DNA from: Candidatus Methanoperedens sp.
GTDB lineage: Archaea > Halobacteriota > Methanosarcinia > Methanosarcinales > Methanoperedenaceae
DNA: 64,000 nt
Reading direction: 5' to 3'
Assembly (NCBI GenBank): GCA_012026835.1
Contig: VEPN01000008.1
Span: 1 to 64,000 of the forward strand
Translations under genes and position numbers: made by a program
The notes under the pieces: generated by a model
Told to the model about the DNA's origin: nothing
Databases searched by the model: none
The model's input: the letters and a program-made list of their open reading frames with translations, nothing else
Shown here: positions 1-64,000 of the stretch, in pieces
How positions within the stretch are numbered: the first letter of the stretch is position 1
Layout: every line of letters starts with the position of its first letter

Positions 1-1
1 C

Positions 2-94
2 TGGGAAAATAAGAGTGAATTAAAACGGCAACTGATTACGGCATTTGAAGAGGGTATCATTATGGTTCCAATCTACGATTACTTGAGAACTTGA
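2..94 (+). CDS. C-terminal end of an unidentified protein (cut by window edge)
   Basis: The second frame is open from the left edge to a TGA at 92-94 and gives about 30 residues ending in VPIYDYLRT. The composition is normal for a soluble protein, so this is probably the tail of a gene that starts outside the window. It is too short to assign a family. The 70 bases after it carry no gene and lead to the convergent stop of the minus-strand surface gene. Confidence 0.45.
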   Translation, partial: WENKSELKRQLITAFEEGIIMVPIYDYLRT

Positions 95-165
95 CTATAA
101 TTATAGAGGGAAATATAAACGCAAATGTAGTCACCCCGAATCCCGTATTTAGTGAACAAGACTTC

Positions 166-750
166 TTAGTAATATTTCAGCCAGCGCCATGCCACAAGCA
201 ACATTACGACAGCGATAAGCACAGATGGGAACGGCGCGGGCTTGGCAGGCGTGCCCGAAGCTGCTGGCTGGGGAGTTGGATTTGAGGGGGCGCCTGTGTA
301 CTGCTCATCGAGGATGTAGGGATTGGCGATTGTGAACTGGATTATTCTATTGTCCATTCCTTTATTAAATTGAACGAAAATGTTTATTGGTGCATTACCA
401 TTTTTCCATGCGCCACTGGGAGCTACTGTCCATGTATATGTTTTTGACCAGCCAGATTCGACTTTTAAATTGTCCACCCGATCATCTTCTTTACTTGGCC
501 CATTTACTACATTGAAAGCCTTCGTTACTCCTGGTTCTCTTAAGATTAGTAATACATCACCTTTGATTTTAGATATAACCTCTACTTTAACTTCAACAGG
601 TTGTCCTATCTTTAATTGAATGTCTTCTACTGTTGCATTTTTCCTATCAAACCATGCCTTAACAATACCATAATCGTTCTCTGCTGCCATTACTATCTGC
701 AAATTAGAAAGTAATATCATCAAAATGAAAATTGTAAATTTGAATTTCAT
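166..750 (-). CDS. sarcinarray-family cell-surface protein
   Basis: The product is a secreted, membrane-anchored protein of 194 residues. It has an N-terminal signal peptide (about residues 1-22, hydrophobic FTIFILMILL), a beta-rich middle domain, a Pro/Ala/Thr linker, and a C-terminal hydrophobic helix preceded by PAPFPS. This is the layout of PEF/PGF-type archaeosortase substrates, although the sorting motif is not canonical. The phrases YGIVKAWF, GWSKTYTW and ANPYILDEQY match my memory of the sarcinarray family, which is expanded in Methanosarcina. The function is unknown; it is probably part of the outer surface. The start at 750 is preferred over the longer frame (795) because GGTGA lies just upstream. 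It follows the large pilin-like gene by 4 bases and is probably co-transcribed with it. Confidence 0.8.
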   Translation of the reverse strand: MKFKFTIFILMILLSNLQIVMAAENDYGIVKAWFDRKNATVEDIQLKIGQPVEVKVEVISKIKGDVLLILREPGVTKAFNVVNGPSKEDDRVDNLKVESGWSKTYTWTVAPSGAWKNGNAPINIFVQFNKGMDNRIIQFTIANPYILDEQYTGAPSNPTPQPAASGTPAKPAPFPSVLIAVVMLLVAWRWLKYY

Positions 751-754
751 TAAA

Positions 755-3502
755 TCACCCTTTATTCCATCCTTTTGATTTCTCAACATATCCAAGTGTA
801 GTCAAAATACCTCCTTCTCTATCTCCTACACCTGTTTTGCCTGGTGGTACGGCTATGAAAGTTCCAGTTGTAAAATTAAAATTTATAGGCAAATTATTCC
901 CAATATATGATTCAGAAACGGGATCCTTTATTATTTCAAATTTTCTCACATACACCTGCGCATCGTGCCCAAAAATCGGATTTGGATGCACCTCGTTATC
1001 CACATCCTGAACTTCAAACTTCACAAACTCACCTTCAACATTGATCTCCCAAGCATTCACAGTCATTATCCACGGATCAAAAGTAGGAAGTATCGGCAAT
1101 CCAAACTCAGTCATCAGATTCGTATTCCTGAGCTTTAATATATACAACTTCTCATCACCGTACTGGACATTCGGATCAAGATAATCCGGCTCCTGGTTAA
1201 TCGCAAGCGTCACGCTCTCGTTCCACGCCTCAAGCTCCTCCGGCGCATAAACTTTCCCATTTTCATCCACATGGAAAGCCCTCATCGGCACGCCAAAAGG
1301 AAGAACCATCCCTTCAGACAAAAGCTTTGAAGCGTTCCTGTTCGCATCAGTAACTTCAACAGAAAAATTCCCCCTGATCTTTTCATTTATCAGCCCGCTG
1401 CCATTTGAGAACTTATCCCATATCTGGTGCTTCACCTCATCCACGTACCACTCGCGGGTGGCAGAGATAACCTTGGCGCTTGCGCTTTTATATTTACCGT
1501 AGAAATATTCGGGCTTATTGATGTATCCTGTCTCGTTCCTCTCTATTTTCATAATAAGGTTATCCCGCGTAGCGTTCAGGAAATCAGAAGGCACAGGATA
1601 TCTTGTATAATTGATTTCAGGATCAAGATGTACGTCCCTGCTGATACTGTTTGTGATATTATTCACAGCAAGCCTTGATTCAAGATATACCCAGTCAGGC
1701 ACTTCAACCATAAAAGGGACGGGTGCATTCCCTGAATAATACTGAATATCGGTATCTCCGTTTAATCCCATGTTCTTGATATTCGCATTTTTGTTCGGAA
1801 CATAAAAGCCGTCTCTATATTTCAGGAACGCTTCTTCAAGATTGGGGTCTGTACGTGAACTAAAATACGTTACCTCTGCCGGCCCATAAGGTTTTTCAAT
1901 ATCATTTTTTGAGGACAGGTAGCTTTTCTTGAATTCAAGCGGGATTTCGACTTTCGAATTTTCAAGGGCTTTCAATGTTATTGAAACTATATCCACCCTT
2001 TTATCCGTGGTTGCCATCTCATTGAACTCGGTGCGGCTGCACGTGTCGATATAGGTCTCTGTGCATGTGGACGGGTTGCCTTCAGAATCCGTGCAGTCAT
2101 AAGAGCGCGTCTTTTCGCAGGAATAGTAAACTATGTAGTAATGCCTCCATAAATGCTGCCGCGTCCATGTCACTTCCCATATCTCACCTTCCAGGTTTCC
2201 AGGTACATACGTATCGCGGGGTATCGTGCCTATCGGCCTCATGGTATCGGGTTCGCCCCAATCCTCTGCACCTGCATCTGATTCGTATCCTTCATGCTCA
2301 CCCGGTGTTTCTGTTATCTGTCTTGCAACGCCTGTAGCAAGCCTTGTGCTATATACCTGCGGGATAATATTCATTATCTCCTGATAGACTATCGAGCCGC
2401 CTGGTCTTGATTCGTTGTTCAGGTAATCTGTTATTGGCGTGGCATTGTAATCATGACTTTTCGCCCTGTTGAATGTTTCCTCAGCCTCGCTTGAGTTCCC
2501 GGTTGAATTGAATGCGTCTTTTTGCGGGTCTATCTTAAGCGAACCGTTGTCAAGTGCAACCTCTTCGTATTTGCGTTTCTTATTTGTGAGTGTGTATGCG
2601 GTTTCCCTGGCGTATTCCACAATGCTTGCCGGGTCAGCAGAGTTGAACACGAAACCCTGGTCAAGGAGCAGGGCACCATTCAGGATGAGTGCAAGGTGTG
2701 AGTTGTTGACTATATTTTTTGGCGTGCCTTTTGAGTATTGCAGGTATCCGCCTGCCCAGGTGTACGCAGTGGCAAATGCCGTGGTTTCTGTCATTACTGC
2801 GTTCGTGCCGTTCACCCTTTCTCCGTACTCGTCGGTGAGGTCTTTTAAGAGCGGGTATCTTGTTGTGATCACGGTTTCCACTGTTATGGTTTCATTTACG
2901 AGTTCAGAGCCTGTTTCCAGGTCTTTTAGATGGAGATTTAAAGGTGCTGATATTACCCAGTATGTTTGGTATCCTTTTTCAAACCTGCCTCCGCCCGGTG
3001 CAAGTACGGGAGGGGTTATTGTCCTGTTGAGTTTCATTTTTACAGGCCTGATTGTTATTTTTTCCCATGAGCCGGGAGGGTCGGCGTTCACCGAGAAACC
3101 GCGATATGTGAATGTGTCGTACTCGTAGTTTGATTGTATGTAATAGTTGAGTGTATTGTTTGTCATCGCTTTTGCCCGGTTCAGGCTGAACAGGTATGGG
3201 TCGCCGTATGTGCCCCTGTAGTATTCACTTGTGTTGTCCGGCTTTATTACGGGCGTCTCGCCGAGGGTTTTGAGTGCGTCCATGCCTGCGTAGTTAACGG
3301 CACGGGCAAGGTCTGCTTTTGCATATTGCAGTGCCGTGTCGGGGGCAGTGACCTCGATTCCGGTTGACATGGTCTTTGCCATTTTTATGTCCAGGCGCGT
3401 GAGGTTCATGGAGACGATAAGGGAAACGATAATGAGAAATACGCCGATCACGGCAAAGGGGACACGGGCTGTGTCGTTTTTAAGAAATGCTTTTCCACTC
3501 AT
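755..3502 (-). CDS. large secreted protein with pilin-like N-terminus
   Basis: The protein has about 915 residues. Its only clear hydrophobic segment is near the N-terminus (about residues 12-32, FAVIGVFLIIVSLIVSMNL), preceded by a short basic leader. That resembles archaeal type IV pilin or TadE-like proteins and the long DUF7286-type proteins linked to archaeal pilus loci; this family link is tentative. The remaining roughly 870 residues are predicted extracellular: rich in N-x-S/T sequons, with a Cys-rich insert around residues 450-480 that could form disulfides. The start at 3502 is chosen because AGGAGATT precedes it; the longer frame to 3553 has no such site. It is followed at 4 bases by the sarcinarray gene, so the two probably form a surface-structure operon. 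Function not known. Confidence 0.7.
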   Translation of the reverse strand: MSGKAFLKNDTARVPFAVIGVFLIIVSLIVSMNLTRLDIKMAKTMSTGIEVTAPDTALQYAKADLARAVNYAGMDALKTLGETPVIKPDNTSEYYRGTYGDPYLFSLNRAKAMTNNTLNYYIQSNYEYDTFTYRGFSVNADPPGSWEKITIRPVKMKLNRTITPPVLAPGGGRFEKGYQTYWVISAPLNLHLKDLETGSELVNETITVETVITTRYPLLKDLTDEYGERVNGTNAVMTETTAFATAYTWAGGYLQYSKGTPKNIVNNSHLALILNGALLLDQGFVFNSADPASIVEYARETAYTLTNKKRKYEEVALDNGSLKIDPQKDAFNSTGNSSEAEETFNRAKSHDYNATPITDYLNNESRPGGSIVYQEIMNIIPQVYSTRLATGVARQITETPGEHEGYESDAGAEDWGEPDTMRPIGTIPRDTYVPGNLEGEIWEVTWTRQHLWRHYYIVYYSCEKTRSYDCTDSEGNPSTCTETYIDTCSRTEFNEMATTDKRVDIVSITLKALENSKVEIPLEFKKSYLSSKNDIEKPYGPAEVTYFSSRTDPNLEEAFLKYRDGFYVPNKNANIKNMGLNGDTDIQYYSGNAPVPFMVEVPDWVYLESRLAVNNITNSISRDVHLDPEINYTRYPVPSDFLNATRDNLIMKIERNETGYINKPEYFYGKYKSASAKVISATREWYVDEVKHQIWDKFSNGSGLINEKIRGNFSVEVTDANRNASKLLSEGMVLPFGVPMRAFHVDENGKVYAPEELEAWNESVTLAINQEPDYLDPNVQYGDEKLYILKLRNTNLMTEFGLPILPTFDPWIMTVNAWEINVEGEFVKFEVQDVDNEVHPNPIFGHDAQVYVRKFEIIKDPVSESYIGNNLPINFNFTTGTFIAVPPGKTGVGDREGGILTTLGYVEKSKGWNKG

Positions 3503-3621
3503 AATCTCCTCGGATTGGCACGTCACCACCTGCCCTGTAATAAATATTTTCATATTTTCCTGTAAAAAAATGCAAAATACTGAAAAAATGTTTAACTACC
3601 TTGTACATATAATTAGTAATA

Positions 3622-4254
3622 ATGCAAGAGAATGCCGCCCTGATCATCTCCCTCTTAAAAAAAGAGTATCCGGATGTGAGAATAGCACTTGTTCATTCAA
3701 ATCCGCTTGAGCTATTGATCGCCACGATACTTTCAGCCCAGTGCACCGATGCACAGGTGAACGAGGTGACAAAGACCCTGTTCAAAAAATACAGGACGCC
3801 TGAGGATTACATCAAAGTCCCGCAGGAAGAACTTGAAAAGGATATATATTCTACTGGTTTTTACAGGAACAAGGCAAAGAACATTAAGAAGCTCTCTGAG
3901 ATACTGGTCAATAATTTCGGCGGGAAAGTCCCGGATAACATGGATTATCTCCTCACTCTGCCGGGTGTGGCAAGAAAAACCGCAAACATCGTATTATCAA
4001 GCGCTTTCGGGAAAATCGAAGGCATTGCGGTCGATACCCATGTGAAAAGACTTTCAGCAAGGCTTGGCCTCACAGCAAACACAGACCCCAATAAGATAGA
4101 AAAAGACCTCATGAAGGTCGTTCCAAAAGATGAATGGGCTGTACTCACACTGCTTCTCATACATCACGGCAGAAAGATCTGCACGGCAAGAAAACCCCTG
4201 TGCGGCGAATGTGTTTTGAACAATCTCTGCCCGTCGGCATTTACTTTCGGGTGA
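3622..4254 (+). CDS. nth: endonuclease III (base-excision DNA glycosylase/AP lyase)
   Basis: This enzyme removes oxidised pyrimidines from DNA and nicks the abasic site. The 210 residues match the usual family length. The helix-hairpin-helix LPGVARKTANIV holds the catalytic Lys119, and the catalytic Asp138 is in VDTHV. The C-terminal 4Fe-4S loop is complete: Cys187, Cys194, Cys197 and Cys203 (C-x6-C-x2-C-x5-C). The gene is 4 bases from a 3'-phosphoesterase gene downstream, which in turn overlaps an aldolase gene, so the three appear to form one transcript. Pairing a glycosylase/AP lyase, which can leave blocked 3' ends, with an enzyme that cleans 3' ends makes functional sense. That link is inferred from position. 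Confidence 0.95.
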   Translation: MQENAALIISLLKKEYPDVRIALVHSNPLELLIATILSAQCTDAQVNEVTKTLFKKYRTPEDYIKVPQEELEKDIYSTGFYRNKAKNIKKLSEILVNNFGGKVPDNMDYLLTLPGVARKTANIVLSSAFGKIEGIAVDTHVKRLSARLGLTANTDPNKIEKDLMKVVPKDEWAVLTLLLIHHGRKICTARKPLCGECVLNNLCPSAFTFG

Positions 4255-4257
4255 GAT

Positions 4258-4704
4258 ATGCCGCTTGAGGAATATCGAAAGAAGAGGGATTTTACAAGAT
4301 CGCCTGAGCCAAGAGGCGGCGCCGGGGAAAGCACTGGAAGGATTTTCGTTGTGCATGAACATCATGCGACCCGGCTTCATTATGACCTGCGCCTTGAAAT
4401 GGGAGGTGTGCTGCGGTCATGGGCAGTGCCAAAAGAACCGCCTGTGGAAGAGGGTATAAAGAGGCTTGCCATCCAGACAGAAGACCACCCTGTTGAATAT
4501 GCAGGTTTTGAAGGGACAATCCCTGAGGGAATGTACGGGGCGGGAACTGTGAAGACATGGGATAAAGGTGAGTTTATTCTTGAAGAAGAAGCTGATAAAG
4601 AATTGCTTTTTGAATTGAAGGGAAAGAAACTGACCGGAAGGTATGCTTTGATCAAAACAAAGTTCAAGGGAAAGGATTCCTGGCTGTTCTTTAAAAGGAA
4701 ATGA
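4258..4704 (+). CDS. stand-alone DNA 3'-phosphoesterase (LigD PE-domain family)
   Basis: The 148 residues correspond to the phosphoesterase domain of bacterial LigD, here as an independent protein, as known in several archaea. The family removes 3'-phosphates and 3'-ribonucleotides so that ends become ligatable. The metal-site motifs are present: HEHHATRLHYDLRLE (about residues 33-47, with His36, His41 and Asp43), DHPVEY (77-81) and the FEG-IPEG-YGAG-WDKGEF block (84-106). There is no ligase or polymerase domain and none is encoded nearby. It sits 4 bases after endonuclease III and overlaps the next start by ATGA, consistent with a repair operon. Confidence 0.93.
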   Translation: MPLEEYRKKRDFTRSPEPRGGAGESTGRIFVVHEHHATRLHYDLRLEMGGVLRSWAVPKEPPVEEGIKRLAIQTEDHPVEYAGFEGTIPEGMYGAGTVKTWDKGEFILEEEADKELLFELKGKKLTGRYALIKTKFKGKDSWLFFKRK

Positions 4705-5258
4705 TCATGTGGCGTGAAATGGCAAAATTCGGTAAAAAACTCGTTGACCACGGACTTGTGGAATCGCATTTCGGGAATATCAGCGTCCGCACAGGCAGTA
4801 AAATGCTCATAACAAGAAGCGGATTTGCACTTGATGAGATCAACGAGAACAGCGTTGTTGAGGTGGATATCGATAAGCCTTCAAGCCTTGATATGATCGC
4901 CTCATCCGAAAGCCTTGTGCACCGCATGATATATAAGAATACATCGGCTCTTGCTATCATCCATGCCCATTGTCCCTTTGCTATCATCGAGTCCTTACTG
5001 GCAGAGGGGGATATTATTGTCCCCATCGATAGTGAAGGGCAGTACTTCCTGCACGAAATTCCCATAGTAAAAGGGGGAATCGGAACGCCCGAACTTGCTA
5101 AAAATACAGCCGATGCCCTGCGCGACCATAAAGGGGCGATTGTTTCCGGACACGGCACCTTTGCCATCGGAAAAATGCTTGAAGAAGCTTATGTCAATAC
5201 GACGCAAATAGAGCATAGTTGTAAATTAAAGTATTATTGCGATCTTGTTAAGAAATAG
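4701..5258 (+). CDS. class II aldolase/adducin-family protein
   Basis: This is a zinc-dependent sugar-phosphate aldolase or epimerase-type enzyme of 185 residues. The fold signature is HGLVESHFGNISVR (about 17-30). Zinc ligands are visible as IIHAH (His88 and His90) and SGHG (His151), and Glu70 in ASSES is at the position of the catalytic acid of fuculose-phosphate aldolase. Archaeal relatives include the MJ1418-type fuculose-1-phosphate aldolase and methylthioribulose-phosphate dehydratase-like proteins; the substrate cannot be decided from sequence. The start overlaps the stop of the phosphoesterase gene (ATGA), so it is translationally coupled to the repair pair, an odd combination with no clear metabolic explanation. 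Confidence 0.88.
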   Translation: MIMWREMAKFGKKLVDHGLVESHFGNISVRTGSKMLITRSGFALDEINENSVVEVDIDKPSSLDMIASSESLVHRMIYKNTSALAIIHAHCPFAIIESLLAEGDIIVPIDSEGQYFLHEIPIVKGGIGTPELAKNTADALRDHKGAIVSGHGTFAIGKMLEEAYVNTTQIEHSCKLKYYCDLVKK

Positions 5259-5481
5259 ACAATAGCTTTATTAACTCATTTTCCCTATATTTATGTAAGG
5301 AGTGTATCGAAAGAACAGATATCTTGATAATAATGTCTTTCGAAGTATATTCGTCATCATCATTAACAATTATCAACAATGATTCCGGGTTATACAATTT
5401 ATGAACGGGGGCGACACAGCATGGTATATTTCGTATCTGTGGATTCTTACCTGAGTCGTGATATGAATTCAGGCCATACAC
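5248..5481 (-). CDS. possible small gene or gene remnant, unknown
   Basis: A minus-strand frame from a possible GTG at 5481 to a TAA at 5248 encodes about 77 residues, including NPESLLIIVNDDDEY and HSLHKYRENELIKLL. These look more like real protein than a random frame. It would be convergent with the aldolase gene and overlap its last 11 bases. There is no clear Shine-Dalgarno site, and the frame continues upstream without a good ATG, so it may be a decayed 3' end. I do not recognise the family. Otherwise the 275 bases between the aldolase and the cytochrome hold no feature I can name. Confidence 0.22.
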   Translation of the reverse strand: MYGLNSYHDSGKNPQIRNIPCCVAPVHKLYNPESLLIIVNDDDEYTSKDIIIKISVLSIHSLHKYRENELIKLLSIS

Positions 5482-5533
5482 AATAGTATACCAGGATATC
5501 CGGGAGAGCTCTTTGAAAAGGAGTGATGAACAA

Positions 5534-8500
5534 ATGAAAGGTTCAAAATGTAAACCCACCAAAACCAATGTAAAACTTATATCACTTATGGTAATATGCG
5601 GGGCAATTATAGCCATATCCTGGTTACATCCATTAATTACACATGCCCTTGGAGAATCTCCTTTTGCAACCCCGGTCGCACCAGGCACCCCCTCAATAAA
5701 ACTTACTACGAACAGGCTGGTAATACTTGATGACCCCAGCGGGTGGGATGGGGGAGCCGCCGGGATTACAGACCAGGGCAATCAGTGGTCAGGGGAAAGC
5801 ACCACCATCCGCTGGTATGCGCTTGTGATGAGCTCTTCGGGGAGAGGGGCAGAGGGAGTAGCTATCACAAGCCGGGTTTTATTCCCCAACGGTACTATTG
5901 CCCTTACTAAAAATGGTATCACCAACAGATTCGGCATCGCAGAATTCGGGCAGGATATGGACAGGTGGTTGATACAGAACGGGAGCGCAAGCGAAGGTCG
6001 ATATACAGTAGATGCCGCCGCAACAGTGGATGGAATTTCGGTAACCGGAAATTATGATTTTATTTATGACGAATGGGGATGCGGTTCAAATCCTGCAAGC
6101 GGATGTCATGTATCCCAGTACTGGCCCGGAGGTTTCATGCCTTCACAGAATGCCAGTTTATTTGCGGCAGGAAGTGTCCAGAACTCCCCATACCTTCATG
6201 CATGGGACAACTTCCATTCAGGTACAGGCCACGGGAACAGAGGAAGTATTGATGCCAACGAGTGCCTCACGTGCCACCGCGGTTATGATGGTGTGAACCG
6301 AACCCACAGCACCAGGGTACAGACAACACCACAGTATCCCGCAGGAATCCATAGCGGCAGTATACCCTGTACCGAATGCCATGCTGCTTTTGGAAGCGAC
6401 AGTATGCCAATCCTTCAGTGTTATGATTGCCATCCGGTAAGGAACAACAACCTCAGTATAAAAAGGTTCTCCCAGTCTGCAACAAGCGGCTTCTCCTACC
6501 AGCCATTGACTGATCCGAATATAATGGCACATAATGAAGGCCAGAATATTTCCTGCATACAGTGCCACAGTGGTATGCATAATGTATCCAAGCCCTATAA
6601 TATCACAGGCACCCCGGATACATATACTGAATACCAGCAGTGTACTGTATGCCACACTGCATACAAAAGACACAACGAATCTGTAAGCTGTACAGTCTGC
6701 CATTCGCAGGATGCCCATTCAATCAAAGTATTTGGCCAGAACGCAACTTATGTAAGCGGCACAGGGAACGCCTATCGAGGCAACTGCACCAACTGCCACC
6801 AGAATTCTTCTTTCCTGAGTTTATTACTTTCCCAGCCAATGGCAGGTTCCCATACAGGAAGTGCCCCGCAGGTTCCACAGCCGGTAAACCATAGCAACGA
6901 CCCCCTGGCAGGGAAAAAATGGAACCAGACGCCGGGCTACTGGATAAACGGCACGGACGGAACGTCCCAGCTTTCTTCCTGCAAATACTGTCACGGCGAG
7001 ACCTTGCATAAGATAATCGCCCTCGGCAGGCCATCCCTCTTTAATGGCAGTAATCCTGTGAATGCGGATATCGGTAGTACCTGGTGCCAGCAATGCCACT
7101 GGCAGGGTGCAGCGAATTATTCAAGCATCGTATTTGCGTTTGAAGAAGACGGCAAGATAGTGCCGCCTGAGATCACGGGAAATGTTACCCATGGTGCAAA
7201 TAGTAGCAATCCGGCTTACTTCAATCATAGCGATACAGGCAAGGATGATTCTTCCTGCAGGGGCTGCCATGGGAGCCGGTCAGCAGTAAATGGAATCACA
7301 GGATTCATGCATAACGTAGCCACAGGCTCAAGTGGCAGTACGGACTGCGCAGTGTGCCATGATACCGGGGGAAGCGCACCCAGAATAATAAACTTTTCAG
7401 TTTTCAAGATAAGCGTCCATAAAGATCTTAACAACAACGCGAAAAACACCACGGTACTTTCAGAACTTGCGGATAAGGCCTGCTGGGCATGTCATGGGAA
7501 CGGGACGGAGCCTTCAGGCCATCCGGCGAGATACAGGACACCGCGGGAATGCAGCAATGATGACTGTCATGCACTCAACCAGTCTTTCAGAGCACCAATG
7601 ATCTATTCCCATTTCAAGGAAGCATCTTTGAACAATAATCCTGCAAATGCCACGAATTACAATATTTCCACCAGGGCATCATGCGAATCCTGCCATTCAA
7701 ACAGCCTTAATGCGCAGGGGATAAATATAAACGCATCAGTCTCCCACTACGCATCCCGCACAGGGCTTGTGGATTCCATAAACTGCATTTTCTGCCACCT
7801 GGATGAGGACAATGCAATAAAATGGGGAAATGCAACCGAGATAAATAAGAATATAAGTTCGCTCATCGAAATGGACAGGGAGAGGAATAAATTCACAGCC
7901 CGTGAAGGTGAATTTGTGGAGTTAGGAGCGGGATACAGGATAAAAGTCACAGGTGTATCGACCCTGAGAGGCAGCGTGCTGTTAGAATTATACAAAGCAA
8001 ATATGCTTGTAGATACCGTATCGGCCAATATTCCTGGCAGCTATGTCTATGAAGAAGAGCGCACGATAAACAACGGGACTTCCAAGATTCCTGTTATTGT
8101 GTTGAATATGACCTCAGCATTCCTCTTGGATAATCAAAGCTTTGTGCAATTTGAGGGCTTCAGGACAAGAAGGCCGCATTACGAGAATAAAACAACTTCC
8201 TGTTACCTGTGCCACTTTAACGGGGGCATGGAAAAAAATAGATACACCGTTATTGACCGCAAAGATGATTATGTATATTACACTGAAGTATTGTTTAACT
8301 CCTCAGATAAAAGGGAATTTAACCAGCAGCAGGCTTTGCAGAAGCTGGCTGGCGCAACACCTGATGATTCCCACATCGATATAGAGAGTGCCGGAAAAAA
8401 AACCATACGCAAAGGGGAGACCTGGAAACTGGCACCTGATTATACTCTCATCCTGGAGGATGTTTCAGAGAACAGCGACTCGGCAAGATTTCTGCTTGAA

Positions 8501-9571
8501 GCAGGGGGGGAGAAACAAACTGATGTAGCAAGAACAGGTGGTACTCTTGAATATGATTTGAAAATAAATTACCTTGGGCATACCTATTCGAACATCACTG
8601 TTTTCAGGGCAAATGTATCTGGAATAATGCAGCCTGACACCGTTATTCTAAAGGATATCATGGCAATATCCCCGGGAATAAAAAAAATTGACGATAATTC
8701 AACTATTTACGGCTATAATACAAGCTGGCTGTGGGAGAATTTTACGTTCGAAAATAGCAGGATTCCACGTGATATGCATTCACCCCTCCTGACAGATGGC
8801 GTTGACGGGGGTCCAGAGTGTGTTTTGTGCCATGATGTGGGCGATCTGGGAGCCCACAATACTATTAACAGGAACGCGCAGGACACTATCAGCAGGACAT
8901 GCTGGGCATGTCACGGGGATGGGAAGGAGCCAAAAAGGCATCCTGCAACATATAAAGAACCCAGGGAGTGCAAATCATGCCATGTGGAGAGAATTATCCC
9001 GTTTTTTAATGCCACTTATATCGGAGATGAAAAACATGCCACTCTCGAAGGATGCAGCGGCTGCCATATAAATAATATTCATAAGCTCATTAAATTCGAT
9101 GTAATCCCGGTTATAAAGTCCGTTTCTCTTTCACCAGAAAAAGTTGATGAGGGTGAGAGAATCCAGATAAGTGCAATCGCTGTTGCTGGTTACTATATGA
9201 GGATCAGGGGGGCTGAGTATTATATTGATTCGCAGGACAGGAGATTTCCCATGTCTGCGACAGATGGCTCTTTTGATGAGCAGACAGAGGAAGTGACCGC
9301 TGAAGTGAATACATCGGGATTAAGTCCGGGGACTCATTCGGTTCATGTAAGGGCGATGGAACGGAATAACAAATGGGGAGAGGAGGCCTCTGTGACCTTT
9401 GTGGTCAGGGAAAAAACAGGCGTAATGCGGGGCATAGTAGCAGGGCCGGCATTCAGGACAACACTCTGGGTCATAATGGGAATGTTCGCATTTCTGGCAT
9501 TGATTATTTACCTTATGAAAAGGAATATGCATAAAGAGGGATTGCCCGGATATACCAGACATGGCCCATAA
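5534..9571 (+). CDS. giant multihaem c-type cytochrome with S-layer-like domains, membrane anchored
   Basis: This is an extracytoplasmic electron-transfer protein of about 1345 residues. Order: an N-terminal hydrophobic signal/anchor (about residues 14-33), an Ig-like region (about 50-170), and haem sites from about residue 243 to 1172. I count 19 CxxCH motifs plus one CSNDDCH (C-x4-CH), so up to 20 haems. Between them lie two segments resembling the S-layer domain of the S-layer gene at 17 kb (about 785-875 and 950-1050; compare KTIRKGETWKLAPDYTL with KTLAIGETWDLGDGYTL). An Ig-like domain (about 1195-1292), a transmembrane helix (about 1305-1325) and a short basic tail follow. ATG 5534 is chosen over TTG 5513 because GGAGTG precedes it. 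Proteins of this architecture are known from ANME archaea and are proposed to carry electrons across the S-layer. A methyltransferase gene overlaps its end. Confidence 0.93.
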   Translation: MKGSKCKPTKTNVKLISLMVICGAIIAISWLHPLITHALGESPFATPVAPGTPSIKLTTNRLVILDDPSGWDGGAAGITDQGNQWSGESTTIRWYALVMSSSGRGAEGVAITSRVLFPNGTIALTKNGITNRFGIAEFGQDMDRWLIQNGSASEGRYTVDAAATVDGISVTGNYDFIYDEWGCGSNPASGCHVSQYWPGGFMPSQNASLFAAGSVQNSPYLHAWDNFHSGTGHGNRGSIDANECLTCHRGYDGVNRTHSTRVQTTPQYPAGIHSGSIPCTECHAAFGSDSMPILQCYDCHPVRNNNLSIKRFSQSATSGFSYQPLTDPNIMAHNEGQNISCIQCHSGMHNVSKPYNITGTPDTYTEYQQCTVCHTAYKRHNESVSCTVCHSQDAHSIKVFGQNATYVSGTGNAYRGNCTNCHQNSSFLSLLLSQPMAGSHTGSAPQVPQPVNHSNDPLAGKKWNQTPGYWINGTDGTSQLSSCKYCHGETLHKIIALGRPSLFNGSNPVNADIGSTWCQQCHWQGAANYSSIVFAFEEDGKIVPPEITGNVTHGANSSNPAYFNHSDTGKDDSSCRGCHGSRSAVNGITGFMHNVATGSSGSTDCAVCHDTGGSAPRIINFSVFKISVHKDLNNNAKNTTVLSELADKACWACHGNGTEPSGHPARYRTPRECSNDDCHALNQSFRAPMIYSHFKEASLNNNPANATNYNISTRASCESCHSNSLNAQGININASVSHYASRTGLVDSINCIFCHLDEDNAIKWGNATEINKNISSLIEMDRERNKFTAREGEFVELGAGYRIKVTGVSTLRGSVLLELYKANMLVDTVSANIPGSYVYEEERTINNGTSKIPVIVLNMTSAFLLDNQSFVQFEGFRTRRPHYENKTTSCYLCHFNGGMEKNRYTVIDRKDDYVYYTEVLFNSSDKREFNQQQALQKLAGATPDDSHIDIESAGKKTIRKGETWKLAPDYTLILEDVSENSDSARFLLEAGGEKQTDVARTGGTLEYDLKINYLGHTYSNITVFRANVSGIMQPDTVILKDIMAISPGIKKIDDNSTIYGYNTSWLWENFTFENSRIPRDMHSPLLTDGVDGGPECVLCHDVGDLGAHNTINRNAQDTISRTCWACHGDGKEPKRHPATYKEPRECKSCHVERIIPFFNATYIGDEKHATLEGCSGCHINNIHKLIKFDVIPVIKSVSLSPEKVDEGERIQISAIAVAGYYMRIRGAEYYIDSQDRRFPMSATDGSFDEQTEEVTAEVNTSGLSPGTHSVHVRAMERNNKWGEEASVTFVVREKTGVMRGIVAGPAFRTTLWVIMGMFAFLALIIYLMKRNMHKEGLPGYTRHGP

Positions 9572-10154
9572 ATTCGATGTGAAAAAAGCGGAATTACTTG
9601 ACAGCCCCGATAGATTGCATATCCTGAATCCCGATGAGAACCTGGATAAGCTGGGGTTAAACACGGAAACGGTATTTGCAGACCTGGGCTGCGGGACAGG
9701 TTATTTCTCATTGCCTGCGGCATTGCGCGTAAAGAAAGTATATGCTCTCGATGTGCAGGAGGAAATGCTTGAAATCCTGAGAAATAAAATAAAGAAAGAA
9801 AAAATCAAAAATATTGATATAATCTTATCCGGGGAATCAACAATTCCATTACCCGATAATTCTGTGGATATCGTGTTCACGGCAAATGTATTCCACGAAC
9901 TTGAAGATAGAATATCAATATTAGTAGAGATTAAACGCATTCTTTCGGCAGGCGGGAGACTGGTAATAATCGACTGGAAAAAGATTGAAATGGATTTTGG
10001 GCCGCCCTTTGAAGAGCGATTAACAGAGGCAGAGGTGATTTCAGCCTGTGAAAACAATAGTTTTGATTTACTAAAAAAGGCGGTTACGGGACCTTATAAT
10101 TACCTCCTGATCTTTGAAGTCATGAAGAATTCAAAGGTAAAAAATAGCTGTTGA
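9561..10154 (+). CDS. class I SAM-dependent methyltransferase
   Basis: The 197 residues form a single Rossmann-fold methyltransferase. Motif I is DLGCGTGYFS (about 41-50), the acidic ribose-binding residue is in YALD (about 61-64), and post-I/motif II regions follow (DIVFTANVFHEL, GGRLVIIDWKK). It belongs to the large UbiE/Methyltransf_11-like group; the substrate is unknown. The gene starts 11 bases inside the end of the giant cytochrome gene, so the two are probably co-translated. A role in quinone or cytochrome maturation is possible but only suggested by this overlap. The sequence after the stop is A-rich and shows no hairpin. Confidence 0.88.
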   Translation: MAHKFDVKKAELLDSPDRLHILNPDENLDKLGLNTETVFADLGCGTGYFSLPAALRVKKVYALDVQEEMLEILRNKIKKEKIKNIDIILSGESTIPLPDNSVDIVFTANVFHELEDRISILVEIKRILSAGGRLVIIDWKKIEMDFGPPFEERLTEAEVISACENNSFDLLKKAVTGPYNYLLIFEVMKNSKVKNSC

Positions 10155-10206
10155 AAAAATAAAACTAAAAAAGAAGTGCCCTGAAATTAATCAGGAATGA
10201 ATCTAA

Positions 10207-10512
10207 TTACACTGCAAGCTTGTTGAACTCTATCTGGGTAAGTATCATTGCCGCAGGCGCAAATACCAGCCATAGCAGGAAGTATATCAATCCCATGCTG
10301 CTCTCTTTTTTTGCCACCTGGGCGGTGCCCACTGAATATTTATACAGCCAGTAAATATTCACGATAGGGATTATTATCAGCCAGAAAGTCGGGATGCTGG
10401 CACCAAGCTCAACCATTTCTTTTTTTGTAGAGTAAAGCCAATAAATACCGTATATTCCAAGGGTTATTATCGCTAAAACCACTACAAGTATTGGATTTCT
10501 ATTCTTCACCAT
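10207..10512 (-). CDS. DUF4234-family small membrane protein
   Basis: This is a 101-residue integral membrane protein with three predicted membrane helices (about residues 8-26, 43-58 and 74-91). The opening NPILVVVLAIITLGIYGIYW and the NIYWLYKY motif are typical of DUF4234, a small family of unknown function found in bacteria and archaea. GGTGA lies about 10 bases before the start. An A/T run near 10560-10580 (AAATATATATAG on the minus strand) is a good TATA box about 30-40 bases further upstream. Nothing nearby indicates a role. Confidence 0.8.
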   Translation of the reverse strand: MVKNRNPILVVVLAIITLGIYGIYWLYSTKKEMVELGASIPTFWLIIIPIVNIYWLYKYSVGTAQVAKKESSMGLIYFLLWLVFAPAAMILTQIEFNKLAV

Positions 10513-10607
10513 TCTCTGTCACCTTGCCACCGATTTTTTCGGAGACCTCACAATGATAATGATGTAACATCTATATATATTTATCTCCATAGATGTAAAT
10601 ATTAGTT

Positions 10608-10898
10608 TTATTTTTTCCGTTCGTGGTTTTGAAATCTGGCCTCTGCAATCTTTTTGTTGATGTTCGCATAGCAATAAACGCATCCGTGCGGGAAGGTATC
10701 ATAAGCTCCTATATCCACGCTTTCTGTGCATCCGTATTCTTTCCTTGCGGGTTTCTCACTGCATACAAATCCATTCATGCCAAACAGTTCTTTTATGGGC
10801 TTCCCATCAATGCAATGCGCTCTCCGGATTTTCCCGGATGACGGAGATGATGCGGCGCATTTTCTACAAGATTCATGAGATAATCCATCTTCTATCAC
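10608..10898 (-). pseudogene. C-terminal fragment of a DUF1848 (radical-SAM-like) protein
   Basis: The 96-residue frame matches only the last third of DUF1848 proteins (normally about 290 residues): AHCIDGKPIKELFG followed by GCTESVDIGAYDTFPHGCVYCYAN. Family members have a Cys-rich end of the type C-P-H-G-C-V-Y-C, probably binding an iron-sulfur cluster. Here the first of these Cys is Phe (TFPHG), which fits a dead copy. The apparent start is a GTG with no ribosome site and no TATA box, and no N-terminal part is recognisable in the 160 bases upstream. A palindromic repeat lies directly beyond the break, which may mark the rearrangement point. Confidence 0.7.
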
Positions 10899-10945
10899 AA
10901 TTAGTCTTAACGTTAGTGCCTACAGACCTGCTGGAGTAAATCTCA

Positions 10946-11002
10946 CCGCAAAGCGCGCAAAGTTCGCAAAGATATTGCTACTAAGCTTTGCGAACTTTGC
11001 GG
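10946..11002. repeat. palindromic CGCAAAG-type intergenic repeat
   Basis: Two arms face each other: 10955-10971 (GCGCAAAGTTCGCAAAG) and 10986-11002 (CTTTGCGAACTTTGCGG). They match at 16 of 17 positions around a 14-base loop, and an additional CCGCAAAG lies just before the left arm. The element can form a strong hairpin and resembles REP-like intergenic repeats. It lies between the DUF1848 fragment and the 3' end of metG, so it may serve as a terminator for metG, or be a mobile-repeat remnant. The remaining bases of this 160-base gap carry no gene. Confidence 0.7.
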
Positions 11003-11060
11003 TGTCTATGTTTAGCCTTTTTCCCAACAGGTAGCTGGAACATTAAGCTTAACCGATAGG

Positions 11061-13082
11061 TTATCTTACCCTCGTGCCTTCCTTTACCTCTTTCTCAGGC
11101 ATAAGCAGCACTGCGCCTTCCGCATCTGCGGCGAGCACCATTCCGCGCGACTCAACACCGAACAGCTTCGCAGGTTTCATGTTAGCCATCACAATGACCT
11201 GTTTTCCTACAAGTTCTGATGGGTTATGGGATTTTGCGATCCCGGCAACTATCTGGCGCTTCTCCCCGATATCAACCTCCAGCTTCAGCAGTTTATCAGA
11301 GCCTTTGATGTTCTCTGCGGATAATATCTTCCCGATCCTGATATCAAGCTTCTGGAACTCCTCGTATGATATTTCAGGTTTCTCTTCTTTTGCCTCTTCA
11401 GCGTGCTTTTTCTCTTTCGACATTGCTATCTTTATCCTTTTATCAAGGATCGCTTCCATTTCCTTGATCTTTTTATCCTCTATCTTTGTGAACAGTATCT
11501 CAGGGGCTCCAAGCTTTCCGGCAGGTATCTCGATAAGAGCATCTTCAAACCGCGCGCTATGGACATCGCCTGAGAGTCCAAGCTGGTTCCATGCTTTTTC
11601 CATGTTTCCCGGAAGTACAGGTTCAAACAGCAAAACAAGTGCTTTGGCTACCTGGAGACAGTTTTTGACCACACGCCCGCATGCTTCTTTGTCTTTTTTA
11701 ACGAGCTGCCAGGGTTCATTTGACTGGAAATAAGCATTACCATACTGCGCCAGCTCCATCATCGCATCAGTTGCCTTCTTGAATTCATATTCATCAAAAG
11801 CCGATAATATGCTATTGATAGTGGATTCTATTTTTTCAAAAATCTCTTTATCAACCTTACCTTCAGGGACTGCACTGAAATTCTTATGAGTAAAATGCAG
11901 TGTCCTGTGGAGGAAATTACCAAGCGCGCCTACAAGTTCGTTATTGACCTTTTCCTGGAAGACCTTCCACGAGAAGTTCAATTCCTTTGTATGGGAGGTA
12001 TAATTCGCGATATAGTACCTCAAAAGGTCGGGATGGAATCCGTGGTCAAGGTAATCCTCGTCCACCCATACCACGTAGCCCCGGCTCTTTGAGAACTTCT
12101 TATCATCTATTTTCAGCATTCCTGACGCCACAACGGCCCACGGCGGGGTATAACCTGCCCCCTTTAGCATCGAAGGCCAGAAAATGCAGTGATGGTAAGT
12201 GATATCCTCACCTATGAAATGTATAATGCGCGAATCCCGCCTCCAGTATTCTTCCCAATCCCTTCCTGTATTATTCGCCCATTCCTCAGTAAATGAAATG
12301 TACCCGATAGGCGCATCCACCCAAACGTAAACAACAAGGTCATCATGCCCCGGGAACCGCACACCCCATTCAAGGTTCCTTGTGATGCACCAGTCCTTCA
12401 GGTCCTTTGCCCATTCTTTTGCATAATTTATGGCGTTGCTTGTCCCTCCAAGGGTCTTCAGGTACTGCGAGAGGAAACCTGAAAATGATGAAAGCCTGAA
12501 AAAGAAATGTTCCTGCTCGCGGTACTCGGCAGGATTGCCGCAAATGCGGCATTTTGCATTCTTTATTTCCCCGGGCTCAAGGTGTTTTCCGCATCCCTGG
12601 TCGCATTCATCGCCCCGCGCGGGTTTTTCGCAATAAGGGCATGTACCTTCCACAAACCTGTCAGGAAGGAACCGCTCGCAGTGCGGGCAATAAGCCAGTC
12701 TTATAACCTGCGGGTAAACATATCCTCCTTCTATCAATGATTCGACAATGCTGGTCGTCCTTGCATGGTTTGTAGGGGAATCCGTGTTCCCGAAGATGCT
12801 GAATTCAACTTCCATCGCCCTGAAAATGCTCTTAAAATGATCATGATATTTATTCACAAGCTCTTTCGGTGCTATACCCAGTTCCTCTGCGTTTACCACA
12901 ATTGGAGTGCCGTGGGCATCAGACCCGCAGATGAAAGCTGCCTCCTGGCCCTGTTTTCGAAGCGCCCTGACAAAAATGTCTCCCGGAATGTATGTACGCA
13001 GGTGCCCGATATGGCATTTGCCGTTTGCATAAGGAAGACCGCATGTTACCACGACCGGTTTATCTATTGGGAAGTTGGACAT
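11061..13082 (-). CDS. metG: methionyl-tRNA synthetase with C-terminal tRNA-binding domain
   Basis: This enzyme charges tRNA-Met with methionine. The class I signature HIGH is at about residues 24-27 ([11 protein letters not shown]). A zinc-knuckle insert with paired CxxC motifs follows (CPHCERF, CPYCEKP, CRICG), and the KMSKS-type loop is KFSKS, near residue 320. The last roughly 105 residues are an EMAP-II/Trbp111-like OB-fold ([22 protein letters not shown]), so synthetase and dimerising tRNA-binding domain are one chain as in Methanosarcina. Total length is about 673 residues. The start is placed at MSNFPIDKP by family comparison; an ATG 12 bases upstream (13094), preceded by GGAAG, is possible. 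It is divergent from the cobalamin operon with a short shared promoter region. Confidence 0.94.
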
Positions 13083-13192
13083 GCGGTTTAACATGAAACT
13101 TCCATATAAAATATGTTTCTGTGGATGTCCATGCATTATTTGATTGTTAAGCATTCATACAGCAAGCATTATATCAAGCCAGGTTGTGTTTA

Positions 13193-13213
13193 ATCAACTT
13201 AAATTGAGTTGAT
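13193..13213. promoter_or_regulatory. dyad symmetry over the cbiT start region
   Basis: ATCAACT (13193-13199) and AGTTGAT (13207-13213) form a perfect 7-base inverted repeat with a 7-base spacer, ending on the first codons of cbiT. It could be a repressor site overlapping the start of the cobalamin operon or an RNA hairpin that hides the translation start. No B12 riboswitch consensus is visible in this short gap, so control by a protein or local structure is the likelier option. Confidence 0.4.
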
Positions 13214-13739
13214 GTTAATGCTTTACCCCGGTGGAACACCCACACAGCCAGAAATAATTTCCGTGGCTTTATCGAAGCTTAGTCTTGGATCTTCAGATAT
13301 GTTCGCAGATATAGGATGTGGAAGCGGCTCAGTATCAATCAGTGCTGCACAGAAAGTAAAACACGTATATGCTATCGATAACAGGGAGGAAGCAGTTTAC
13401 GCTGCATCCAGGAATATAAAAGAAGCAAATATAACTAACATCTCAGTTTTAAAGGGCGAGGCTGGGTTGATACTCGCTGATCTCGATATTGACTGCGCAT
13501 TCCTTGGTGGAAGTAAAAATATTGATAACGTCCTTGCAATACTAATGGATAAAGTCCCGCGTTTTGTAGTCAGCGCAGTAAGGATTGAGACCGCTGCTTT
13601 AGCTGTCGGAGCTATGAAAAGGAATGATAAATTCAAGGAATTATTACAGATACAAATATCAAGGGGAAGCGAGCTTGCAGGAGGTACTATGCTCAAGCCC
13701 GAAAACCCCATATTCCTTATTGTAGGCGGTGAACCGTGA
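13212..13739 (+). CDS. cbiT: cobalt-precorrin C15-methyltransferase/decarboxylase CbiT
   Basis: CbiT methylates C15 and decarboxylates the acetate side chain on C12 of the corrin precursor in anaerobic cobalamin synthesis. The family hallmark GGTPTQPEI is at the N-terminus, followed by the SAM motif ADIGCGSGSVSI and YAIDNREEA. The length of about 175 residues is normal for archaeal CbiT, where the CbiE part is separate. ATG 13212 or ATG 13218 are both possible starts; the TTG at 13209 is less likely. The gene overlaps cbiF by GTGA and begins a four-gene operon. A dyad covers its start region. Confidence 0.92.
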   Translation: MLMLYPGGTPTQPEIISVALSKLSLGSSDMFADIGCGSGSVSISAAQKVKHVYAIDNREEAVYAASRNIKEANITNISVLKGEAGLILADLDIDCAFLGGSKNIDNVLAILMDKVPRFVVSAVRIETAALAVGAMKRNDKFKELLQIQISRGSELAGGTMLKPENPIFLIVGGEP

Positions 13740-14479
13740 CAATTGGAGCTGGCCATGGAGAAACTAAAATAAACAATATCGTGTATTTTGTAGGGGCAGG
13801 CCCGGGTAATCCTAAATATATTACTGTAAGAGGACGGGAGCTTCTTGAATCCGCAGACCTTGTGATGTATACGGGTTCGCTTGTTAATCCCGATATCCTT
13901 GATTACACAAAAGGTGAAAAAATTGATAGTCACGGCATGAAGCTTGAGGATATCGTTGAATTGCTGGAAAAAGGTGTCAGGGCAGGGAAGCTTGTCGTAA
14001 GGCTCCATAGTGGCGACCCTTCTTTGTACGGGGCTATAATCGAGCAGATAGAACGACTCCGTGAGCGCAGAATAGATATAGAGATTGTGCCGGGCGTGAC
14101 ATCGCTTTTTGCCTCTGCCGCCGCACTTAAAAAACAGCTCACATTGAACGGTATTACAGAGACATTGATAATAACAAGACCCGCCGGGGCGACACTGGAA
14201 AAAGACTCGCTGCGTGAGCTATCGCGCCATAATGCGACGATGGCCATATATTTGGGCACCCATAAGCTAAGGGATATCACAAAAGAAGTGACATATCCCA
14301 GGGAAACACCTGCTGCGGTCGTATATCATGCCTCGTGGGATGATGAGAAAATCATTCTTGGCACTGTGGGCGATATTGCGGATAAGGTTGAAGCACTTGG
14401 TATTGATAAATCCGCAATGATAATCATCGGTAATGTGCTCTCGCCTGAAAACTACAGGAGGTCGCACCTGTATGGGTGA
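13736..14479 (+). CDS. cbiF: cobalt-precorrin-4 C11-methyltransferase CbiF
   Basis: CbiF transfers a methyl group to C11 of cobalt-precorrin-4. This tetrapyrrole methylase has 247 residues with the expected motifs: VGAGPGNPKYITVRG near residue 20, YTGSLVNPD, HSGDPSLYGA and ATMAIYLGTHK. It starts at GTG 13736, overlapping the cbiT stop. The first roughly 12 residues are extra compared with most family members and are not conserved; the upstream stop overlap supports this start, although a later one cannot be excluded. It overlaps cbiG by 8 bases. Confidence 0.94.
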   Translation: MTIGAGHGETKINNIVYFVGAGPGNPKYITVRGRELLESADLVMYTGSLVNPDILDYTKGEKIDSHGMKLEDIVELLEKGVRAGKLVVRLHSGDPSLYGAIIEQIERLRERRIDIEIVPGVTSLFASAAALKKQLTLNGITETLIITRPAGATLEKDSLRELSRHNATMAIYLGTHKLRDITKEVTYPRETPAAVVYHASWDDEKIILGTVGDIADKVEALGIDKSAMIIIGNVLSPENYRRSHLYG

Positions 14480-15341
14480 GGTGGCAATCATTACTTTTCC
14501 GCGTAATCTTGCCATTGCGGAAAAGATTAAGGGTGTCACGGGCGGGAATATCATAACATATTCGAAAAACGCTTTCAGGCAGGCTTTTAAGGAATATGAT
14601 TCGATAATAGCCATAATGGCTGCTGGTATAGCAGTCCGGAATATTGCGCCTCTGGTATGTGATAAATGGAGTGACCCGGCAGTCGTTGTAGTTGATTCAG
14701 GGATGGGTTTCGCCGTACCCCTGCTTGGCGGGCATCATGGCGCCAACGAGCTTGCCAGAAAACTGGCAGGCACAGGGATAACTCCCGTAATCACAACAGC
14801 CACCGAATCAACAGGGAAAGAGCCAGTTGAAAAAATAGCTGAAAAACTCGGATGCAGGATAGTGAACAGGGATTCCACAAAAAAAGTGAATATGGTTTTG
14901 CTGGAGAGGGATATTGAGGCTGTATGCCTGAAAGGTCCGGGGATAGTGCTTGTGGATGATAGCGTGACTGTGCTAAAAAGACACAATCTGGTCGTGGGCA
15001 TAGGCGCCAATCGCGGCGTTAGCAAACAGGAGGTTATAGAAGCCATCATAAACGGGCTGGCTGAGATATGCGCCACAATGGATGATGTCAAGTATCTTGC
15101 GTCTGCAATGATAAAGGAAAACGAAGAGGGGATCATTGATGCTGCATCATCACTTGGGAAAGAAATAAAATTCGTTCCGCATGAACTGATAAATTCAATC
15201 AGGACGCCGACGGTTTCAAAAGCAAAAACCCTTGGACTGAACGGGGTATGCGAACCTGCGGCGCTTGCAATCTCGGACGAGAAGGAACTGCTGCTAAAAA
15301 AGAGAATATACGGCAATGTCACGATAGCAATCGCAAGGTAA
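14472..15341 (+). CDS. cbiG: cobalt-precorrin-5A hydrolase CbiG
   Basis: CbiG opens the delta-lactone ring and releases acetaldehyde in the anaerobic pathway. The 289-residue protein has the N-terminal CbiG domain (IAIMAAGIAVRNIAPLV, DKWSDPAVVVVD, LGGHHGANELA) and the C-terminal domain (VVGIGANRGVS, ASAMIKENEEG, GVCEPAALA). The start at 14472 is chosen over the longer frame (14433) because the family begins at IITFP and AGGAGG lies about 10 bases upstream. It overlaps cbiF, and cbiC follows after 17 bases. Confidence 0.94.
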   Translation: MGEVAIITFPRNLAIAEKIKGVTGGNIITYSKNAFRQAFKEYDSIIAIMAAGIAVRNIAPLVCDKWSDPAVVVVDSGMGFAVPLLGGHHGANELARKLAGTGITPVITTATESTGKEPVEKIAEKLGCRIVNRDSTKKVNMVLLERDIEAVCLKGPGIVLVDDSVTVLKRHNLVVGIGANRGVSKQEVIEAIINGLAEICATMDDVKYLASAMIKENEEGIIDAASSLGKEIKFVPHELINSIRTPTVSKAKTLGLNGVCEPAALAISDEKELLLKKRIYGNVTIAIAR

Positions 15342-15358
15342 ATTATGGACGTAAAAAT

Positions 15359-15982
15359 ATGAATACTGATCTTGGTGCGCGAACAAAAGAGGCAGTTGAA
15401 ATTAGTGAAAAAAGCAGGATGATAGTGAGAAGCCTCGTGCCCGGTGACGGACCTGAAGAGCGGATAATGCAGCGATGTGTTATGGCTACAGGCGACCCGT
15501 CATTTGCAGGTCTCATGAGATTCTGTAATGAACCTATACAAGCAGGGGTAAAAGCCATAACTGAAGGGGCGGTCATATTCGCTGACATAAAAATGGCAGA
15601 GGCCGGGATAACAAAGAGAGGACATAACTGCAATATAAGGTGCGTGCTTGACGCAAGAAGCGGGATTGCAGAAAAAACAGGTATGACAAGGACATCAGCA
15701 GGGTTCATGGAGCTTGGAAATGAACTGGATGGCGCGATTATCGTAATCGGGAATGCCCCATCTGCGGCGCTGACCGTATGCAGTATGATACAGAAAGGGC
15801 GAAGACCCGCACTGCTTGTAGCTACACCTGTGGGTTTTGTAAATGCAGCCGAATCAAAAGAGTTAGTCAGGAGTCTGAAAGTTCCTTCTATCACCTGCGT
15901 GGGGGCAAGGGGAGGAACACCTGTGGCAGTTGCAGTGGTGAATGAACTTGTGGAGATGGCAGCAGGCGGGATGTACAGGTAA
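15359..15982 (+). CDS. cbiC: cobalt-precorrin-8 methylmutase CbiC
   Basis: CbiC moves the methyl group from C11 to C12 to give cobyrinate. The protein has about 207 residues. Diagnostic parts are RCVMATGDPSFAGLMRF, the DIKMAEAGI block, the catalytic His in ITKRGHNC, and IVIGNAPSAA. The ATG at 15359 is chosen because the longer frame would run through the end of cbiG. It is the last gene of the cbiTFGC group and is convergent with a membrane protein gene 9 bases away. The other cobalamin genes (cbiE, cbiH, cbiD, cbiL, cbiA) are not in this window. Confidence 0.92.
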   Translation: MNTDLGARTKEAVEISEKSRMIVRSLVPGDGPEERIMQRCVMATGDPSFAGLMRFCNEPIQAGVKAITEGAVIFADIKMAEAGITKRGHNCNIRCVLDARSGIAEKTGMTRTSAGFMELGNELDGAIIVIGNAPSAALTVCSMIQKGRRPALLVATPVGFVNAAESKELVRSLKVPSITCVGARGGTPVAVAVVNELVEMAAGGMYR

Positions 15983-15991
15983 GGATTTCAT

Positions 15992-17140
15992 TCATCCTGA
16001 TTTATTGTTTTGTGAACTTCCTTCCTCTTTCAGAAATGCATCCAGAGAATCCAGGTACTCCTGTGATTGATTAATTCCATTCATTTTTCTTTCGTCATAA
16101 TTTTTTAGAACAGAGCCGGAGTCAAATTTGATTTTTTCCTCTGAATTCTGAAGATCAAAATAGATTATGCCGTTCAACACTACAAGAATGCAGACAATTA
16201 TTACTATGATCCTGGGAAAAATTTTGCTTAACAAAACCATGCCCCACGGGATTGCAGGGATCAAATATGCAGGTTTGGAGGGATGGTATATGAAGAGGAG
16301 GGCGTAGATCAACACCACAAGCAAACTTAAATTAAAAGCAGGGTCTTTTTTAGGAATATTCCTTGTAACTAAAAATGAAACAAAAATTATTATCATTACA
16401 GGGATGCTTAATACTTGGGTCGTAAAGCCATAATATACTTCGGTAAAAGTGATCTCTCTTGGGTAGTACTTAAGGAATCCTAAGCCGTATTTGTAAAGTA
16501 TAGGGGAAAAGAGTACTATCGAGGAAAGAAAGGTAGTTCCCAGGAAACTATAAATCCTGTTGTTACCAGCTTTTTTGTGAAGCATCCAGTAAAGAAGAGG
16601 TACAATCATCACAACTGAAGTCAGCCTGCAGGCTATTGCAAATGATAATGCAACACCTGAATAACTGTATTTTCCAGCAAATGCGAGGTAGAAAGCCAAA
16701 AGCAGGAAACCGAGCCCCCACATATAATCCATGGTGACAGTGCTGTTTATCCATATAACAGGAATAAATGCAAATGTTATCAACAGGAGAGCCTTGTTTT
16801 TAATACCCAGTAGATTTAATATTTTTCCAAATAAAATTACTGCAAAAAAAGAAAATATCATTGTTGCGGTATTGGTGGCCAGCCATCCTCCGCCGATAAG
16901 CAATGAGTTATATATTTCAAAAAAAGGCGAGCCTGGAAAACGCGACACTGCATAGATATGGTAATAACGAAGCAGATAAGCAGAATTAACGACCGCAAAC
17001 ACATCCGAATCGGTCGGTGATGTAAATGCGCTAAAACCCATATCGAGAAAAGGGAGCCGGGAGGCAGAAAATATCAGGAACAGATATATGATATACGGAA
17101 ATCGTGTAAAATCGATATCCAGGTTAAGTTTTAATGCCAT
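15992..17140 (-). CDS. polytopic membrane protein, GT-C glycosyltransferase-like
   Basis: This integral membrane protein has 382 residues and about nine or ten hydrophobic helices. After the first helix comes a luminal loop with SPTDSDVF, which carries an acidic pair in the place where GT-C (dolichyl-phosphate-sugar using) glycosyltransferases keep catalytic Asp residues. A lysine- and asparagine-rich cytosolic tail ends the protein. The gene lies beside the S-layer gene, and archaeal S-layers are N-glycosylated, so a role in surface glycosylation is reasonable but inferred. It could also be an unrelated transporter-like protein. Confidence 0.7.
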   Translation of the reverse strand: MALKLNLDIDFTRFPYIIYLFLIFSASRLPFLDMGFSAFTSPTDSDVFAVVNSAYLLRYYHIYAVSRFPGSPFFEIYNSLLIGGGWLATNTATMIFSFFAVILFGKILNLLGIKNKALLLITFAFIPVIWINSTVTMDYMWGLGFLLLAFYLAFAGKYSYSGVALSFAIACRLTSVVMIVPLLYWMLHKKAGNNRIYSFLGTTFLSSIVLFSPILYKYGLGFLKYYPREITFTEVYYGFTTQVLSIPVMIIIFVSFLVTRNIPKKDPAFNLSLLVVLIYALLFIYHPSKPAYLIPAIPWGMVLLSKIFPRIIVIIVCILVVLNGIIYFDLQNSEEKIKFDSGSVLKNYDERKMNGINQSQEYLDSLDAFLKEEGSSQNNKSG

Positions 17141-17194
17141 CGCCTAAGCCTTGTGATTCTTCCTATTAAAGCTTAAGTGAAAAAAAAGAAATTG

Positions 17195-17212
17195 GAAGGG
17201 ATTTCTCCCTTC
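17195..17212 (-). terminator. terminator of the S-layer gene
   Basis: GAAGGGA and TCCCTTC form a perfect 7-base stem with a 4-base loop just after the S-layer stop. Read on the minus strand it is followed by a run of eight T within CTTTTTTTTC. This is a convincing intrinsic-type terminator for the abundant S-layer transcript. Confidence 0.7.
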
Positions 17213-17228
17213 GTTATGTTTTAGGTAT

Positions 17229-19418
17229 TTACTTTCTCTGTCTCAGCACGAGGTATGCTACTGCAAGCAAGCCTGCGATTGCAAAGGCTAATTCAAAGCC
17301 TGGCTCTTTTGGTGTTGTTGCTGCCGGGACTGTTGTTGGTGTCTTCTCTGGTGGTTTCTCAGTAACTGTTAGTGTACCAGTGGTTGTTGGTTTTGCTGTT
17401 ACATTAACGGTCTGTTTGGGTGTTACGCCTGCACCTGTTGTTGGTGTTGGTGTTACATCTGCTCCGGAAATAACCATATCGACCTTGGGATAGAACCTCA
17501 GCACCGAGCTGTTATCTGCGGTTCTGAACTTGATGTTTCCAAGCAAGTCGTTTGTACCGTCAGATGACAGTGTTATTGCGCTGTCGCTCTTTAAGGTAAG
17601 TCCATAGGTTGCATCTTCTGTAGCATCAACCTTGAATATGCCGAACTTGTCGCCGCTCTTTACTTCAGTGACTGTCGATGAGATCAGCCATGTGTATTTG
17701 AGCTGCACCATGTCGGAGGTTGCACCTGCGAACACGCTGTCAACGTATGTTACAAAGATTGGTACGTTGGATTCGCCTGCAATGCTCTTTGCATAGTAGG
17801 TATAGACGCCCTGTGTGCCTGTGCCTGTGGAGGATGCTGCCTCGATAATCTTATCATCGAGTTTGTTGCCGTCCTTGCTCAGTACAAGCCATGCCTGTCT
17901 TGGGGATGCCTTGGCATCAATCGACTGGGCCGTGAGCGTATATCCGTCTCCCAGGTCCCAGGTCTCGCCTATTGCCAGGGTCTTCTTATCGGCTTCAGCC
18001 TGTTCCACAACTAACTTTGCAAGTTTGTTGTTCTTGCCGTTGATTCCTACGTATTTATCTGCAAGCCATCCTACGGTTGCATAGTAGCCTGCACCAGTCG
18101 AGACTGATGAGGTCAATCCGGAGTTCATACCGTACTCAACAGTCCTGTTCTTCTTTTCTGCTACTTTATACTGAACAGCCTGCTTTGATGTATTGTACCA
18201 TAATGTTTCCTTTGGAATGGTTCTTCCAGATATTGACAGTATCTTTAAGGTTTCTGAAGTCTTGTTCTCCTTCAGGTCATACCAGAATCCTGCGAAGTTG
18301 TCTGCATTCCAAGTAGATACTGTAAGGTCGGTAGATACGTTAGTTGGATTCGCTCCTTCGGTAACGTTCCTTGAAACCGCTCCACGGATTTCATAGGTAC
18401 CTGCGTTCGAGTAGGTCGCTATTGGATAGAACCTCAGCACCGAGCTGTTATCTGCGGTTCTGAACTTGATGTTTCCAAGCAAGTCGTTTGTACCGTCAGA
18501 TGACAGTGTTATTGCGCTGTCGCTCTTTAAGGTAAGTCCATAGGTTGCATCTTCTGTAGCATCAACCTTGAATATGCCGAACTTGTCGCCGCTCTTTACT
18601 TCAGTGACTGTCGATGAGATCAGCCATGTGTATTTGAGCTGCACCATGTCGGAGGTTGCACCTGCGAACACGCTGTCAACGTATGTTACAAAGATTGGTA
18701 CGTTGGATTCGCCTGCAATGCTCTTTGCATAGTAGGTATAGACGCCCTGTGTGCCTGTGCCTGTGGAGGATGCTGCCTCGATAATCTTATCATCGAGTTT
18801 GTTGCCGTCCTTGCTCAGTACAAGCCATGCCTGTCTTGGGGATGCCTTGGCATCGATCGACTGGGCTGTGAGCGTATATCCATCTCCCAGGTCCCAGGTC
18901 TCGCCTATTGCCAGGGTCTTCTTATCGGCTTCTGCCTGTTCCACAACTAACTTTGCAAGTTTGTTGTTCTTGCCGTTGATTCCTACGTATTTATCTGCAA
19001 GCCATCCTACTGTTGCATAGTAGGCGGCACCAGTCGAGACTGACGAGGTCAATCCGGAGTTCATACCGTACTCAACAGTCCTGTTCTTCTTTTCTGCTAC
19101 TTTATACTGAACAGCCTGCTTTGTCGTGTTGTACCACAGCTTTTCTTTTGCAACGGTTCTTCCAGATATGCCATCAGTCAGTATTTTTAATGTTTCTGAA
19201 GTCTTGTTTTCCTTCAGGTCATACCAGAATCCTGCAAAATTTGTGGCATTCCAAGTAGATATTGTCAGGTCATTTGCATTAGCTGGGGACGCTCCATCGG
19301 TAACGTTCCTTGACACTGTACCGCGAATCTCCACAGTTGAAATTTGCGCACTTACAGGTAATGCCACTATTAATAGCATTAACGCCGCTAATACAACTGC
19401 TGTTATTTTTTTACTCAT
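17229..19418 (-). CDS. S-layer tile protein with two near-identical domains and PGF anchor
   Basis: This is probably the main S-layer protein: 729 residues with a signal peptide (about 1-24, cleaved after PVSA), two tandem S-layer domains of the Methanosarcina type (about 28-340 and 341-650), a Thr/Pro-rich stalk, and a C-terminal PGF-type signal (KEPGFELAF, helix, RQRK) for archaeosortase-dependent lipid attachment. The two domains are almost identical at the DNA level over most of their length, with a 936-base offset. GGAGGT lies 8 bases before the ATG. A strong TATA/BRE element 210-230 bases upstream implies a leader of about 190 bases, and a hairpin terminator follows the stop. Related domains occur inside the giant cytochrome at 5.5-9.6 kb. 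Confidence 0.95.
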   Translation of the reverse strand: MSKKITAVVLAALMLLIVALPVSAQISTVEIRGTVSRNVTDGASPANANDLTISTWNATNFAGFWYDLKENKTSETLKILTDGISGRTVAKEKLWYNTTKQAVQYKVAEKKNRTVEYGMNSGLTSSVSTGAAYYATVGWLADKYVGINGKNNKLAKLVVEQAEADKKTLAIGETWDLGDGYTLTAQSIDAKASPRQAWLVLSKDGNKLDDKIIEAASSTGTGTQGVYTYYAKSIAGESNVPIFVTYVDSVFAGATSDMVQLKYTWLISSTVTEVKSGDKFGIFKVDATEDATYGLTLKSDSAITLSSDGTNDLLGNIKFRTADNSSVLRFYPIATYSNAGTYEIRGAVSRNVTEGANPTNVSTDLTVSTWNADNFAGFWYDLKENKTSETLKILSISGRTIPKETLWYNTSKQAVQYKVAEKKNRTVEYGMNSGLTSSVSTGAGYYATVGWLADKYVGINGKNNKLAKLVVEQAEADKKTLAIGETWDLGDGYTLTAQSIDAKASPRQAWLVLSKDGNKLDDKIIEAASSTGTGTQGVYTYYAKSIAGESNVPIFVTYVDSVFAGATSDMVQLKYTWLISSTVTEVKSGDKFGIFKVDATEDATYGLTLKSDSAITLSSDGTNDLLGNIKFRTADNSSVLRFYPKVDMVISGADVTPTPTTGAGVTPKQTVNVTAKPTTTGTLTVTEKPPEKTPTTVPAATTPKEPGFELAFAIAGLLAVAYLVLRQRK
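17488..18310. repeat. intragenic direct repeat, copy nearest the S-layer 3' end
   Basis: This stretch matches 18424-19246 with a constant 936-base offset. Over about 700 bases (17488-18180) I see only a handful of differences, for example ATCAATCG against ATCGATCG and GGGCCGTG against GGGCTGTG. Similarity falls off towards 18180-18310, which encodes the N-terminal part of each domain. Such low divergence, including silent sites, implies recent duplication or ongoing gene conversion. Confidence 0.9.
18424..19246. repeat. intragenic direct repeat, copy nearest the S-layer 5' end
   Basis: This is the partner of 17488-18310. It encodes the first S-layer domain. Differences from the other copy are concentrated at the end facing the signal peptide (TATTTTTAATG against TATCTTTAAGG, and a two-residue insertion ISGRT/DGISGRT). 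Confidence 0.9.
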
Positions 19419-19495
19419 TCTTCTTTACCTCCATATTTTATATGGTTTATTTCTCCTTCGAGATGCCGGTTCACGGCAAGAGTGATATAATTTAA

Positions 19496-19561
19496 GACAG
19501 GACTTTTATGTCCCGTCGCCATCGCTAAACCATCTCTGCCATAATGCCAATTACATGGCAG
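19496..19561 (-). promoter_or_regulatory. two hairpins in the S-layer mRNA leader
   Basis: The inferred leader contains GAC-x-GGAC pairing with GTCC-x-GTC (19496-19517, one mismatch) and CTGCCAT pairing with ATGGCAG (19536-19561, 12-base loop). Both could stabilise this abundant mRNA. No riboswitch family is recognised. Confidence 0.4.
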
Positions 19562-19628
19562 TGAGAACAGAGACGATTTCATCACCCTCTATTAATCCCG
19601 TCATGGATTACATACCTTCTACATAGGC

Positions 19629-19649
19629 TATACTTAAATCTTTTTTGGT
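19629..19649 (-). promoter_or_regulatory. S-layer gene promoter (BRE plus TATA)
   Basis: On the minus strand an A-rich BRE-like stretch (CCAAAAAAGA) is followed directly by TTTAAGTATA, an excellent archaeal TATA box. Transcription would start near 19609, giving a leader of about 190 bases before the ATG at 19418. The rest of the 440-base gap (19650-19858) holds no gene; a TATA-like GATTTTAAAAAG at about 19830-19841 probably drives the next plus-strand gene with almost no leader. Confidence 0.65.
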
Positions 19650-19858
19650 CGCTTTTGAGGAAAAATATGCATGCATGGGCACAATTGACGATTGAGATTT
19701 CACTTATTGTCGAACCTGACAGCAAATAAGCACTGCCTTACGTTTTTAGATAAAGCGAGAAAAAATCTTTAATTTGTTGGATATTCTAAATGTCCAGCCG
19801 AAAACAATGAAAGTCCACCAGAAGATTGATGAGATTTTAAAAAGTATGTAATGATACT

Positions 19859-20785
19859 ATGCATACTCCTTTCAGACTCAATATCGGTCATCTCTCAACA
19901 ATCTACCACACATCATTTATCCTGATGGGTACAGACTCGCTTGATAAGGCTGGCATCCAGGCAAACTGGAAACTTTTTGCCTCTGGCCCGGATATGGTCA
20001 GGGCTTTCTCAACCGGAGATATCGATATAGGATATATCGGCCTGCCTCCCGCGATCATAGGCATCGACAGGGGAGTTCCAATCATATGCGTAGGAGGTGG
20101 GCATGTTGAAGGAACCGTGCTTGTCGCAGGGAAAGAATATCTCAGATGTGAGAATCTCTCGGACGCCAATAAAGTTCTCTCGCAATTCGAAGGAAAGGTA
20201 ATCGGCTCTCCGCCCAGGGGTTCGATCCACGATGTCATAATCCACGATGCCCTTGATAAGGCAAAAGTGAGTGCTGCAGTAAAGAACTTTTCATGGACTG
20301 ATTTTGTTCTGGAGGCGCTGGTGGATGGCAATATCGACGCCGCTGTCGGGACACCATCCCTTGCCGTAGCTTCTGCTCGCGCCTGCGGGGCCAGAATCAT
20401 CATTCCCCCGCATGCCTTCTGGCCCGATAACCCAAGCTATGGGATAGTAGTCAGGAATGATTTGCGCAAGTTTCCAGGTATGATAACGGATTTTCTGAGA
20501 GAACACGAAAAAGCGGGCAATTTCATAAAGTCTGATCCGCAGTGTGCGGCAAGGATTGCCTCAAAAGTCATGGGACTTGTGGATGAAGATTTTGTCCTGG
20601 AGGCATATAGGATCTCACCAAAGTATTGCGCTGCGCTTTCTTCCGAATTTATCAGTTCCACCATGGCATTTGTGCCTGTACTTCGCAGATTGGGATACAT
20701 TACACAGAATTTAAAAGAAAAAGAGATATTCGATTTTAGTTTTATCAGGGAAGCCCACAAGGAACAGCCGCATTATAATCTGTGA
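19859..20785 (+). CDS. cytosolic substrate-binding-protein-fold protein beside mqnE
   Basis: The 308 residues have the periplasmic-binding-protein type II pattern of NitT/TauT/THI5-like proteins: SGPDMVRAFSTGDIDIGYIG, GKVIGSPPRGS, ALVDGNIDAAVGTPS and IVVRNDL. There is no signal peptide, lipobox or membrane segment, and no permease or ATPase gene follows, so a transport role is doubtful. It sits 49 bases upstream of the aminofutalosine synthase gene. MqnA and MqnD, enzymes of the same pathway, have this fold, so a catalytic role in menaquinone synthesis is possible, although the sequence does not look like standard MqnA. A solute sensor is the alternative. Confidence 0.8.
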   Translation: MHTPFRLNIGHLSTIYHTSFILMGTDSLDKAGIQANWKLFASGPDMVRAFSTGDIDIGYIGLPPAIIGIDRGVPIICVGGGHVEGTVLVAGKEYLRCENLSDANKVLSQFEGKVIGSPPRGSIHDVIIHDALDKAKVSAAVKNFSWTDFVLEALVDGNIDAAVGTPSLAVASARACGARIIIPPHAFWPDNPSYGIVVRNDLRKFPGMITDFLREHEKAGNFIKSDPQCAARIASKVMGLVDEDFVLEAYRISPKYCAALSSEFISSTMAFVPVLRRLGYITQNLKEKEIFDFSFIREAHKEQPHYNL

Positions 20786-20834
20786 TAGCAAAAAACGATG
20801 CACTTATTTACCATCCGTATATACAGACAATCCA

Positions 20835-21926
20835 ATGGAAGAGCTCTATCAGGTAATAGAAAAGATAAAGACCTCAAAGGATCTGGATTTTGAAGACGGC
20901 ATGCTCCTCATGGAATCAGGAAATCTTCCACTCATCGGCGCACTTGCGGATTATGTACGCAAAAGAACCGTAGGAAACGGGGTCACGTTCATAAATAACT
21001 ACCATATAAACTATTCCAACATCTGTACTTCAAAATGCAAGTTTTGCGCATATTTCAGGGAAGAAGGACAGGAAGGGGCTTTTACTCTCACGGTCAGTGA
21101 GATAATGGAAAAAGCAGAAAAAGCCAGGAGCCTTGGAGCTACAGAACTTCACATTGTAGGCTCGCTTAATCCCAGACTTCCATTTGAGTATTACGAAGAT
21201 GTGCTCAGAAGCGTTCATGACGAGTATCCTTCGATGTCACTTAAGGCTTACACGGCAGTTGAGATCGCCTACCTTGCAGATACAACAGGGATGGGCGTCA
21301 GGGAAGTATTGCTGCGCCTGAAAAAAGCAGGGCTCAGCGGTCTTCCGGGTGGTGGAGGGGAGATTTTCAATAAAGAGACACGAAAAAAGGTCTGTCCTGA
21401 AAAAATAAGCGGTGAACGATGGCTTGATGTCATGGAAACCGCCCACGGGCTGGGAATAAAAAGCAATGCTACGATGTTATACGGCCATATCGAAACGCCA
21501 GAGGATGTTGTGGATCATATACTCAGGATAAGAACGCTCCAGAAAAATACCGGCGGGTTCCAGGCATTTATCCCTTTGAGGTTCCATCCTGATAACACTG
21601 AACTTCAAAAAAAAGGGATCGTCATATCCGGCCCCACAGGTTTTGACGACCTTAAGATGATCGCAGTTTCACGCCTTTTACTGAATGGTTATGTCAACAA
21701 CATCAAGACATACTGGGTCATGGTTGGTGAAAAGCTTGCACAGGTCGCGCTCCATTACGGTGCGAACGATATCCACGGCACTGTCATGGAGGAGCGCATT
21801 ACGCACGCAGCCGGGGGTTCCACTCCAGAGCATATGCCAAAAGAAAGGTTAATCCATTTAATAAGGAACGCTGGCAGGATACCTGTGGAAAGAACTACGA
21901 ATTATGAAGTGATATGCGAGTATTAG
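20835..21926 (+). CDS. mqnE: aminofutalosine synthase MqnE (radical SAM)
   Basis: MqnE joins a SAM-derived adenosyl group to 3-[(1-carboxyvinyl)oxy]benzoate to form aminofutalosine, the second step of the futalosine menaquinone pathway. The radical-SAM motif is C-x3-C-x2-C (ICTSKCKFCAYF). Other family marks are ELHIVGSLNPRLPFEYY, KAYTAVEI, GLPGGGGEIF, SNATMLYGHIE, FIPLRFHP, WVMVGEKLAQVAL and the end AGRIPVERTTNYE. MqnC and the F420 enzyme CofH are relatives, but the GGGGEIF and GHIE blocks fit MqnE best. It implies this archaeon makes menaquinone, as reported for Methanoperedens and unlike methanophenazine-using Methanosarcina. It lies just after the binding-protein-fold gene. Confidence 0.88.
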   Translation: MEELYQVIEKIKTSKDLDFEDGMLLMESGNLPLIGALADYVRKRTVGNGVTFINNYHINYSNICTSKCKFCAYFREEGQEGAFTLTVSEIMEKAEKARSLGATELHIVGSLNPRLPFEYYEDVLRSVHDEYPSMSLKAYTAVEIAYLADTTGMGVREVLLRLKKAGLSGLPGGGGEIFNKETRKKVCPEKISGERWLDVMETAHGLGIKSNATMLYGHIETPEDVVDHILRIRTLQKNTGGFQAFIPLRFHPDNTELQKKGIVISGPTGFDDLKMIAVSRLLLNGYVNNIKTYWVMVGEKLAQVALHYGANDIHGTVMEERITHAAGGSTPEHMPKERLIHLIRNAGRIPVERTTNYEVICEY

Positions 21927-21933
21927 ATATAAC

Positions 21934-22000
21934 GAACCTGATATGAACCATATGAACCTGATATGAACCTCATCGAACCCCTGAGAACCTCAAGCGAATA
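21934..22000. promoter_or_regulatory. helically phased GAACC repeat array (putative operator)
   Basis: GAACC occurs at 21934, 21945, 21954, 21965, 21975 and 21985, with GAATA at 21996, spaced 11, 9, 11, 10, 10 and 11 bases. All copies face the same way and lie on one face of the helix. The array ends next to a TATA box (CTTTATAATT, 22001-22010) of the ribbon-helix-helix gene. RHH repressors commonly bind such short phased repeats, so this is probably the autoregulatory operator. Confidence 0.65.
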
Positions 22001-22010
22001 CTTTATAATT
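22001..22010 (+). promoter_or_regulatory. TATA box of the RHH gene, probably leaderless transcript
   Basis: CTTTATAATT is centred about 28 bases before the ATG at 22034, so transcription should begin at or just before the start codon. No Shine-Dalgarno site is present, which fits a leaderless mRNA. Confidence 0.5.
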
Positions 22011-22033
22011 TTAAAGAACATATTCTGAACACA

Positions 22034-22390
22034 ATGAGAACCTTCTCTATCAGGCTCGATGAAGAGCTTTTTCAAAAACTGGAATCGGTAAGGGGAGAAA
22101 AACCAAGGGCCGATTATATAAGAGAGGTTCTCTTATTGAATTTTAAGGAACCTGATGCGAACCTCATCGAACCTCAGACGAACCTCAATAAAGAAATCGA
22201 TTCTTTAAAAGCCGAATTAACACACAAAGAGCAGATAATCAAAATAATGGATGATAGGGTAAAAGACCTACAGAATCATAATGGCTTTTTGATCAGTGAA
22301 TACAGCAGGTTAACAAGGTTGAACGAGCAATTGCTCTTACCACCTGCACCCATTGAACCTATTAAGAAATGGTGGCAGTTATGGAAGTGA
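22034..22390 (+). CDS. ribbon-helix-helix DNA-binding protein with coiled-coil tail
   Basis: The 118-residue protein begins with a ribbon-helix-helix motif (MRTFSIRLDEELFQKLE, then RADYIREVLLLNF, about residues 1-38). A linker EPDANLIEPQTNL, a coiled coil of about 45 residues (LNKEIDSLKAELTHKEQ to YSRLTRLNEQLL) and a short basic, Trp-rich end (KKWWQLWK) follow. RHH proteins dimerise and bind short direct or inverted repeats. The linker is itself encoded by GAACC repeats spaced 11, 10 and 11 bases (22148-22180), continuing the pattern upstream of the gene. It is probably a repressor of its own gene; its other targets are unknown. Confidence 0.82.
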   Translation: MRTFSIRLDEELFQKLESVRGEKPRADYIREVLLLNFKEPDANLIEPQTNLNKEIDSLKAELTHKEQIIKIMDDRVKDLQNHNGFLISEYSRLTRLNEQLLLPPAPIEPIKKWWQLWK

Positions 22391-22476
22391 ATTTTTATCG
22401 AAACCAGTGGCAGGACAATATAACCAACGGACCGGCTGAGAGATATGTGTAAAGAGAGGAAAGAGAACGGATAGAA

Positions 22477-22758
22477 TTAGGGATAAATCCGTGCCAGGAC
22501 GTTGACAAGTGGATGGACATGCCCTTGATTCTTATTCCTAAGGACGAACCCCGATTCTATTCTTGCCTTCCTTGATTCCTCTGCCCGGATAAGGGTGTTT
22601 CTGGCACTTATGGAATAGTATTCCTCTCCGCATTCGCAACATCTCACGTATGCCTGGGGACCCTTATTCACCAGGACATAAAAATAAAAATTTTTTAATT
22701 CAGTATTCCCGCATACTTCACAAGGAACAAATTCTTTTATTATTTCACTAACCTTCAT
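22477..22758 (-). CDS. small zinc-ribbon-type protein, unknown function
   Basis: The protein has about 93 residues. Two CxxC pairs (CEVCGN near residue 13 and CCECGEE near residue 40) should bind one zinc ion in a zinc-ribbon fold. The rest is basic and has no recognised catalytic motif. The start at 22758 (MKVSEIIKEF) is chosen over the frame beginning at 22770. A TATA-like GTTATATAGG about 35 bases upstream on the minus strand supports independent transcription. It could be a transcription or RNA-related adaptor; no family name can be given with confidence. Confidence 0.7.
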   Translation of the reverse strand: MKVSEIIKEFVPCEVCGNTELKNFYFYVLVNKGPQAYVRCCECGEEYYSISARNTLIRAEESRKARIESGFVLRNKNQGHVHPLVNVLARIYP

Positions 22759-22934
22759 GATTAACCCCAATATTAGAAGGCTGTATCAACCTATATAACT
22801 TTTCTACAGATGATTTATGGCATGGAAACGGACTTTCGCAGTTCCTATACACTCATTCGATGCCCTGGATTTTAGAATCCTGCATCGGTGGCTTTAAGTC
22901 GATATAGGATATATTTAACATGGGAGTTTGTAAA

Positions 22935-23372
22935 ATGTCGAAATTAACATATGATGAATACTATTCTCTTAGCGGGGGTAAAATGCAGACCGTGGAGATA
23001 ATGGAAAAAACCTTCGAGACCGAGTCAGGCGATATAGCAATATATCTTGCCATGTCGCAAAAAGCAGCGGATGAGGGCCATCCCGAAATAGCCCTGTATC
23101 TCTATAACGTTGCCATGGATGAAGCCCGCCATGCTGCCGAGTTTGCCACGCTTCTTGGCAAAGTAAAGGATACAAAATCGAATCTAAAAATGATGCTCGA
23201 TGATGAAATAAAAACTGAAAAAGATAAAGAAGAGGCTGCAAAGATTGCCCTTGAAGAAGGATTTGATGATGCTTACATATCCTTTAAGAGTTCGAAGCAC
23301 GATGAGACCAGGCACAAAGCAGGGATAAAAACTGCTCTTAGAAAATTTCAGAAAAAGTTAAGTATATTATAA
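22935..23372 (+). CDS. rubrerythrin-like ferritin-fold di-iron protein
   Basis: The 145-residue protein has a four-helix di-iron pattern: helix glutamates in MEKTFETESGDIAIYLAMSQ, then YNVAMDEARHAAEF (ExxRH), a later glutamate-rich helix and SSKHDETRHKAG. It lacks the rubredoxin domain of classical rubrerythrin. Such proteins reduce peroxide or handle iron under oxidative stress. The ATG at 22935 is chosen because GGGAG lies 8 bases upstream; the earlier ATG at 22920 would place that site inside the gene. It is first of three stress-type genes in a row, all with GGGAG ribosome sites. Confidence 0.85.
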   Translation: MSKLTYDEYYSLSGGKMQTVEIMEKTFETESGDIAIYLAMSQKAADEGHPEIALYLYNVAMDEARHAAEFATLLGKVKDTKSNLKMMLDDEIKTEKDKEEAAKIALEEGFDDAYISFKSSKHDETRHKAGIKTALRKFQKKLSIL

Positions 23373-23398
23373 ACAATAATAATATGGGAGAACACAAT

Positions 23399-23794
23399 AT
23401 GGAGCCCAAAAAGGTAATCAAGAATATTGACGACAAGATGGGATTTATACCTGAGATTATGAACATGATGGGGGAAATGAACCCCGAATTATTCGAGCAT
23501 TATAAAAAATGCGACGATGGCATCCAGCAGGATGGCGCACTTTCCGCAAAAGTGAAAGTCCTGATGTCTCTTGCAGTAATGGCATCTCAAAGATGCGAAC
23601 CATGCTGTGAATCCCAGATGAGAAGCGCCCTGAACCACGGCGTAACAGAAGAAGAAATAATGGAAACAATGAATGTCATCTTCATTACATCCGGCGCACC
23701 CGGTGTGGCATCATGCAGGAAAGCCCTCCTGCACCTGCAGGGTAAAGAAGGCCAGGGCGGCCATGGCTGCGTGCCTGGAAAAAGGCCTGGATAA
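23399..23794 (+). CDS. carboxymuconolactone decarboxylase/AhpD-like protein
   Basis: The 131-residue protein has the AhpD fold with a redox pair in RCEPCCESQMRSALNHG. AhpD-like proteins act as thiol-disulfide partners of peroxidases; the family name comes from a distant decarboxylase. GFIPEIMNMM near the N-terminus and the end with Gly/His-rich GGHGC are notable. The start at 23399 is supported by GGGAG 8 bases upstream. It lies between rubrerythrin-like and ferritin-like genes, which supports a peroxide or iron stress role. A paralogue lies at 43752-44111. Confidence 0.87.
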   Translation: MEPKKVIKNIDDKMGFIPEIMNMMGEMNPELFEHYKKCDDGIQQDGALSAKVKVLMSLAVMASQRCEPCCESQMRSALNHGVTEEEIMETMNVIFITSGAPGVASCRKALLHLQGKEGQGGHGCVPGKRPG

Positions 23795-23860
23795 CTGAAA
23801 AGTTAAGATATTATATGTTCATTGATTTATCAATGAAATGAAGTTTTAAGGGAGGACAAT

Positions 23861-24280
23861 ATGAGCAACAAAATAATAGACGCATTGAACAAAGATCGTG
23901 AAGATGAATTGAGCGCCATAATACAGTATATGAAGCACCATTACGAGGGGGAAGGAATGGAGAGCCCGGAAATCCTTGATATAGAGAAAGATATAGCTAT
24001 TGCAGAAATGAAGCATGCCGAGAAGCTGGGTGAACGCATAAATTACCTCGGTGGAATCCCTACAAAGAAAACATCACCCATAATGGAAGGTGGCGATCTT
24101 AAGAAAATGATCGAAGACGATCTTGCAAAAGAGAATGCGGCGATCAAGCAGTATAAGGAACATATCAAGCTGGCCATAGAAGAGAACGATCCAGTGACAA
24201 GGCTTATGCTTGAAGAAATCCTCTCTGATGAAGAAGATCATGCCAATACATGGGAGACCACGCTTGGAATAAAGAAATAA
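23861..24280 (+). CDS. ferritin-like (bacterioferritin/Dps-type) protein
   Basis: The 139-residue protein is a single ferritin-like domain. Helix motifs with di-iron ligands are visible: REDELSAIIQYMKHHYEG, IAIAEMKHAEKLGERI (E-x2-H), LAKENAAIKQYKEHI and LSDEEDHANTWE (E-x2-H). Such proteins oxidise and store iron or protect DNA from peroxide. GGGAGGACAAT precedes the start. It ends 2 bases before the mcrC start region, so read-through into the McrC gene is likely. Confidence 0.85.
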   Translation: MSNKIIDALNKDREDELSAIIQYMKHHYEGEGMESPEILDIEKDIAIAEMKHAEKLGERINYLGGIPTKKTSPIMEGGDLKKMIEDDLAKENAAIKQYKEHIKLAIEENDPVTRLMLEEILSDEEDHANTWETTLGIKK

Positions 24281-24282
24281 AT

Positions 24283-24978
24283 ATGTTCGGAAGAGATACA
24301 CAATTAGTGGATTGCAGGGAGGCGATGGGGCTTGGCCGCGGCGGCGGCATAGCCCAGCGCGGAACCCTGTCAGAGGCCGCAAGACCCGATGTCGTTGCAA
24401 TCGCGATGACCCCGGGCAGGCGGCACATCACAAAACCTGTATGTGAAATCACATACGGGTTAAGAAGAGAAGGGATACAGGTAAGTGTACTTGTGCTTGA
24501 GGCAGGCGCGGGCATCCCGATGGATGAAGTCGGTGCATCTACGTCATCGAGGGGTTACGGGCCGAAGTTCGGTCTTACTGCAAAAGAGATCGACCAGATA
24601 GCCAGGCACAAGCTTGTGCTGATACATATGGGCAATGTGAATTCCCATATCATCCTTAAGACAAAAAAAATCCTGAAATACGTCAATATACCTGCTGTGA
24701 TTGCCTGTGAATACCCTATTGATTATGAGGATTTTGCAAAAGCGGGCATTAAGACACGGGTCGTGAAACCCAAAAAACCTGAAACTGAAGGCACAGTTGT
24801 TGCCATCGTAAGCGGCATAACAAGAGGTGAGACCTGCTCAAGAGGCAATCTCAATGAACTGGTAAAAGAGATCCGCTATGTATTGGGCCAGAAGATTGAG
24901 GAGACACATGCGGTAAGGAGTGATCTGCTGATACAGGAAGGATTGCTGGCAAGCGAAGAACCTGCGGAGAGTGAATAA
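24283..24978 (+). CDS. mcrC: McrC homologue (methyl-coenzyme M reductase activation/assembly)
   Basis: The McrC family occurs only in archaea with methyl-coenzyme M reductase. McrC is known as part of the ATP-dependent complex that reductively activates Mcr. The 231 residues show the family start TQLVDCREAMGLGRGGGIAQ, MTPGRRHITKPVCEITYG, GASTSSRGYG and SGITRGETCSRGNLNE. The start at 24283 follows the ferritin stop; the longer frame would overlap that gene. No mcrA, mcrB or mcrG gene is near, so this copy is outside an mcr operon. It is followed by DUF2180 and por genes, so the cluster joins C1 and ferredoxin metabolism. Confidence 0.93.
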   Translation: MFGRDTQLVDCREAMGLGRGGGIAQRGTLSEAARPDVVAIAMTPGRRHITKPVCEITYGLRREGIQVSVLVLEAGAGIPMDEVGASTSSRGYGPKFGLTAKEIDQIARHKLVLIHMGNVNSHIILKTKKILKYVNIPAVIACEYPIDYEDFAKAGIKTRVVKPKKPETEGTVVAIVSGITRGETCSRGNLNELVKEIRYVLGQKIEETHAVRSDLLIQEGLLASEEPAESE

Positions 24979-24979
24979 A

Positions 24980-25192
24980 ATGAAATGCTATATATGCGCT
25001 AAAATGGGAAAAGATACAGATGCTGTGGCGGCATGTATCGTTTGTGGAATGGGTGTATGTATGGAGCATGCAATCTATGAAGTAACACCCGTATGGAAAG
25101 GCGATTATCCGGTAAGACTTGAAAAGGATATTGAGAACATGAGAAGGATACTGTGTCCTCCCTGCCATGAAGCTCTCAAGGAGAACTGGTGA
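24980..25192 (+). CDS. DUF2180-family zinc-binding protein, first copy
   Basis: The 70-residue protein has the DUF2180 pattern: CYICAKMGKDTDAVAACIVCGMGVCMEH followed by a late CPPCHEAL. The six to eight Cys and one His can bind two zinc ions in a treble-clef or B-box-like arrangement. The family is almost restricted to methanogens and relatives, and its function is unknown. It begins one base after the mcrC stop and its own stop overlaps the start region of a second copy, so both probably belong to the mcrC-por operon. Confidence 0.88.
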   Translation: MKCYICAKMGKDTDAVAACIVCGMGVCMEHAIYEVTPVWKGDYPVRLEKDIENMRRILCPPCHEALKENW

Positions 25193-25197
25193 TATTT

Positions 25198-25419
25198 ATG
25201 CTCAGATGTTACGAATGCACTGAAGACGGGTCTGTTGAAGAGGCAGTTGCCATATGCATAATGTGCGGCAAGGGGTTATGTATGGAACACTCCCACAGGA
25301 TCGATCTGCCGATCTGGGAAGGGGGATACCCCGCACCCGTAAAGATCTTAAAAAAAGGCCTTCCGAGATTCGTTTGCCGGGAATGCGGCAATATCCTACT
25401 GCCAGGTTCGTGCGAGTAA
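25198..25419 (+). CDS. DUF2180-family zinc-binding protein, second copy
   Basis: This is a tandem paralogue of the preceding gene: 73 residues, CYECTEDGSVEEAVAICIMC, GKGLCMEHS and a final CRECGNILL. It is diverged enough to be an old duplication. The ATG at 25198 is preferred to the GTG at 25189, which overlaps the upstream stop. PorGD begins 6 bases after its stop. A role as a small metal-binding partner of Por or McrC is only suggested by position. Confidence 0.86.
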   Translation: MLRCYECTEDGSVEEAVAICIMCGKGLCMEHSHRIDLPIWEGGYPAPVKILKKGLPRFVCRECGNILLPGSCE

Positions 25420-25425
25420 AAGTGC

Positions 25426-26325
25426 ATGTTCGAGGTGCGCTTTCACGGGAGAGGGGGACAGGGCGCAGTAATGGCAGCCCAGACGCTTGCAGAAGCTGCG
25501 GTGATAGAGGGAAATTATGCAATCGCTTTCCCCTTTTTCGGGGCTGAACGGCGCGGCGCTCCCGTGCTTGCTTTTACAAGAATAGACAATAAGAAAATAT
25601 ATAGCAAAACACAGGTCTATGCCCCCGACTGTGTGGTCGTGCTTGATGATTCACTCCTTGATACCATCGATGTGGTGGCTGGACTAAAACCTGAAGGGAC
25701 AGTGGTCATAAACTCAAAAGACAAACCAGAGGACATAGATCTCGGAAAAGAATTAAGGACAGGTGTAATAAATGCTACTTCCGTGGCGCTTGAGATTTTA
25801 AAAGCCCCGATAACAAATACCACAATCCTGGGCGCGTTTGCAAAAGCCACCGGAATCGTAAGAATCGAATCGCTGGAAGAAGCTATCAGGCGAAGGTTCG
25901 GAGAAAAGCTCGGAGCCCAGGTGGGGGAGAGAAATGCCCTTGCTGCCAGGACAGCTTATGAAAAAACAATCATTGGCAAAAGTAAAGCGATAAAAAAACT
26001 TGAGCCTAAGAAGCAATGGCTTCCCACTTACCAGGAACTCCCTGTCGGCGGCGCCCTGGTTGAAGGTAAAACCGATGCAGGCCTTATAGGGCCAGGAAGC
26101 TTTATCGAAAACAAGGTCATGGGCTGGGCTACGTTCCGTCCCCTTCGGGATAAGGAGAAATGCACAATGTGTCTTTTATGCTGGTTCTACTGCCCCGAAG
26201 GAACCATCGTTCGAATTTCTGACAGGGGAGACCTTATGACAAATTATGACTATTGCAAAGGCTGCGGTGTATGTGCAAACGAATGTCCTGTTGATGCAAT
26301 AAAAATGGTGAGGGCGAGGGCTTAA
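25426..26325 (+). CDS. porG: 2-oxoacid (pyruvate-type) ferredoxin oxidoreductase, fused gamma and delta subunits
   Basis: This 299-residue protein joins two subunits that are often separate. Residues 1-175 are the gamma domain ([24 protein letters not shown]). After a linker, the last roughly 90 residues are the delta ferredoxin with two 4Fe-4S motifs ([12 protein letters not shown] and [12 protein letters not shown]). The complex oxidises a 2-oxoacid such as pyruvate to acyl-CoA with reduction of ferredoxin, or the reverse during carbon fixation. porA follows with a one-base stop/start overlap (TAATG). Confidence 0.93.
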
Positions 26326-27503
26326 TGAGCGTGAAAAAGGTCATAACTGGCGATCATGCAGTTGCAACAGGTGCAAAACTCTGCCGCGTAGAGGTCGTGC
26401 CTGCCTATCCAATCACGCCGCAAACCCTCATTATCGAACATATCGCGGATTTTGTCAATGACGGCGAACTGGATGCGAAATTCCTCACAATGGAGTCCGA
26501 ACACAGCGTCATGAGCGCCGCTGCTGCTGCTTCTGCCGCGGGTGCAAGGGTATTCACGGCAACATCATCCCAAGGACTGGCTTTTATGCATGAAATGCTG
26601 TATGCTACAGCACCCCTTCGTCTTCCGGTAGTAATGGCCAATGCAAGCCGGACATTAGGAGGTCCGCCGGGTATCTGGTGCGAGTACAATGATTCCATGG
26701 GAGCGCGGGACTCAGGCTGGCTCCAGCTTTACGTGGAAGACAACCAGGAGGCACTTGATATGGTTATCCAGTGTTTCAGGATCGCCGAGGATAAACGGGT
26801 GAGGCTTCCGGTAATGCCCTGTCTTGATGGCTTTGTGCTCACGCACACCGTTGAGCCTGTGGAAGTCCCTGGGCAGGAGGAAGTGGATTCATTTTTGCCT
26901 GCTTATGCACCGGATATTACACTTGACCCGGCAAGACCCTCAATGATAGGGACGTTCATGCCTGCCGAGTATATAATGGAACTGCGCAGGCAGACTGCCA
27001 CAGCCATGGAATCCGCAAAGAAGGTCATCATGGAGATAAATGATGAATTTGCAAGAAAGTTCGGAAGGAATTACGGCGGGCTTATCGATACGTATCAGAT
27101 GGAGGATGCACAGATCGCATTGATAACTATGGGTACTGTTACCAGCACCTCGCGCGAAGCTGTGGACGAACTTCGAAAGGAAGGGAAAAAAGTGGGCCTT
27201 GTCAAGCTTCGTTTCTTCAGGCCGTTCCCATCCGAAGATTTGAGAAAGATATTATCAGGCATGGATGCAGTCGGGGTCTTTGACCGCTCGATATCCTACC
27301 AGGGCGGTGGACAGGCATATAACGAAGTCCGCTCCGCACTTTTTGGTATGACAATACCAATCATCAATCATCTTGCGGGTCTTGGCGGGAGGGACGTTAC
27401 AATGGAGCAGATAATGAAGATGTTTGAGATAACACAAAGAGCTGCAAACGGTGAAAAAGTAAATCCTGTGAACTGGCATAACACCAGGGGTGAGACTGTA
27501 TGA
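26325..27503 (+). CDS. porA: 2-oxoacid ferredoxin oxidoreductase alpha subunit
   Basis: The 392-residue alpha subunit carries the pyrimidine-binding domain of the thiamine pyrophosphate site. Motifs: GDHAVATGAKLCRVEVVPAY, PITPQT, ESEHSVMSAAAAASAAGARV, TSSQGLAFMHEML, and the C-terminal domain LRFFRPFPSEDL with FDRSISYQGGG. Residues around PITPQT and HSVM fit pyruvate/2-ketoisovalerate enzymes, and pyruvate is the likeliest substrate. Overlaps porB by 4 bases. Confidence 0.94.
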   Translation: MSVKKVITGDHAVATGAKLCRVEVVPAYPITPQTLIIEHIADFVNDGELDAKFLTMESEHSVMSAAAAASAAGARVFTATSSQGLAFMHEMLYATAPLRLPVVMANASRTLGGPPGIWCEYNDSMGARDSGWLQLYVEDNQEALDMVIQCFRIAEDKRVRLPVMPCLDGFVLTHTVEPVEVPGQEEVDSFLPAYAPDITLDPARPSMIGTFMPAEYIMELRRQTATAMESAKKVIMEINDEFARKFGRNYGGLIDTYQMEDAQIALITMGTVTSTSREAVDELRKEGKKVGLVKLRFFRPFPSEDLRKILSGMDAVGVFDRSISYQGGGQAYNEVRSALFGMTIPIINHLAGLGGRDVTMEQIMKMFEITQRAANGEKVNPVNWHNTRGETV

Positions 27504-28462
27504 TCACAATTAAAGACCTGCCTGATCATAATCTCTTCACAGCAGGCCATACAGCGTGTCCAGGATGCGGGGTTGCTATGTCGATAAGGAATGCTATACG
27601 TGTTCTGGGAAAAGATACAGCAGTATATGTCCCGGCAAGCTGCGCTGTAGTATTTGGTACCACATTCCCTTACGGGGCGTGGAAAGTGCCCTTCTTCCAC
27701 ACGGCCTTTGAAAACACAGGCGCATGTTTGACTGGCATGCAGGCTGCATTTGAAAAGAAGGGGAAACAGGTTATTTCTGCCGGATTTGCGGGCGATGGCG
27801 GAACCTACGACATAGGTCTCCAGAGCATGTCGGGCGCTGCCGAACGAAATGATAATGTCCTTTATATCTGTCTTGATAATGAGGCTTATATGAACACGGG
27901 AATACAGCGAAGCGGCGGAACGCCCTTCGGGGCATGGACCACGACAACGCCTGTGGGCACTAAAATACAGGGCAACCGCAGGTTCAAAAAAAACCTTGCT
28001 GATATTGTGATAGCTCATGAGATACCTTATTATGCCACGCTTTCCATTGGCCATCCTCTTGATTTCATAAGGAAAGTGGAGAAAGCAAAGAACATCAAAG
28101 GTTTCCGGTTTCTCCATATGTTCACCCCATGTATTCCAGGCTGGAAGATGGACCCTGCAAAGACCGTAGAAGTCACAAAGCGTGCTGTGGAAAGCGGGAT
28201 GTGGACACTTTACGAAGTCGAGAACGGTGAGAAAAAAATAACATATAAACCCGGAAAGATGAAATCTGTGAAAGACTATCTGATGATGCAGGGGAGGTTC
28301 AGGCATATGAGTGAGGAAGATATAAGGAAACTCCAGATGTGGGTGTGCAGGAAATGGAACCTGCATTATAAAGAAAAAGGGGCGCCGCAGATATGCGAGA
28401 TAGCGCCGCCCGAGGAACATCATGCTGTCACTGAAGAACACAGGGAGATGCACGGACCATGA
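27500..28462 (+). CDS. porB: 2-oxoacid ferredoxin oxidoreductase beta subunit
   Basis: The 320-residue beta subunit binds thiamine pyrophosphate and the proximal 4Fe-4S cluster. CPGCG is at about residues 20-24, the TPP/Mg motif is GDGGTYDIGLQ followed by LDNEAYMNTG, and SGGTPFGAWTTTTPVG is the substrate loop found in pyruvate enzymes. The tail is His/Glu-rich. Its stop overlaps the next start by ATGA. The complex feeds acetyl-CoA synthesis or oxidation linked to the reversed methanogenesis pathway. Confidence 0.94.
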   Translation: MITIKDLPDHNLFTAGHTACPGCGVAMSIRNAIRVLGKDTAVYVPASCAVVFGTTFPYGAWKVPFFHTAFENTGACLTGMQAAFEKKGKQVISAGFAGDGGTYDIGLQSMSGAAERNDNVLYICLDNEAYMNTGIQRSGGTPFGAWTTTTPVGTKIQGNRRFKKNLADIVIAHEIPYYATLSIGHPLDFIRKVEKAKNIKGFRFLHMFTPCIPGWKMDPAKTVEVTKRAVESGMWTLYEVENGEKKITYKPGKMKSVKDYLMMQGRFRHMSEEDIRKLQMWVCRKWNLHYKEKGAPQICEIAPPEEHHAVTEEHREMHGP

Positions 28463-28716
28463 AAACAAATATCAAACCTAAGCTCTATACTCTCAGCACC
28501 TGCATGCATTGCAGGGCAGCAAAGCGTTTTTTGAAGGAAAACGGGATAGAATATGACTATGTGGACGTGGATAGATTGGATGGCACGGAGAAAGATGAGA
28601 TTCTTTCAGAGGTTCAGAAGATAAGCGGGGGGATGAGGTTCCCGACTATCGTTATAGGCGATACAGTCATAGTTGGATTTCATGAGAATAAATTGAGAGA
28701 GGCGTTAGGGCTATAG
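28459..28716 (+). CDS. glutaredoxin-like thiol protein
   Basis: This is an 85-residue thioredoxin-fold protein with the redox motif CMHC (Cys15 and Cys18) and the cis-proline loop FPTIVIG. The N-terminus KLYTLSTC and the end VGFHENKLREALGL fit NrdH/glutaredoxin-like proteins of archaea. It probably reduces disulfides in cytosolic proteins. Translationally coupled to porB and followed at once by a winged-helix gene, then by an FTR-type reductase gene, which could be its electron donor. Confidence 0.88.
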   Translation: MKTNIKPKLYTLSTCMHCRAAKRFLKENGIEYDYVDVDRLDGTEKDEILSEVQKISGGMRFPTIVIGDTVIVGFHENKLREALGL

Positions 28717-28717
28717 A

Positions 28718-29053
28718 ATGTCCTTCGAAAAACCCTTCGCAGGCTCGGCAACAGCAAAAATACTGGATGTCCTCTGGGAATACCAGGATATGGACCTCAC
28801 ACTTACCGATATCGCAGATGAGGCCGGAATCCATTATACAACTCTCATGAAAGCCTTGCCGTTGCTCGAAGAACTAAAAATGGTCACCATGACCTGGCAA
28901 GTAGGGAATGCCAAGTTGTATCAAATAAATAAGGATGATATCGTAGTGAAAAGGCTTATTAAATTCCTCAACGAATTGAATATACGGCTGGTAGAACGGG
29001 AGGCTTCCAGACAGGGAATGGCCAATCCTGAGAAAGAAATTGTACTGGCATGA
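28718..29053 (+). CDS. winged-helix transcriptional regulator
   Basis: The 111-residue protein has a helix-turn-helix in LTLTDIADEAGIHYTTLMKALPLLEELK (about residues 27-55) followed by a wing (VTMTWQVGNAKLYQINK), as in ArsR- or MarR-like archaeal regulators. It has no ligand domain and no Cys, so direct thiol sensing is unlikely. It begins one base after the glutaredoxin-like gene and probably regulates this por-redox operon or the following reductase; this is inferred from position. Confidence 0.85.
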   Translation: MSFEKPFAGSATAKILDVLWEYQDMDLTLTDIADEAGIHYTTLMKALPLLEELKMVTMTWQVGNAKLYQINKDDIVVKRLIKFLNELNIRLVEREASRQGMANPEKEIVLA

Positions 29054-29074
29054 AAAAGAAATATTCGGAGTGGA

Positions 29075-29112
29075 ACACGGATTGTACGGATTACACGGAT
29101 CAGCACGGATTA
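29075..29112. repeat. short tandem CACGGATT-type intergenic repeat
   Basis: ACACGGATTGTACGGATTACACGGATCAGCACGGATT contains four copies of a degenerate 9-10-base unit ending in ACGGAT(T). Elements of this CACGGATT class are scattered in many prokaryotic genomes. It lies in the 74-base gap before the reductase gene. Confidence 0.7.
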
Positions 29113-29127
29113 AAAATATGAGGTATT

Positions 29128-29622
29128 ATGAGAACCATTGAAGACATGTTCTCTGAAATGAAGAAAATCGCGGACGAAGAAGGCTACCGTTTCAATCCTG
29201 ACCAGCAGGAGCTTGGCGACATCCTTGACGGCCTCTGGGAGAACGAGCATAGATACGGCTATCCATCATGCCCGTGCAGGATAGCGAAGGGCATGCTGGC
29301 CGATGACATGGATATAATATGCCCGTGCAACTACCGCGACGCTGACGTGGAGGAATACGGCTGCTGCCTGTGCGTTCTGTACGTGAGCGACGACTGGGAA
29401 ACAAGGAAACATGACCCGATTCCCGAGCGGCGCCCGCAGGAATATTACGAGAAAGGTTATCCGGCTATTCTGGAACAAAAAGGAGCAGGAGGTGGAGACA
29501 TGGTTGAGGTTTACAGGTGTACTGTGTGCGGCTACCTCTGTGGGAGGGAAGAGCCGCCTGACCTCTGCCCGATTTGCAGGGCAAAGAAGGAGAGGTTTGA
29601 GAAGTTCGAGATGGCAAGATAG
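29128..29622 (+). CDS. ferredoxin-dependent disulfide reductase: FTR catalytic domain fused to rubredoxin
   Basis: Residues about 1-118 form the catalytic subunit of ferredoxin:thioredoxin reductase with cysteines in CPC (48-50), CPC (65-67) and CCLC (79-82), which hold the 4Fe-4S cluster and active disulfide. Residues about 127-164 are a rubredoxin-like domain with CTVC (131-134) and CPIC (147-150). The same fusion is known from Methanosarcina as ferredoxin disulfide reductase, which passes electrons from ferredoxin to thiol proteins. With Por (ferredoxin reduction) and the glutaredoxin-like protein upstream, the order suggests a ferredoxin-to-thiol relay. Confidence 0.92.
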   Translation: MRTIEDMFSEMKKIADEEGYRFNPDQQELGDILDGLWENEHRYGYPSCPCRIAKGMLADDMDIICPCNYRDADVEEYGCCLCVLYVSDDWETRKHDPIPERRPQEYYEKGYPAILEQKGAGGGDMVEVYRCTVCGYLCGREEPPDLCPICRAKKERFEKFEMAR

Positions 29623-29815
29623 CCTGAATTAAAGGTAATCAAGCAGGGCATTAAGGCAAGAGCTTCCTCACCTTCGGGAATGGTGTGGCGATCATCTCTG
29701 GTCTCCCGGATGTTATCATGGCTCTGTTGATAGGGTTGAGAAGTTGTTGAGAAATACATTTCTTCAGAAAATTGTTCTGTGAGTGAGAAAAGTTTATAAG
29801 CGAAAAATCCAAAAT

Positions 29816-30369
29816 CCAGGCGCATATCGCTGGAAAAATCCGATAACCTTTTAAATTTCCATCACTTATCAGAACAGATGCAATAGAAATATTTGCCGAT
29901 GTCATTGCAGACACAGATATGAATCCAAATAAATTTCTTCTTCAGAAAGCCTCAAGATTTTCCGCCTTTAGAACGAATTTCTCTTGACCTGTGCCGGGGT
30001 CATGTTCTGGATGTTGGCGCAGGAACAGGATGTCATAGTTTAGAACTTCAAAACCGGGGATTATCTGTATGTGCGATCGATATTACTCCGGAAGCTGTAG
30101 AGATAATGCAAAAAAGGGGAATAAAAGATGCTCGATGTGCTGACATTTTCGATTTCAAAGAAAAACCATTTGATACCATTCTAATTTTAAATCAAGGGAT
30201 AGGACTGGTCGAAAATTTACCAGGTTTGGACCGCTTTCTTAAAGATGTACATAAGCTGGCTAAACTGGACGGACAGATTTTATTTGACTCCCTGGATGTC
30301 CGATGCACAAATAATTCAACACATCTGGTTGAACTCTTTCCTATTTTTAAACACTTAACTTGCGCCTGA
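29816..30369 (+). pseudogene. SAM-dependent methyltransferase broken by two frameshifts
   Basis: Three frames in series give one continuous methyltransferase: PGAYRWKNPITF, then FPSLIRTDAIEIFADVIADT with NKFLLQKASRF, then PPLERISLDL, DVGAGTGCHSLELQNRG, AIDITPEAVEIM and ILILNQGIGLVENLPGL. The shifts fall at about 29852 and 29961, both at TTTT runs; deleting one T from each restores the frame. Motif I (DVGAGTG) and the acidic AID are intact. The frame ends early (KHLTCA) relative to the usual length, so the 3' end is also lost or altered. Either a true pseudogene or a sequence with two homopolymer errors. Confidence 0.7.
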
Positions 30370-30432
30370 AAAGAAAAACAGAACCTCTGGGAAACAGATA
30401 GAATACTAAACCCTAAGTGTCCAGAGGATGTC

Positions 30433-30448
30433 CCCGACATTTGTCGGG
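30433..30448. repeat. short perfect palindrome CCCGACA-TT-TGTCGGG
   Basis: A 7-base perfect stem with a 2-base loop lies between the methyltransferase remnant and the 3' end of the lipoprotein gene. It may act as a bidirectional terminator. No T run follows on either strand. Confidence 0.45.
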
Positions 30449-30468
30449 AATCATTGACTCCGGCAAAA

Positions 30469-31095
30469 TCACCATCTCTTCGGATATGTATTCTCCCTTG
30501 GATCTATAAACCCACCAGAACCTCTGGGCAAAGAACTATAATGCCTGTTAAAGTAAGAAAAATATTCTCTATAACTTTTATCAGAGTTTCCCCAATGGTC
30601 CGCTATCCTTTTTGATGTTACTTCAACTGAATAATTAGATTCCTTTCCAATTACTTCAAGCCATTCGTGACCTTCTCTACAGGCTGAAGATTCACATCCA
30701 AACCATACTTCCACGTTCCACTTTGTCTTGGTTTGGGTTTCCAACCAGTCATGAAGTAAAGCAGCCATATTGGAACAATCAAATACATCTTCCTGGTATT
30801 CGCTTGTATTGTAAGGTGCGTTATCAATATCCAATTGCAATTGCTGCTTTTCAGACACGGTAGCCGGGGTTGGCTCTGTTTTTGGTGTTTCTGTATCTGA
30901 TTGCAATTCCTGTTTTTCAAGCAGGGTAGCCGGGGTTGAATCTATTCTTGGTGCTGGTGTTACGGAGCTATTATCATCCGGTGTCCTTTGTTCACCCTGT
31001 TCTTCACCCGGTTCTATGCATCCCGCTACAAAGACAATTAATGCAAATGTTCCAGCTAAAAATAATAATCGGTATAACTTCCAGAACTTATTCAT
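30469..31095 (-). CDS. lipoprotein with transglutaminase-like cysteine/histidine domain
   Basis: The roughly 208-residue protein has an N-terminal hydrophobic segment ending in the lipobox VAGC. A Thr/Pro/Gln-rich linker with two related repeats (TPATLLEKQELQ and TPATVSEKQQLQ) follows, then a globular domain with DCSNMAALLHDWL and GHEWLEV. The spaced Cys and His, followed by an acidic residue, recall the transglutaminase-like/papain-like superfamily. Catalytic activity is not certain. It is probably attached to the outer face of the membrane. Start 31095 (MNKFWKLYRLL) preferred over 31107. Confidence 0.75.
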   Translation of the reverse strand: MNKFWKLYRLLFLAGTFALIVFVAGCIEPGEEQGEQRTPDDNSSVTPAPRIDSTPATLLEKQELQSDTETPKTEPTPATVSEKQQLQLDIDNAPYNTSEYQEDVFDCSNMAALLHDWLETQTKTKWNVEVWFGCESSACREGHEWLEVIGKESNYSVEVTSKRIADHWGNSDKSYREYFSYFNRHYSSLPRGSGGFIDPRENTYPKRW

Positions 31096-31119
31096 GCCCC
31101 GTTTCAAAGAACCAGATAA

Positions 31120-31473
31120 TCAACCGGCCTTGCTCAGCTTCATAATTGCGGCCGCAATATCCCCTTTTGTCTCCTTGAGCGCGTTCCTTGCATCGCTTTC
31201 GCTCGCTTTTGTCTGTTCCATAACAAGCTTAACGTCATCCTCCGGGATTTTTGCCTCGCGCGCCACTTCAAGGGGAGTCCCGACGACCTGATAGGTCTTC
31301 ATCCCCCGTGCATCCATTATTGAGACCTGGGCATCCTTGAAAATGATGTCCTTTTCCGGCGTGCGGATGATGACTTCCTCAACATTCTCTATCTCATTGA
31401 TGTCTATCCCCATCTGCTTCATCATCGAAGCCATTTTGCGGGGATTGAGCCCCTTTCCAAGTCCCGGGAACAT
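31120..31473 (-). CDS. nac: nascent polypeptide-associated complex protein (archaeal NAC)
   Basis: Archaeal NAC binds ribosomes and emerging chains as a homodimer. The 117 residues have the N-terminal basic ribosome-binding part (GLNPRKMASMMKQMG), the NAC beta-barrel (VIIRTPEKDIIFKDAQVSIMD, TYQVVG) and a C-terminal UBA domain (DVKLVMEQTKASESDARNAL). Length and order are standard. It follows the iron-sulfur assembly gene by 5 bases on the same strand. Confidence 0.95.
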   Translation of the reverse strand: MFPGLGKGLNPRKMASMMKQMGIDINEIENVEEVIIRTPEKDIIFKDAQVSIMDARGMKTYQVVGTPLEVAREAKIPEDDVKLVMEQTKASESDARNALKETKGDIAAAIMKLSKAG

Positions 31474-31478
31474 TTAAC

Positions 31479-31793
31479 TCACCCGCAACTGCAACCTGAG
31501 CCGCATTTTGCATTCGGGTTGTCTATAACGAAACCTTTCCCGTATTCATTGTCAATAAAATCAATCTTGAACTCAGCGATATCATCCTGCAAGTCCTTAT
31601 CGAAAAATATCTTTATCCCGTTGCTTTCCAGGACTTCCTCTCCGTTTTTGGGGGATTTTTCAAGGGTAAGACCGTACTGTATCCCGCTGCACCCCATTCC
31701 AGCAGCGAAAATTCGCAATCCATGATCGGTTTTCTTTTCTTTTTCAAGAAGTTGTTTCAATTCTGCTGCTGCTGTATCAGTAATCTCTATCAT
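31479..31793 (-). CDS. HesB/IscA-type iron-sulfur cluster carrier
   Basis: The 104-residue A-type carrier protein has the usual conserved parts: IEITDTAAAELKQLL, RIFAAGMGCSG (first cysteine), SNGIKIFFD, and a C-terminal CGSGCSCG with the last cluster ligands. These proteins deliver clusters to Fe-S enzymes, which are abundant here (radical SAM, Por, Hdr, FTR). The start at 31793 is chosen because GGAGATTAAA precedes it; the frame to 31883 overlaps the DUF460 gene. Confidence 0.92.
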   Translation of the reverse strand: MIEITDTAAAELKQLLEKEKKTDHGLRIFAAGMGCSGIQYGLTLEKSPKNGEEVLESNGIKIFFDKDLQDDIAEFKIDFIDNEYGKGFVIDNPNAKCGSGCSCG

Positions 31794-31854
31794 TTTAATC
31801 TCCTTGCTCTCCCTATGTTTTTGATATATATATAAATAATTGACACTTTCGTTC

Positions 31855-33828
31855 TCATCCCTTTGCTTCCCGCCGCCTCTCACTCCTGTACTCGCCTACA
31901 AGCGACTCAAGCCATTCTTCTTTGGCTGCCATCCTGCGTTTTTCCGCCTTCCCTGCCCACTCGCCAATGGCACGTTCGATATTATCGGGATTGACAACTG
32001 CAAAATCCCCGGCATGGCCAAGTTGTATTTTCACGTCTTTAGCATCAAGAACAGGCACATTGAGTTTGAATAATTCCTCCTGGGCAGCGTGGGACATCTC
32101 ATTGCAGATTATTACGGCCCGCACACCCAGGTCAGCAAGCATTTTAGATGTTATCGTTCCCCCCCCGCTTGCCTCCTTTAAAAGGATGATATCTCCTTTT
32201 TTAATACCGAACTGTTCACGCGTCTTAATGATACTATCCTTGGTAAAAGCTGAAATTATCTTAACAGGCAGGACACGGCCGCTTATCTCAAGCCTGCGGA
32301 CGTTCTTCAGTTTATGTATTCTCTCGTTCAATAACGAAATTCTTTTATTGTTCTCAGATACAAGGCGCTGGAGGCGTGCGATTTCTTTATTGCGTATCCT
32401 TATTTCTTTTTCTTTTTTAAGCTGGTCATAAGCCCGGGTTCGCTGCTTTTCTATAATTCCTTCCAGTTCCCTGATTTTAACATCCTTAAAGGCAAGTTCA
32501 TTCTTCAGTTCACCCTGGTATTTTTTCATTTCTTCCAGGTTCTCATCATGCCTTCGAAGCAATTCCCTCAAATGATGGGTCTCATCCGTTGTTTTCTCTT
32601 TACCCACCCCGGTTTCGGGTGTTTTTATATCTTTTTTTGTCAGTTCGGAGATAACGGTATCGATAGCTTTGCCTCTCACCACCTGTGCAATCACTTCATC
32701 CGCATCCACCCCTGGCGGCATTTTCTTTTTTATCTGTTCAAACTTATTTTTGTTCTTGCGGTAAACCGCTACAGCCGCAGCTATCGCGTCACGCTCATGG
32801 TTATTTGAATAACCGAAAGGTTTTGCGTATTCTATCTTATCTTCCGTAGTTATAATATCGTCCGGAGAACCAAGCACTGCATTGAATGCCCGCCTGATTT
32901 TTTCCACGGCATTCGGGGTCGGATAAACATCGCTTGCAATGATAAGGGGCCTTCCGTTTTCTGCTATCATCTCGATAACATCAGGGATTGATATTGTCCT
33001 TGAACTGTGGAGCATACGCAATTCCCCTTCAAGAGTGATAACTGCTACAGCAGTCGTGGTTCCGGGATCAATTCCCACGATAATATAATCCCGTTTCCGG
33101 GTCTTAAGGGGGTTAAAAGCAAGCGCATCACGTTCTATAGCCCTGACACTCACCTGTACATCACCATATTTGCCTGAACTTATATGAAGTGAACTGCGCG
33201 GGGCATCTATAAGGAATTCTGCTTTTGAATATCCCCCAAACCTCTCCACGATATTTTGCGTGTAAGTAAATCCTTTGGCCTTGGATTGCTCGTTGAGGGA
33301 ATCCTCTATTTCCCTTGCTTTCTGCCTCACATGGTCATGTACCTTGCGCCTGTACCTATTCTGGCTCCATCCTCCCTTTCCAAGAGAACGCGCCCTGCTG
33401 ACTTTTATCATTGTTTTATCCTCAAAAGCTGAGACTTCATGGCCTATGCCCAGTTCTGCGAGGCGGGCGCATGCAAGGGCCTCTGCATTCGGATTAAATC
33501 TGTCAAACGAAATGCCCTGCTGTTTTGCAAGTTTTACAAGGGGCAGGAGATGCTCACCGCCCGTCACCTGGACAAGTTTGGTATTGGCAGGCAGTTTCTT
33601 AAGCATCATGACCAGGTCATGCCTGTCGGATGCAAGCTCATGGATATTATCAACTGCAACTATCGCAGGTTTTTCTTTCCATGCCAGGTTTAGGAATTTA
33701 TGAAAACTCACCATCTTATGTTGCTCGATATTCCCATCCTTTAGTATTGCAACTGCATATCCCGGCTTTTCTTTTGAGTAAAGTGAGCCTTTTGCGATAT
33801 CAATTCCAAAAATTATTTTTCCAGACAT
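31855..33828 (-). CDS. DUF460 protein: RNase H-like domain with long coiled coil
   Basis: The protein has about 657 residues. The first 210 include FGIDIAKGS and AIVAVDNIHELA, and a second module (about 240-380) has IIVGIDPGTTTAVAVI with NNHERDAIAAAVA, both typical of RNase H-like nucleases and of the archaeal DUF460 family. A coiled coil (about 435-545) and a C-terminal domain (VRRLEISGRVLPVKII to the Arg-rich end) follow. The acidic residues in DIAKGS, DPGT and ERDA could bind metal. Members are widespread in archaea and likely act on nucleic acids, but the function is unknown. It lies between Rio2 and IscA genes with almost no spacing. Confidence 0.9.
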   Translation of the reverse strand: MSGKIIFGIDIAKGSLYSKEKPGYAVAILKDGNIEQHKMVSFHKFLNLAWKEKPAIVAVDNIHELASDRHDLVMMLKKLPANTKLVQVTGGEHLLPLVKLAKQQGISFDRFNPNAEALACARLAELGIGHEVSAFEDKTMIKVSRARSLGKGGWSQNRYRRKVHDHVRQKAREIEDSLNEQSKAKGFTYTQNIVERFGGYSKAEFLIDAPRSSLHISSGKYGDVQVSVRAIERDALAFNPLKTRKRDYIIVGIDPGTTTAVAVITLEGELRMLHSSRTISIPDVIEMIAENGRPLIIASDVYPTPNAVEKIRRAFNAVLGSPDDIITTEDKIEYAKPFGYSNNHERDAIAAAVAVYRKNKNKFEQIKKKMPPGVDADEVIAQVVRGKAIDTVISELTKKDIKTPETGVGKEKTTDETHHLRELLRRHDENLEEMKKYQGELKNELAFKDVKIRELEGIIEKQRTRAYDQLKKEKEIRIRNKEIARLQRLVSENNKRISLLNERIHKLKNVRRLEISGRVLPVKIISAFTKDSIIKTREQFGIKKGDIILLKEASGGGTITSKMLADLGVRAVIICNEMSHAAQEELFKLNVPVLDAKDVKIQLGHAGDFAVVNPDNIERAIGEWAGKAEKRRMAAKEEWLESLVGEYRSERRREAKG

Positions 33829-33830
33829 AC

Positions 33831-34697
33831 TCATAATATATTGTTTATTACTTCCCTGATGTCTCTTTTTATCCTGTACTTCCTCCCGAAAAAAACCAGG
33901 ATATTGTCAATGTCCCTGTATAACAGTTCCTCAGCATTCGGATGGGCAGGAGTGATGTACTGGGGCCAGTCTATTATCTCGCATCCCTCTGGATTTATAA
34001 AAACGTTAAATTCGCTCAGGTCGCCATGGATTATTGCCAGCCTGTAAGCTTTTTTTACCTGGTTCAGTACCTCATCAAGATACCACTGGGGTTCATCCAC
34101 CCTGGTAAAGGCAAGGGCCTGTCCTTTAACAACTGACATAACAATTGCATGCCTGTTATAATCAATCGGCTCCGGAACGCTGACCTGTGGATAAAGTTTT
34201 TTTAATGCATCATTCTCTCTTTTTGCAGAAAGGCGGGATGCATAGAGCCAGGAAAGGTGCTTTCGCTCCCCCAGGTGTTCTCTTTTTATACTCACCTGCC
34301 TGAAACTTGATTTTCCTTCCCTGTGGAACTTAATTGCAACATGCCTGTCGGTGATGCCGCCTGTAGCCTCATATACCACAGATTCCTTTCCGACGCCAAT
34401 CACATCTCCTATTGCATTGACCGTGTCCCGCTTCACAAAGGCATTCAGGGCGAGCAGGTCATAAGCCTCAAAATATATCCTGTAGCCTTCATAAGCCGAT
34501 ATGTTCCTGTGGACAAGTTTGTTTTTCAAGAGGCCAGAAAGGATATATCCGGCTTCTTTTATATCGTAATTTGTAAAATTAGCTATTTCTTCTACAGGCA
34601 CCCACTCGTAAAATTTCATTTTGTTCTCTATTGCAAGAAGAACTCGAAATTCCCTGTTAGTGGTGTTGAGAAATATATCAGGAATACTTTCAAGCAT
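33831..34697 (-). CDS. rio2: RIO-type serine/threonine protein kinase Rio2
   Basis: Rio2 is an atypical kinase/ATPase in small-subunit ribosome maturation. The 288 residues start with the Rio2-specific winged-helix domain (about 1-80), followed by the kinase domain: nucleotide loop GVGKES (101-106), AIK lysine 123, catalytic HGDLSEFN (224-231, Asp226) and metal-binding IDWPQ (242-246, Asp243). Length and order match archaeal Rio2. It is followed with 2 bases by the DUF460 gene. Confidence 0.95.
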   Translation of the reverse strand: MLESIPDIFLNTTNREFRVLLAIENKMKFYEWVPVEEIANFTNYDIKEAGYILSGLLKNKLVHRNISAYEGYRIYFEAYDLLALNAFVKRDTVNAIGDVIGVGKESVVYEATGGITDRHVAIKFHREGKSSFRQVSIKREHLGERKHLSWLYASRLSAKRENDALKKLYPQVSVPEPIDYNRHAIVMSVVKGQALAFTRVDEPQWYLDEVLNQVKKAYRLAIIHGDLSEFNVFINPEGCEIIDWPQYITPAHPNAEELLYRDIDNILVFFGRKYRIKRDIREVINNIL

Positions 34698-34750
34698 TAA
34701 TTACTATATTATACCGCTGACTATAAAAAATGTTGATAAAAAAGAAAAAT

Positions 34751-34767
34751 GAAGGTATTTTACCTTC
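34751..34767 (-). terminator. terminator of the OB-fold gene
   Basis: GAAGGT and ACCTTC pair with a 5-base loop, overlapping the last codons and stop of the OB-fold gene. On the minus strand the stem is followed by ATTTTTCTTTTTTATC, a T-rich tract suited to archaeal termination. Confidence 0.6.
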
Positions 34768-35329
34768 TTCCCCTGCCGCCCCTGCTATCTCTTCTTGGAC
34801 CTCCGCGGCCGCCGCCGCCGTAACCTCCCCCTCCGCCACTGCTGCCGCCATATCCACCGCCGCCATAGCCGCCTCCACGACCACCATAGCCTCCTCCGCC
34901 ACCACCGCCATAGCCTCCTCTGCGGCCGCCGCCGCCAAATCCTCCGCTGCGCCTGGGGCGCTCGGGCTGTTCGACATGCTTATCTGAAATATTATTATCT
35001 GTGTTGACCTCATTAAGCGGTTCTTCGGATAACAACATCTTTCCGTATTTTCCTATGTTCAACCTCATCGAGTTCCTGACAACCGAAATATACCCGTTCT
35101 GGATTGAAACTGTATCTCCAACTGCGATTTTTCCGATCTGGTCATCCCATAATGATAGCAAAATACTTCCCGTAGCGTCGGCAACTTTCACTTCGCAGAC
35201 GCGTTTATCCCCGAACTTCGAATGAATTTCTTTTGTCTCGCCGACTTCAATTACTTTAATAGTGGCATTAACGTTCTTTGAATTCTCAGTCAAGTCATTT
35301 ACATTTAAATTTGTAGGCGTGGTTTCCAT
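34760..35329 (-). CDS. single OB-fold nucleic-acid-binding protein with Gly/Arg-rich tail
   Basis: The 189-residue protein has an N-terminal OB-fold (about 15-105: ATIKVIEVGETKEI, VCEVKVADATGSILLSLWDD, VGDTVSIQNGYISVV) like archaeal and eukaryotic SOSS-B/hSSB1 single-strand DNA-binding proteins. A disordered tail of about 65 residues made of RGG and GYGG repeats follows (about 125-189). RGG tails bind RNA or DNA and can drive condensation. It may be an SSB or a cold-shock-like RNA protein. The long OB gene leader has a TATA-like ACTATATTAAAC at about 35430. A terminator overlaps its stop. Confidence 0.88.
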   Translation of the reverse strand: METTPTNLNVNDLTENSKNVNATIKVIEVGETKEIHSKFGDKRVCEVKVADATGSILLSLWDDQIGKIAVGDTVSIQNGYISVVRNSMRLNIGKYGKMLLSEEPLNEVNTDNNISDKHVEQPERPRRSGGFGGGGRRGGYGGGGGGGYGGRGGGYGGGGYGGSSGGGGGYGGGGRGGPRRDSRGGRGRR

Positions 35330-35473
35330 TTTATTACCTTTCTCATCATTTTAACTTCCCATACCCCCGAACCTGGTTGTTCCTGAGTTAGAAGAAGCAA
35401 CTATTAGAATGTCAGTTTGTTTAATATAGTTTCCGCATAACCAACTGTATTTTTCTTTTTCCTGTGCTTTATT

Positions 35474-36214
35474 TTAAAACTCAAATTCCATGCCGTCATA
35501 ACCCAGGGGCCATTCTTTAACAGATTCATCATGAGGAGGAAACATATGGCTCAAATGAGTGAGAACGACTTTTTTTGCCTTTAATTCATCCGCGAGTTCC
35601 ATTGCTTCCCTGGAATTCATATGTTTTGGGATATTTCCTACAGGCGGGATTATGGCATCTGCAATAAGAAGGTCCGGTTCAAGCATCAACTTCCTGCTTT
35701 TTTCAGGTATGTCCTTTGAAGTATCACCTGTGATTACGACCTTGCTTTTTCCGTCTGTAATTACAAGACCTGCTGATTCGGAAAGCGGGGGATGCGTAAC
35801 TTCAAGCAGGGTCACATCCAGGCCGATCAGGACAAAAGATGTATAAAGGCTTACGTCATGCCTTACAGGTTTCATGAAAGATAAGTAATTCAATATATAA
35901 TCGAGCGTATCTTTCAGCCCGTAAACATTGACACTATTCTGGATACGGTGAAAATCCCCGAACCCGGCATAGTGGTCATAATGCGGGTGGGTCCATATCA
36001 CCCCGTCAATATGGCTGATGCCTTTTTTCAGCAATTGCCAGCGAAGGTCAGGACTTGTATCGATAAGAACCCGCCGTCCCTCGGATTCTACCAGGATGGA
36101 GAACCGCAGCCGCCTGCTTTTCCCGCCGGCATGCGCATCCATGCATGCGGGGCAGGAACAGCCTATCTTGGGCGTCCCGACCGCATCGCCTGTCCCGAGC
36201 AGCGTTATTTTCAT
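35474..36214 (-). CDS. metallo-beta-lactamase-fold hydrolase, PhnP-like
   Basis: The 246-residue MBL hydrolase begins LLGTGDAVGTPKIGCSCPAC, a pattern seen in PhnP-type phosphodiesterases, where the cysteines bind a structural zinc. The active-site motif THPHYDH (about 75-81) and the further ligands in ITGDTS and LTHLSH are present. PhnP-like enzymes hydrolyse cyclic phosphate diesters of ribose; the real substrate here is unknown. It overlaps the upstream AAA ATPase gene by 4 bases (ATGA), so the two are co-expressed. Confidence 0.9.
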   Translation of the reverse strand: MKITLLGTGDAVGTPKIGCSCPACMDAHAGGKSRRLRFSILVESEGRRVLIDTSPDLRWQLLKKGISHIDGVIWTHPHYDHYAGFGDFHRIQNSVNVYGLKDTLDYILNYLSFMKPVRHDVSLYTSFVLIGLDVTLLEVTHPPLSESAGLVITDGKSKVVITGDTSKDIPEKSRKLMLEPDLLIADAIIPPVGNIPKHMNSREAMELADELKAKKVVLTHLSHMFPPHDESVKEWPLGYDGMEFEF

Positions 36215-37494
36215 CCGGTTTCATCCTTGGTTTTAAGAGGAATACGTTTATTGAACTCGGTGATTCCGCGCAGTAGATCCTGCTGGTTAAGAACTGTCCT
36301 TTCGGTTATAAGACCGTTAAGTACGGCTTCCCTTATTATCAGGCGAAGGTCAGATCCTGAGTATCCCTCTGTTTTAGCTGCTATTTCTTCAGTATCAAAG
36401 CTGCCCTTTATATCGCGCAGCACGATATCCAGTATCTTTTTCCTCATATCCCTGTCAGGCAGTGTGAAATCCACTATCTCATCAAACCGCCTCCACGCTG
36501 CATGGTCAAGTATCGTGGGATGGTTCGTGGCGCCAATGAGGAGAACCCCGTGCTCAACAAGGCTTATCTCATCTATGGCTTTCAATAGCGTATTTACGGC
36601 CCTTTTCAGGGCTGCATGTTCATCGGTAGCCCGCGCCTTTGCCACAAAATCGAACTCATCGATGAAAAGTATGCAGGGGCTGAGGCGTCTGGCAAGTTCA
36701 AACACACGGTCTATGTTCTTGGCCGTCTCGCCAAGATACTGGTCCGTGATCTGCGACAACCTGACCTCTACTATGGGAAGCCCCAGTTTTCCTGACAGCG
36801 CCCTGGCTGTTGAGGTTTTTCCTGTACCGGGGGGGCCGACAAATAGCAGTTTGCCGATTTCCCGCAGGCCTATCCGGTTCAGGTAATCGCGGTACTGGAT
36901 CGCCTTTGCCATTTTTTCTATCTCTTCTTCCTGCTCTTTTGTGAGAACAAGATCTTTCAGGGTCTGTTTTATATCTTCAGGCGCAACTATATTGACAAGT
37001 TTCAGCATATCCTCTGCACCCTTTTCGGATGCAATGCTTTTTATAAGGGAATTTATCCACTCGCGGCCGCTTTCTTTTGGCATGATTGATGCCTTTGCCT
37101 TCTCATAACTTACAGGGAGGTTATCATAATTTTCAAAAAAAGATGCAAGGACAGGGTTATTATTAATCGTGTCAACAGCTTCTGCCTGCTTTGAAAGCCA
37201 TTTGGTGGCAAGGTCAAAAACAGTCAGTTTTATCTGCGAGCCGAATTCCTCGAACTCAAGGAATGGCAGGGTTTTTGTACTGTTTTTTACGTTTTCAAGG
37301 CCATAAATTGTTTTTACATCCCCCTCGGTTACATATATGGGTCGCTTGACCGTTTTTTCTTCTTCGTTCCAGTAATGTTTCCTTATTCTCTGCGGGAGGT
37401 CGTCTACACTAAGTTTATCCGACTGGTTGTACAGATGTGCAGTCAGCACAAGTTCTGTTATTGAGAGTTTATCATCTACCATATTAAACTTCAT
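36211..37494 (-). CDS. single-domain AAA+ ATPase
   Basis: The 427-residue protein has a unique N-terminal domain of about 170 residues and one AAA module: Walker A GPPGTGKT (220-227), Walker B CILFIDEFD (274-282), sensor 1 in GATNHP (321-326) and an arginine finger in AAWRRFDE (332-339). The closest classes are archaeal Cdc48/proteasome-activator-like or ARC-type ATPases, but the N-domain is not one of the standard substrate-binding types I recognise. It may remodel a protein complex. Coupled to the PhnP-like gene by an ATGA overlap. Confidence 0.9.
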   Translation of the reverse strand: MKFNMVDDKLSITELVLTAHLYNQSDKLSVDDLPQRIRKHYWNEEEKTVKRPIYVTEGDVKTIYGLENVKNSTKTLPFLEFEEFGSQIKLTVFDLATKWLSKQAEAVDTINNNPVLASFFENYDNLPVSYEKAKASIMPKESGREWINSLIKSIASEKGAEDMLKLVNIVAPEDIKQTLKDLVLTKEQEEEIEKMAKAIQYRDYLNRIGLREIGKLLFVGPPGTGKTSTARALSGKLGLPIVEVRLSQITDQYLGETAKNIDRVFELARRLSPCILFIDEFDFVAKARATDEHAALKRAVNTLLKAIDEISLVEHGVLLIGATNHPTILDHAAWRRFDEIVDFTLPDRDMRKKILDIVLRDIKGSFDTEEIAAKTEGYSGSDLRLIIREAVLNGLITERTVLNQQDLLRGITEFNKRIPLKTKDETG

Positions 37495-37551
37495 TATTAG
37501 GTTACTGAAAGTGATAAAGTTTACTCAAGAAACGATTTTATAAAATAATTA

Positions 37552-38025
37552 TTATTTTATCTCGAACTTTACCCCGATCTTAAACAGTCTCTTAGTAGGC
37601 AAATTGATTACTTCGTACCCGGTTTTTTCAGTGATTTCACGAAGTATTTCCTGCAAACGTGCCTCGTTTTCAGCAGAGAGCGTGAACCAAACATTATATT
37701 TTGCAGGCCGCATATAATTGTGCGAGACCTCATCATACTGGTTTATAATCCCTGCCACTTCATCCACTTTCACCTCTGGCACCTTCATAGCCACAAGCGT
37801 GCTCACGCCCCCTGTCTTCCTGGTGCTGATAATAGGGCCTATGCGCCGGATAGCCCCTTCTGATTGCAGGCGTTTGATGCGCCTTATGACCTCTTCTTCC
37901 TTTAAGCCGAGGGTTTTGCCAAGCTCATGGAACGGCCTGTGAACAAGTGGAAAATCAAGCTGGATTGTATTCAATATTTTCTTATCGACTTCATCCAGTG
38001 TAATCCTGCTATTTGATGGAGTCAA
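37552..38025 (-). CDS. siroheme decarboxylase subunit (AhbA/AhbB family)
   Basis: AhbA and AhbB together convert siroheme to didecarboxysiroheme, the first step of the archaeal alternative haem pathway. The 157-residue protein looks like an Lrp/AsnC regulator: an N-terminal HTH ([32 protein letters not shown]) and a ferredoxin-like domain with [15 protein letters not shown], the conserved active-site strand of the enzyme. Whether it is the A or B subunit is not decided here. It follows ahbD by 4 bases, which is the context expected for the enzyme rather than a regulator. Confidence 0.87.
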
Positions 38026-38029
38026 AGTT

Positions 38030-39097
38030 TCACCCTCTTTTATGCGGCTTTATTGGTACATATATGCAATACGGTTCTTCATCAAGATAATCACCCGTCG
38101 CTGCATATGCCCGCGCCCGGCAGCCCCCGCATACTGTACGGTACTCGCAGTTCCCGCATTTCCCTTTGAGCTTCCCGGGGTCGCGAAGGTCGTTGAATAC
38201 TTTTGACTTTTCCCATATCATCTTAAATGGTCTCTGGCGGATATTTCCCGCAAGCGCAGGCAGGTAGCCGCAAGGGTAAACATCACCCTTGCTTGAAACG
38301 AAACAGAATGCAGAACCGCCGAGGCATCCTTTTGTCATTGCTTCAAGCCCGTGCGTCTCTTTTGTTATCCTGATACCTTCGGCCTTTGCCCGCTGGCGCA
38401 TTATCCTGAAGTAATGCGGGGCGCATGTGGCTTTTAACTGGATCCTCTTGTCTTTGCTCTTATCATAGAACCAGTTTAGCACGCGCTCGTATTCTTCGGG
38501 CGGGATTTCCTCACTTTCTATCTCCTCCCCCCTTCCGGTCGGGACAAGCAGGAATATATGAAGCGCAGATGCTCCCAGGGAAAGTGCCAGGTCGTATATG
38601 CCCGGGATTTGCTCAAGGTTCCTTTTTGTGATCGTGGTGTTTATCTGGAAACTTATGCCCGCTTCTTTTAAAATATCTATTCCCCGAAGCGCGCCATCAA
38701 AAGCGCCCGGCTCGCCCCTGAAGGTATCATGGGTCTGTGCTGATGAGCCATCGATACTGATACTTACCCGCTGTATGCCCGCGGCTTTCAATTTCCCGGC
38801 AATATCAGGCGTAAGGAGCGTGCCATTGGTCGCAAGCACCACCCGCATGCCCTTCCCTGTTGCGTAGCGTGCGATATCGTACACGTCGGAGCGTAGCAGC
38901 GGCTCGCCCCCTGTAAGAATTATTATAGGTTTGTATTCCACCAGTTCATCCACGAAATGTTTTGCTTCGGCGGTTGAAAGCTCATCAGGAGAGGGGTTTT
39001 TGATAGCTGATGCCCTGCAGTGGATACAGGCAAGATTGCATGCGTTGGTAAGTTCCCAGGCAACAAGCCTTGGGGGTCTTGTTTTATTTTTTATCAA
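38030..39097 (-). CDS. ahbD: AhbD haem synthase (radical SAM, Fe-coproporphyrin decarboxylating)
   Basis: AhbD carries out the final step, turning Fe-coproporphyrin III into haem b. The 355 residues have the radical-SAM site C-x3-C-x2-C (Cys20, Cys24, Cys27 in [13 protein letters not shown]), GGEPLLR, and a SPASM-type auxiliary cluster region ([35 protein letters not shown] and the final EEPYC). The start seems to be TTG at 39097; no ATG is available before the conserved PRLVAWE. It supplies haem for the many cytochromes in this window. Confidence 0.92.
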
Positions 39098-39209
39098 TAG
39101 GGTCAGGGATTATTTTTGGAGGTAATAACCTTTATGCAAGTAAGATTACGGAAACCTTACGCTGTAGGTAATGTAGATTTTAAAAATAAAAATTATAAAT
39201 AAAATAACA

Positions 39210-39232
39210 GGGGCAAACACATATTTGCCCCC
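39210..39232 (-). terminator. terminator after the monohaem surface protein
   Basis: GGGGCAAA and TTTGCCCC form an 8-base stem with a 6-base loop. Read on the minus strand it is followed by the T-rich TTATTTTATTTATAATTTTT tract. It lies just after the stop of the cytochrome gene and separates it from ahbD. Confidence 0.75.
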
Positions 39233-39239
39233 TTATTCT

Positions 39240-40232
39240 TTATGATATTCTGAATAGATTGCTTATGGGTCTATTCATGAAATTGTTGTTCATAGAGTTC
39301 TCACCATTTGCCAGATTTATACTCATGACAACAAAGCCAGTAGGTACATAGCCTGGCTTGAGCTGCTCAATTAGAATATATCTGCCTGATGGCAAATTAT
39401 CGAACATGTAAGAACCATCAGCACCTGTAGATGTTTCTTTCCTGATTACCTTGGTATCAGTTCCTGTTCCAACTATACCGATAAGACTGATAGTTACATC
39501 AGATATACCTTCTTCACCAGAATCTTGCTTTCCATTTCCATTGTCGTCACTTATCTTTGATCCTGAAATGCTACCGTTAGCGGTGGGTTGTGGTGTAGGT
39601 GTCGGTGTGGGTGTAACGGTCTGTGTAACTGTTGGAGTTGCCGTGACTGTTACTGTTGGAGTTGCCGTAACTGTTACTGTTGGAGTTACCGTTGGTGTGA
39701 CTGTTGGGGTTACCGTTGGTGTGACTGTTGGGGTTACCGTTGGTGTGACTGTTGGGGTTACCGTGACTGTTACTGTTGGAGTTGCTGTAACTGTTACTGT
39801 TGGTGTGACTGTTGGTGTGACTGTCGGTGTAACTGTTGGCGTAACTGTCGGTGTAACCGTTGGCGTAACTGTCGGTGTGGGTGATGGGGTTGGGGTAACT
39901 GACGGATGGTCGCTAGCATTTCCCGGGAAAGTCCGGGCATTGATTTCTTGGATGTTAGTAAAACCATCCCCGTCCGAATCTAAAGGCTCTATCGTAGTAA
40001 AGTTATGGTTGTTGCTTCCGAAGGCCGCACCATATGAATTCCTGTCAGTACTTCCTCCAATCCTGGGATCACCCTGGTGACAGAGGATACAAGTATCGAT
40101 CCTTGTGCCCACAGCAGAAGGATATGTTGTGTTGAAATTATTCAGATAGGAACTAAGTGCCGCCGCCTGCGGTACTCCCACCAGAGCTACAACTGTTAAC
40201 AGCAGCAGCCCTATTGTTAATTTTCGATTCAT
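39240..40232 (-). CDS. secreted monohaem protein with long Thr-Pro-Val linker and SdrD-B-like domain
   Basis: The 330 residues have a signal peptide (about 1-25), one c-type haem site CILCH (about 48-52), an EF-hand-like loop [13 protein letters not shown], a linker of about 100 residues made of [14 protein letters not shown] repeats (about 112-215), and a C-terminal Cna/SdrD-B-like beta domain ([39 protein letters not shown]). No membrane anchor is seen. It is probably a surface or shed protein, with haem at one end and an adhesive-type domain at the other. AGGAGG is 9 bases before the ATG. TATA TTTAAGTAAT at about 40300-40309 is its likely promoter. Confidence 0.88.
39588..39900. repeat. 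low-complexity tandem repeat coding the Thr-Pro-Val linker
   Basis: Units such as GTAACTGTTGGAGTTACC and variants repeat in 12- to 24-base periods. Codon choice for Thr, Val and Pro varies between units, so the repeat is partly diverged. Length change by slippage is likely between strains. Confidence 0.85.
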
Positions 40233-40616
40233 TTATTTTAACCTCCTTATCTTCTTTCTTAAGACCGTTGCATCACGTAATGAAAAAGTCCAAAGCAATT
40301 ACTTAAACAAAATAGTCTAAGTTAATGCGCCTTGAGAAAGTAACCGACTCAAAATCATTACGAATGAACGCTCCCTCTAACTAACGTTGTATTTAATCGC
40401 TATTAAAACTTACGGTGTATAATTTTTATATTCTTTTTAAAATAATGGCAGGGCAGATTTACTTTCATGACAACAGGGGATAGGTGCAAAGCTTCGTTTG
40501 TGCTGTTCAATTATAGCAATATCCCGCTTCCCTATTGCAAATTATGAAAAACTACATACAGTAGCCATAACCAGCGTCAAATTTAATATACATTATAATT
40601 CATTGATGGTTTACGC
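40233..40616. other. 384-base divergent intergenic region with promoters only
   Basis: No gene is seen. On the minus side the ribosome site AGGAGG (about 40242-40247) and a TATA-like TTTAAGTAAT (about 40300-40309) serve the monohaem protein. On the plus side TTTAATATA (about 40578-40586) lies about 30 bases before the deacetylase ATG and suggests a very short leader. The middle part (40390-40450) is strongly A+T-rich with no clear repeat. Confidence 0.5.
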
Positions 40617-42731
40617 ATGAAAACATGGAGCAGGCTTTTGGTAATAGCAATACTGGGTATAGTTATTTTACAACCCGGATCTGCCTATATTAATAAGGAG
40701 GCAACCGATAATGCAGATACCTACATCCGCACAGGGCAAAACACAATCAATTACGGCAATGCTGATACGTTAGGAATCTACGGCAGCGGCTCAAGAATGA
40801 ATACCATTATGAGCTGGACACTCCCGAAAAATAATGGAAGTATTAAAGAAGTTGCACTTACTTTATACTGCCAGAAATGGGATGAATTCCCGATGTCACC
40901 TGTAGAACTGCATGTTCTTAACGAGCCTTTTGAGGAATCCGGTGCCACATGGAGCAATAACAGGAACCTGACATACTGGACTGGCACCGGTGCCGGAATG
41001 CCGGCATCAACTAATTCTACTGTTATGGATTCGGTTCCTGTTAAGCAGGAAGGATTCTATACCTGGGTATTAAGAGGGGATGAGAACAATGGCTTAGAGT
41101 CCCTGAGCTGGGGAGATACAATCAATTTCACTCTTACCCTGCCAGGAGAAAACGGGTTTAAAGGCATCCAGTGTTATTCAAAAGAGCGGGATTATCTCAA
41201 ACCGTATCTGGTTGTAACTGATGAAACTCCGAAAGTACCACATATAATAAACGTAAGTGCGATTAAGGTAAGAAAGACCAGTGCACTTATCAATACTTTA
41301 ACTGACATTTCGACAGCAAACGTCCTGGTGAATTATGGTACGAACAGCTCTGATCTTGATTTATGGAGCTATGCCGATAGTCTATCGGCCTCTTCATATA
41401 ATTTGTTAGAGCAACTGGCTCCAAATACGACCTATTATTACAAAGTATATGCTTCTAATTATATTGACAATAACTATAAAAATAGCTCTCCTCTTCTCAG
41501 TTTTAAGACAGCCCCAGACAACAACTTATCTATCCCGTTAGTTACGTTCGTTTTTGACGACGGGTGGGAGAGCACATTCGTGAATGCAAGCCCAATATTA
41601 AATAATTCTATGTTCCCCGGGGTAAGCGCAGTAATCACAGATATGCCAGGTATCGGCCTTGCTTATATGAACTGGACTCAGATACAGGAACTCCAGAATA
41701 TTTATGGCTGGGAAATAGCGAGTCACACTAAATCCCATGCAGACATGCCAGGCCTCAACAAGTCTCAGATGGAATCTGAACTGGCAGGTTCGAAAACCAC
41801 CCTTGGGAATAAGGGTCTGGATGTCCATAATTTTATTTCACCGGGAGGAGGATATAACTATCTCACAGAATCATACATAATGAGATATTACGATTCTGAC
41901 AGAATAGTATCAGACGGCCCGATAACTCCGCCTTATAATGAATTTCCGCTTTATGCCGAAATTATTCAAAACACTACAACCCTATCTGAGGCAAAAGGAT
42001 GGGTTGATTCAGCCGTTAATAATAATTCCTGGATAATACTGGTTTTTCATAAAATAGTTGATAATGACCCTATGGCTATGGAATGGACAAAAAATGATCT
42101 TGCCAGTCTGAGCCGGTATATAGAGTCAAAAAGCAAATTAAGGGTAGTTACAATCCGTGAAGCTCAAACCGCATCATTCGATTATAAAGGGATTTATGCT
42201 GATAAAGCTAAAAAAAACATAACCAATACAATATACCCGGATGGAACCGTCAATTACAGTAAAACACCAACAGGTCATCCGGGAATTAATGCAACTATTA
42301 TACCATCATCATATCCTGTTGTTATCAGTATAACCAAATGGAATACCACAGGTGATTATGAGATTATTTTTAATGAATCATCCGGGAATGCTTCAAACGA
42401 GGTCATATATACTCTCGGTGACAGGCAGACAGATACCAATTATTCAGTGAAAATATACTGGAATAATGGAACTTTGTTTAGGGATTTTTACATGAACTCA
42501 AATTCATCAGGATATCTGTCTTTTGGCACAACAGGCTTCGTGGCTCCACGATACATAGTAATCCGGCCTGCGATTTCGGAACCGCCTCACCAGGATACTG
42601 CCATGAGGATTTTTGATGCTTATAGTGAATTGCCAATTACAGGTAAAACCTTAATTGTTGTCACTGTTATGATCATCTTTGGGTGTATCGCCTACATTTT
42701 AAGAAGATTACTTGATAATTCCAATAATTGA
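40617..42731 (+). CDS. surface polysaccharide deacetylase (NodB domain) with DNRLRE-type and Fn3-like domains
   Basis: The 704-residue protein has a signal peptide (1-23), a DNRLRE-like beta domain (about 26-205: ADTYIRTGQNTINYGNADTL), an Fn3-like domain (about 210-300), and a NodB polysaccharide deacetylase domain (about 305-520) with TFVFDDGWES (metal-binding Asp pair) and SHTKSHADM (His ligands). A beta domain and a C-terminal membrane helix (about 675-697) with a short basic/Asn tail follow. It should remove acyl groups from an extracellular glycan. It is followed by a SpoIID-like gene on the same strand. Confidence 0.9.
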   Translation: MKTWSRLLVIAILGIVILQPGSAYINKEATDNADTYIRTGQNTINYGNADTLGIYGSGSRMNTIMSWTLPKNNGSIKEVALTLYCQKWDEFPMSPVELHVLNEPFEESGATWSNNRNLTYWTGTGAGMPASTNSTVMDSVPVKQEGFYTWVLRGDENNGLESLSWGDTINFTLTLPGENGFKGIQCYSKERDYLKPYLVVTDETPKVPHIINVSAIKVRKTSALINTLTDISTANVLVNYGTNSSDLDLWSYADSLSASSYNLLEQLAPNTTYYYKVYASNYIDNNYKNSSPLLSFKTAPDNNLSIPLVTFVFDDGWESTFVNASPILNNSMFPGVSAVITDMPGIGLAYMNWTQIQELQNIYGWEIASHTKSHADMPGLNKSQMESELAGSKTTLGNKGLDVHNFISPGGGYNYLTESYIMRYYDSDRIVSDGPITPPYNEFPLYAEIIQNTTTLSEAKGWVDSAVNNNSWIILVFHKIVDNDPMAMEWTKNDLASLSRYIESKSKLRVVTIREAQTASFDYKGIYADKAKKNITNTIYPDGTVNYSKTPTGHPGINATIIPSSYPVVISITKWNTTGDYEIIFNESSGNASNEVIYTLGDRQTDTNYSVKIYWNNGTLFRDFYMNSNSSGYLSFGTTGFVAPRYIVIRPAISEPPHQDTAMRIFDAYSELPITGKTLIVVTVMIIFGCIAYILRRLLDNSNN

Positions 42732-42843
42732 GCATTACAGGAAAAACTTATTTTTGTTTCTTTGAAAACCGTGAAAACTGTAAAAAACTATAGGAAATTA
42801 CATATTACTTTGAATTTTATTTAAAATCTGAGGAGATTAATAA

Positions 42844-43605
42844 ATGAACGAAAGAATATCTATAAGGAATAGAGACCGTAAAAAAATAATCGTCTGCGTA
42901 ATAGTCATTTTGATATTGATTCTGGCCACGGCAAATAATGCGTCTGCTGGCCATGGTAATAAACATCGTGTAAAACCTGTACCTGCTTCTGCACCAGATC
43001 CTACACCTGTTTTCACTCCTGCACCAATTCCTGCAATCATTCCTTCAACAACGTCTGATACTATAAGAGTCTACAGGTCTGCTACAGGCCGGATTGAGGT
43101 CTTAAATATAGAAAACGAATATTTGCCATATGTCGTAGCGGCAGAAAATGACATTGCGCCGTTTGAATCTATGAAGGCCCAGGCTGTTGCTTCAAGAACA
43201 TACGCCTATTACAAGAAAGAGCATCCAAGCGGGGTGGATTTTGATGTTTACGATGACAGCAGAGACCAAAATTATAAACCGTGGCTTGTTCTCACAGATA
43301 ACCTGATAAATTCGGTTTCACAAACAAACGGGATAGTCATTAGATGGAGCGGCGTTATAATATGCAGTTTTTATGTTAGCGGCTCTGGTGATACCGCAGC
43401 CTATGTTACCTACAATGAAGGTAAAAGCGGAGATGAAATAACACAAAGCACCATCGGCTGGGTAACAAATCCGCCTTCATTGAATCCGTACAATAGAGGA
43501 GCTATGGGACAAATCCAGGCAAACGCACTGGCGAACGACGATTATACCTGGCAGAACATATTGAAATATTTTTATGGAAATGATATAATGATAGAATCTA
43601 AATAA
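42844..43605 (+). CDS. SpoIID/LytB-domain secreted protein
   Basis: The 253 residues have an N-terminal membrane anchor (about 13-34), a Pro/Thr-rich linker (40-70), and a SpoIID domain (about 74-245). Typical blocks are NIENEYLPYVVAAENDI with Glu101 at the place of the catalytic acid, FESMKAQAVASRTYAYY, DVYDDSRDQNYKPW, NSVSQTNGIVIRWSG and SFYVSGSGDTAAY. In bacteria SpoIID is a lytic transglycosylase acting on stem-free peptidoglycan. Archaea of this type have no murein, so the substrate must be another glycan. GGAGATTAATAA precedes the start; it is 112 bases after the deacetylase gene. Confidence 0.88.
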   Translation: MNERISIRNRDRKKIIVCVIVILILILATANNASAGHGNKHRVKPVPASAPDPTPVFTPAPIPAIIPSTTSDTIRVYRSATGRIEVLNIENEYLPYVVAAENDIAPFESMKAQAVASRTYAYYKKEHPSGVDFDVYDDSRDQNYKPWLVLTDNLINSVSQTNGIVIRWSGVIICSFYVSGSGDTAAYVTYNEGKSGDEITQSTIGWVTNPPSLNPYNRGAMGQIQANALANDDYTWQNILKYFYGNDIMIESK

Positions 43606-43641
43606 TATTATGAGATTCTTGGCCTTGATGATGGTGCAAAT

Positions 43642-43680
43642 ATGAAAACAAGGAAAAAATTCACACAAGAATTCAAGATT
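43642..43680 (+). pseudogene. possible IS3-type transposase OrfA start remnant
   Basis: Thirteen codons (MKTRKKFTQEFKI) look exactly like the start of IS3/IS911-family OrfA proteins, after which the frame becomes nonsense (LTCSHLISFFLF). No inverted repeats or further transposase is seen. It may be a relic of a deleted insertion sequence or a chance match. Confidence 0.3.
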
Positions 43681-43751
43681 TTAACATGCTCTCACCTCAT
43701 ATCATTTTTTTTATTTTATCTGCAATCAACTTGCCCAGCTTCTTGCGCTCC

Positions 43752-44111
43752 TTATTTCAATAATTTTTTCATAGCATCCTTGCACGCATTAACTCCGGGT
43801 GCACCTGACGTCACAAAAACCACGCCTAAAGCATCCAGAATCTCTTCCTTTGTAGCACCATGATTCAGAGCGCTTCTCATCTGCATTTCAACACATTCAG
43901 GGCACAACCGTCCTGCAACAACAGCCATTGCCATTAGCACCTTGATCTTTGCAGACAGGGCTGCATCCTCCCATATCGCCTTGTCACTTGCTTTGTAAAG
44001 ACTGAACCACTCTGGCGCATCTTTTCCTATCAGGCGCATTATCTCGGGTATAAAACCCATGCTTTCTTTTGCAAACTCAAGTTGTTCTTTAACTTCTTCT
44101 TCTTTCTCCAT
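43752..44111 (-). CDS. carboxymuconolactone decarboxylase/AhpD-like protein, second copy
   Basis: The 119-residue AhpD-fold protein has a redox pair in RLCPECVEMQMRSALNHG. It is a clear paralogue of the gene at 23399-23794 (shared GFIPEIM, ALSAKIKVLMAMAV and VFVTSGAPGV). It probably serves thiol-dependent peroxide or disulfide reduction. A good ribosome site (AGGAGGAATGA) precedes the ATG, and TATA-like CTATAAGATTTAAAC lies about 50 bases upstream. Nearby are a DUF3303 gene and a nitroreductase, both possible redox-stress genes. Confidence 0.87.
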   Translation of the reverse strand: MEKEEEVKEQLEFAKESMGFIPEIMRLIGKDAPEWFSLYKASDKAIWEDAALSAKIKVLMAMAVVAGRLCPECVEMQMRSALNHGATKEEILDALGVVFVTSGAPGVNACKDAMKKLLK

Positions 44112-44296
44112 GATTCATTCCTCCTATATTTAATTTCATAAAATTTTCAGGTTTAAATCTTATAGATTAAATTCATCTTTCAGGTCAATAAATCTTCTCA
44201 TAAGATCGATCTTTTAGCATTCAACAAAACTTCTTTTTTCAAGATGTCAACATATTTATATCGCCTAATTGCATTCATATCAATGGAGGTGAGTGA

Positions 44297-44560
44297 ATGT
44301 TGTTTGTACTTTGGTTCAAGTGGACTCCAGAGAATACGTCAAAACTTCTGGAACTTTGGAAAGAATTCAAATATCCAGATGAAGTTAAATTGATAGGCAG
44401 GTATCTTTTGATAGGCAGACATATCTCTGTCGCAATATTTGATGCCCCAAATGAGGAGGCAATTCTGAAAATAACTTATCCTTTCAGAGAACTCGGCGTG
44501 CCCCATATAGCTCCTGCATTACCGCTTGAAGAAGCACTGGAAATAATGGAAAGAATGTAA
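44297..44560 (+). CDS. small DUF3303-like protein
   Basis: The 87-residue protein is a single alpha/beta dimeric-barrel-like domain: FVLWFKWTPENTSKLLELWK, GRYLLIGRHISVAIFDAPNEEAI and EALEIMERM. This fits DUF3303, which is common in Methanosarcinales and of unknown function. GGAGGTGAGTG lies directly before the ATG, and ACATATTTATATC at about 44248-44260 is a plausible TATA box. Monocistronic by appearance. Confidence 0.8.
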   Translation: MLFVLWFKWTPENTSKLLELWKEFKYPDEVKLIGRYLLIGRHISVAIFDAPNEEAILKITYPFRELGVPHIAPALPLEEALEIMERM

Positions 44561-44561
44561 T

Positions 44562-44639
44562 TTATTTCCGCTTCTGTTCTTTTGGAACATCCTGTCGGTT
44601 CTCTTCTGTAGCTTTCTGCGCCTCATCTTCGTTGTGCAT
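44562..44639 (-). CDS. possible 25-residue charged peptide
   Basis: A short minus-strand frame from ATG 44639 to TAA 44562 encodes a very hydrophilic peptide (MHNEDEAQKATEENRQDV then PKEQKRK). A TATA-like ATTTATAATTTT at about 44680-44690 would start transcription near 44657. The ribosome site is weak. The composition is more like a real charged tail than noise, but a remnant of a longer protein is equally possible. Confidence 0.25.
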   Translation of the reverse strand: MHNEDEAQKATEENRQDVPKEQKRK

Positions 44640-44740
44640 CCTTCGAAAAACACTATACTATTGTATTGAAAAAAAAATTATAAATTATTTTCTTATTCCA
44701 AGACTAAAACTTATATGAGCAGCTTATTAAAAAGCTCCAT

Positions 44741-45256
44741 TCAATCGCTCCATTTCTCCCACTTCACTATCTCATCAAGGCTTTTTCGCGGTGTAGGGCG
44801 CGGGGTGGCTGAGGGATACCCCAGTGGAAGGAGCGCAACGACCCTTACATGATCAGGGATGTTCAATATTTTTTTGACCTTTTTCTCATCGAATGCGCCG
44901 ATCCAGCATGTCCCAAGTCCGTCTTGAACTGCCGCAAGTGTCATATGATCTACGGCGATCGCAGTGTCAATCGGATAAGCCGGCTGGCCGCACGACATGA
45001 CATATTCTGATTCAACTGAACAGGCTGCGATAACAACAGGCGCCTCGGCTACAAATCCCTGGTTCCTTGCAGCTTCAGAAAGCAATTTTCGTGTCATGGC
45101 ATCCCTGATTACGACAAATCTGCGCTCCTGGCGGTTGGAAGCAGAGGGAGAAAGCCTGCCTGACTCAAGTATTCTCACTAATTTATCTTCTTCAACTTCA
45201 CGGGAATCATATGCCCTTATACTTCGTCTTGATTTTATTGCTTTTAACACATCCAT
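44741..45256 (-). CDS. nitroreductase-family flavoprotein
   Basis: The 171-residue protein has the FMN-binding start AIKSRRSIRAYDSREVEED, the SGRLSPSASNRQERRF loop, the substrate/dimer part DTAIAVDHMTLAAVQDGLGTCWIGAF and the ending LLPLGYPSATPRPTPRKSLDEIV. It lacks ferredoxin domains. Members reduce nitro groups, quinones or other electrophiles with NAD(P)H or F420-type donors; the substrate is not evident. It lies alone on the minus strand. Confidence 0.9.
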   Translation of the reverse strand: MDVLKAIKSRRSIRAYDSREVEEDKLVRILESGRLSPSASNRQERRFVVIRDAMTRKLLSEAARNQGFVAEAPVVIAACSVESEYVMSCGQPAYPIDTAIAVDHMTLAAVQDGLGTCWIGAFDEKKVKKILNIPDHVRVVALLPLGYPSATPRPTPRKSLDEIVKWEKWSD

Positions 45257-45482
45257 AAATCTTCAATCCTTTATTTTTTCAGACCCGATTGGTCTGAACC
45301 AGTAATATTTTATTAGCATTTTCCCAATTATAGGTATCTCCCGGAACCCGGATATTCAGTTTAATGCAGGGCAAAGAGAAAAAAATTGCCTCTATTGTTA
45401 AATTTCAGAATAGAACCGTCAAGAATAGCCGATTTCTGAACTGATATATTTAAGATCAGATGAAGGTTCAAGGATGATTTCA
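45257..45482. other. intergenic region upstream of the nitroreductase, nothing recognised
   Basis: These 226 bases contain the upstream region of the nitroreductase gene (a TATA-like TAATAAAATATT on the minus strand near 45305) and no reading frame or repeat that I can support. They adjoin the triple palindrome array. Confidence 0.4.
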
Positions 45483-45543
45483 GTTTACGAATCGTAAACA
45501 TATTGTTTATGAGCTGTAAACAAGAAGTTTATAATCTGTAAAT
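45483..45543. promoter_or_regulatory. three tandem 17-base palindromes with 22-base period (operator array)
   Basis: GTTTACGAATCGTAAAC (45483-45499) is a perfect palindrome around one central base. Two related sites follow, GTTTATGAGCTGTAAAC (45505-45521) and GTTTATAATCTGTAAAT (45527-45543). Starts are exactly 22 bases apart, about two helical turns. The third touches a TATA-like AAATTATATAAG (45540-45551). This is the pattern of a cooperative dimeric repressor site controlling a plus-strand promoter. Confidence 0.65.
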
Positions 45544-45596
45544 TATATAAGTTATCATACTGACCGAGCTTTTTAAAACAAAAAAATAGGTTAAAA

Positions 45597-45689
45597 TTGG
45601 AAGAGGCGGATTCAGGGATCGATATCGCCGGAAAGTTTATGAACCGGATGGAGAAGCTGCTGGATGAGACAGGGATTGAGGAAAGATGA
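45597..45689 (+). CDS. possible 30-residue peptide or gene remnant behind the operator array
   Basis: From TTG 45597 to TGA 45689 the frame reads LEEADSGIDIAGKFMNRM then EKLLDETGIEER, an amphipathic helix-like peptide that looks protein-like. TSS from the TATA at 45540 would fall near 45570. An ATGA overlap leads into another short frame of 23 residues (MKAALATCCCQISGDFCLYR). No ribosome site is clear. It may be the decayed start of a former regulated gene. The remaining bases to 45798 show nothing else. Confidence 0.25.
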   Translation: MEEADSGIDIAGKFMNRMEKLLDETGIEER

Positions 45690-45798
45690 AAGCCGCACTG
45701 GCAACCTGCTGCTGCCAAATCTCAGGTGATTTTTGCCTGTACCGAAAATTACAATAGAGCAGGGAACACTGGCATGAAATAGTCAATTGAAAAAGGAA

Positions 45799-46074
45799 TT
45801 ATCCCCCGCTCACTGCCGGAAGTATCGAAATCTCGTCTGTATCTTTTACAGGGCTGGCCAGGCCATTTAAATGCCTTATATCCTCGCCGTTCACGTAAAG
45901 ATTGACAAAGCGCCTTACTTCGCCTTTATCAAGAATACGCTTCTCAAAATCCGCGCCGAACTGCGTGATCAGTTTATCAAGCACTTCTTTTACCGTTGTA
46001 TTTCCAAGTTCCAGTGTCGTTTCGCGTGCATGTGTCACATTACTTAATGCTGAAGAAAATCTTATTTTTACCAT
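45799..46074 (-). CDS. ubiquitin-like small modifier/sulfur carrier (MoaD/ThiS/SAMP family)
   Basis: The 91-residue beta-grasp protein ends with GG (AVSGG), the site that is adenylated and thiocarboxylated or conjugated. Family motifs: VKIRFSSALSN, TTVKEVLDKLITQFG, VNLYVNGEDI, DEISILPAVSGG. It can act as sulfur donor for molybdopterin, thiamine or cysteine/methionine synthesis, or as a protein modifier. The start at 46074 has GGTGA 5 bases before it. It lies 11 bases after threonine synthase and is probably co-transcribed, which recalls the CysO/CysM pair of mycobacteria. Confidence 0.9.
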   Translation of the reverse strand: MVKIRFSSALSNVTHARETTLELGNTTVKEVLDKLITQFGADFEKRILDKGEVRRFVNLYVNGEDIRHLNGLASPVKDTDEISILPAVSGG

Positions 46075-46085
46075 TTGAATCACCG

Positions 46086-47357
46086 TTACGTATGTACAAG
46101 AGGGGCAGTTTCCTGCTTGTGAATATCAAGTTTTGGCGTAAGTATTTTCTCAAACTCCCCGATAGTTGGTTTAATCACCGGCGGGCGCTGCAATGATTTG
46201 AGGAGTGTATCCTGGGCCTTGAGACCGTTACCTGTCACATAGACCACGACTCTCTCATCAGGTTGTATATGGCCGCTCTCGATGAGTTTCTTTAATCCTG
46301 CGACCGTTGTTCCCCCGGCAGGCTCTGTGAATATGCCTTCAGTCCGTGCAAGTAGATGGATCGCCTCTATGATCTCGGGATCAGTAGGAGATGCAGCGTA
46401 TCCGCCTGAATCCAGTATGGCGCGCTTGGCGTAGTAACCATCGGCCGGGTTGCCTATGGCAAGACTGTGCGCCACGGTCTCAAAGTTGCGGACAGGAACA
46501 ACTTCGCTATTATTCTGCACAGCGGTCGATATGGGCGAGCAGTTAAGCGGTTGCGAGCCTGAGAACTTTACATCGGCATTATCCACGAGTCCCACGCGTT
46601 CAAGTTCTTTATACCCGCGTGAAATAGCACAAAGCAGCGCGCCGCTTGCAAGGGGTGCAACGATATGGTCCGGCACCTCCCAGTTCAACTGCTCTGCGGT
46701 CTCATAAGCCAGGGTCTTTGAACCTTCGGTATAATAGGGACGGATATTGATATTAACAAAAGCCCAGTCCGGATGCGCATCTGCCACCTCGCTTGCAAGC
46801 CTGTTGGCATCGTCATACGTCCCTTCCACGGCTATCACGTTAGGGCCGTAAACAAGCATCTGGACTATCTTGCCTATTTCTATCGTGCCGGGAATGAAAA
46901 TATAAGCCGGCAGCCCGGCTTTTGCCGCGTGCGCGCCCACTGCTGCCGCAAGGTTGCCAGTGCTTGCGCATCCGACTGCCTTGACATCGAACTCTATGGC
47001 CTTTGAGATTGCAACAGATGTGACCCTGTCCTTAAATGAATTTGTCGGGTTTACGGATTCATCCAATATGTACAGTTCATCCAGCCCCAGCGCAGCGCCG
47101 AGGCGGTCGGCGTGGTGAAGCGTATTGAAACCTGCTCCAAGATCGATACGTTTTTCAGTCTCAAGAGGCAGGAGGTCTTTATATCTCCATATGGATTTTG
47201 GGCCCCGGGCAATTTTTTCCTTGCTGATATGATCAGTAATATAATCCCAGTTATAATTGACCTCAAGAGGCCCGAAACATTCATAACATGTATTCTGGAT
47301 ACCAGCAGGGTATTCTGCGCCGCATTCCCTGCACTTCAACCCGATAACGTGACTCAT
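46086..47357 (-). CDS. thrC: threonine synthase (PLP enzyme)
   Basis: Threonine synthase converts O-phosphohomoserine to threonine. The 423-residue protein starts with a zinc ribbon (CRECGAEY, CYECFGPL) as in many archaeal ThrC. The PLP lysine is in NPTNSFKDR, the phosphate loop is CASTGNLAAAVGAHAAKAG, and the end shows TGNGLKAQDT. A TATA-like ATATTATATAGGG at 47388-47400 (minus) gives a short leader. A sulfur-carrier-type gene follows in the same transcript, so this enzyme or a relative might use a thiocarboxylated carrier; that is speculation. Confidence 0.93.
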   Translation of the reverse strand: MSHVIGLKCRECGAEYPAGIQNTCYECFGPLEVNYNWDYITDHISKEKIARGPKSIWRYKDLLPLETEKRIDLGAGFNTLHHADRLGAALGLDELYILDESVNPTNSFKDRVTSVAISKAIEFDVKAVGCASTGNLAAAVGAHAAKAGLPAYIFIPGTIEIGKIVQMLVYGPNVIAVEGTYDDANRLASEVADAHPDWAFVNINIRPYYTEGSKTLAYETAEQLNWEVPDHIVAPLASGALLCAISRGYKELERVGLVDNADVKFSGSQPLNCSPISTAVQNNSEVVPVRNFETVAHSLAIGNPADGYYAKRAILDSGGYAASPTDPEIIEAIHLLARTEGIFTEPAGGTTVAGLKKLIESGHIQPDERVVVYVTGNGLKAQDTLLKSLQRPPVIKPTIGEFEKILTPKLDIHKQETAPLVHT

Positions 47358-47515
47358 TTAACTTCACCTGAGCATAATACAACATTACCCTATATAATAT
47401 TTGCGATACTTTTCAATAACTGGGAGTAATAACACCAATCATTTTTTGCCGCAATTGTTCGGTTTTTGTAATCACATTAACAATTATCGCCTGTTTCTCT
47501 GCATATTTATGTTCC

Positions 47516-47548
47516 CCTGCTTATTTGCAGGTGCTTGTATTAAGCAGG
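47516..47548. promoter_or_regulatory. inverted CCTGCTTA sites upstream of the phosphate transporter operon
   Basis: CCTGC-TTATTT-GCAGG (47516-47531) forms a hairpin or dyad, and TAAGCAGG (47541-47548) is the reverse complement of the CCTGCTTA at 47516-47523. A third CCTGCTTA is at 47658-47665, beyond the TATA box. The repeated 8-mer could be the binding site of a phosphate-responsive regulator. Confidence 0.35.
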
Positions 47549-47584
47549 TGAACTAATAATGAACACAAGAAGGGATCGACTTTG

Positions 47585-47624
47585 CTGTCAGCGGTGACAG
47601 AAATCAAATGAATAGGTATATAAA
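47585..47624 (+). promoter_or_regulatory. pst promoter: CTGTCA dyad and TATA box
   Basis: CTGTCA-GCGG-TGACAG (47585-47600) is a perfect dyad located about 15 bases before the TATA box TATATAAAA (about 47616-47624). Transcription should start near 47642, leaving about 60 bases of leader before PstS. The rest of the 345-base gap (47358-47702) holds the thrC promoter and no gene. Confidence 0.5.
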
Positions 47625-47702
47625 ACATAGTGCAGAATTCCTCCATATCCGGGATTTCCTGCTTAAACAACAAATAGTCTTGAATAATTCGAGGTGGAAC
47701 TG

Positions 47703-48695
47703 ATGAAAGGAAAATTTTTAGTAATTATTTTGATCACAATCCTGACAATAACGTTATTATCCGGGTGCGTTGACAATCAGAAGGCGGAGGCTCAAACTAC
47801 TCCGGCAGCAACACCGGCAGTGAAAGAATCTGAAGGTACGATACGAGTATCAGGCGCTTTCGCTCTTTACCCCATGATGATCAAGTGGGGTGAGGAATAC
47901 AAGAAGCTTCATCCAAAAGTGAATTTTGACATCAGCGCAGGCGGCGCAGGAAAAGGCATGACCGATGCCCTTGGAGGGCTTGTGGATATCGGCATGGTGT
48001 CAAGAAAGATCTCAGCATCAGAAGAAGAAAAAGGTGCATACTGGATAGCAGTGACAAAGGATGCTGTGGTGCCCACGGTTAATAAGAACAATCCTGTGCT
48101 CTCACAGCTCAAGACCAATGGATTGAAAAGAGAAATATATGAAAAGATATACATCAACGAGACAATAAAGACATGGGGCCAGGCATCAGGGACTGGCGCA
48201 ACTGACAAGATAAATGTATATACGCGGTCGGATGCAGCGGGTGCGCCGGAGACATGGGCAGCATATCTTGGCAAATATAAACAGGAGAATCTCAAAGGCG
48301 TTGGCGTGGACGGCGATCCCGGCCTTGCAGAAGCAGTGAGGCAGGATAAACTCGGGATCGGTTATAATAATATTAACTTCGCCTACGACCCGAGCACCAG
48401 GAAACCTGTAGATGGAATAGAAATAATACCTCTTGACCTGAACGGGAACGGCAAGATAGAACCTGAAGAGAACTTCTATGGAACACTGGATGAGCTGGTT
48501 GATGCTATCGGTAATGATAAGTTCCCATCCCCTCCCGCAAGAGACCTGAACCTTGTCACAAATGGCAAACCTTCAGGCATTGTGCAGGATTTCATCAAAT
48601 GGACACTTACCGACGGGCAGAAGTATATCCCTGAATCAGGATACATCGTCCTTCCAAAGGAGAAGATCAGCAGCGGCCTTGCGAAAGTTGAATAA
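47703..48695 (+). CDS. pstS: phosphate ABC transporter substrate-binding lipoprotein PstS
   Basis: PstS captures phosphate outside the membrane. The 330-residue protein has a lipobox LLSGC (about residues 15-19), then the PstS pattern: IRVSGAFALYPMMIKWGEEY, ISAGGAGKGMTDALGGLVDIGMVSR, VYTRSDAAGAPETW. A calcium-loop-like DLNGNGKIEPEENF lies near residue 245. ATG 47703 is preferred to GTG 47694 because GAGGTGG precedes it. It begins the pstSCAB operon. A related oxyanion such as tungstate cannot be ruled out. Confidence 0.92.
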   Translation: MKGKFLVIILITILTITLLSGCVDNQKAEAQTTPAATPAVKESEGTIRVSGAFALYPMMIKWGEEYKKLHPKVNFDISAGGAGKGMTDALGGLVDIGMVSRKISASEEEKGAYWIAVTKDAVVPTVNKNNPVLSQLKTNGLKREIYEKIYINETIKTWGQASGTGATDKINVYTRSDAAGAPETWAAYLGKYKQENLKGVGVDGDPGLAEAVRQDKLGIGYNNINFAYDPSTRKPVDGIEIIPLDLNGNGKIEPEENFYGTLDELVDAIGNDKFPSPPARDLNLVTNGKPSGIVQDFIKWTLTDGQKYIPESGYIVLPKEKISSGLAKVE

Positions 48696-48746
48696 TCTGC
48701 AAGAACGCAGCATTTATTTACCTTGAGTCTTGATTAAACGGCAAAT

Positions 48747-49640
48747 ATGAACATAAGAAGGCTCAAGGACAATATTTCAAGCAGGCTGATGCTTGCTGCA
48801 ACAGTGTTTGCCTGCCTGCTTTTATTTTCCATGGTACTTGGTCTATTTTTCAGGGCTGGTCCGATATTAAAGGCAGTCCCCATTCCCGACCTCCTGTTCT
48901 CAACAGAATGGAGCCCGTCAGCAGGAAAATTCGGCTTCTATCCATTTATCATGGGGACATTATGGGTAACAGTTCTTGCGACTGTGATAGCGGTACCCAT
49001 CAGCCTTCTAAGTTCCATATATCTCTCCGAATACGCAGGCAGCAGGCTCAGGGAGACAGTTTCTCCGCTTATCGACCTGCTTGCAGGCATACCTTCTGTA
49101 GTCTATGGTCTCTGGGGCGTGCTTGCTGTCGTGCCTTTCATAAAGAACACGCTTGCACCTGCCCTTGGTGTGGAAACAATAGGCGGATACGGTATCCTTG
49201 CAGGAGGGATAGTGCTTTCGATCATGGTTTTCCCTATCATAATCTCGATTACAGGCGAGGTATTAAGAAGCGTGTCGCTGGACCTGCGAGAGGTATCCCT
49301 GTCACTCGGAGCCACCAAATGGCAGACCATCAAACACGTTGTGCTGCGGAAAGCAAAGCCTGGGATATTTGCCGCAATAGTACTGGGATTTTCAAGAGCC
49401 TTCGGGGAGACAATGGCGGTACTAATGGTCGTGGGAAATGTCGCAAAAGTACCCTCATCCATTTTTGATCCTGCCTATCCCCTGACAGCGCTTATAGCCA
49501 ATACATATGGGGAGATGATGTCAGTGGATCTCTATGATTCCGCCATCCTGCTTGCGGCATTGATACTTCTGCTTGTGGTAATGATATTCAATGTCATTGC
49601 AAGGATGGTACTTATCAAGATAGAAAGGAGTATAATTTAG
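48747..49640 (+). CDS. pstC: phosphate ABC transporter permease PstC
   Basis: The 297-residue inner-membrane permease has six predicted helices and the ABC-ATPase contact loop LREVSLSLGATKWQTIKHVVLRKAKPG (EAA motif). The start of the transport domain is FIMGTLWVTVLATVIAVPIS, typical for PstC. It forms the channel together with PstA. The gene starts 51 bases after pstS, and its stop directly adjoins the pstA start. Confidence 0.94.
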   Translation: MNIRRLKDNISSRLMLAATVFACLLLFSMVLGLFFRAGPILKAVPIPDLLFSTEWSPSAGKFGFYPFIMGTLWVTVLATVIAVPISLLSSIYLSEYAGSRLRETVSPLIDLLAGIPSVVYGLWGVLAVVPFIKNTLAPALGVETIGGYGILAGGIVLSIMVFPIIISITGEVLRSVSLDLREVSLSLGATKWQTIKHVVLRKAKPGIFAAIVLGFSRAFGETMAVLMVVGNVAKVPSSIFDPAYPLTALIANTYGEMMSVDLYDSAILLAALILLLVVMIFNVIARMVLIKIERSII

Positions 49641-50492
49641 ATGGAATTCAGGAGGATAGAAGAATCAATTTTCAAGGCGCTGATGATAATATCCCTGATA
49701 ATAGTTGTCGGCAGTCTTATTTATGTGATCGGGATAATACTCTGGAAAGGGCTTCCCGCGTTGAACCTTGATATGGTCACAAAGACCCCTGAGGGCGGTT
49801 ATTACCAGGGAAAAGGAGGAGGCATCCTGAACGCCATCATTGGCTCGCTATATCTTGCTGCCGGAGGTACGGTACTTGCATTTATCCTCAGTATCGGGAT
49901 TGCGTTCTATCTCCAGAAAGAATATTCCGGAGGCACAAAGTTATCGAACCTCACAAGGCTCTCGCTTGATATCCTCTGGGGTACGCCCTCTATTGTATAT
50001 GGAGCCTTCGGATTCACAGTTATGATGTATTTTCATATGAGGTCATCACTTCTTGGAGGTATCATCATTCTTGCGCTTCTGGAGATTCCTATAATGACAA
50101 GAGCCATGGAAGAAGTCATCAGGATGGTACCTGTTGAACTGAAGGAAACATCGTACTCCCTCGGCGCTACGCGGCTTGAGACTACATTAAAGGTCGTGGG
50201 AAAACAGGCACTTCCGGGACTCCTGACAGGTGTGCTGATAGCCTTTGGAAGAGGGATCGGCGATGCAGCCTCTATACTTTTTACAGCCGGATACACAGAC
50301 CGCATCCCAACATCTCTCTTTGATGCCACTGCATCCCTGCCCCTTGCAGTTTATTTCCAGCTTGGCACACCCTCCCCCCTGGTACAGCAGAAAGCATATG
50401 CATCGGCTGTGATTCTTCTGGTCATCGTGCTATTCATCAGCATAACAACAAGACTTCTTGCGAAGAAATATAACAAGTATATTATAAAATAG
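49641..50492 (+). CDS. pstA: phosphate ABC transporter permease PstA
   Basis: This is a 283-residue permease with six helices and the EAA loop VELKETSYSLGATRLETTLKVVGKQALPG. Other marks are GGGILNAIIGSLYLAAGG, TPSIVYGAFGF and the late DAASILFTAGYTDRIP. It begins on the base after the pstC stop and is followed immediately by pstB, so the operon is tightly coupled. Confidence 0.94.
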   Translation: MEFRRIEESIFKALMIISLIIVVGSLIYVIGIILWKGLPALNLDMVTKTPEGGYYQGKGGGILNAIIGSLYLAAGGTVLAFILSIGIAFYLQKEYSGGTKLSNLTRLSLDILWGTPSIVYGAFGFTVMMYFHMRSSLLGGIIILALLEIPIMTRAMEEVIRMVPVELKETSYSLGATRLETTLKVVGKQALPGLLTGVLIAFGRGIGDAASILFTAGYTDRIPTSLFDATASLPLAVYFQLGTPSPLVQQKAYASAVILLVIVLFISITTRLLAKKYNKYIIK

Positions 50493-51497
50493 GTGGACAA
50501 AATGCCAGAAACCCATATCAGTATTCATGATCTTAACGTTTATTACAGCGGAAACCATGCACTGAAAAATATCTCTGTGGAAATACCCAGGAAACAGATA
50601 ACCGCGATCATCGGTCCATCTGGATGCGGTAAATCCACGATGCTAAAATGCATGAACAGGCTCATAGACCTCACAGATGGCGTCAGGTACACAGGAAAGA
50701 TACAGATCGATAATGAAGATATCTTTGATAAGAAAACAGACCTTATTGATATCAGGAAGAAACTTGGACTTCTTGCCCAGAAGCCCACTCCCCTTCCAAT
50801 GTCAATATATGAGAATGTAGCTTACGGACCCAGAATTCATGGGATGAAGAAAAAATCCATTCTCGATGAGAAAGTACAGAAGTGCCTGATAACGGCGGGC
50901 CTGTGGGATGAAGTTAAAGACAGGTTGGACTCTCCCGCCTCGCGACTATCCATCGGTCAGCAGCAAAGGTTGTGCCTTGCGCGCGGGCTGGCTGTAGAGC
51001 CAGAGATAATCCTGTGCGATGAGCCTACATCTGCCCTTGATCCTGTTTCGTCGCAGCATATCGAAGAGCAGCTCCTGAAACTCAGGGACGACTATACCAT
51101 TGTGATAGTTACCCACAACATCCACCAGGCTATCAGGCTTGCCGACTATGTAATTCATTTGTATCTCGGAGAAATGGTTGAGCATGGCCCGGCCGATGAA
51201 GTTTTCGAAAATCCAAAGGATGAGAGAACGCGGGCTTATATCAACGGCACTTTCCTTGCAGATGTGAAGATAGACAAAGTTATCAACACGAAAGGGAACC
51301 AGTGCCCCTATAATTTTGTGTATGCAAAGCAGGCGCTTCATGACATGAAGACGGGTGAGACCCTGAAAATAATCGTGGATGACCCCACGGCAGTCACCGA
51401 AGTACCAAGGGGCATGGAAGCTGACGGGCATGAAGTCCTGAATGTAAAACAGACCAATAAGACCGACTGGGAGATAGTTATTAAGAAAAAGAAATGA
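50493..51497 (+). CDS. pstB: phosphate ABC transporter ATPase PstB fused to a TusA-like domain
   Basis: Residues 1-255 are a normal PstB ATPase: Walker A GPSGCGKST (41-49), Q-loop LLAQKP, signature LSIGQQQ (152-158), Walker B IILCDEPTS (172-180) and the His switch VTHN. PstB usually stops near residue 255. Here about 75 more residues follow (259-334) that match the TusA/SirA/YedF fold: INTKGNQCPYNFVYAKQAL with Cys271 in the place of the active-site cysteine, GETLKIIVDDPTAVTEVPR, GHEVLNVKQ and a final IVIKKK. The usual second proline of CPxP is Asn. The tail could bind a regulator or sulfur species. No phoU gene follows. Confidence 0.92.
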   Translation: MDKMPETHISIHDLNVYYSGNHALKNISVEIPRKQITAIIGPSGCGKSTMLKCMNRLIDLTDGVRYTGKIQIDNEDIFDKKTDLIDIRKKLGLLAQKPTPLPMSIYENVAYGPRIHGMKKKSILDEKVQKCLITAGLWDEVKDRLDSPASRLSIGQQQRLCLARGLAVEPEIILCDEPTSALDPVSSQHIEEQLLKLRDDYTIVIVTHNIHQAIRLADYVIHLYLGEMVEHGPADEVFENPKDERTRAYINGTFLADVKIDKVINTKGNQCPYNFVYAKQALHDMKTGETLKIIVDDPTAVTEVPRGMEADGHEVLNVKQTNKTDWEIVIKKKK

Positions 51498-51510
51498 AGC
51501 AGGTCTTAGC

Positions 51511-52902
51511 CTACTTCTTTTCGATTTTTGGTGTTTCTGCCTTGGGCGTTTCTGCCTTTGGCGCTTCTGTCTTGGGTGCCTCTTTCTTTGGTTCAACCGG
51601 TTTGGGCGGTATGGTCTGCGTCCTGAAAAGGTCGCTGATGCTTTCTTTTGGAGCTCCCGGTGCGGGTGGTTTGACGTCTGTTGAGAGACCCATCAGGTTC
51701 GCAGTAAGAACCACAAGGTCGTCAACGCTCATATCCAGCTTGAGTTCGTCCCTGCCGTCAAGCAGGTTGCGCCTGCAGAACGGACATGTGCTTATCAATG
51801 CTTCTGCTCCTGTTTCTTTCGCATCGTTAACCCTTCCTTTGGCTACACCCATGGCAAGGTCGGGGATGCCTGCTTTTACGCCTCCGCCTGCGCCGCAACA
51901 GCGCTGCTCTTTGCGGTTGCGTTTCATTTCAACGAGTTTGATGCCAGGCATGCTCTTTATGACTTTCCTTGGCTCTTCGAACACGCCGACATGCCTTCCA
52001 AGATGGCACGGGTCGTGATAAGTGACTGTCTTGTCCAGGCTCTTTTCCCACTTTATCTTCCCTGCTTCAAGCTGTTCAGCCAGGAACTGCGACATGTGGA
52101 TAGCTTCAAATGGCAGTGCTTTCCCGTATGCACGAGGCCAGTCGATCTTTGCAGCCCTGAAACATCCGGCGCATGCAAATATTACTCTCTTGGCGCCTTT
52201 TGCCTTTAAAGCCTCGACATTGTGGATGGCGGCTTTTTTAGGAGTATCGTTTATGTGCTGCTGACCTGTCCTTATAAGAGCTGAACCGCAGCACCATTCA
52301 TCCTCGCCAAGAGCCATGAACGGAACATTGAGCTTATTCAATATTCTTGCGGTGCTGACTCCCAGTACCTGCTGGTTGTATCCTGCTGTACAGCCGATGA
52401 AATAAGCGATATCTGATTTATCTGCGATCTTAATATCAGGTGTCATCCATGCAAGGCGGTCTTTTTGCTGCTTCAAGTATGGATTATGCCCTTCTTCGAT
52501 GAGCTTGGGGAATAAGCTCTGCTTACCATAGGGGCCTGTCCCGTGCTTGACGAGGTTGGCGCGAGTGGATTCCCAGAGTTCGATGGTATTTATGCCCGCA
52601 GGGCATACCGTCCCGCACATACCGCATGTGGTGCAGTTGTAGAGGTCATCCGTGAATTTCTTGATCTCTTCAGGAGGAATCTTATCCGGCCCGAACAATC
52701 TTGCCTTGAGGCCGAAGCTTCGGTTCATGAAGCTGCGCCACCTGAGGATTTTATCACGGGGCTCGATGTCCTGGCTCTTATCCCTTGCATCGTATGTGGG
52801 GCAGTACTTTACACATTCACCGCACCGTGTGCAAGCATCGAATTCCATTAACTGCGCGGCGTTAAAATTTACTGTGTTTATTGAAGGTTTTTCTTTTGCC
52901 AT
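51511..52902 (-). CDS. hdrD: HdrD-like heterodisulfide reductase catalytic subunit
   Basis: HdrD reduces the CoM-S-S-CoB heterodisulfide, or in reverse oxidises the two thiols, with membrane quinone or phenazine via HdrE. The 463-residue protein has two 4Fe-4S motifs ([24 protein letters not shown]) and two CCG domains (WCCGSALIR with [16 protein letters not shown] with CPFC) that hold the special cluster. A tail of about 30 residues made of [13 protein letters not shown] repeats is unusual. ATG 52902 is chosen because GGAGG lies 8 bases upstream, removing the overlap with hdrE. A different disulfide or a DsrK/GlpC-type role is possible. Confidence 0.88.
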
Positions 52903-52903
52903 T

Positions 52904-53707
52904 TTACTCGCCTCCATGATTGACCATAATGGTCAGGGGAGCGGTTATTATATGGAGATACTTGCTGAACGGAAGGTAAGCCACGCAGAACAACAGAGTG
53001 AATACCTCATGGAACAGGACTGTGATATTATTGAAGAATCCGGGAGCGTTTATTTCATAAGCTGAGATCAGTTCCCTTTCCACGCCAGCGGCTTCACGGA
53101 TACCCTGTGCGTAAAATCCCGTGATTACAACAATCAGCAGGCCAATTATTAATATCCAGTCAACATCGGCGTTCCTTGCCTGGACATCTTTGCTCCTGAA
53201 GAACAGCCTTCTGATTATAGCTATGGCAATACCCGCAACCAGCATATAGCCAAAAATATTGTTCGGAAGTTCGAGGGATTTCCATACACCCACAAAGAAT
53301 TCATACTCTGCGCCCAATACAAACGGCCCGTAAAATTCGGCAGCAGCGGCAACAACAGTCAAAATGAATAATCCGATCCAGCCCCAGAAAATCAATATAT
53401 GCATGAGCCATTCAAGTTTCCTGCGCCTGAATGTCCTGCGCTGGAACGCCACATCGAGAATTATCACCTCAAGGGCGTGCCCGATGCCCTTTTCAAATAT
53501 CCTGCTTATTATCAGTTTAAGTGCGCCCCATGCACCCAGGGGTTTTGTGGCGCCTTCGGGGATACCGCGTCCCCATTTGTCTAACTGTATGTACATTCCT
53601 ACCAGGAATAAGATAATGGAGATTATCGCTGTAATAACCATTATCCTGTAGTCTATAAATAATGTATCAAAAACTGTCTTTCCAAGTATTGTAAGGCCTT
53701 CTGTCAT
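52904..53707 (-). CDS. hdrE: HdrE-like membrane cytochrome b subunit
   Basis: The 267-residue membrane protein has five predicted helices and belongs to the NarI/HdrE family that binds two haem b and passes electrons between quinone or methanophenazine and HdrD. Candidate haem ligands are His in [20 protein letters not shown] and the late [10 protein letters not shown] and KYLHII. It lies directly upstream of hdrD with 1 base between stop and start. A TATA-like CTTAATATAAAAG at about 53759-53771 (minus) drives the pair. Confidence 0.9.
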
Positions 53708-53805
53708 TTTATCCTCCTATTTTTCTGCCTGACGGCTTCTCTTCTCCTAAGAATCACTTTTATATTAAGCTTTCGTTATTAAGTTCTAATAGTTCATATG
53801 CGTCG

Positions 53806-54057
53806 ATGGACATGTTCAAATCAAAACATCCAAGGCTTATACTTAATGAGATCAAGTGGAGGTTCAATCTGGATAAATGCGAAGTATATTATATTCACAG
53901 GGGCGCGCCGGGGGATACAAGAACCGTTAAAGGAAAAGATATCAAGACCATAGACCGGTCTTTCCTGATACTTGAAGGCGGTATCCATGAGGTTTATATC
54001 CCCTACCACAGGATATTCAGGATCGATTATGAAGGCAGGACAGTTTTCTTCAAGTAA
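53806..54057 (+). CDS. DUF504/UPF0248-family protein
   Basis: The 83-residue protein matches the archaeal MJ1316-like family: HPRLILNEIKWRFNLDKCEVYYIHRGAPGDTRTV, then IPYHRIFRIDYEGRTVFF. The domain also occurs in eukaryotic LENG9 and is thought to bind RNA, perhaps 2',3'-cyclic phosphate ends; the function in archaea is unknown. ATG 53806 or 53812 may be the start. It is divergent from hdrE. Confidence 0.9.
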   Translation: MDMFKSKHPRLILNEIKWRFNLDKCEVYYIHRGAPGDTRTVKGKDIKTIDRSFLILEGGIHEVYIPYHRIFRIDYEGRTVFFK

Positions 54058-54146
54058 AAAAGTTTTAGTATCGGATGCTTCATGATACCAATTGTGACAG
54101 TTATGGGAGAAGCAGCATGAATGCAGTTTAATGAGAGGCACCAGAT

Positions 54147-55118
54147 TTGACAATTGATTTTAGGGAAATGGTAAAAGTGGCTAAACCCTCCATAGCCGTA
54201 ATGGGTCTTGGAGGTGCAGGCTGCAATATTATAACATGGATCTCACAAAGAGGAATTACAGGGGGGAGGATCATAGCAGCTAATACGGATATTAACCACC
54301 TTGCTGGAATGACCAAAGCTGATAAGCTCATTTTACTGGGAGAGAAGCTATGCAGAGGCTATGGATGCGGGGGCTATCCTGAAACGGGAGCAAAGGCAGC
54401 CAGGGAAAATCTTCATGAGATAAAGGAGACCCTTCAGGATGTAGATTTGTTATTCCTATTAGCTGGCCTGGGGGGAGGTACCGGGTCCGGCGCAACACCT
54501 GTAGTTGCCCAGGTTGCAAGAGAACTTGGAATACTCACCATCGCGTGTGTAACAATCCCTTTCAAGATCGAGACGGCGCGGAGGGAAAAAGCAAAGGAGG
54601 CAATAAAGGCCCTCACAGAAAGTTGTGATTCTACCATAGTAATAGATAACTCCAAGCTCAGTGAATTCGCCGGGGACCTGCCGCTAAATGATGCTCTGGC
54701 GGTTGCCAACACCCTTGTTGGGTCATTTGTCAGGAATATCACCGAAGCGATTACCCAGCCAAGTCTGGTCAACCTCGATTTTGCTGACCTTAAGGCCGTG
54801 ATGGAGCGGGGAGGGATAAGTGCCATAGGTATAGGTGAAAGCAACGGTGAAGAACGTATTACCAGGGCAGTAAATCAGGCCCTGGCAGTTCCGTTGCTTG
54901 ATATTTCTGACATTTGCGCGACCTATGGTGTATTGATCCATATTGTGGGCGGTGAAGACATGACACTGGAAGAGGTTGCGGCTGCGGGTGAGCTTATAAT
55001 GGACAGAGTACCCGGTACAAAGCGGATTTCGTGGGGTGCAAAGGTTGACAGCTCTCTTACTGGCAGGGTGCGCATCATAGCGATTCTCACAGGGGTCAAA
55101 AGCCCTCTTATCGGATGA
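54147..55118 (+). CDS. FtsZ-family tubulin-like GTPase, short paralogue
   Basis: The 323-residue protein has the FtsZ GTP-binding elements: GLGGAGCN (20-27), NTD (46-48), the tubulin signature GGGTGSG (109-115) and the T7 synergy loop NLDFADLK (209-216) with Asp211 and Asp214, so GTP hydrolysis in filaments is expected. After the core domain it ends at once; there is no linker or C-terminal membrane-tethering peptide, and about 50 residues are missing relative to normal FtsZ. It is probably an accessory homologue rather than the main division protein. The start is TTG 54147 with GAGG upstream. CetZ is less likely. Confidence 0.88.
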   Translation: MTIDFREMVKVAKPSIAVMGLGGAGCNIITWISQRGITGGRIIAANTDINHLAGMTKADKLILLGEKLCRGYGCGGYPETGAKAARENLHEIKETLQDVDLLFLLAGLGGGTGSGATPVVAQVARELGILTIACVTIPFKIETARREKAKEAIKALTESCDSTIVIDNSKLSEFAGDLPLNDALAVANTLVGSFVRNITEAITQPSLVNLDFADLKAVMERGGISAIGIGESNGEERITRAVNQALAVPLLDISDICATYGVLIHIVGGEDMTLEEVAAAGELIMDRVPGTKRISWGAKVDSSLTGRVRIIAILTGVKSPLIG

Positions 55119-55175
55119 CTGCTTACCGCACTCTTCTGAGCTTCGTACGATGCCTGCATTCATCTGAGTATATCT

Positions 55176-56258
55176 GTGCTAAACGAATCACAAATCTTTT
55201 ATAGAATGCAGCCTACATACGGAATCAGGTGGCTACAAATGGTTTTAAAAGTTTGCAGGGGGCATGTTTGCAGAGTAGCGGAAATGGCAGTGCTGTCAGT
55301 CCTATCAGTCCTGCTGATTACGGGTAATGTGAACGCTATAACATGGACAGTGGACGATAGTGGCGGTGCTGATTTTACAAAGATCCAGGACGCAATAAAT
55401 AATGCGGGTTCAAAAGATACGATTCTTGTTTACAGTGGTACATATTTTGAGAATGTGATTGTTAACAGGCAGCTTACTCTGCGCGGCATAGATAACGGCG
55501 GGGGACAGCCTGTCGTAGATGCCAGAAGGAGTGGCAGCGCCATATTTCTTACCACCCTGAGCAAAGGAACGAATACGCTTGAAGGGTTTAAAGTAAGGAA
55601 CAGCACAGCATCAATATTCTGGCCAAACGCCGGAATAAGAGTGTCCTCAAATAACAATATTATCAGGAACAATTACGCGACGAACAACAGCATAGGCATC
55701 TATGTGGAATATTCCAGTAACAACACGCTGATCAATAATAATATTATAAACGGCACCACCCTCCCCTATTACGCAGGCTTCGGTATCGTTCTTACATCTT
55801 CGAGCAATAACAGGGTCATTGCCAATAACGCTTCGAATAACGGCAATGGCATAGATCTAAGGCTATCCAGTAATAACACAATAAGCGACAACACTGCAAA
55901 CTCAAACCTGATATATGGCGTAATTCTGGAATATCATAGCAATAACAGCATTCTGAGCGGCAATAACATCTCGAACAACTACAGAGGCATCTATGTTATC
56001 TCTTCCAGAGATAATGTCATCTACAACAATAAATTCAACAATGAACGCAATTCCTGGGATAATGAAAACAATTTCTGGAATATTCCCAAGCAAGCTGGCA
56101 CAAATATAATTGGCGGACCCTATCTAGGAGGCAATTACTGGTCGGATTATACAGGCAGTGATACAGATGGAGACGGTCTGGGAGATACTTTGATTCCCTA
56201 CAATAGCTCAGGGAATATCACATACGGCGGGGATTATTTACCTCTGACAAATCCTTAA
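55176..56258 (+). CDS. secreted parallel beta-helix (NosD-like) repeat protein
   Basis: After a signal peptide (cleaved near GNVNA), the product folds as a right-handed beta-helix: WTVDDSGGADFTKIQDAINNAG, then about seven NosD-type turns (SSNNNIIRNNYATNNSIGIYV, YSSNNTLINNN, SSNNRVIANN, LSSNNTISDN, HSNNSILSGNN). It ends with GGNYWSDYTGSDTDGDGLGDT, a calcium-binding-like end common in archaeal surface proteins. The N-terminus is uncertain: TTG/CTG-type starts near 55176 or ATG 55239 or 55284 are possible. No anchor is seen. It likely binds or degrades surface polysaccharide. Confidence 0.85.
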   Translation: MLNESQIFYRMQPTYGIRWLQMVLKVCRGHVCRVAEMAVLSVLSVLLITGNVNAITWTVDDSGGADFTKIQDAINNAGSKDTILVYSGTYFENVIVNRQLTLRGIDNGGGQPVVDARRSGSAIFLTTLSKGTNTLEGFKVRNSTASIFWPNAGIRVSSNNNIIRNNYATNNSIGIYVEYSSNNTLINNNIINGTTLPYYAGFGIVLTSSSNNRVIANNASNNGNGIDLRLSSNNTISDNTANSNLIYGVILEYHSNNSILSGNNISNNYRGIYVISSRDNVIYNNKFNNERNSWDNENNFWNIPKQAGTNIIGGPYLGGNYWSDYTGSDTDGDGLGDTLIPYNSSGNITYGGDYLPLTNP

Positions 56259-56338
56259 CCCGCTAATCCTCCATTTTCATTTTAAAATGAAACTTAAAAA
56301 GAAATTTTTTTGTATAACCTCTGCGTGTTTAAATATAA

Positions 56339-57118
56339 ATGTCAAGTATAACTTTTCTTGGAACTGGTGGCGGTCGGATGGTTGTCCTGAGCCAGATGCG
56401 CCGCAGCGGGGGTTTCTGGCTAAGGCTGGACGGCGTGAACATACTCCAGGATCCAGGACCCGGCTGCCTTGTAATGGTCCATAAGCACAGGTTCAAGCCG
56501 GCTGCGCTTGATGCCATAATATTATCCCACAGGCACATCGATCACTCAAATGATGTAAACGTGATAACAGAAGCAATGACAGGAGGCGGTTTCCAGTTTC
56601 GCGGATGCCTCATCGTACCTGGGGATTGCCTGAATAACGACCCTGTCGTACTTCAATATGTAAGGCCTTTTACTGAAATAACCGAAATAAAGGAAGGCAT
56701 GAAAATAGAGATAGGTAATATTAAAGTAACATTCCCTATCAGGAACAGGCATCCTGTTGAGACTTACGGGGCAATTTACGAGTTCAGTTCAGGCAGGCTG
56801 GGATACATTCCGGATACAGAATATTTCCCCGAGCTTGCCCTGGCTTACAAAGGTGTTGATTTCCTTGTACTCAACGTGGTAAGGATGAAGACCGATAAAA
56901 AGGTCCGCCATCTGAACATTGATGAGGCAAAAGAACTGATTAATGAAATAAGGCCAAAAAAAGCTGTATTGACACACTTTGGATTGCAGGTGCTCAAAGC
57001 TTCACCTTCAGTCCAGGCGAAGATGGTCTCGGAAAAAACTGGTGTGCGGGTCATAGCTGCAACTGATGGCATGACCCTTGACCTGGAAGAAAAGGAAAAT
57101 CTTGAGAAGTGGATTTAG
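56339..57118 (+). CDS. metallo-beta-lactamase-fold hydrolase
   Basis: The 259-residue MBL protein begins with SSITFLGTGGGRMVV and has the active motif LSHRHIDHSND (62-72, zinc ligands His64, His66, Asp68, His69). GYIPDTEYFPEL and VLTHFGLQ supply the remaining ligands. It is of the archaeal RNase Z-like/PhnP-like group without a known substrate; the family occurs widely in methanogens. A TATA-like TTTAAATATA ends only 2 bases before the ATG, too close to act for this start, so transcription probably begins further upstream. Confidence 0.9.
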   Translation: MSSITFLGTGGGRMVVLSQMRRSGGFWLRLDGVNILQDPGPGCLVMVHKHRFKPAALDAIILSHRHIDHSNDVNVITEAMTGGGFQFRGCLIVPGDCLNNDPVVLQYVRPFTEITEIKEGMKIEIGNIKVTFPIRNRHPVETYGAIYEFSSGRLGYIPDTEYFPELALAYKGVDFLVLNVVRMKTDKKVRHLNIDEAKELINEIRPKKAVLTHFGLQVLKASPSVQAKMVSEKTGVRVIAATDGMTLDLEEKENLEKWI

Positions 57119-57423
57119 AGTTTATTTTTGACAGATTCAACTTTTTCTTCCATATCTTTGGGTGCATCCCTCCTGTCATCAATCGTGATGTGTGAGACCA
57201 CCCTGTTTATGCCTTTTTTGGCCAGCGCTTCATGAGCAGCACCTGTAGCGCGGAAGATTTCATCAAGGGAAGCCGCCTCCAGTGTTGTTCCCATCGGGTT
57301 CAACTGGTATTTTACACCAGATTTTTCAATAGCTCTCACTGCTTCTGTAATGTGCGCGCTCATGCTTGTGCTTCCTGTTCCCAGGACTGCGATCTCAAGT
57401 TGCGCCGTGATTATCGGTTTCAT
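57115..57423 (-). CDS. MTH1187/YkoF-like thiamine-binding-type protein
   Basis: The 102-residue protein belongs to the MTH1187 family (DUF77): ITAQLEIAVLGTGSTSMSAHI, KSGVKYQLNPMGTTLEA, GINRVVSHITIDDRRD. Its ferredoxin-like fold binds thiamine or related ligands in some members and forms tetramers. The start at 57423 is chosen because GGAGGTTAG precedes it. It converges on the MBL gene with a 4-base overlap. Confidence 0.9.
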   Translation of the reverse strand: MKPIITAQLEIAVLGTGSTSMSAHITEAVRAIEKSGVKYQLNPMGTTLEAASLDEIFRATGAAHEALAKKGINRVVSHITIDDRRDAPKDMEEKVESVKNKL

Positions 57424-57529
57424 ATCTAACCTCCATATGTTTGTTGGCTGCAAAAGGTGAAAATTGTTTCGGTTCCTAATTTAAGCAGGAAGGTTTTGTT
57501 TTGAGTGAAATGGTTCTTACATCAAAAAC

Positions 57530-57564
57530 GAAAGTTTTATACATGATGATAACTAATTCATCAT
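57530..57564 (+). promoter_or_regulatory. promoter and dyad of the DUF6765/Hint cassette
   Basis: AGTTTTATACATG (about 57530-57543) is a good TATA box. ATGATGA (57543-57549) and TCATCAT (57558-57564) form a perfect 7-base inverted repeat between the TATA and the expected start near 57565, a typical place for a repressor site. The leader to the ATG at 57659 is about 95 bases. Confidence 0.45.
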
Positions 57565-57658
57565 TATTCTGCTCATAATGATTTGACCGGGATAACTCCA
57601 ATTTCCAATAGGATAACACGGAGATTTTGGGCAGGTTTTAAAACAAAGGAGGTTAATT

Positions 57659-59539
57659 ATGAATTTAGATTTTCATTATTACGGAACATATGTTGCTGCC
57701 AGATTAGCAGGTTATGATAAGGATCCGGCACAAACAATTGCACATGCAGCCCAGTATGTTGATGATTCAAATGAATCGATGTTAAAGGATTCATTAGGAC
57801 ATTATTATATTAGTGATTTTTCACCTATTCCAACAGTACAGAGTATGTGGGATATGGCAAAAAAGGATATTTTTTGGTCTGAAGAAGCACTTAATAAGAT
57901 TGCTGATATTTGGGTTCCATTTCATTTTTTACCAGGAAACTACGGTAAAAATACTAATATTAAACAATATACGGGTCCTCAAACTGACAGCGGATCATTG
58001 TATCGCTGGACATTTGATGATGAGTCAACAAAGCAATTTAAAATGCTTTGTCAGCCCAATAATCTTATTGTCAAAACAATGATTAATGATATTATACTAA
58101 ACCATAAAAACAATGATTATACTTTACATCTTGCAGGTATGAGGATGCATGTATTGGCTGATACCTGGGCACATATGTTTTATATAGGTATGCCTGCGTG
58201 GTTTATAAATGATGCCCTGGAAGATGTTTTTATTGTAAACGGAACTGCAAAAACACCCTATAAATGGCTAAGGGTATGGCCATGGGATGACAGTACGGAT
58301 ATTATTCACGGAGATACAGCTACTCCGAATATGTTAGCCTATAATTCTGTCGTTTACCTTGGGCATGGACGAATGGGACACCTTCCGGATTACCCGTGGT
58401 ATAAATATGAATATACTCCCAGGTGGTCAAAAAATCCTATAACGAAAGACAATACCAGCTATTTTCTACAAGCATTTAAACAATTAACTAAAGCTCTGGA
58501 ATGTATCAAGAATAATACAATATTTGACATTAACAGTTATGCAGATTTGCCAGCTGAAACAGAAAATGTAATTAAAAAAATATTGTCAACTACACCCAAA
58601 GATAACGACCAGTCTGAAACATGGAGAAACAATATTGGCAAGATCAAAATAAATGGTACTCCGTTAGAGGTTCCAGTTGTATATAACAAAGATTTATGGT
58701 TGGATAAAGTGAAAGAAAAAATGAGTGTTAAAGATACCGATTATTATCACTTCAATAAATCAGCTTGTTTGCACCTGAAACTGGTACAGGATTCGCTAGC
58801 TGCAAACAATATTAATTTTGATTCTACCCCCAGAGAAGACATTGTAAGTACCAGGTTCAAATGCAAAAAGGGAAAGTATATCGGACCAATAGATGAAAGT
58901 TATAAATCAATTCAGTATTATCCACAAATGCAAGATCGGGGCATCACTCTTCAAATCATAAAACAAACACCCAGGCTTTTGACCTCAGGAGATATTATTG
59001 AAATTAAAACACTTGAATCTACTACTGGTAAATACAATTTCCTTGGAGCCTGGGAAACAACCAGTCTTTATTATTATTTAAGAGCTTATGATTTAAGTAA
59101 ACAAAAGTGGCAAATTGAGAAGGTTGATTCTGGTGGGAGCAAGGCTATTAATGCTGGTGATCGGGTTCGATTTAAGAACATGCATTTCGACCAGGAACCT
59201 TATATGTGTACTTATGATTATTGGATGGGTGGAACTTACCTTACGACTCAGGCCAATGGTTCTTCAGATAATGCTATTTGGATCATGGACGGTTTGACCG
59301 AATTTGATATTAACATTGTTACTGATGATTATTTTCGTTCGGATATTATTGACTTGGATACATCAACAAGAATTCATGACGATATAAAGATATATGGTAT
59401 TATTGATTCGAATAATAATGTTGACATAAATAACCTCAGAACTGCTCTGGACAACATTGGTTTGGGTTTTATCCATGTTGCACTTACTGATGATCAAAAA
59501 GAGCAAGTATACATTCAGCTTCAAAAGATTGTTAATTGA
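57659..59539 (+). CDS. DUF6765-like protein with C-terminal beta-rich domain
   Basis: The 626-residue protein has an N-terminal alpha-helical domain (about 1-340) that fits DUF6765: MNLDFHYYGTYVAARLAGY, AQYVDDSN, PFHFLPGN, and LHLAGMRMHVLADTWAHMF. The conserved Asp and His residues (DFHYY, HVLADTWAH) suggest a metal site like zinc-dependent phospholipase C or HD-type hydrolases. The last third (about 400-540) is beta-rich with repeated GDIIEIKT, WQIEK and GDRVRFKN motifs, like beta-trefoil or MIR-type lectin domains. No signal peptide is seen. AAAGGAGG precedes the start. The DNA is visibly more A+T-rich than its neighbours. Co-transcribed with the Hint gene 35 bases downstream. Confidence 0.85.
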   Translation: MNLDFHYYGTYVAARLAGYDKDPAQTIAHAAQYVDDSNESMLKDSLGHYYISDFSPIPTVQSMWDMAKKDIFWSEEALNKIADIWVPFHFLPGNYGKNTNIKQYTGPQTDSGSLYRWTFDDESTKQFKMLCQPNNLIVKTMINDIILNHKNNDYTLHLAGMRMHVLADTWAHMFYIGMPAWFINDALEDVFIVNGTAKTPYKWLRVWPWDDSTDIIHGDTATPNMLAYNSVVYLGHGRMGHLPDYPWYKYEYTPRWSKNPITKDNTSYFLQAFKQLTKALECIKNNTIFDINSYADLPAETENVIKKILSTTPKDNDQSETWRNNIGKIKINGTPLEVPVVYNKDLWLDKVKEKMSVKDTDYYHFNKSACLHLKLVQDSLAANNINFDSTPREDIVSTRFKCKKGKYIGPIDESYKSIQYYPQMQDRGITLQIIKQTPRLLTSGDIIEIKTLESTTGKYNFLGAWETTSLYYYLRAYDLSKQKWQIEKVDSGGSKAINAGDRVRFKNMHFDQEPYMCTYDYWMGGTYLTTQANGSSDNAIWIMDGLTEFDINIVTDDYFRSDIIDLDTSTRIHDDIKIYGIIDSNNNVDINNLRTALDNIGLGFIHVALTDDQKEQVYIQLQKIVN

Positions 59540-59574
59540 AACTCGATAATATGTATTAAACCAAAGGAGATAAA

Positions 59575-61299
59575 ATGACTAAAAATGAAGGAATTCTGAA
59601 CGCACAATTAAAGCAGACACCAGAAATGATTGCTAACAGGAAATATGTATTAAGTCAATGCAAACCTGATGGTGTTCCAATGAATCTGGATTTATCTGAT
59701 GATAGGCACTTTAATTTTTTACTTGATGAACGTGGAGGAAATGAATACCTGAAAAATCATTTCCCTTATTACCATCAGTTACTGCACAATTCCAGGCAAA
59801 ATGCTATAAAAGGGAAAAAAAATCTTAAGACTTCATTTGCCCCGGCTCATTTGACATTGTTGGAGAAAATGGCAAATGGTGATGACGTTTCTACAGATTG
59901 GCATGATCTTGTTCAGGTTACAGACCTGGTAGCTCAGCGAATTGGTTCTTCTGATGATCATGGAGTACACGCAACTGCTCTTGTCAGTTTTGTTGATGGT
60001 CTTCAATCAATGAACGCCATGTTGACTATTGGAAATCCCGACACTGGTGAAATTATTGCTCAAACGAACATTCCTCAATTATATGATCAGGGTTATGATA
60101 CGGTAATTACGGCTCATGGTACAACAAAAAAGCTGGATGGTGTTGAAGCCTCTCTTTCAATTGATTATGTTCTTTATAATACAAAAGATATAGTTCACAA
60201 GGTCTTGAAAATTCCACTTCTGGATAAAATCGACCCCAGTGAACCAATAAGAGTGACTGATCCGGTTCATAAACATGGAGTGAATAACGTAGGTTTTATG
60301 AAAGTTTGTATGGGTCGTTATGGTGCAGATTGTGATTACGAATATGAAGCTCAACCGCAACCATCCCCTCCAATACCAACAATCGCTGTATCGGGATCTG
60401 TGACATATGCCGGTACGATAAGCCAGCCCGGCCCTGATTCAGGTAAATTTGGGATATACTTTTTTGTAAAGAAACGTGATGGTGGTGCTGCTCAGCTTTT
60501 CACAAAAGAATCTGAAGCTTATAAATATTTTAAGCTTAGTAATAATAATCATACCCTTAGTTGGAACTTTCCTCCGGCAACATTTGAAAAAGCACCATGG
60601 GATCAAGGAAATGAAGTTGATCTTAATCTTACCGCTAATATTTGTGTCGACTCTCAAGTAAAAAATACTTGTTTCCAGGTAACCAGTTTAAAAGGTATTG
60701 ATGGAAATCCTTCGATAGCTAAAATTGATGTTCTTAAATTTTTCTGGGGATGTCTTAGTGCCGATTCATTAATACTAATGAAAGACGGTTCCAAAAAACG
60801 AGTTGATTCTATCAAAGTCAGTGACCGTGTTCAAATAGATGATTCAGGCTCATACTTATCTGTAGTTGATATCGTTACAGGCAAGGAGGAAAAACCTTGT
60901 TTAAGAGTTACTACAGAGAACAATCGCTCTTTATTAGTTACGGATGAACATCCAATCTTTAAATTTGATGGATTTTGTCTGGTGAAGGAATTAAGAATTG
61001 GTGATTTTGTGAAAACAGAATCAGGATTTGAAAGAGTTAGCAATGTATCGGAAGAACTATATAATGGTACAATTTATAATTTAAAACTGGGAGGGCATGA
61101 AAATCAAGAACAAGCAGGTGCAGCACACTATGCAAATGGCATATTTGTTGGCGACGGAAACATGCAAGGATTTTTATTGGAAAAACGAAAAGCAGAGGCG
61201 ATGAAGCCGCGAAGTATAGAAGAACTTCCTGAAGAATGGCGATTTGACGCGGAAAATGCCAGACGTTTAAGAGAAGGGGAAGTTTTAATTTCTGTATAA
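59575..61299 (+). CDS. large protein with C-terminal Hint (intein-type autoprocessing) domain
   Basis: The first roughly 260 residues are of unknown type; a beta-sandwich-like part follows (about 268-390). Residues 392-530 form a Hint domain: GCLSADSLILMKDGSKKRVDSI with catalytic Cys393, block B TDEHPIF (456-462, His459), LRIGDFV and the terminal block AHYANGIFVGDGN. The usual His-Asn end of inteins is GDGN here, as in bacterial-intein-like and toxin-associated Hint domains, so cleavage rather than splicing is expected. A basic/acidic tail of about 43 residues follows (EKRKAEAMKPRSIEELPEEW). No signal peptide. AAAGGAG precedes the ATG. A+T-rich, probably acquired together with the preceding gene. 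Confidence 0.88.
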   Translation: MTKNEGILNAQLKQTPEMIANRKYVLSQCKPDGVPMNLDLSDDRHFNFLLDERGGNEYLKNHFPYYHQLLHNSRQNAIKGKKNLKTSFAPAHLTLLEKMANGDDVSTDWHDLVQVTDLVAQRIGSSDDHGVHATALVSFVDGLQSMNAMLTIGNPDTGEIIAQTNIPQLYDQGYDTVITAHGTTKKLDGVEASLSIDYVLYNTKDIVHKVLKIPLLDKIDPSEPIRVTDPVHKHGVNNVGFMKVCMGRYGADCDYEYEAQPQPSPPIPTIAVSGSVTYAGTISQPGPDSGKFGIYFFVKKRDGGAAQLFTKESEAYKYFKLSNNNHTLSWNFPPATFEKAPWDQGNEVDLNLTANICVDSQVKNTCFQVTSLKGIDGNPSIAKIDVLKFFWGCLSADSLILMKDGSKKRVDSIKVSDRVQIDDSGSYLSVVDIVTGKEEKPCLRVTTENNRSLLVTDEHPIFKFDGFCLVKELRIGDFVKTESGFERVSNVSEELYNGTIYNLKLGGHENQEQAGAAHYANGIFVGDGNMQGFLLEKRKAEAMKPRSIEELPEEWRFDAENARRLREGEVLISV

Positions 61300-61328
61300 C
61301 AGATGAAATTCAAACAGGTTTGGGTTGT

Positions 61329-61877
61329 TCACATTAACTCAGTTAGTGTCTTTTCGTAGGTTCGCAGATCATGCGAACTATGAAGAACAAACCTTACCTC
61401 CCTGATTCCTTCATTATTCCCAAGGAAGTCCATAACAGCCCTGAGCGCTATCCTGCTTGCTTTTTCTACAGGATATCCGTATGCTCCCGTGCTGATTGAA
61501 GGGAAGGATATAGTCTTTATTCCCATCTCTACAGCTAATGCAAGACTGTTCTTGTAAGCATTTGAGAGAAGTCTGTCTTCTCCTTTATCTCCTCCGCCCC
61601 ATACCGGGCCGACTGTATGAATGACCTTTTTTGCCTTCAACCTACCTCCTGTTGTAGCTACTGCCTCACCTGTCGCAATACCCCCGGGCCACAACGTCTG
61701 CCTGATGAGCTTGCATTCTCCCAGTATTTCAGGCCCGCCTTTGCTGTGAATTGCGCCGTCCACACCTCCGCCTCCCATCAAGGTTGGATTTGCCGCATTG
61801 ACTATAGCTTCGGTTTCCTGTTCAGTGATGTCACCTGATAAAAGGACGATCTTTGTCTTGTTAATTATAGCATCCAT
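61329..61877 (-). CDS. macrodomain protein (ADP-ribose/O-acetyl-ADP-ribose binding, YmdB-like)
   Basis: The 182-residue protein is one macrodomain: LSGDITEQETEAIVNAANPTLMGGGGVDGAIH, PVWGGGDKG, ISFPSISTGAYGYPVEKAS. The Asn in NAANP and the catalytic-type GGVDGAIH loop fit MacroD/YmdB hydrolases that remove ADP-ribose or deacetylate O-acetyl-ADP-ribose. It converges on the Hint-protein gene with 29 bases between the stops. Macrodomains can reverse ADP-ribosylating toxins, but a link to the neighbouring cassette is only positional. Confidence 0.92.
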   Translation of the reverse strand: MDAIINKTKIVLLSGDITEQETEAIVNAANPTLMGGGGVDGAIHSKGGPEILGECKLIRQTLWPGGIATGEAVATTGGRLKAKKVIHTVGPVWGGGDKGEDRLLSNAYKNSLALAVEMGIKTISFPSISTGAYGYPVEKASRIALRAVMDFLGNNEGIREVRFVLHSSHDLRTYEKTLTELM

Positions 61878-61916
61878 TTAAGAATTCATTAATTTTTCAA
61901 CTATATATTTTTCACC

Positions 61917-62948
61917 TTATTTTGCATACTTTTTTACCAGAACCAGCAGGGATATGGATACAAAAACCGTCAGCAATGAAAATCCCGGAACTTCTGGGGT
62001 CTGCATTGTTATGGCTGTAGGTGTAACTTCGGATGTTTGGGTGATTGTCGGAATAGCCGTAGGCGCTGGCGCAGGCATCGTTGCGTTAAAATCGAGTGTC
62101 ATTATGAATATATTACCTTTAGCATCAGGTGGTATAAATGAACCAAAAGCAATATGTGTACCGTCAGGTGACCAGTCAAATGCCCAGTCCCATCTATTAT
62201 CGCCGGAAGTAAGTTGGGTTACATTAGTTCCATCGGCATCCATTATGTAGAGATGTTTCAATTTCATACCTTGGAACATATCACCTGCACGGTCAGAAAG
62301 GAATGCAATATATTTTCCGTCTGGAGACCACCTCACATAAATACCTGGTTGGCCTGTGCTTGTCATATTGCTGCCATCGGCGTCCATAATATTAATCGTT
62401 CCATCATAACCTCCAGTTGTAAAAATGATTTTCTTGCCATCAGGCGACCATGAAGGTATTATTTCATCGCCAAAATAATCTGTAAGTCTTTTTTTGTTTG
62501 TGCTGTTAATGTCTGCAATGAATATCTCGCGCCCATTTTCCGGTGTAGGACCTCCACCGTCAAAGATAATATACTGGCCAGCAGGAGATATTGCCGGATT
62601 ACCTGCTATGTGGAATAACACTGTTTTGTTTGAGCCGTTGGAATTCATTATATAAATTGAATTATCCAGTTCAAAAACAATTTTTGAACCGTCAGGAGTC
62701 CATTTAGCGTAATCACTGCTTTGTCCGGTACTTGTTATGTTGCTGCCGTCAGCACTCATGATATGGATGATTCCATTTTTATTTAAAGCGATTTTTTTGC
62801 CATCAGGAGACCATGCCGGGCTATCATAACTTACATTAGTACTACCGTAAGTTAACTGGGTGATATTGATAATGGCAACAGCAGATGCGTTTGGTATCAG
62901 GAATATTAATAGGATAATAATTAAAATATAATGATTGATATATCTCAT
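61917..62948 (-). CDS. secreted TolB-like beta-propeller protein with PGF anchor
   Basis: The 343-residue protein has a signal peptide (1-23), six or so TolB/WD40-like blades with repeated WSPDGKKIA/IYIMDADGSNVT motifs (about 30-290), a Pro/Thr-rich stalk and a C-terminal EVPGFSLLTVFVSISLL helix with KKYAK. That tail is a PGF-type sorting signal, so the protein should be lipid-anchored to the cell surface. It overlaps the upstream small secreted gene by TAATG. Confidence 0.9.
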   Translation of the reverse strand: MRYINHYILIIILLIFLIPNASAVAIINITQLTYGSTNVSYDSPAWSPDGKKIALNKNGIIHIMSADGSNITSTGQSSDYAKWTPDGSKIVFELDNSIYIMNSNGSNKTVLFHIAGNPAISPAGQYIIFDGGGPTPENGREIFIADINSTNKKRLTDYFGDEIIPSWSPDGKKIIFTTGGYDGTINIMDADGSNMTSTGQPGIYVRWSPDGKYIAFLSDRAGDMFQGMKLKHLYIMDADGTNVTQLTSGDNRWDWAFDWSPDGTHIAFGSFIPPDAKGNIFIMTLDFNATMPAPAPTAIPTITQTSEVTPTAITMQTPEVPGFSLLTVFVSISLLVLVKKYAK

Positions 62949-63289
62949 TAGTACAGCGTTGTATTCCCCGGACTTACGATACTCTGTACTTGCGTTCTGT
63001 TGAATTTGATTTCCAATTCGGAGTTGTCATCTACTGAAACATGCTTTTTATTGTCTTTTTCACCTTCCTTCTCAATTTCTTCAGGTTTTGCCTGTGCTGG
63101 AATGGTTTCGTTCAACCTGATCGATAATAAATCAACCAGGCTTGCATCATATCCCGGTATCTCTATTTCAGCCTCGATCCATCTTCCACTGCTGTTTATG
63201 TTTAATGTATGCGGTTCTATCTCAATTGCTGCCTGTAATGGTTTTACAACAAACAAATATGTTTTTAATAACATATATAATTTATGCAA
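62948..63289 (-). CDS. small surface-associated beta-domain protein, possibly truncated
   Basis: The 113-residue frame contains a domain seen in many Methanoperedens/Methanosarcina secreted proteins: IEIEPHTLNINSSGRWIEAEIEIPGYD, LLSIRLNETIPA and LEIKFNRTQVQSIV. In those proteins it usually follows a longer surface module. Here it stands alone; the N-terminus (MHKLYMLLKTYLFVVKP) is a poor signal peptide. It may be the surviving part of a larger gene. The stop overlaps the next start (TAATG). Confidence 0.65.
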   Translation of the reverse strand: MHKLYMLLKTYLFVVKPLQAAIEIEPHTLNINSSGRWIEAEIEIPGYDASLVDLLSIRLNETIPAQAKPEEIEKEGEKDNKKHVSVDDNSELEIKFNRTQVQSIVSPGNTTLY

Positions 63290-63450
63290 AAAAGCAACAG
63301 TTGCTTAAAAGATATTTTGCAAAGCCTGCGGTGATATTAAACCAAAGTCGGATACTTGCATCAGTCATGAGCCTGTTACCACAATCTTTATCTATCATGA
63401 TTATGATACTGATTATAAATATTAATAATAAATATAAATGGAGGGTATTA

Positions 63451-64000
63451 ATGAAAAAAGAATTGAATAACGTTTGTTTGAAAGCCTTTGCTTTTTTATC
63501 CATTGCTGTACTTTTCACGGCAATTCCTGCATTGGCTGATGGAGCGACCTATGCAGGTACGGATGCCTGTAAGACCTGTCATGCACAGGTTTACAGCAAG
63601 ATAAAAGAATCCATACACCAGAAAATGATCAGGGAAGCTTCGGTTCCAGGAAATGTTCATGGTAACCTGAGCGATCCGAAAGCTCCCAAGCTGTCTGAAA
63701 TTACATATGTCATCGGTGGATGGTACAAGGAAGAGAGCTACATCAAGAAAGACGGCAATAATTATAATGTAACAAAATACGAATGGAATCCCATAAAGCA
63801 GACCTATGCCAATGATAAGAGTATCAGGAACTGGCTCGAACAATGTGCAGGCTGCCATACGACAGGGTACAATACTACTACCCAGACATTCAAGGAATTA
63901 AATATCGGTTGTGAGGCATGCCACGGCCCGGGCAGCAAACATATTGTATCAAAGAACAAAAGCGATATTGTGATTGATAAATCCCCGGAGGCATGCGGCT
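63451..64000 (+). CDS. multihaem c-type cytochrome, N-terminal part (cut by window edge)
   Basis: The frame opens at ATG 63451 with GGAGGG six bases upstream and stays open to the end of the window (183 codons). It has a signal peptide (about 8-30, ending in PALA) and three haem sites: CKTCH (residues about 40-44), CAGCH (about 133-137) and CEACH (about 154-158), with extra His residues (IHQKM, GNVHGN, GPGSKH) as likely distal ligands. The pattern DACKTCHAQVYSKIKESIHQKM fits cytochrome c554-like proteins. It is divergent from the surface genes and probably exported; further haem sites are likely beyond the edge. Confidence 0.9.
   Translation, partial: MKKELNNVCLKAFAFLSIAVLFTAIPALADGATYAGTDACKTCHAQVYSKIKESIHQKMIREASVPGNVHGNLSDPKAPKLSEITYVIGGWYKEESYIKKDGNNYNVTKYEWNPIKQTYANDKSIRNWLEQCAGCHTTGYNTTTQTFKELNIGCEACHGPGSKHIVSKNKSDIVIDKSPEACG

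Follow-up and report, generated by a model that had tools for sequence, protein, structure and literature searches.

Introduction

Several described systems place a DNA-binding protein on short direct repeats at the promoter of its own gene. As set out in the excerpts of the reports used here, RHH dimers of the ParR/parC systems of R1 and pB171 bind 10-11 bp direct repeats flanking the promoter, and the array doubles as operator (PMC5016525, PMC9426499). KfrA of the IncU plasmid RA3 is an autorepressor acting on five 9-bp direct repeats that overlap its promoter and is needed for plasmid stability (PMC7783346). In R388, the encoded protein StbA binds stbDRs, two sets of five 9-bp direct repeats with two-nucleotide gaps (an 11-bp period) around the promoter, and segregation by StbA takes place without its putative motor protein (PMC3098194). 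Repeats of another kind are known from Methanoperedens. The tandem repeats of Borgs lie in both intergenic and coding DNA and, in the excerpt of that report, are described as perfect copies, with units divisible by three in ORFs, that are virtually absent from host genomes (PMC9879509).

Here, we describe a gene of a Methanoperedens genome in which a short word recurs about once per helical turn through the promoter and again inside the coding sequence. By analogy, this layout would work like ParR/parC, KfrA of RA3 and StbA of R388, i.e., repeats of about one turn around a promoter, autorepression and often plasmid stability. It resembles type II partition (ParR/parC of R1, pB171 and pSK41) in having a phased array of ~10.5-bp direct repeats, the putative sites of the encoded protein, at the promoter of an RHH gene. 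However, here the repeats also extend into the gene body of the DNA-binding protein itself, which has a long coiled coil and a Trp-rich tail. No adjacent actin-like ParM was recognised near the gene or in the annotation of pGP6, a plasmid that carries a relative. The small N-terminal DNA-binding domain and long alpha-helical tail recall KfrA (RA3 IncU and IncP plasmids), but KfrA is bacterial, has an HTH and not an RHH domain, and its operator lies at the promoter, with no coding-region array described in the excerpt of the report. Pfam and NCBIfam scans of our protein gave no match to the KfrA-family HTH; it has an RHH domain instead. For StbA/stbDRs, no homology is established and the excerpt describes no coding-region sites. 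Since no ParM is nearby, the domain differs from that of KfrA and homology to StbA is not established, we do not place the protein in the ParR, KfrA or StbA families. The Borg repeats share the host genus and the spread over intergenic and coding DNA, but the units here are 10 or 11 nt (11, 10, 11 in the coding array) and imperfect, and a word rather than a block is repeated. In the parts of the open-access literature covered here, an operator running through its own coding sequence, with a word that changes between paralogues, is not described.

Results and discussion

The gene and its protein

The window, the whole stretch of 64,000 nucleotides analysed, is a chromosomal contig (G000:C97). 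The features of the focal locus are as follows; L004 and L005 are its two orthologues.

21934..21989, + strand: promoter-distal array of six GAACC units, read from the sequence (four units in L004, five in L005)
21996..22000, + strand: degenerate unit GAATA at -38; GAACA at the equivalent place in both orthologues
22002..22010, + strand: TATA-like element TTTATAATT, read from the sequence, conserved in L004 and L005
22016..22031, + strand: two degenerate GAACA units at -18 and -7, spacing 11, conserved in both orthologues
22034..22390, + strand: gene for the 118-aa RHH-coiled coil-KKWWQLWK protein (ORF, profile match and AF2 model)
22038..22042, + strand: GAACC at codons 2-3, 11 nt 3' of the preceding unit; same in L005, AAACC in L004
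22148..22184, + strand: coding array of four GAACC units, spacing 11, 10 and 11, encoding the linker and the start of the coiled coil (residues about 39-51)
22364..22387, + strand: C-terminal Trp-rich tail KKWWQLWK, conserved across the family

In the AF2 monomer, an extended N-terminus is followed by helices at residues 10-20, 25-36 and 42-99. By this model, the protein is made of an RHH domain (the strand and the first two helices), a short linker, a coiled coil (42-99) and the tail KKWWQLWK. The family has the N-terminal beta-alpha-alpha fold, and we assign it to the RHH proteins because of its profile matches: the A1 profile (the Methanoperedens branch) matches NikR (1q5v, E=8.3e-5), the A2 profile (the second branch) matches CopG (1b01, E=4.1e-5) and Pfam RHH_1 is found in three A2 members (E=3.8e-5). 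When the focal protein was scanned alone, no RHH match was found in Pfam, and Pfam, NCBIfam and PHROGs together returned only coiled-coil noise and a weak match to a PHROG transcriptional repressor. Its top Foldseek matches in the PDB are RHH antitoxins, none of them significant. The profile matches thus indicate the same N-terminal DNA-binding fold as in NikR, CopG and other RHH autoregulators. The operators of CopG and NikR are short inverted repeats outside the coding sequence.

The neighbours of the gene include CofH and rubrerythrin. A small CxxC-type ORF (22477-22770, - strand) sits between the RHH gene and rubrerythrin; it is not found among the ORFs listed for genome G011, where a DedA-like membrane protein takes that place.

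A phased promoter array interrupted only by the TATA box

The first-pass annotation had noted six upstream and four internal GAACC units on one strand, and these are present exactly as described. The upstream units start at 21934, 21945, 21954, 21965, 21975 and 21985 (spacing 11, 9, 11, 10 and 10) and the internal ones at 22148, 22159, 22169 and 22180, all on the + strand. The promoter array is bigger than first noted, as GAATA at 21996, GAACA at 22016 and 22027 and GAACC at 22038 lie in register with it. Both orthologues retain the degenerate units and the codon-2 unit, L004 being the exception at codon 2. The single vacant slot of the phased series is the TATA box, centred ~28 nt 5' of the ATG.

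The pattern GAACCN{4,6}GAACC has eight matches in the 64-kb window, every one at this locus, compared with a mean of 0.22 and a maximum of 2 in shuffled controls. When the 107-nt intergenic stretch was shuffled by mononucleotides, a chain of six, counting any 5-mer, arose in 0/20,000 shuffles and a chain of four in 1/20,000. An Rfam search at the locus returned no family.

Inside the gene, the four-unit chain is uncommon given its protein, being reached in 183 of 200,000 synonymous re-codings. The total GAACC/GGTTC count of the gene was reached in none of 3,000 permutations that keep its exact codon usage. The translation across the coding array, EPDANLIEPQTNLN, is as first read. The accompanying argument, that the spacings are not multiples of three, holds for each spacing singly, with one qualification: a step of two units covers 21 nt (11+10), the length of a codon heptad, and over two units the reading frame is therefore kept.

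Conservation in orthologues and restriction to this gene

A genome-wide search found phased triple GAACC arrays to be private to this gene in its own 3.3-Mb genome. Among 31 Methanoperedens genomes, G000, G011 and G030 have them at this gene, always in the promoter as well as in the coding region. The sole other triple matches, in G002 and G015, are both 9-bp-spaced and are taken as protein-coding triplet repeats, and the reversed control pattern gave zero matches in the 31 genomes. A trans-regulon for GAACC, sought across the same 31 genomes, was not found, as triple arrays are confined to this gene bar these two matches.

L004 is 92% identical and has four upstream and four coding units, while L005 is 86% identical and has five and three. 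If the repeat is kept at the DNA level, as first proposed, its periodicity should outlast changes in the protein, and this is what the orthologues show: in pairwise comparisons, the coding cores have 0-1 mismatches per 20 bases and the spacers 2-5 per 20. In the linker of L004 a Leu is replaced by Pro, yet all four GAACC cores are retained, and no orthologue was seen that keeps the linker without the repeats. L004 lies in the same conserved chromosomal neighbourhood as the focal gene (CofH, rubrerythrin). L005 is found in a different one, near two proteins identified by eye as PIN-like and as a truncated, Orc1-like winged-helix protein, and has carried its promoter array along. The GAACC promoter and coding arrays also match in their spacers, with 26 identical nt between the L004 promoter and the L001 ORF. 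Because the spacers match too, part of the match in this clade looks like duplication, an explanation that is inapplicable to the GCACC or GATC branches described below.

The word changes between paralogues

Profile searches extended the family to Methanoperedens, Methanothrix-type genomes, one other class, plasmid pGP6 and viral contigs. The relatives have an RHH domain, a coiled coil and mostly a WWxFW-like tail. The pGP6 member, from the Methanothrix soehngenii plasmid, is gene MCON_RS14915 (WP_013729148.1). The plasmid and the viral contigs were reached solely via the more distant GATC and GCATAA branches, and neither tblastn of the focal protein against plasmid and phage collections nor the A1 profile against IMG/VR gave matches. 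Several branches have a word of their own, distinct from the others, which is found in the promoter and again in the ORF:

GATC: L206, L159, L160, L165, L168, L207, L208 and L212, including pGP6 and viral contigs
GCACC: L157, L140 and L170
GCATAA: L076, L093 and L209-L211
TGATAG/CTATCA: L171
GAATACA: L017
GAAATACA: L015b

On pGP6, the sole dense GATC cluster is the family gene with its promoter, 26 copies in 555 bp. A divergent 744-aa protein (L206 7642-9879, - strand), without a Pfam match and possibly a replication protein, adjoins this array.

The TGAAGA/TGAATA clade (L012, L013, L014 and L016) has a strong coding array, the most regular of all branches, with up to 13 words at 10/11 nt; its promoters have no forward copy of the coding word. 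In these four genes, 10-13 TGAAKA words follow each other in the coding region at a strict 10/11 nt. The focal genome has a second family member, L103 (G000:C27:54663-54983), whose words differ between promoter (GATTACAAAAT/GATTACATCCT, directly 5' of the ATG) and gene (CTGACTGCAAT/CTGACTGCAAC). The RHH-like L104 and L105 (MGEKKQLNVRIPLELQ branch) have many TAGCA words in the gene and AATAGC/GCTATT around the promoter, a pattern that is statistically weak.

The match between promoter and ORF was evaluated by re-pairing 120-nt promoters and ORFs of 52 genes in 20 clades, using k-mers of 5, 6 and 7. The clades were grouped by hand, on protein similarity and partly on the word; merging clades just lowers the number of independent pairs. 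None of 100,000 re-pairings of the 20 clades matched the k-mer sharing of the own pairs, for any of the three k. At k=7, the own partner comes first in both directions for GAACC, GATC, GCACC, GCATAA, TGATAG, GAATACA (L017), GAAATACA (L015b) and L172, the last with almost no absolute signal. About half of the 20 clades have no significant signal in this test, and promoter-ORF sharing is not significant in L007, L006, L010, L019, KKQ1, f5 and L002. The 59 ordinary genes of the window have no own-pair excess (own 1.55 vs swapped 1.57), compared with 10.1 for the focal gene. Each of the four G217 paralogues (GCATAA, GCACC, GATC and GATC) matches its own or the same-word gene and not the others, and because they sort by word, genome composition is not the cause. 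The first-pass proposal of a DNA-level repeat whose two arrays are bound by the RHH protein predicts such a joint change of word in promoter and ORF among paralogues that differ in their DNA-reading strand; this prediction is borne out, and the binding is what we infer from it.

The repeat is read as DNA

Three properties of the words point to the DNA level. The promoter words are phased, with a spacing coherence at 10.5 bp of 0.82 (0/20,000 random placements), and they occupy recurrent positions: GAAC[CA] and GATC sites are found at about the same places before the ATG (-7/-8, -18, -38 and -49), and GCACC sites at -7, -28, -49, -70 and -81. The coding words occur in two to three reading frames, with counts above the codon-permuted expectation in most members, in agreement with retention at the DNA level, and two thirds of their short spacings are not multiples of three. 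The GCACC and TGATAG words occur in both orientations, mostly 5' of the start. With words in both orientations in some branches, and with the majority of promoter units 5' of the likely transcription start, it is DNA and not RNA that is read, the reader being a DNA-binding protein.

Third positions in the GATC branch are 92% conserved inside words and 65% outside; after codon matching, third-position conservation inside words is not significant, and the argument thus rests on the pairing, phasing and frame evidence only. Two further candidates were rejected, RNA-level repeats in view of the many units 5' of the promoter and of the clades with words in both orientations, and restriction-modification avoidance because the words are gene-specific.

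A proposed autorepressor and the alternatives

By analogy with NikR and CopG, the putative DNA-facing strand residues are T,S,R for GAACC, T,T,R for the other GAA-words, R,Y,E for GATC and TGATAG, R,Y,P/S for GCACC and R,T,S for GCATAA. Because the word follows the paralogue and these residues differ by branch, the encoded RHH protein is the natural candidate binder. What the sequences show directly is a set of phased arrays, confined to this gene, and a match of promoter and coding words across diverged paralogues. From these we suggest that the RHH protein probably binds helically phased sites both in its promoter and within its gene and thereby represses itself, and that the array may also be a maintenance site on plasmids or viruses. 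Autorepression by the phased array would be the leading function, with a maintenance role as a serious rival.

We picture the gene product as a dimer of the RHH type, extended by a long coiled coil and ending in a Trp-rich tail. The site that it would recognise is the short word, here GAAC followed by C or A, once per DNA helical turn, which would place neighbouring dimers on one face of the DNA. The sites flank the TATA box on both sides and resume in the stretch coding for the flexible linker. Most likely, both arrays would be bound cooperatively, the coiled coils holding the complexes together, so that the promoter is shut and the level of the protein is tight and copy-dependent. Silencing of its own gene, one of the original suggestions, would be the expected outcome; looping between the arrays, another, is possible and would not be required. 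The coding sequence would then be under a double constraint, as protein and as operator. Plasmid and viral relatives may use this array as a partition-like maintenance site as well.

This last role could also be the main one, with autoregulation secondary, and we give this somewhat less than an even chance. In that case, the array would chiefly serve a plasmid or provirus as a centromere-like site for partition or DNA tethering: RHH dimers would coat the repeats, and the coiled coil and Trp tail would tether them to the membrane, the nucleoid or a host factor with no dedicated motor. The 10- and 11-bp direct repeats under an RHH protein are the ParR/parC layout as given in the excerpts (PMC9426499, PMC5016525), and KfrA of RA3, in its report's excerpt, is a coiled-coil autorepressor that has five 9-bp promoter repeats and is needed for plasmid stability (PMC7783346). 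Family members are found on pGP6 and viral contigs, and within one genome the paralogues differ in their words, as is expected of incompatibility groups. However, the focal gene and L004 share a conserved chromosomal neighbourhood, and neither next to the focal gene nor among the pGP6 features and proteins examined was a ParM, ParA or TubZ recognised; the scanned pGP6 neighbours gave no Pfam match. An activating role is improbable. The protein would stimulate its own synthesis from units 5' of BRE/TATA, where most units of the GAACC clade do lie, but this clade also has units at codon 2 and in the interval from TATA to ATG, and the arrays of L017, GCATAA and L015b lie no more than 45 nt from the ATG, a place at which a bound protein would obstruct initiation.

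Two alternatives do without binding by the encoded protein. The coding repeats could be a mere heptad repeat of the coiled-coil linker, from which unbound promoter copies were derived. Two units do make one heptad (21 nt), 21-nt heptad repeats are common in the family, and the 26 nt shared by the L004 promoter and the L001 ORF look like such a copy. We consider this unlikely, as the words occur in two to three frames above codon-permuted counts, the cores of L004 and L005 are retained while spacers drift, and re-pairing never reached the observed sharing (0/100,000). Moreover, the codon contexts of the scattered GCACC and GATC sites are unrelated, and in the promoters these sites keep fixed helical positions although the spacers around them differ. 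Still less probable are replication-origin iterons for another initiator, with the RHH gene beside or over the origin. The origin inside the lambda O gene is a precedent for an origin within a gene, the direct repeats are iteron-like, members occur on a plasmid and viral contigs, and the pGP6 array lies between the RHH gene and the divergent 744-aa orphan. Against this, the word tracks the RHH paralogue even within one genome, the sites have fixed positions relative to the RHH start codon, and the focal copy is chromosomal, beside CofH.

If autorepression through the phased array is correct, the locus would offer a clear example from nature of a coding sequence that doubles as an extended phased array for its own product, and this doubling would recur in several branches with different words. 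We lean, with a little less assurance, towards a general class of regulators from archaeal plasmids, viruses and chromosomes, in which the coding sequence of the DNA-binding protein forms part of its operator or centromere. The codons of the linker and coiled coil would be chosen to bring the word back with every helical turn. Replacement of the word would go together with that of the DNA-reading residues, giving mutually orthogonal specificities. Such a class would provide natural protein-word pairs for reading an RHH recognition code, and a family now labelled 'hypothetical protein' would gain a candidate function. From it, orthogonal repressors or maintenance systems are predicted for methanotrophic and methanogenic archaea, with plasmid pGP6 among the cases. 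A further consequence would be caution in reading the codon choice and apparent protein repeats of such genes, as both may reflect selection at the DNA level.

Other repeats in the window

Two further repeats were observed in the window. An S-layer-like protein (17229-19418, - strand) contains a large internal duplication of two near-identical halves and has a Thr/Pro-rich C-terminus. At 39623-39878, a 24-bp tandem repeat is present in about 10.7 copies.
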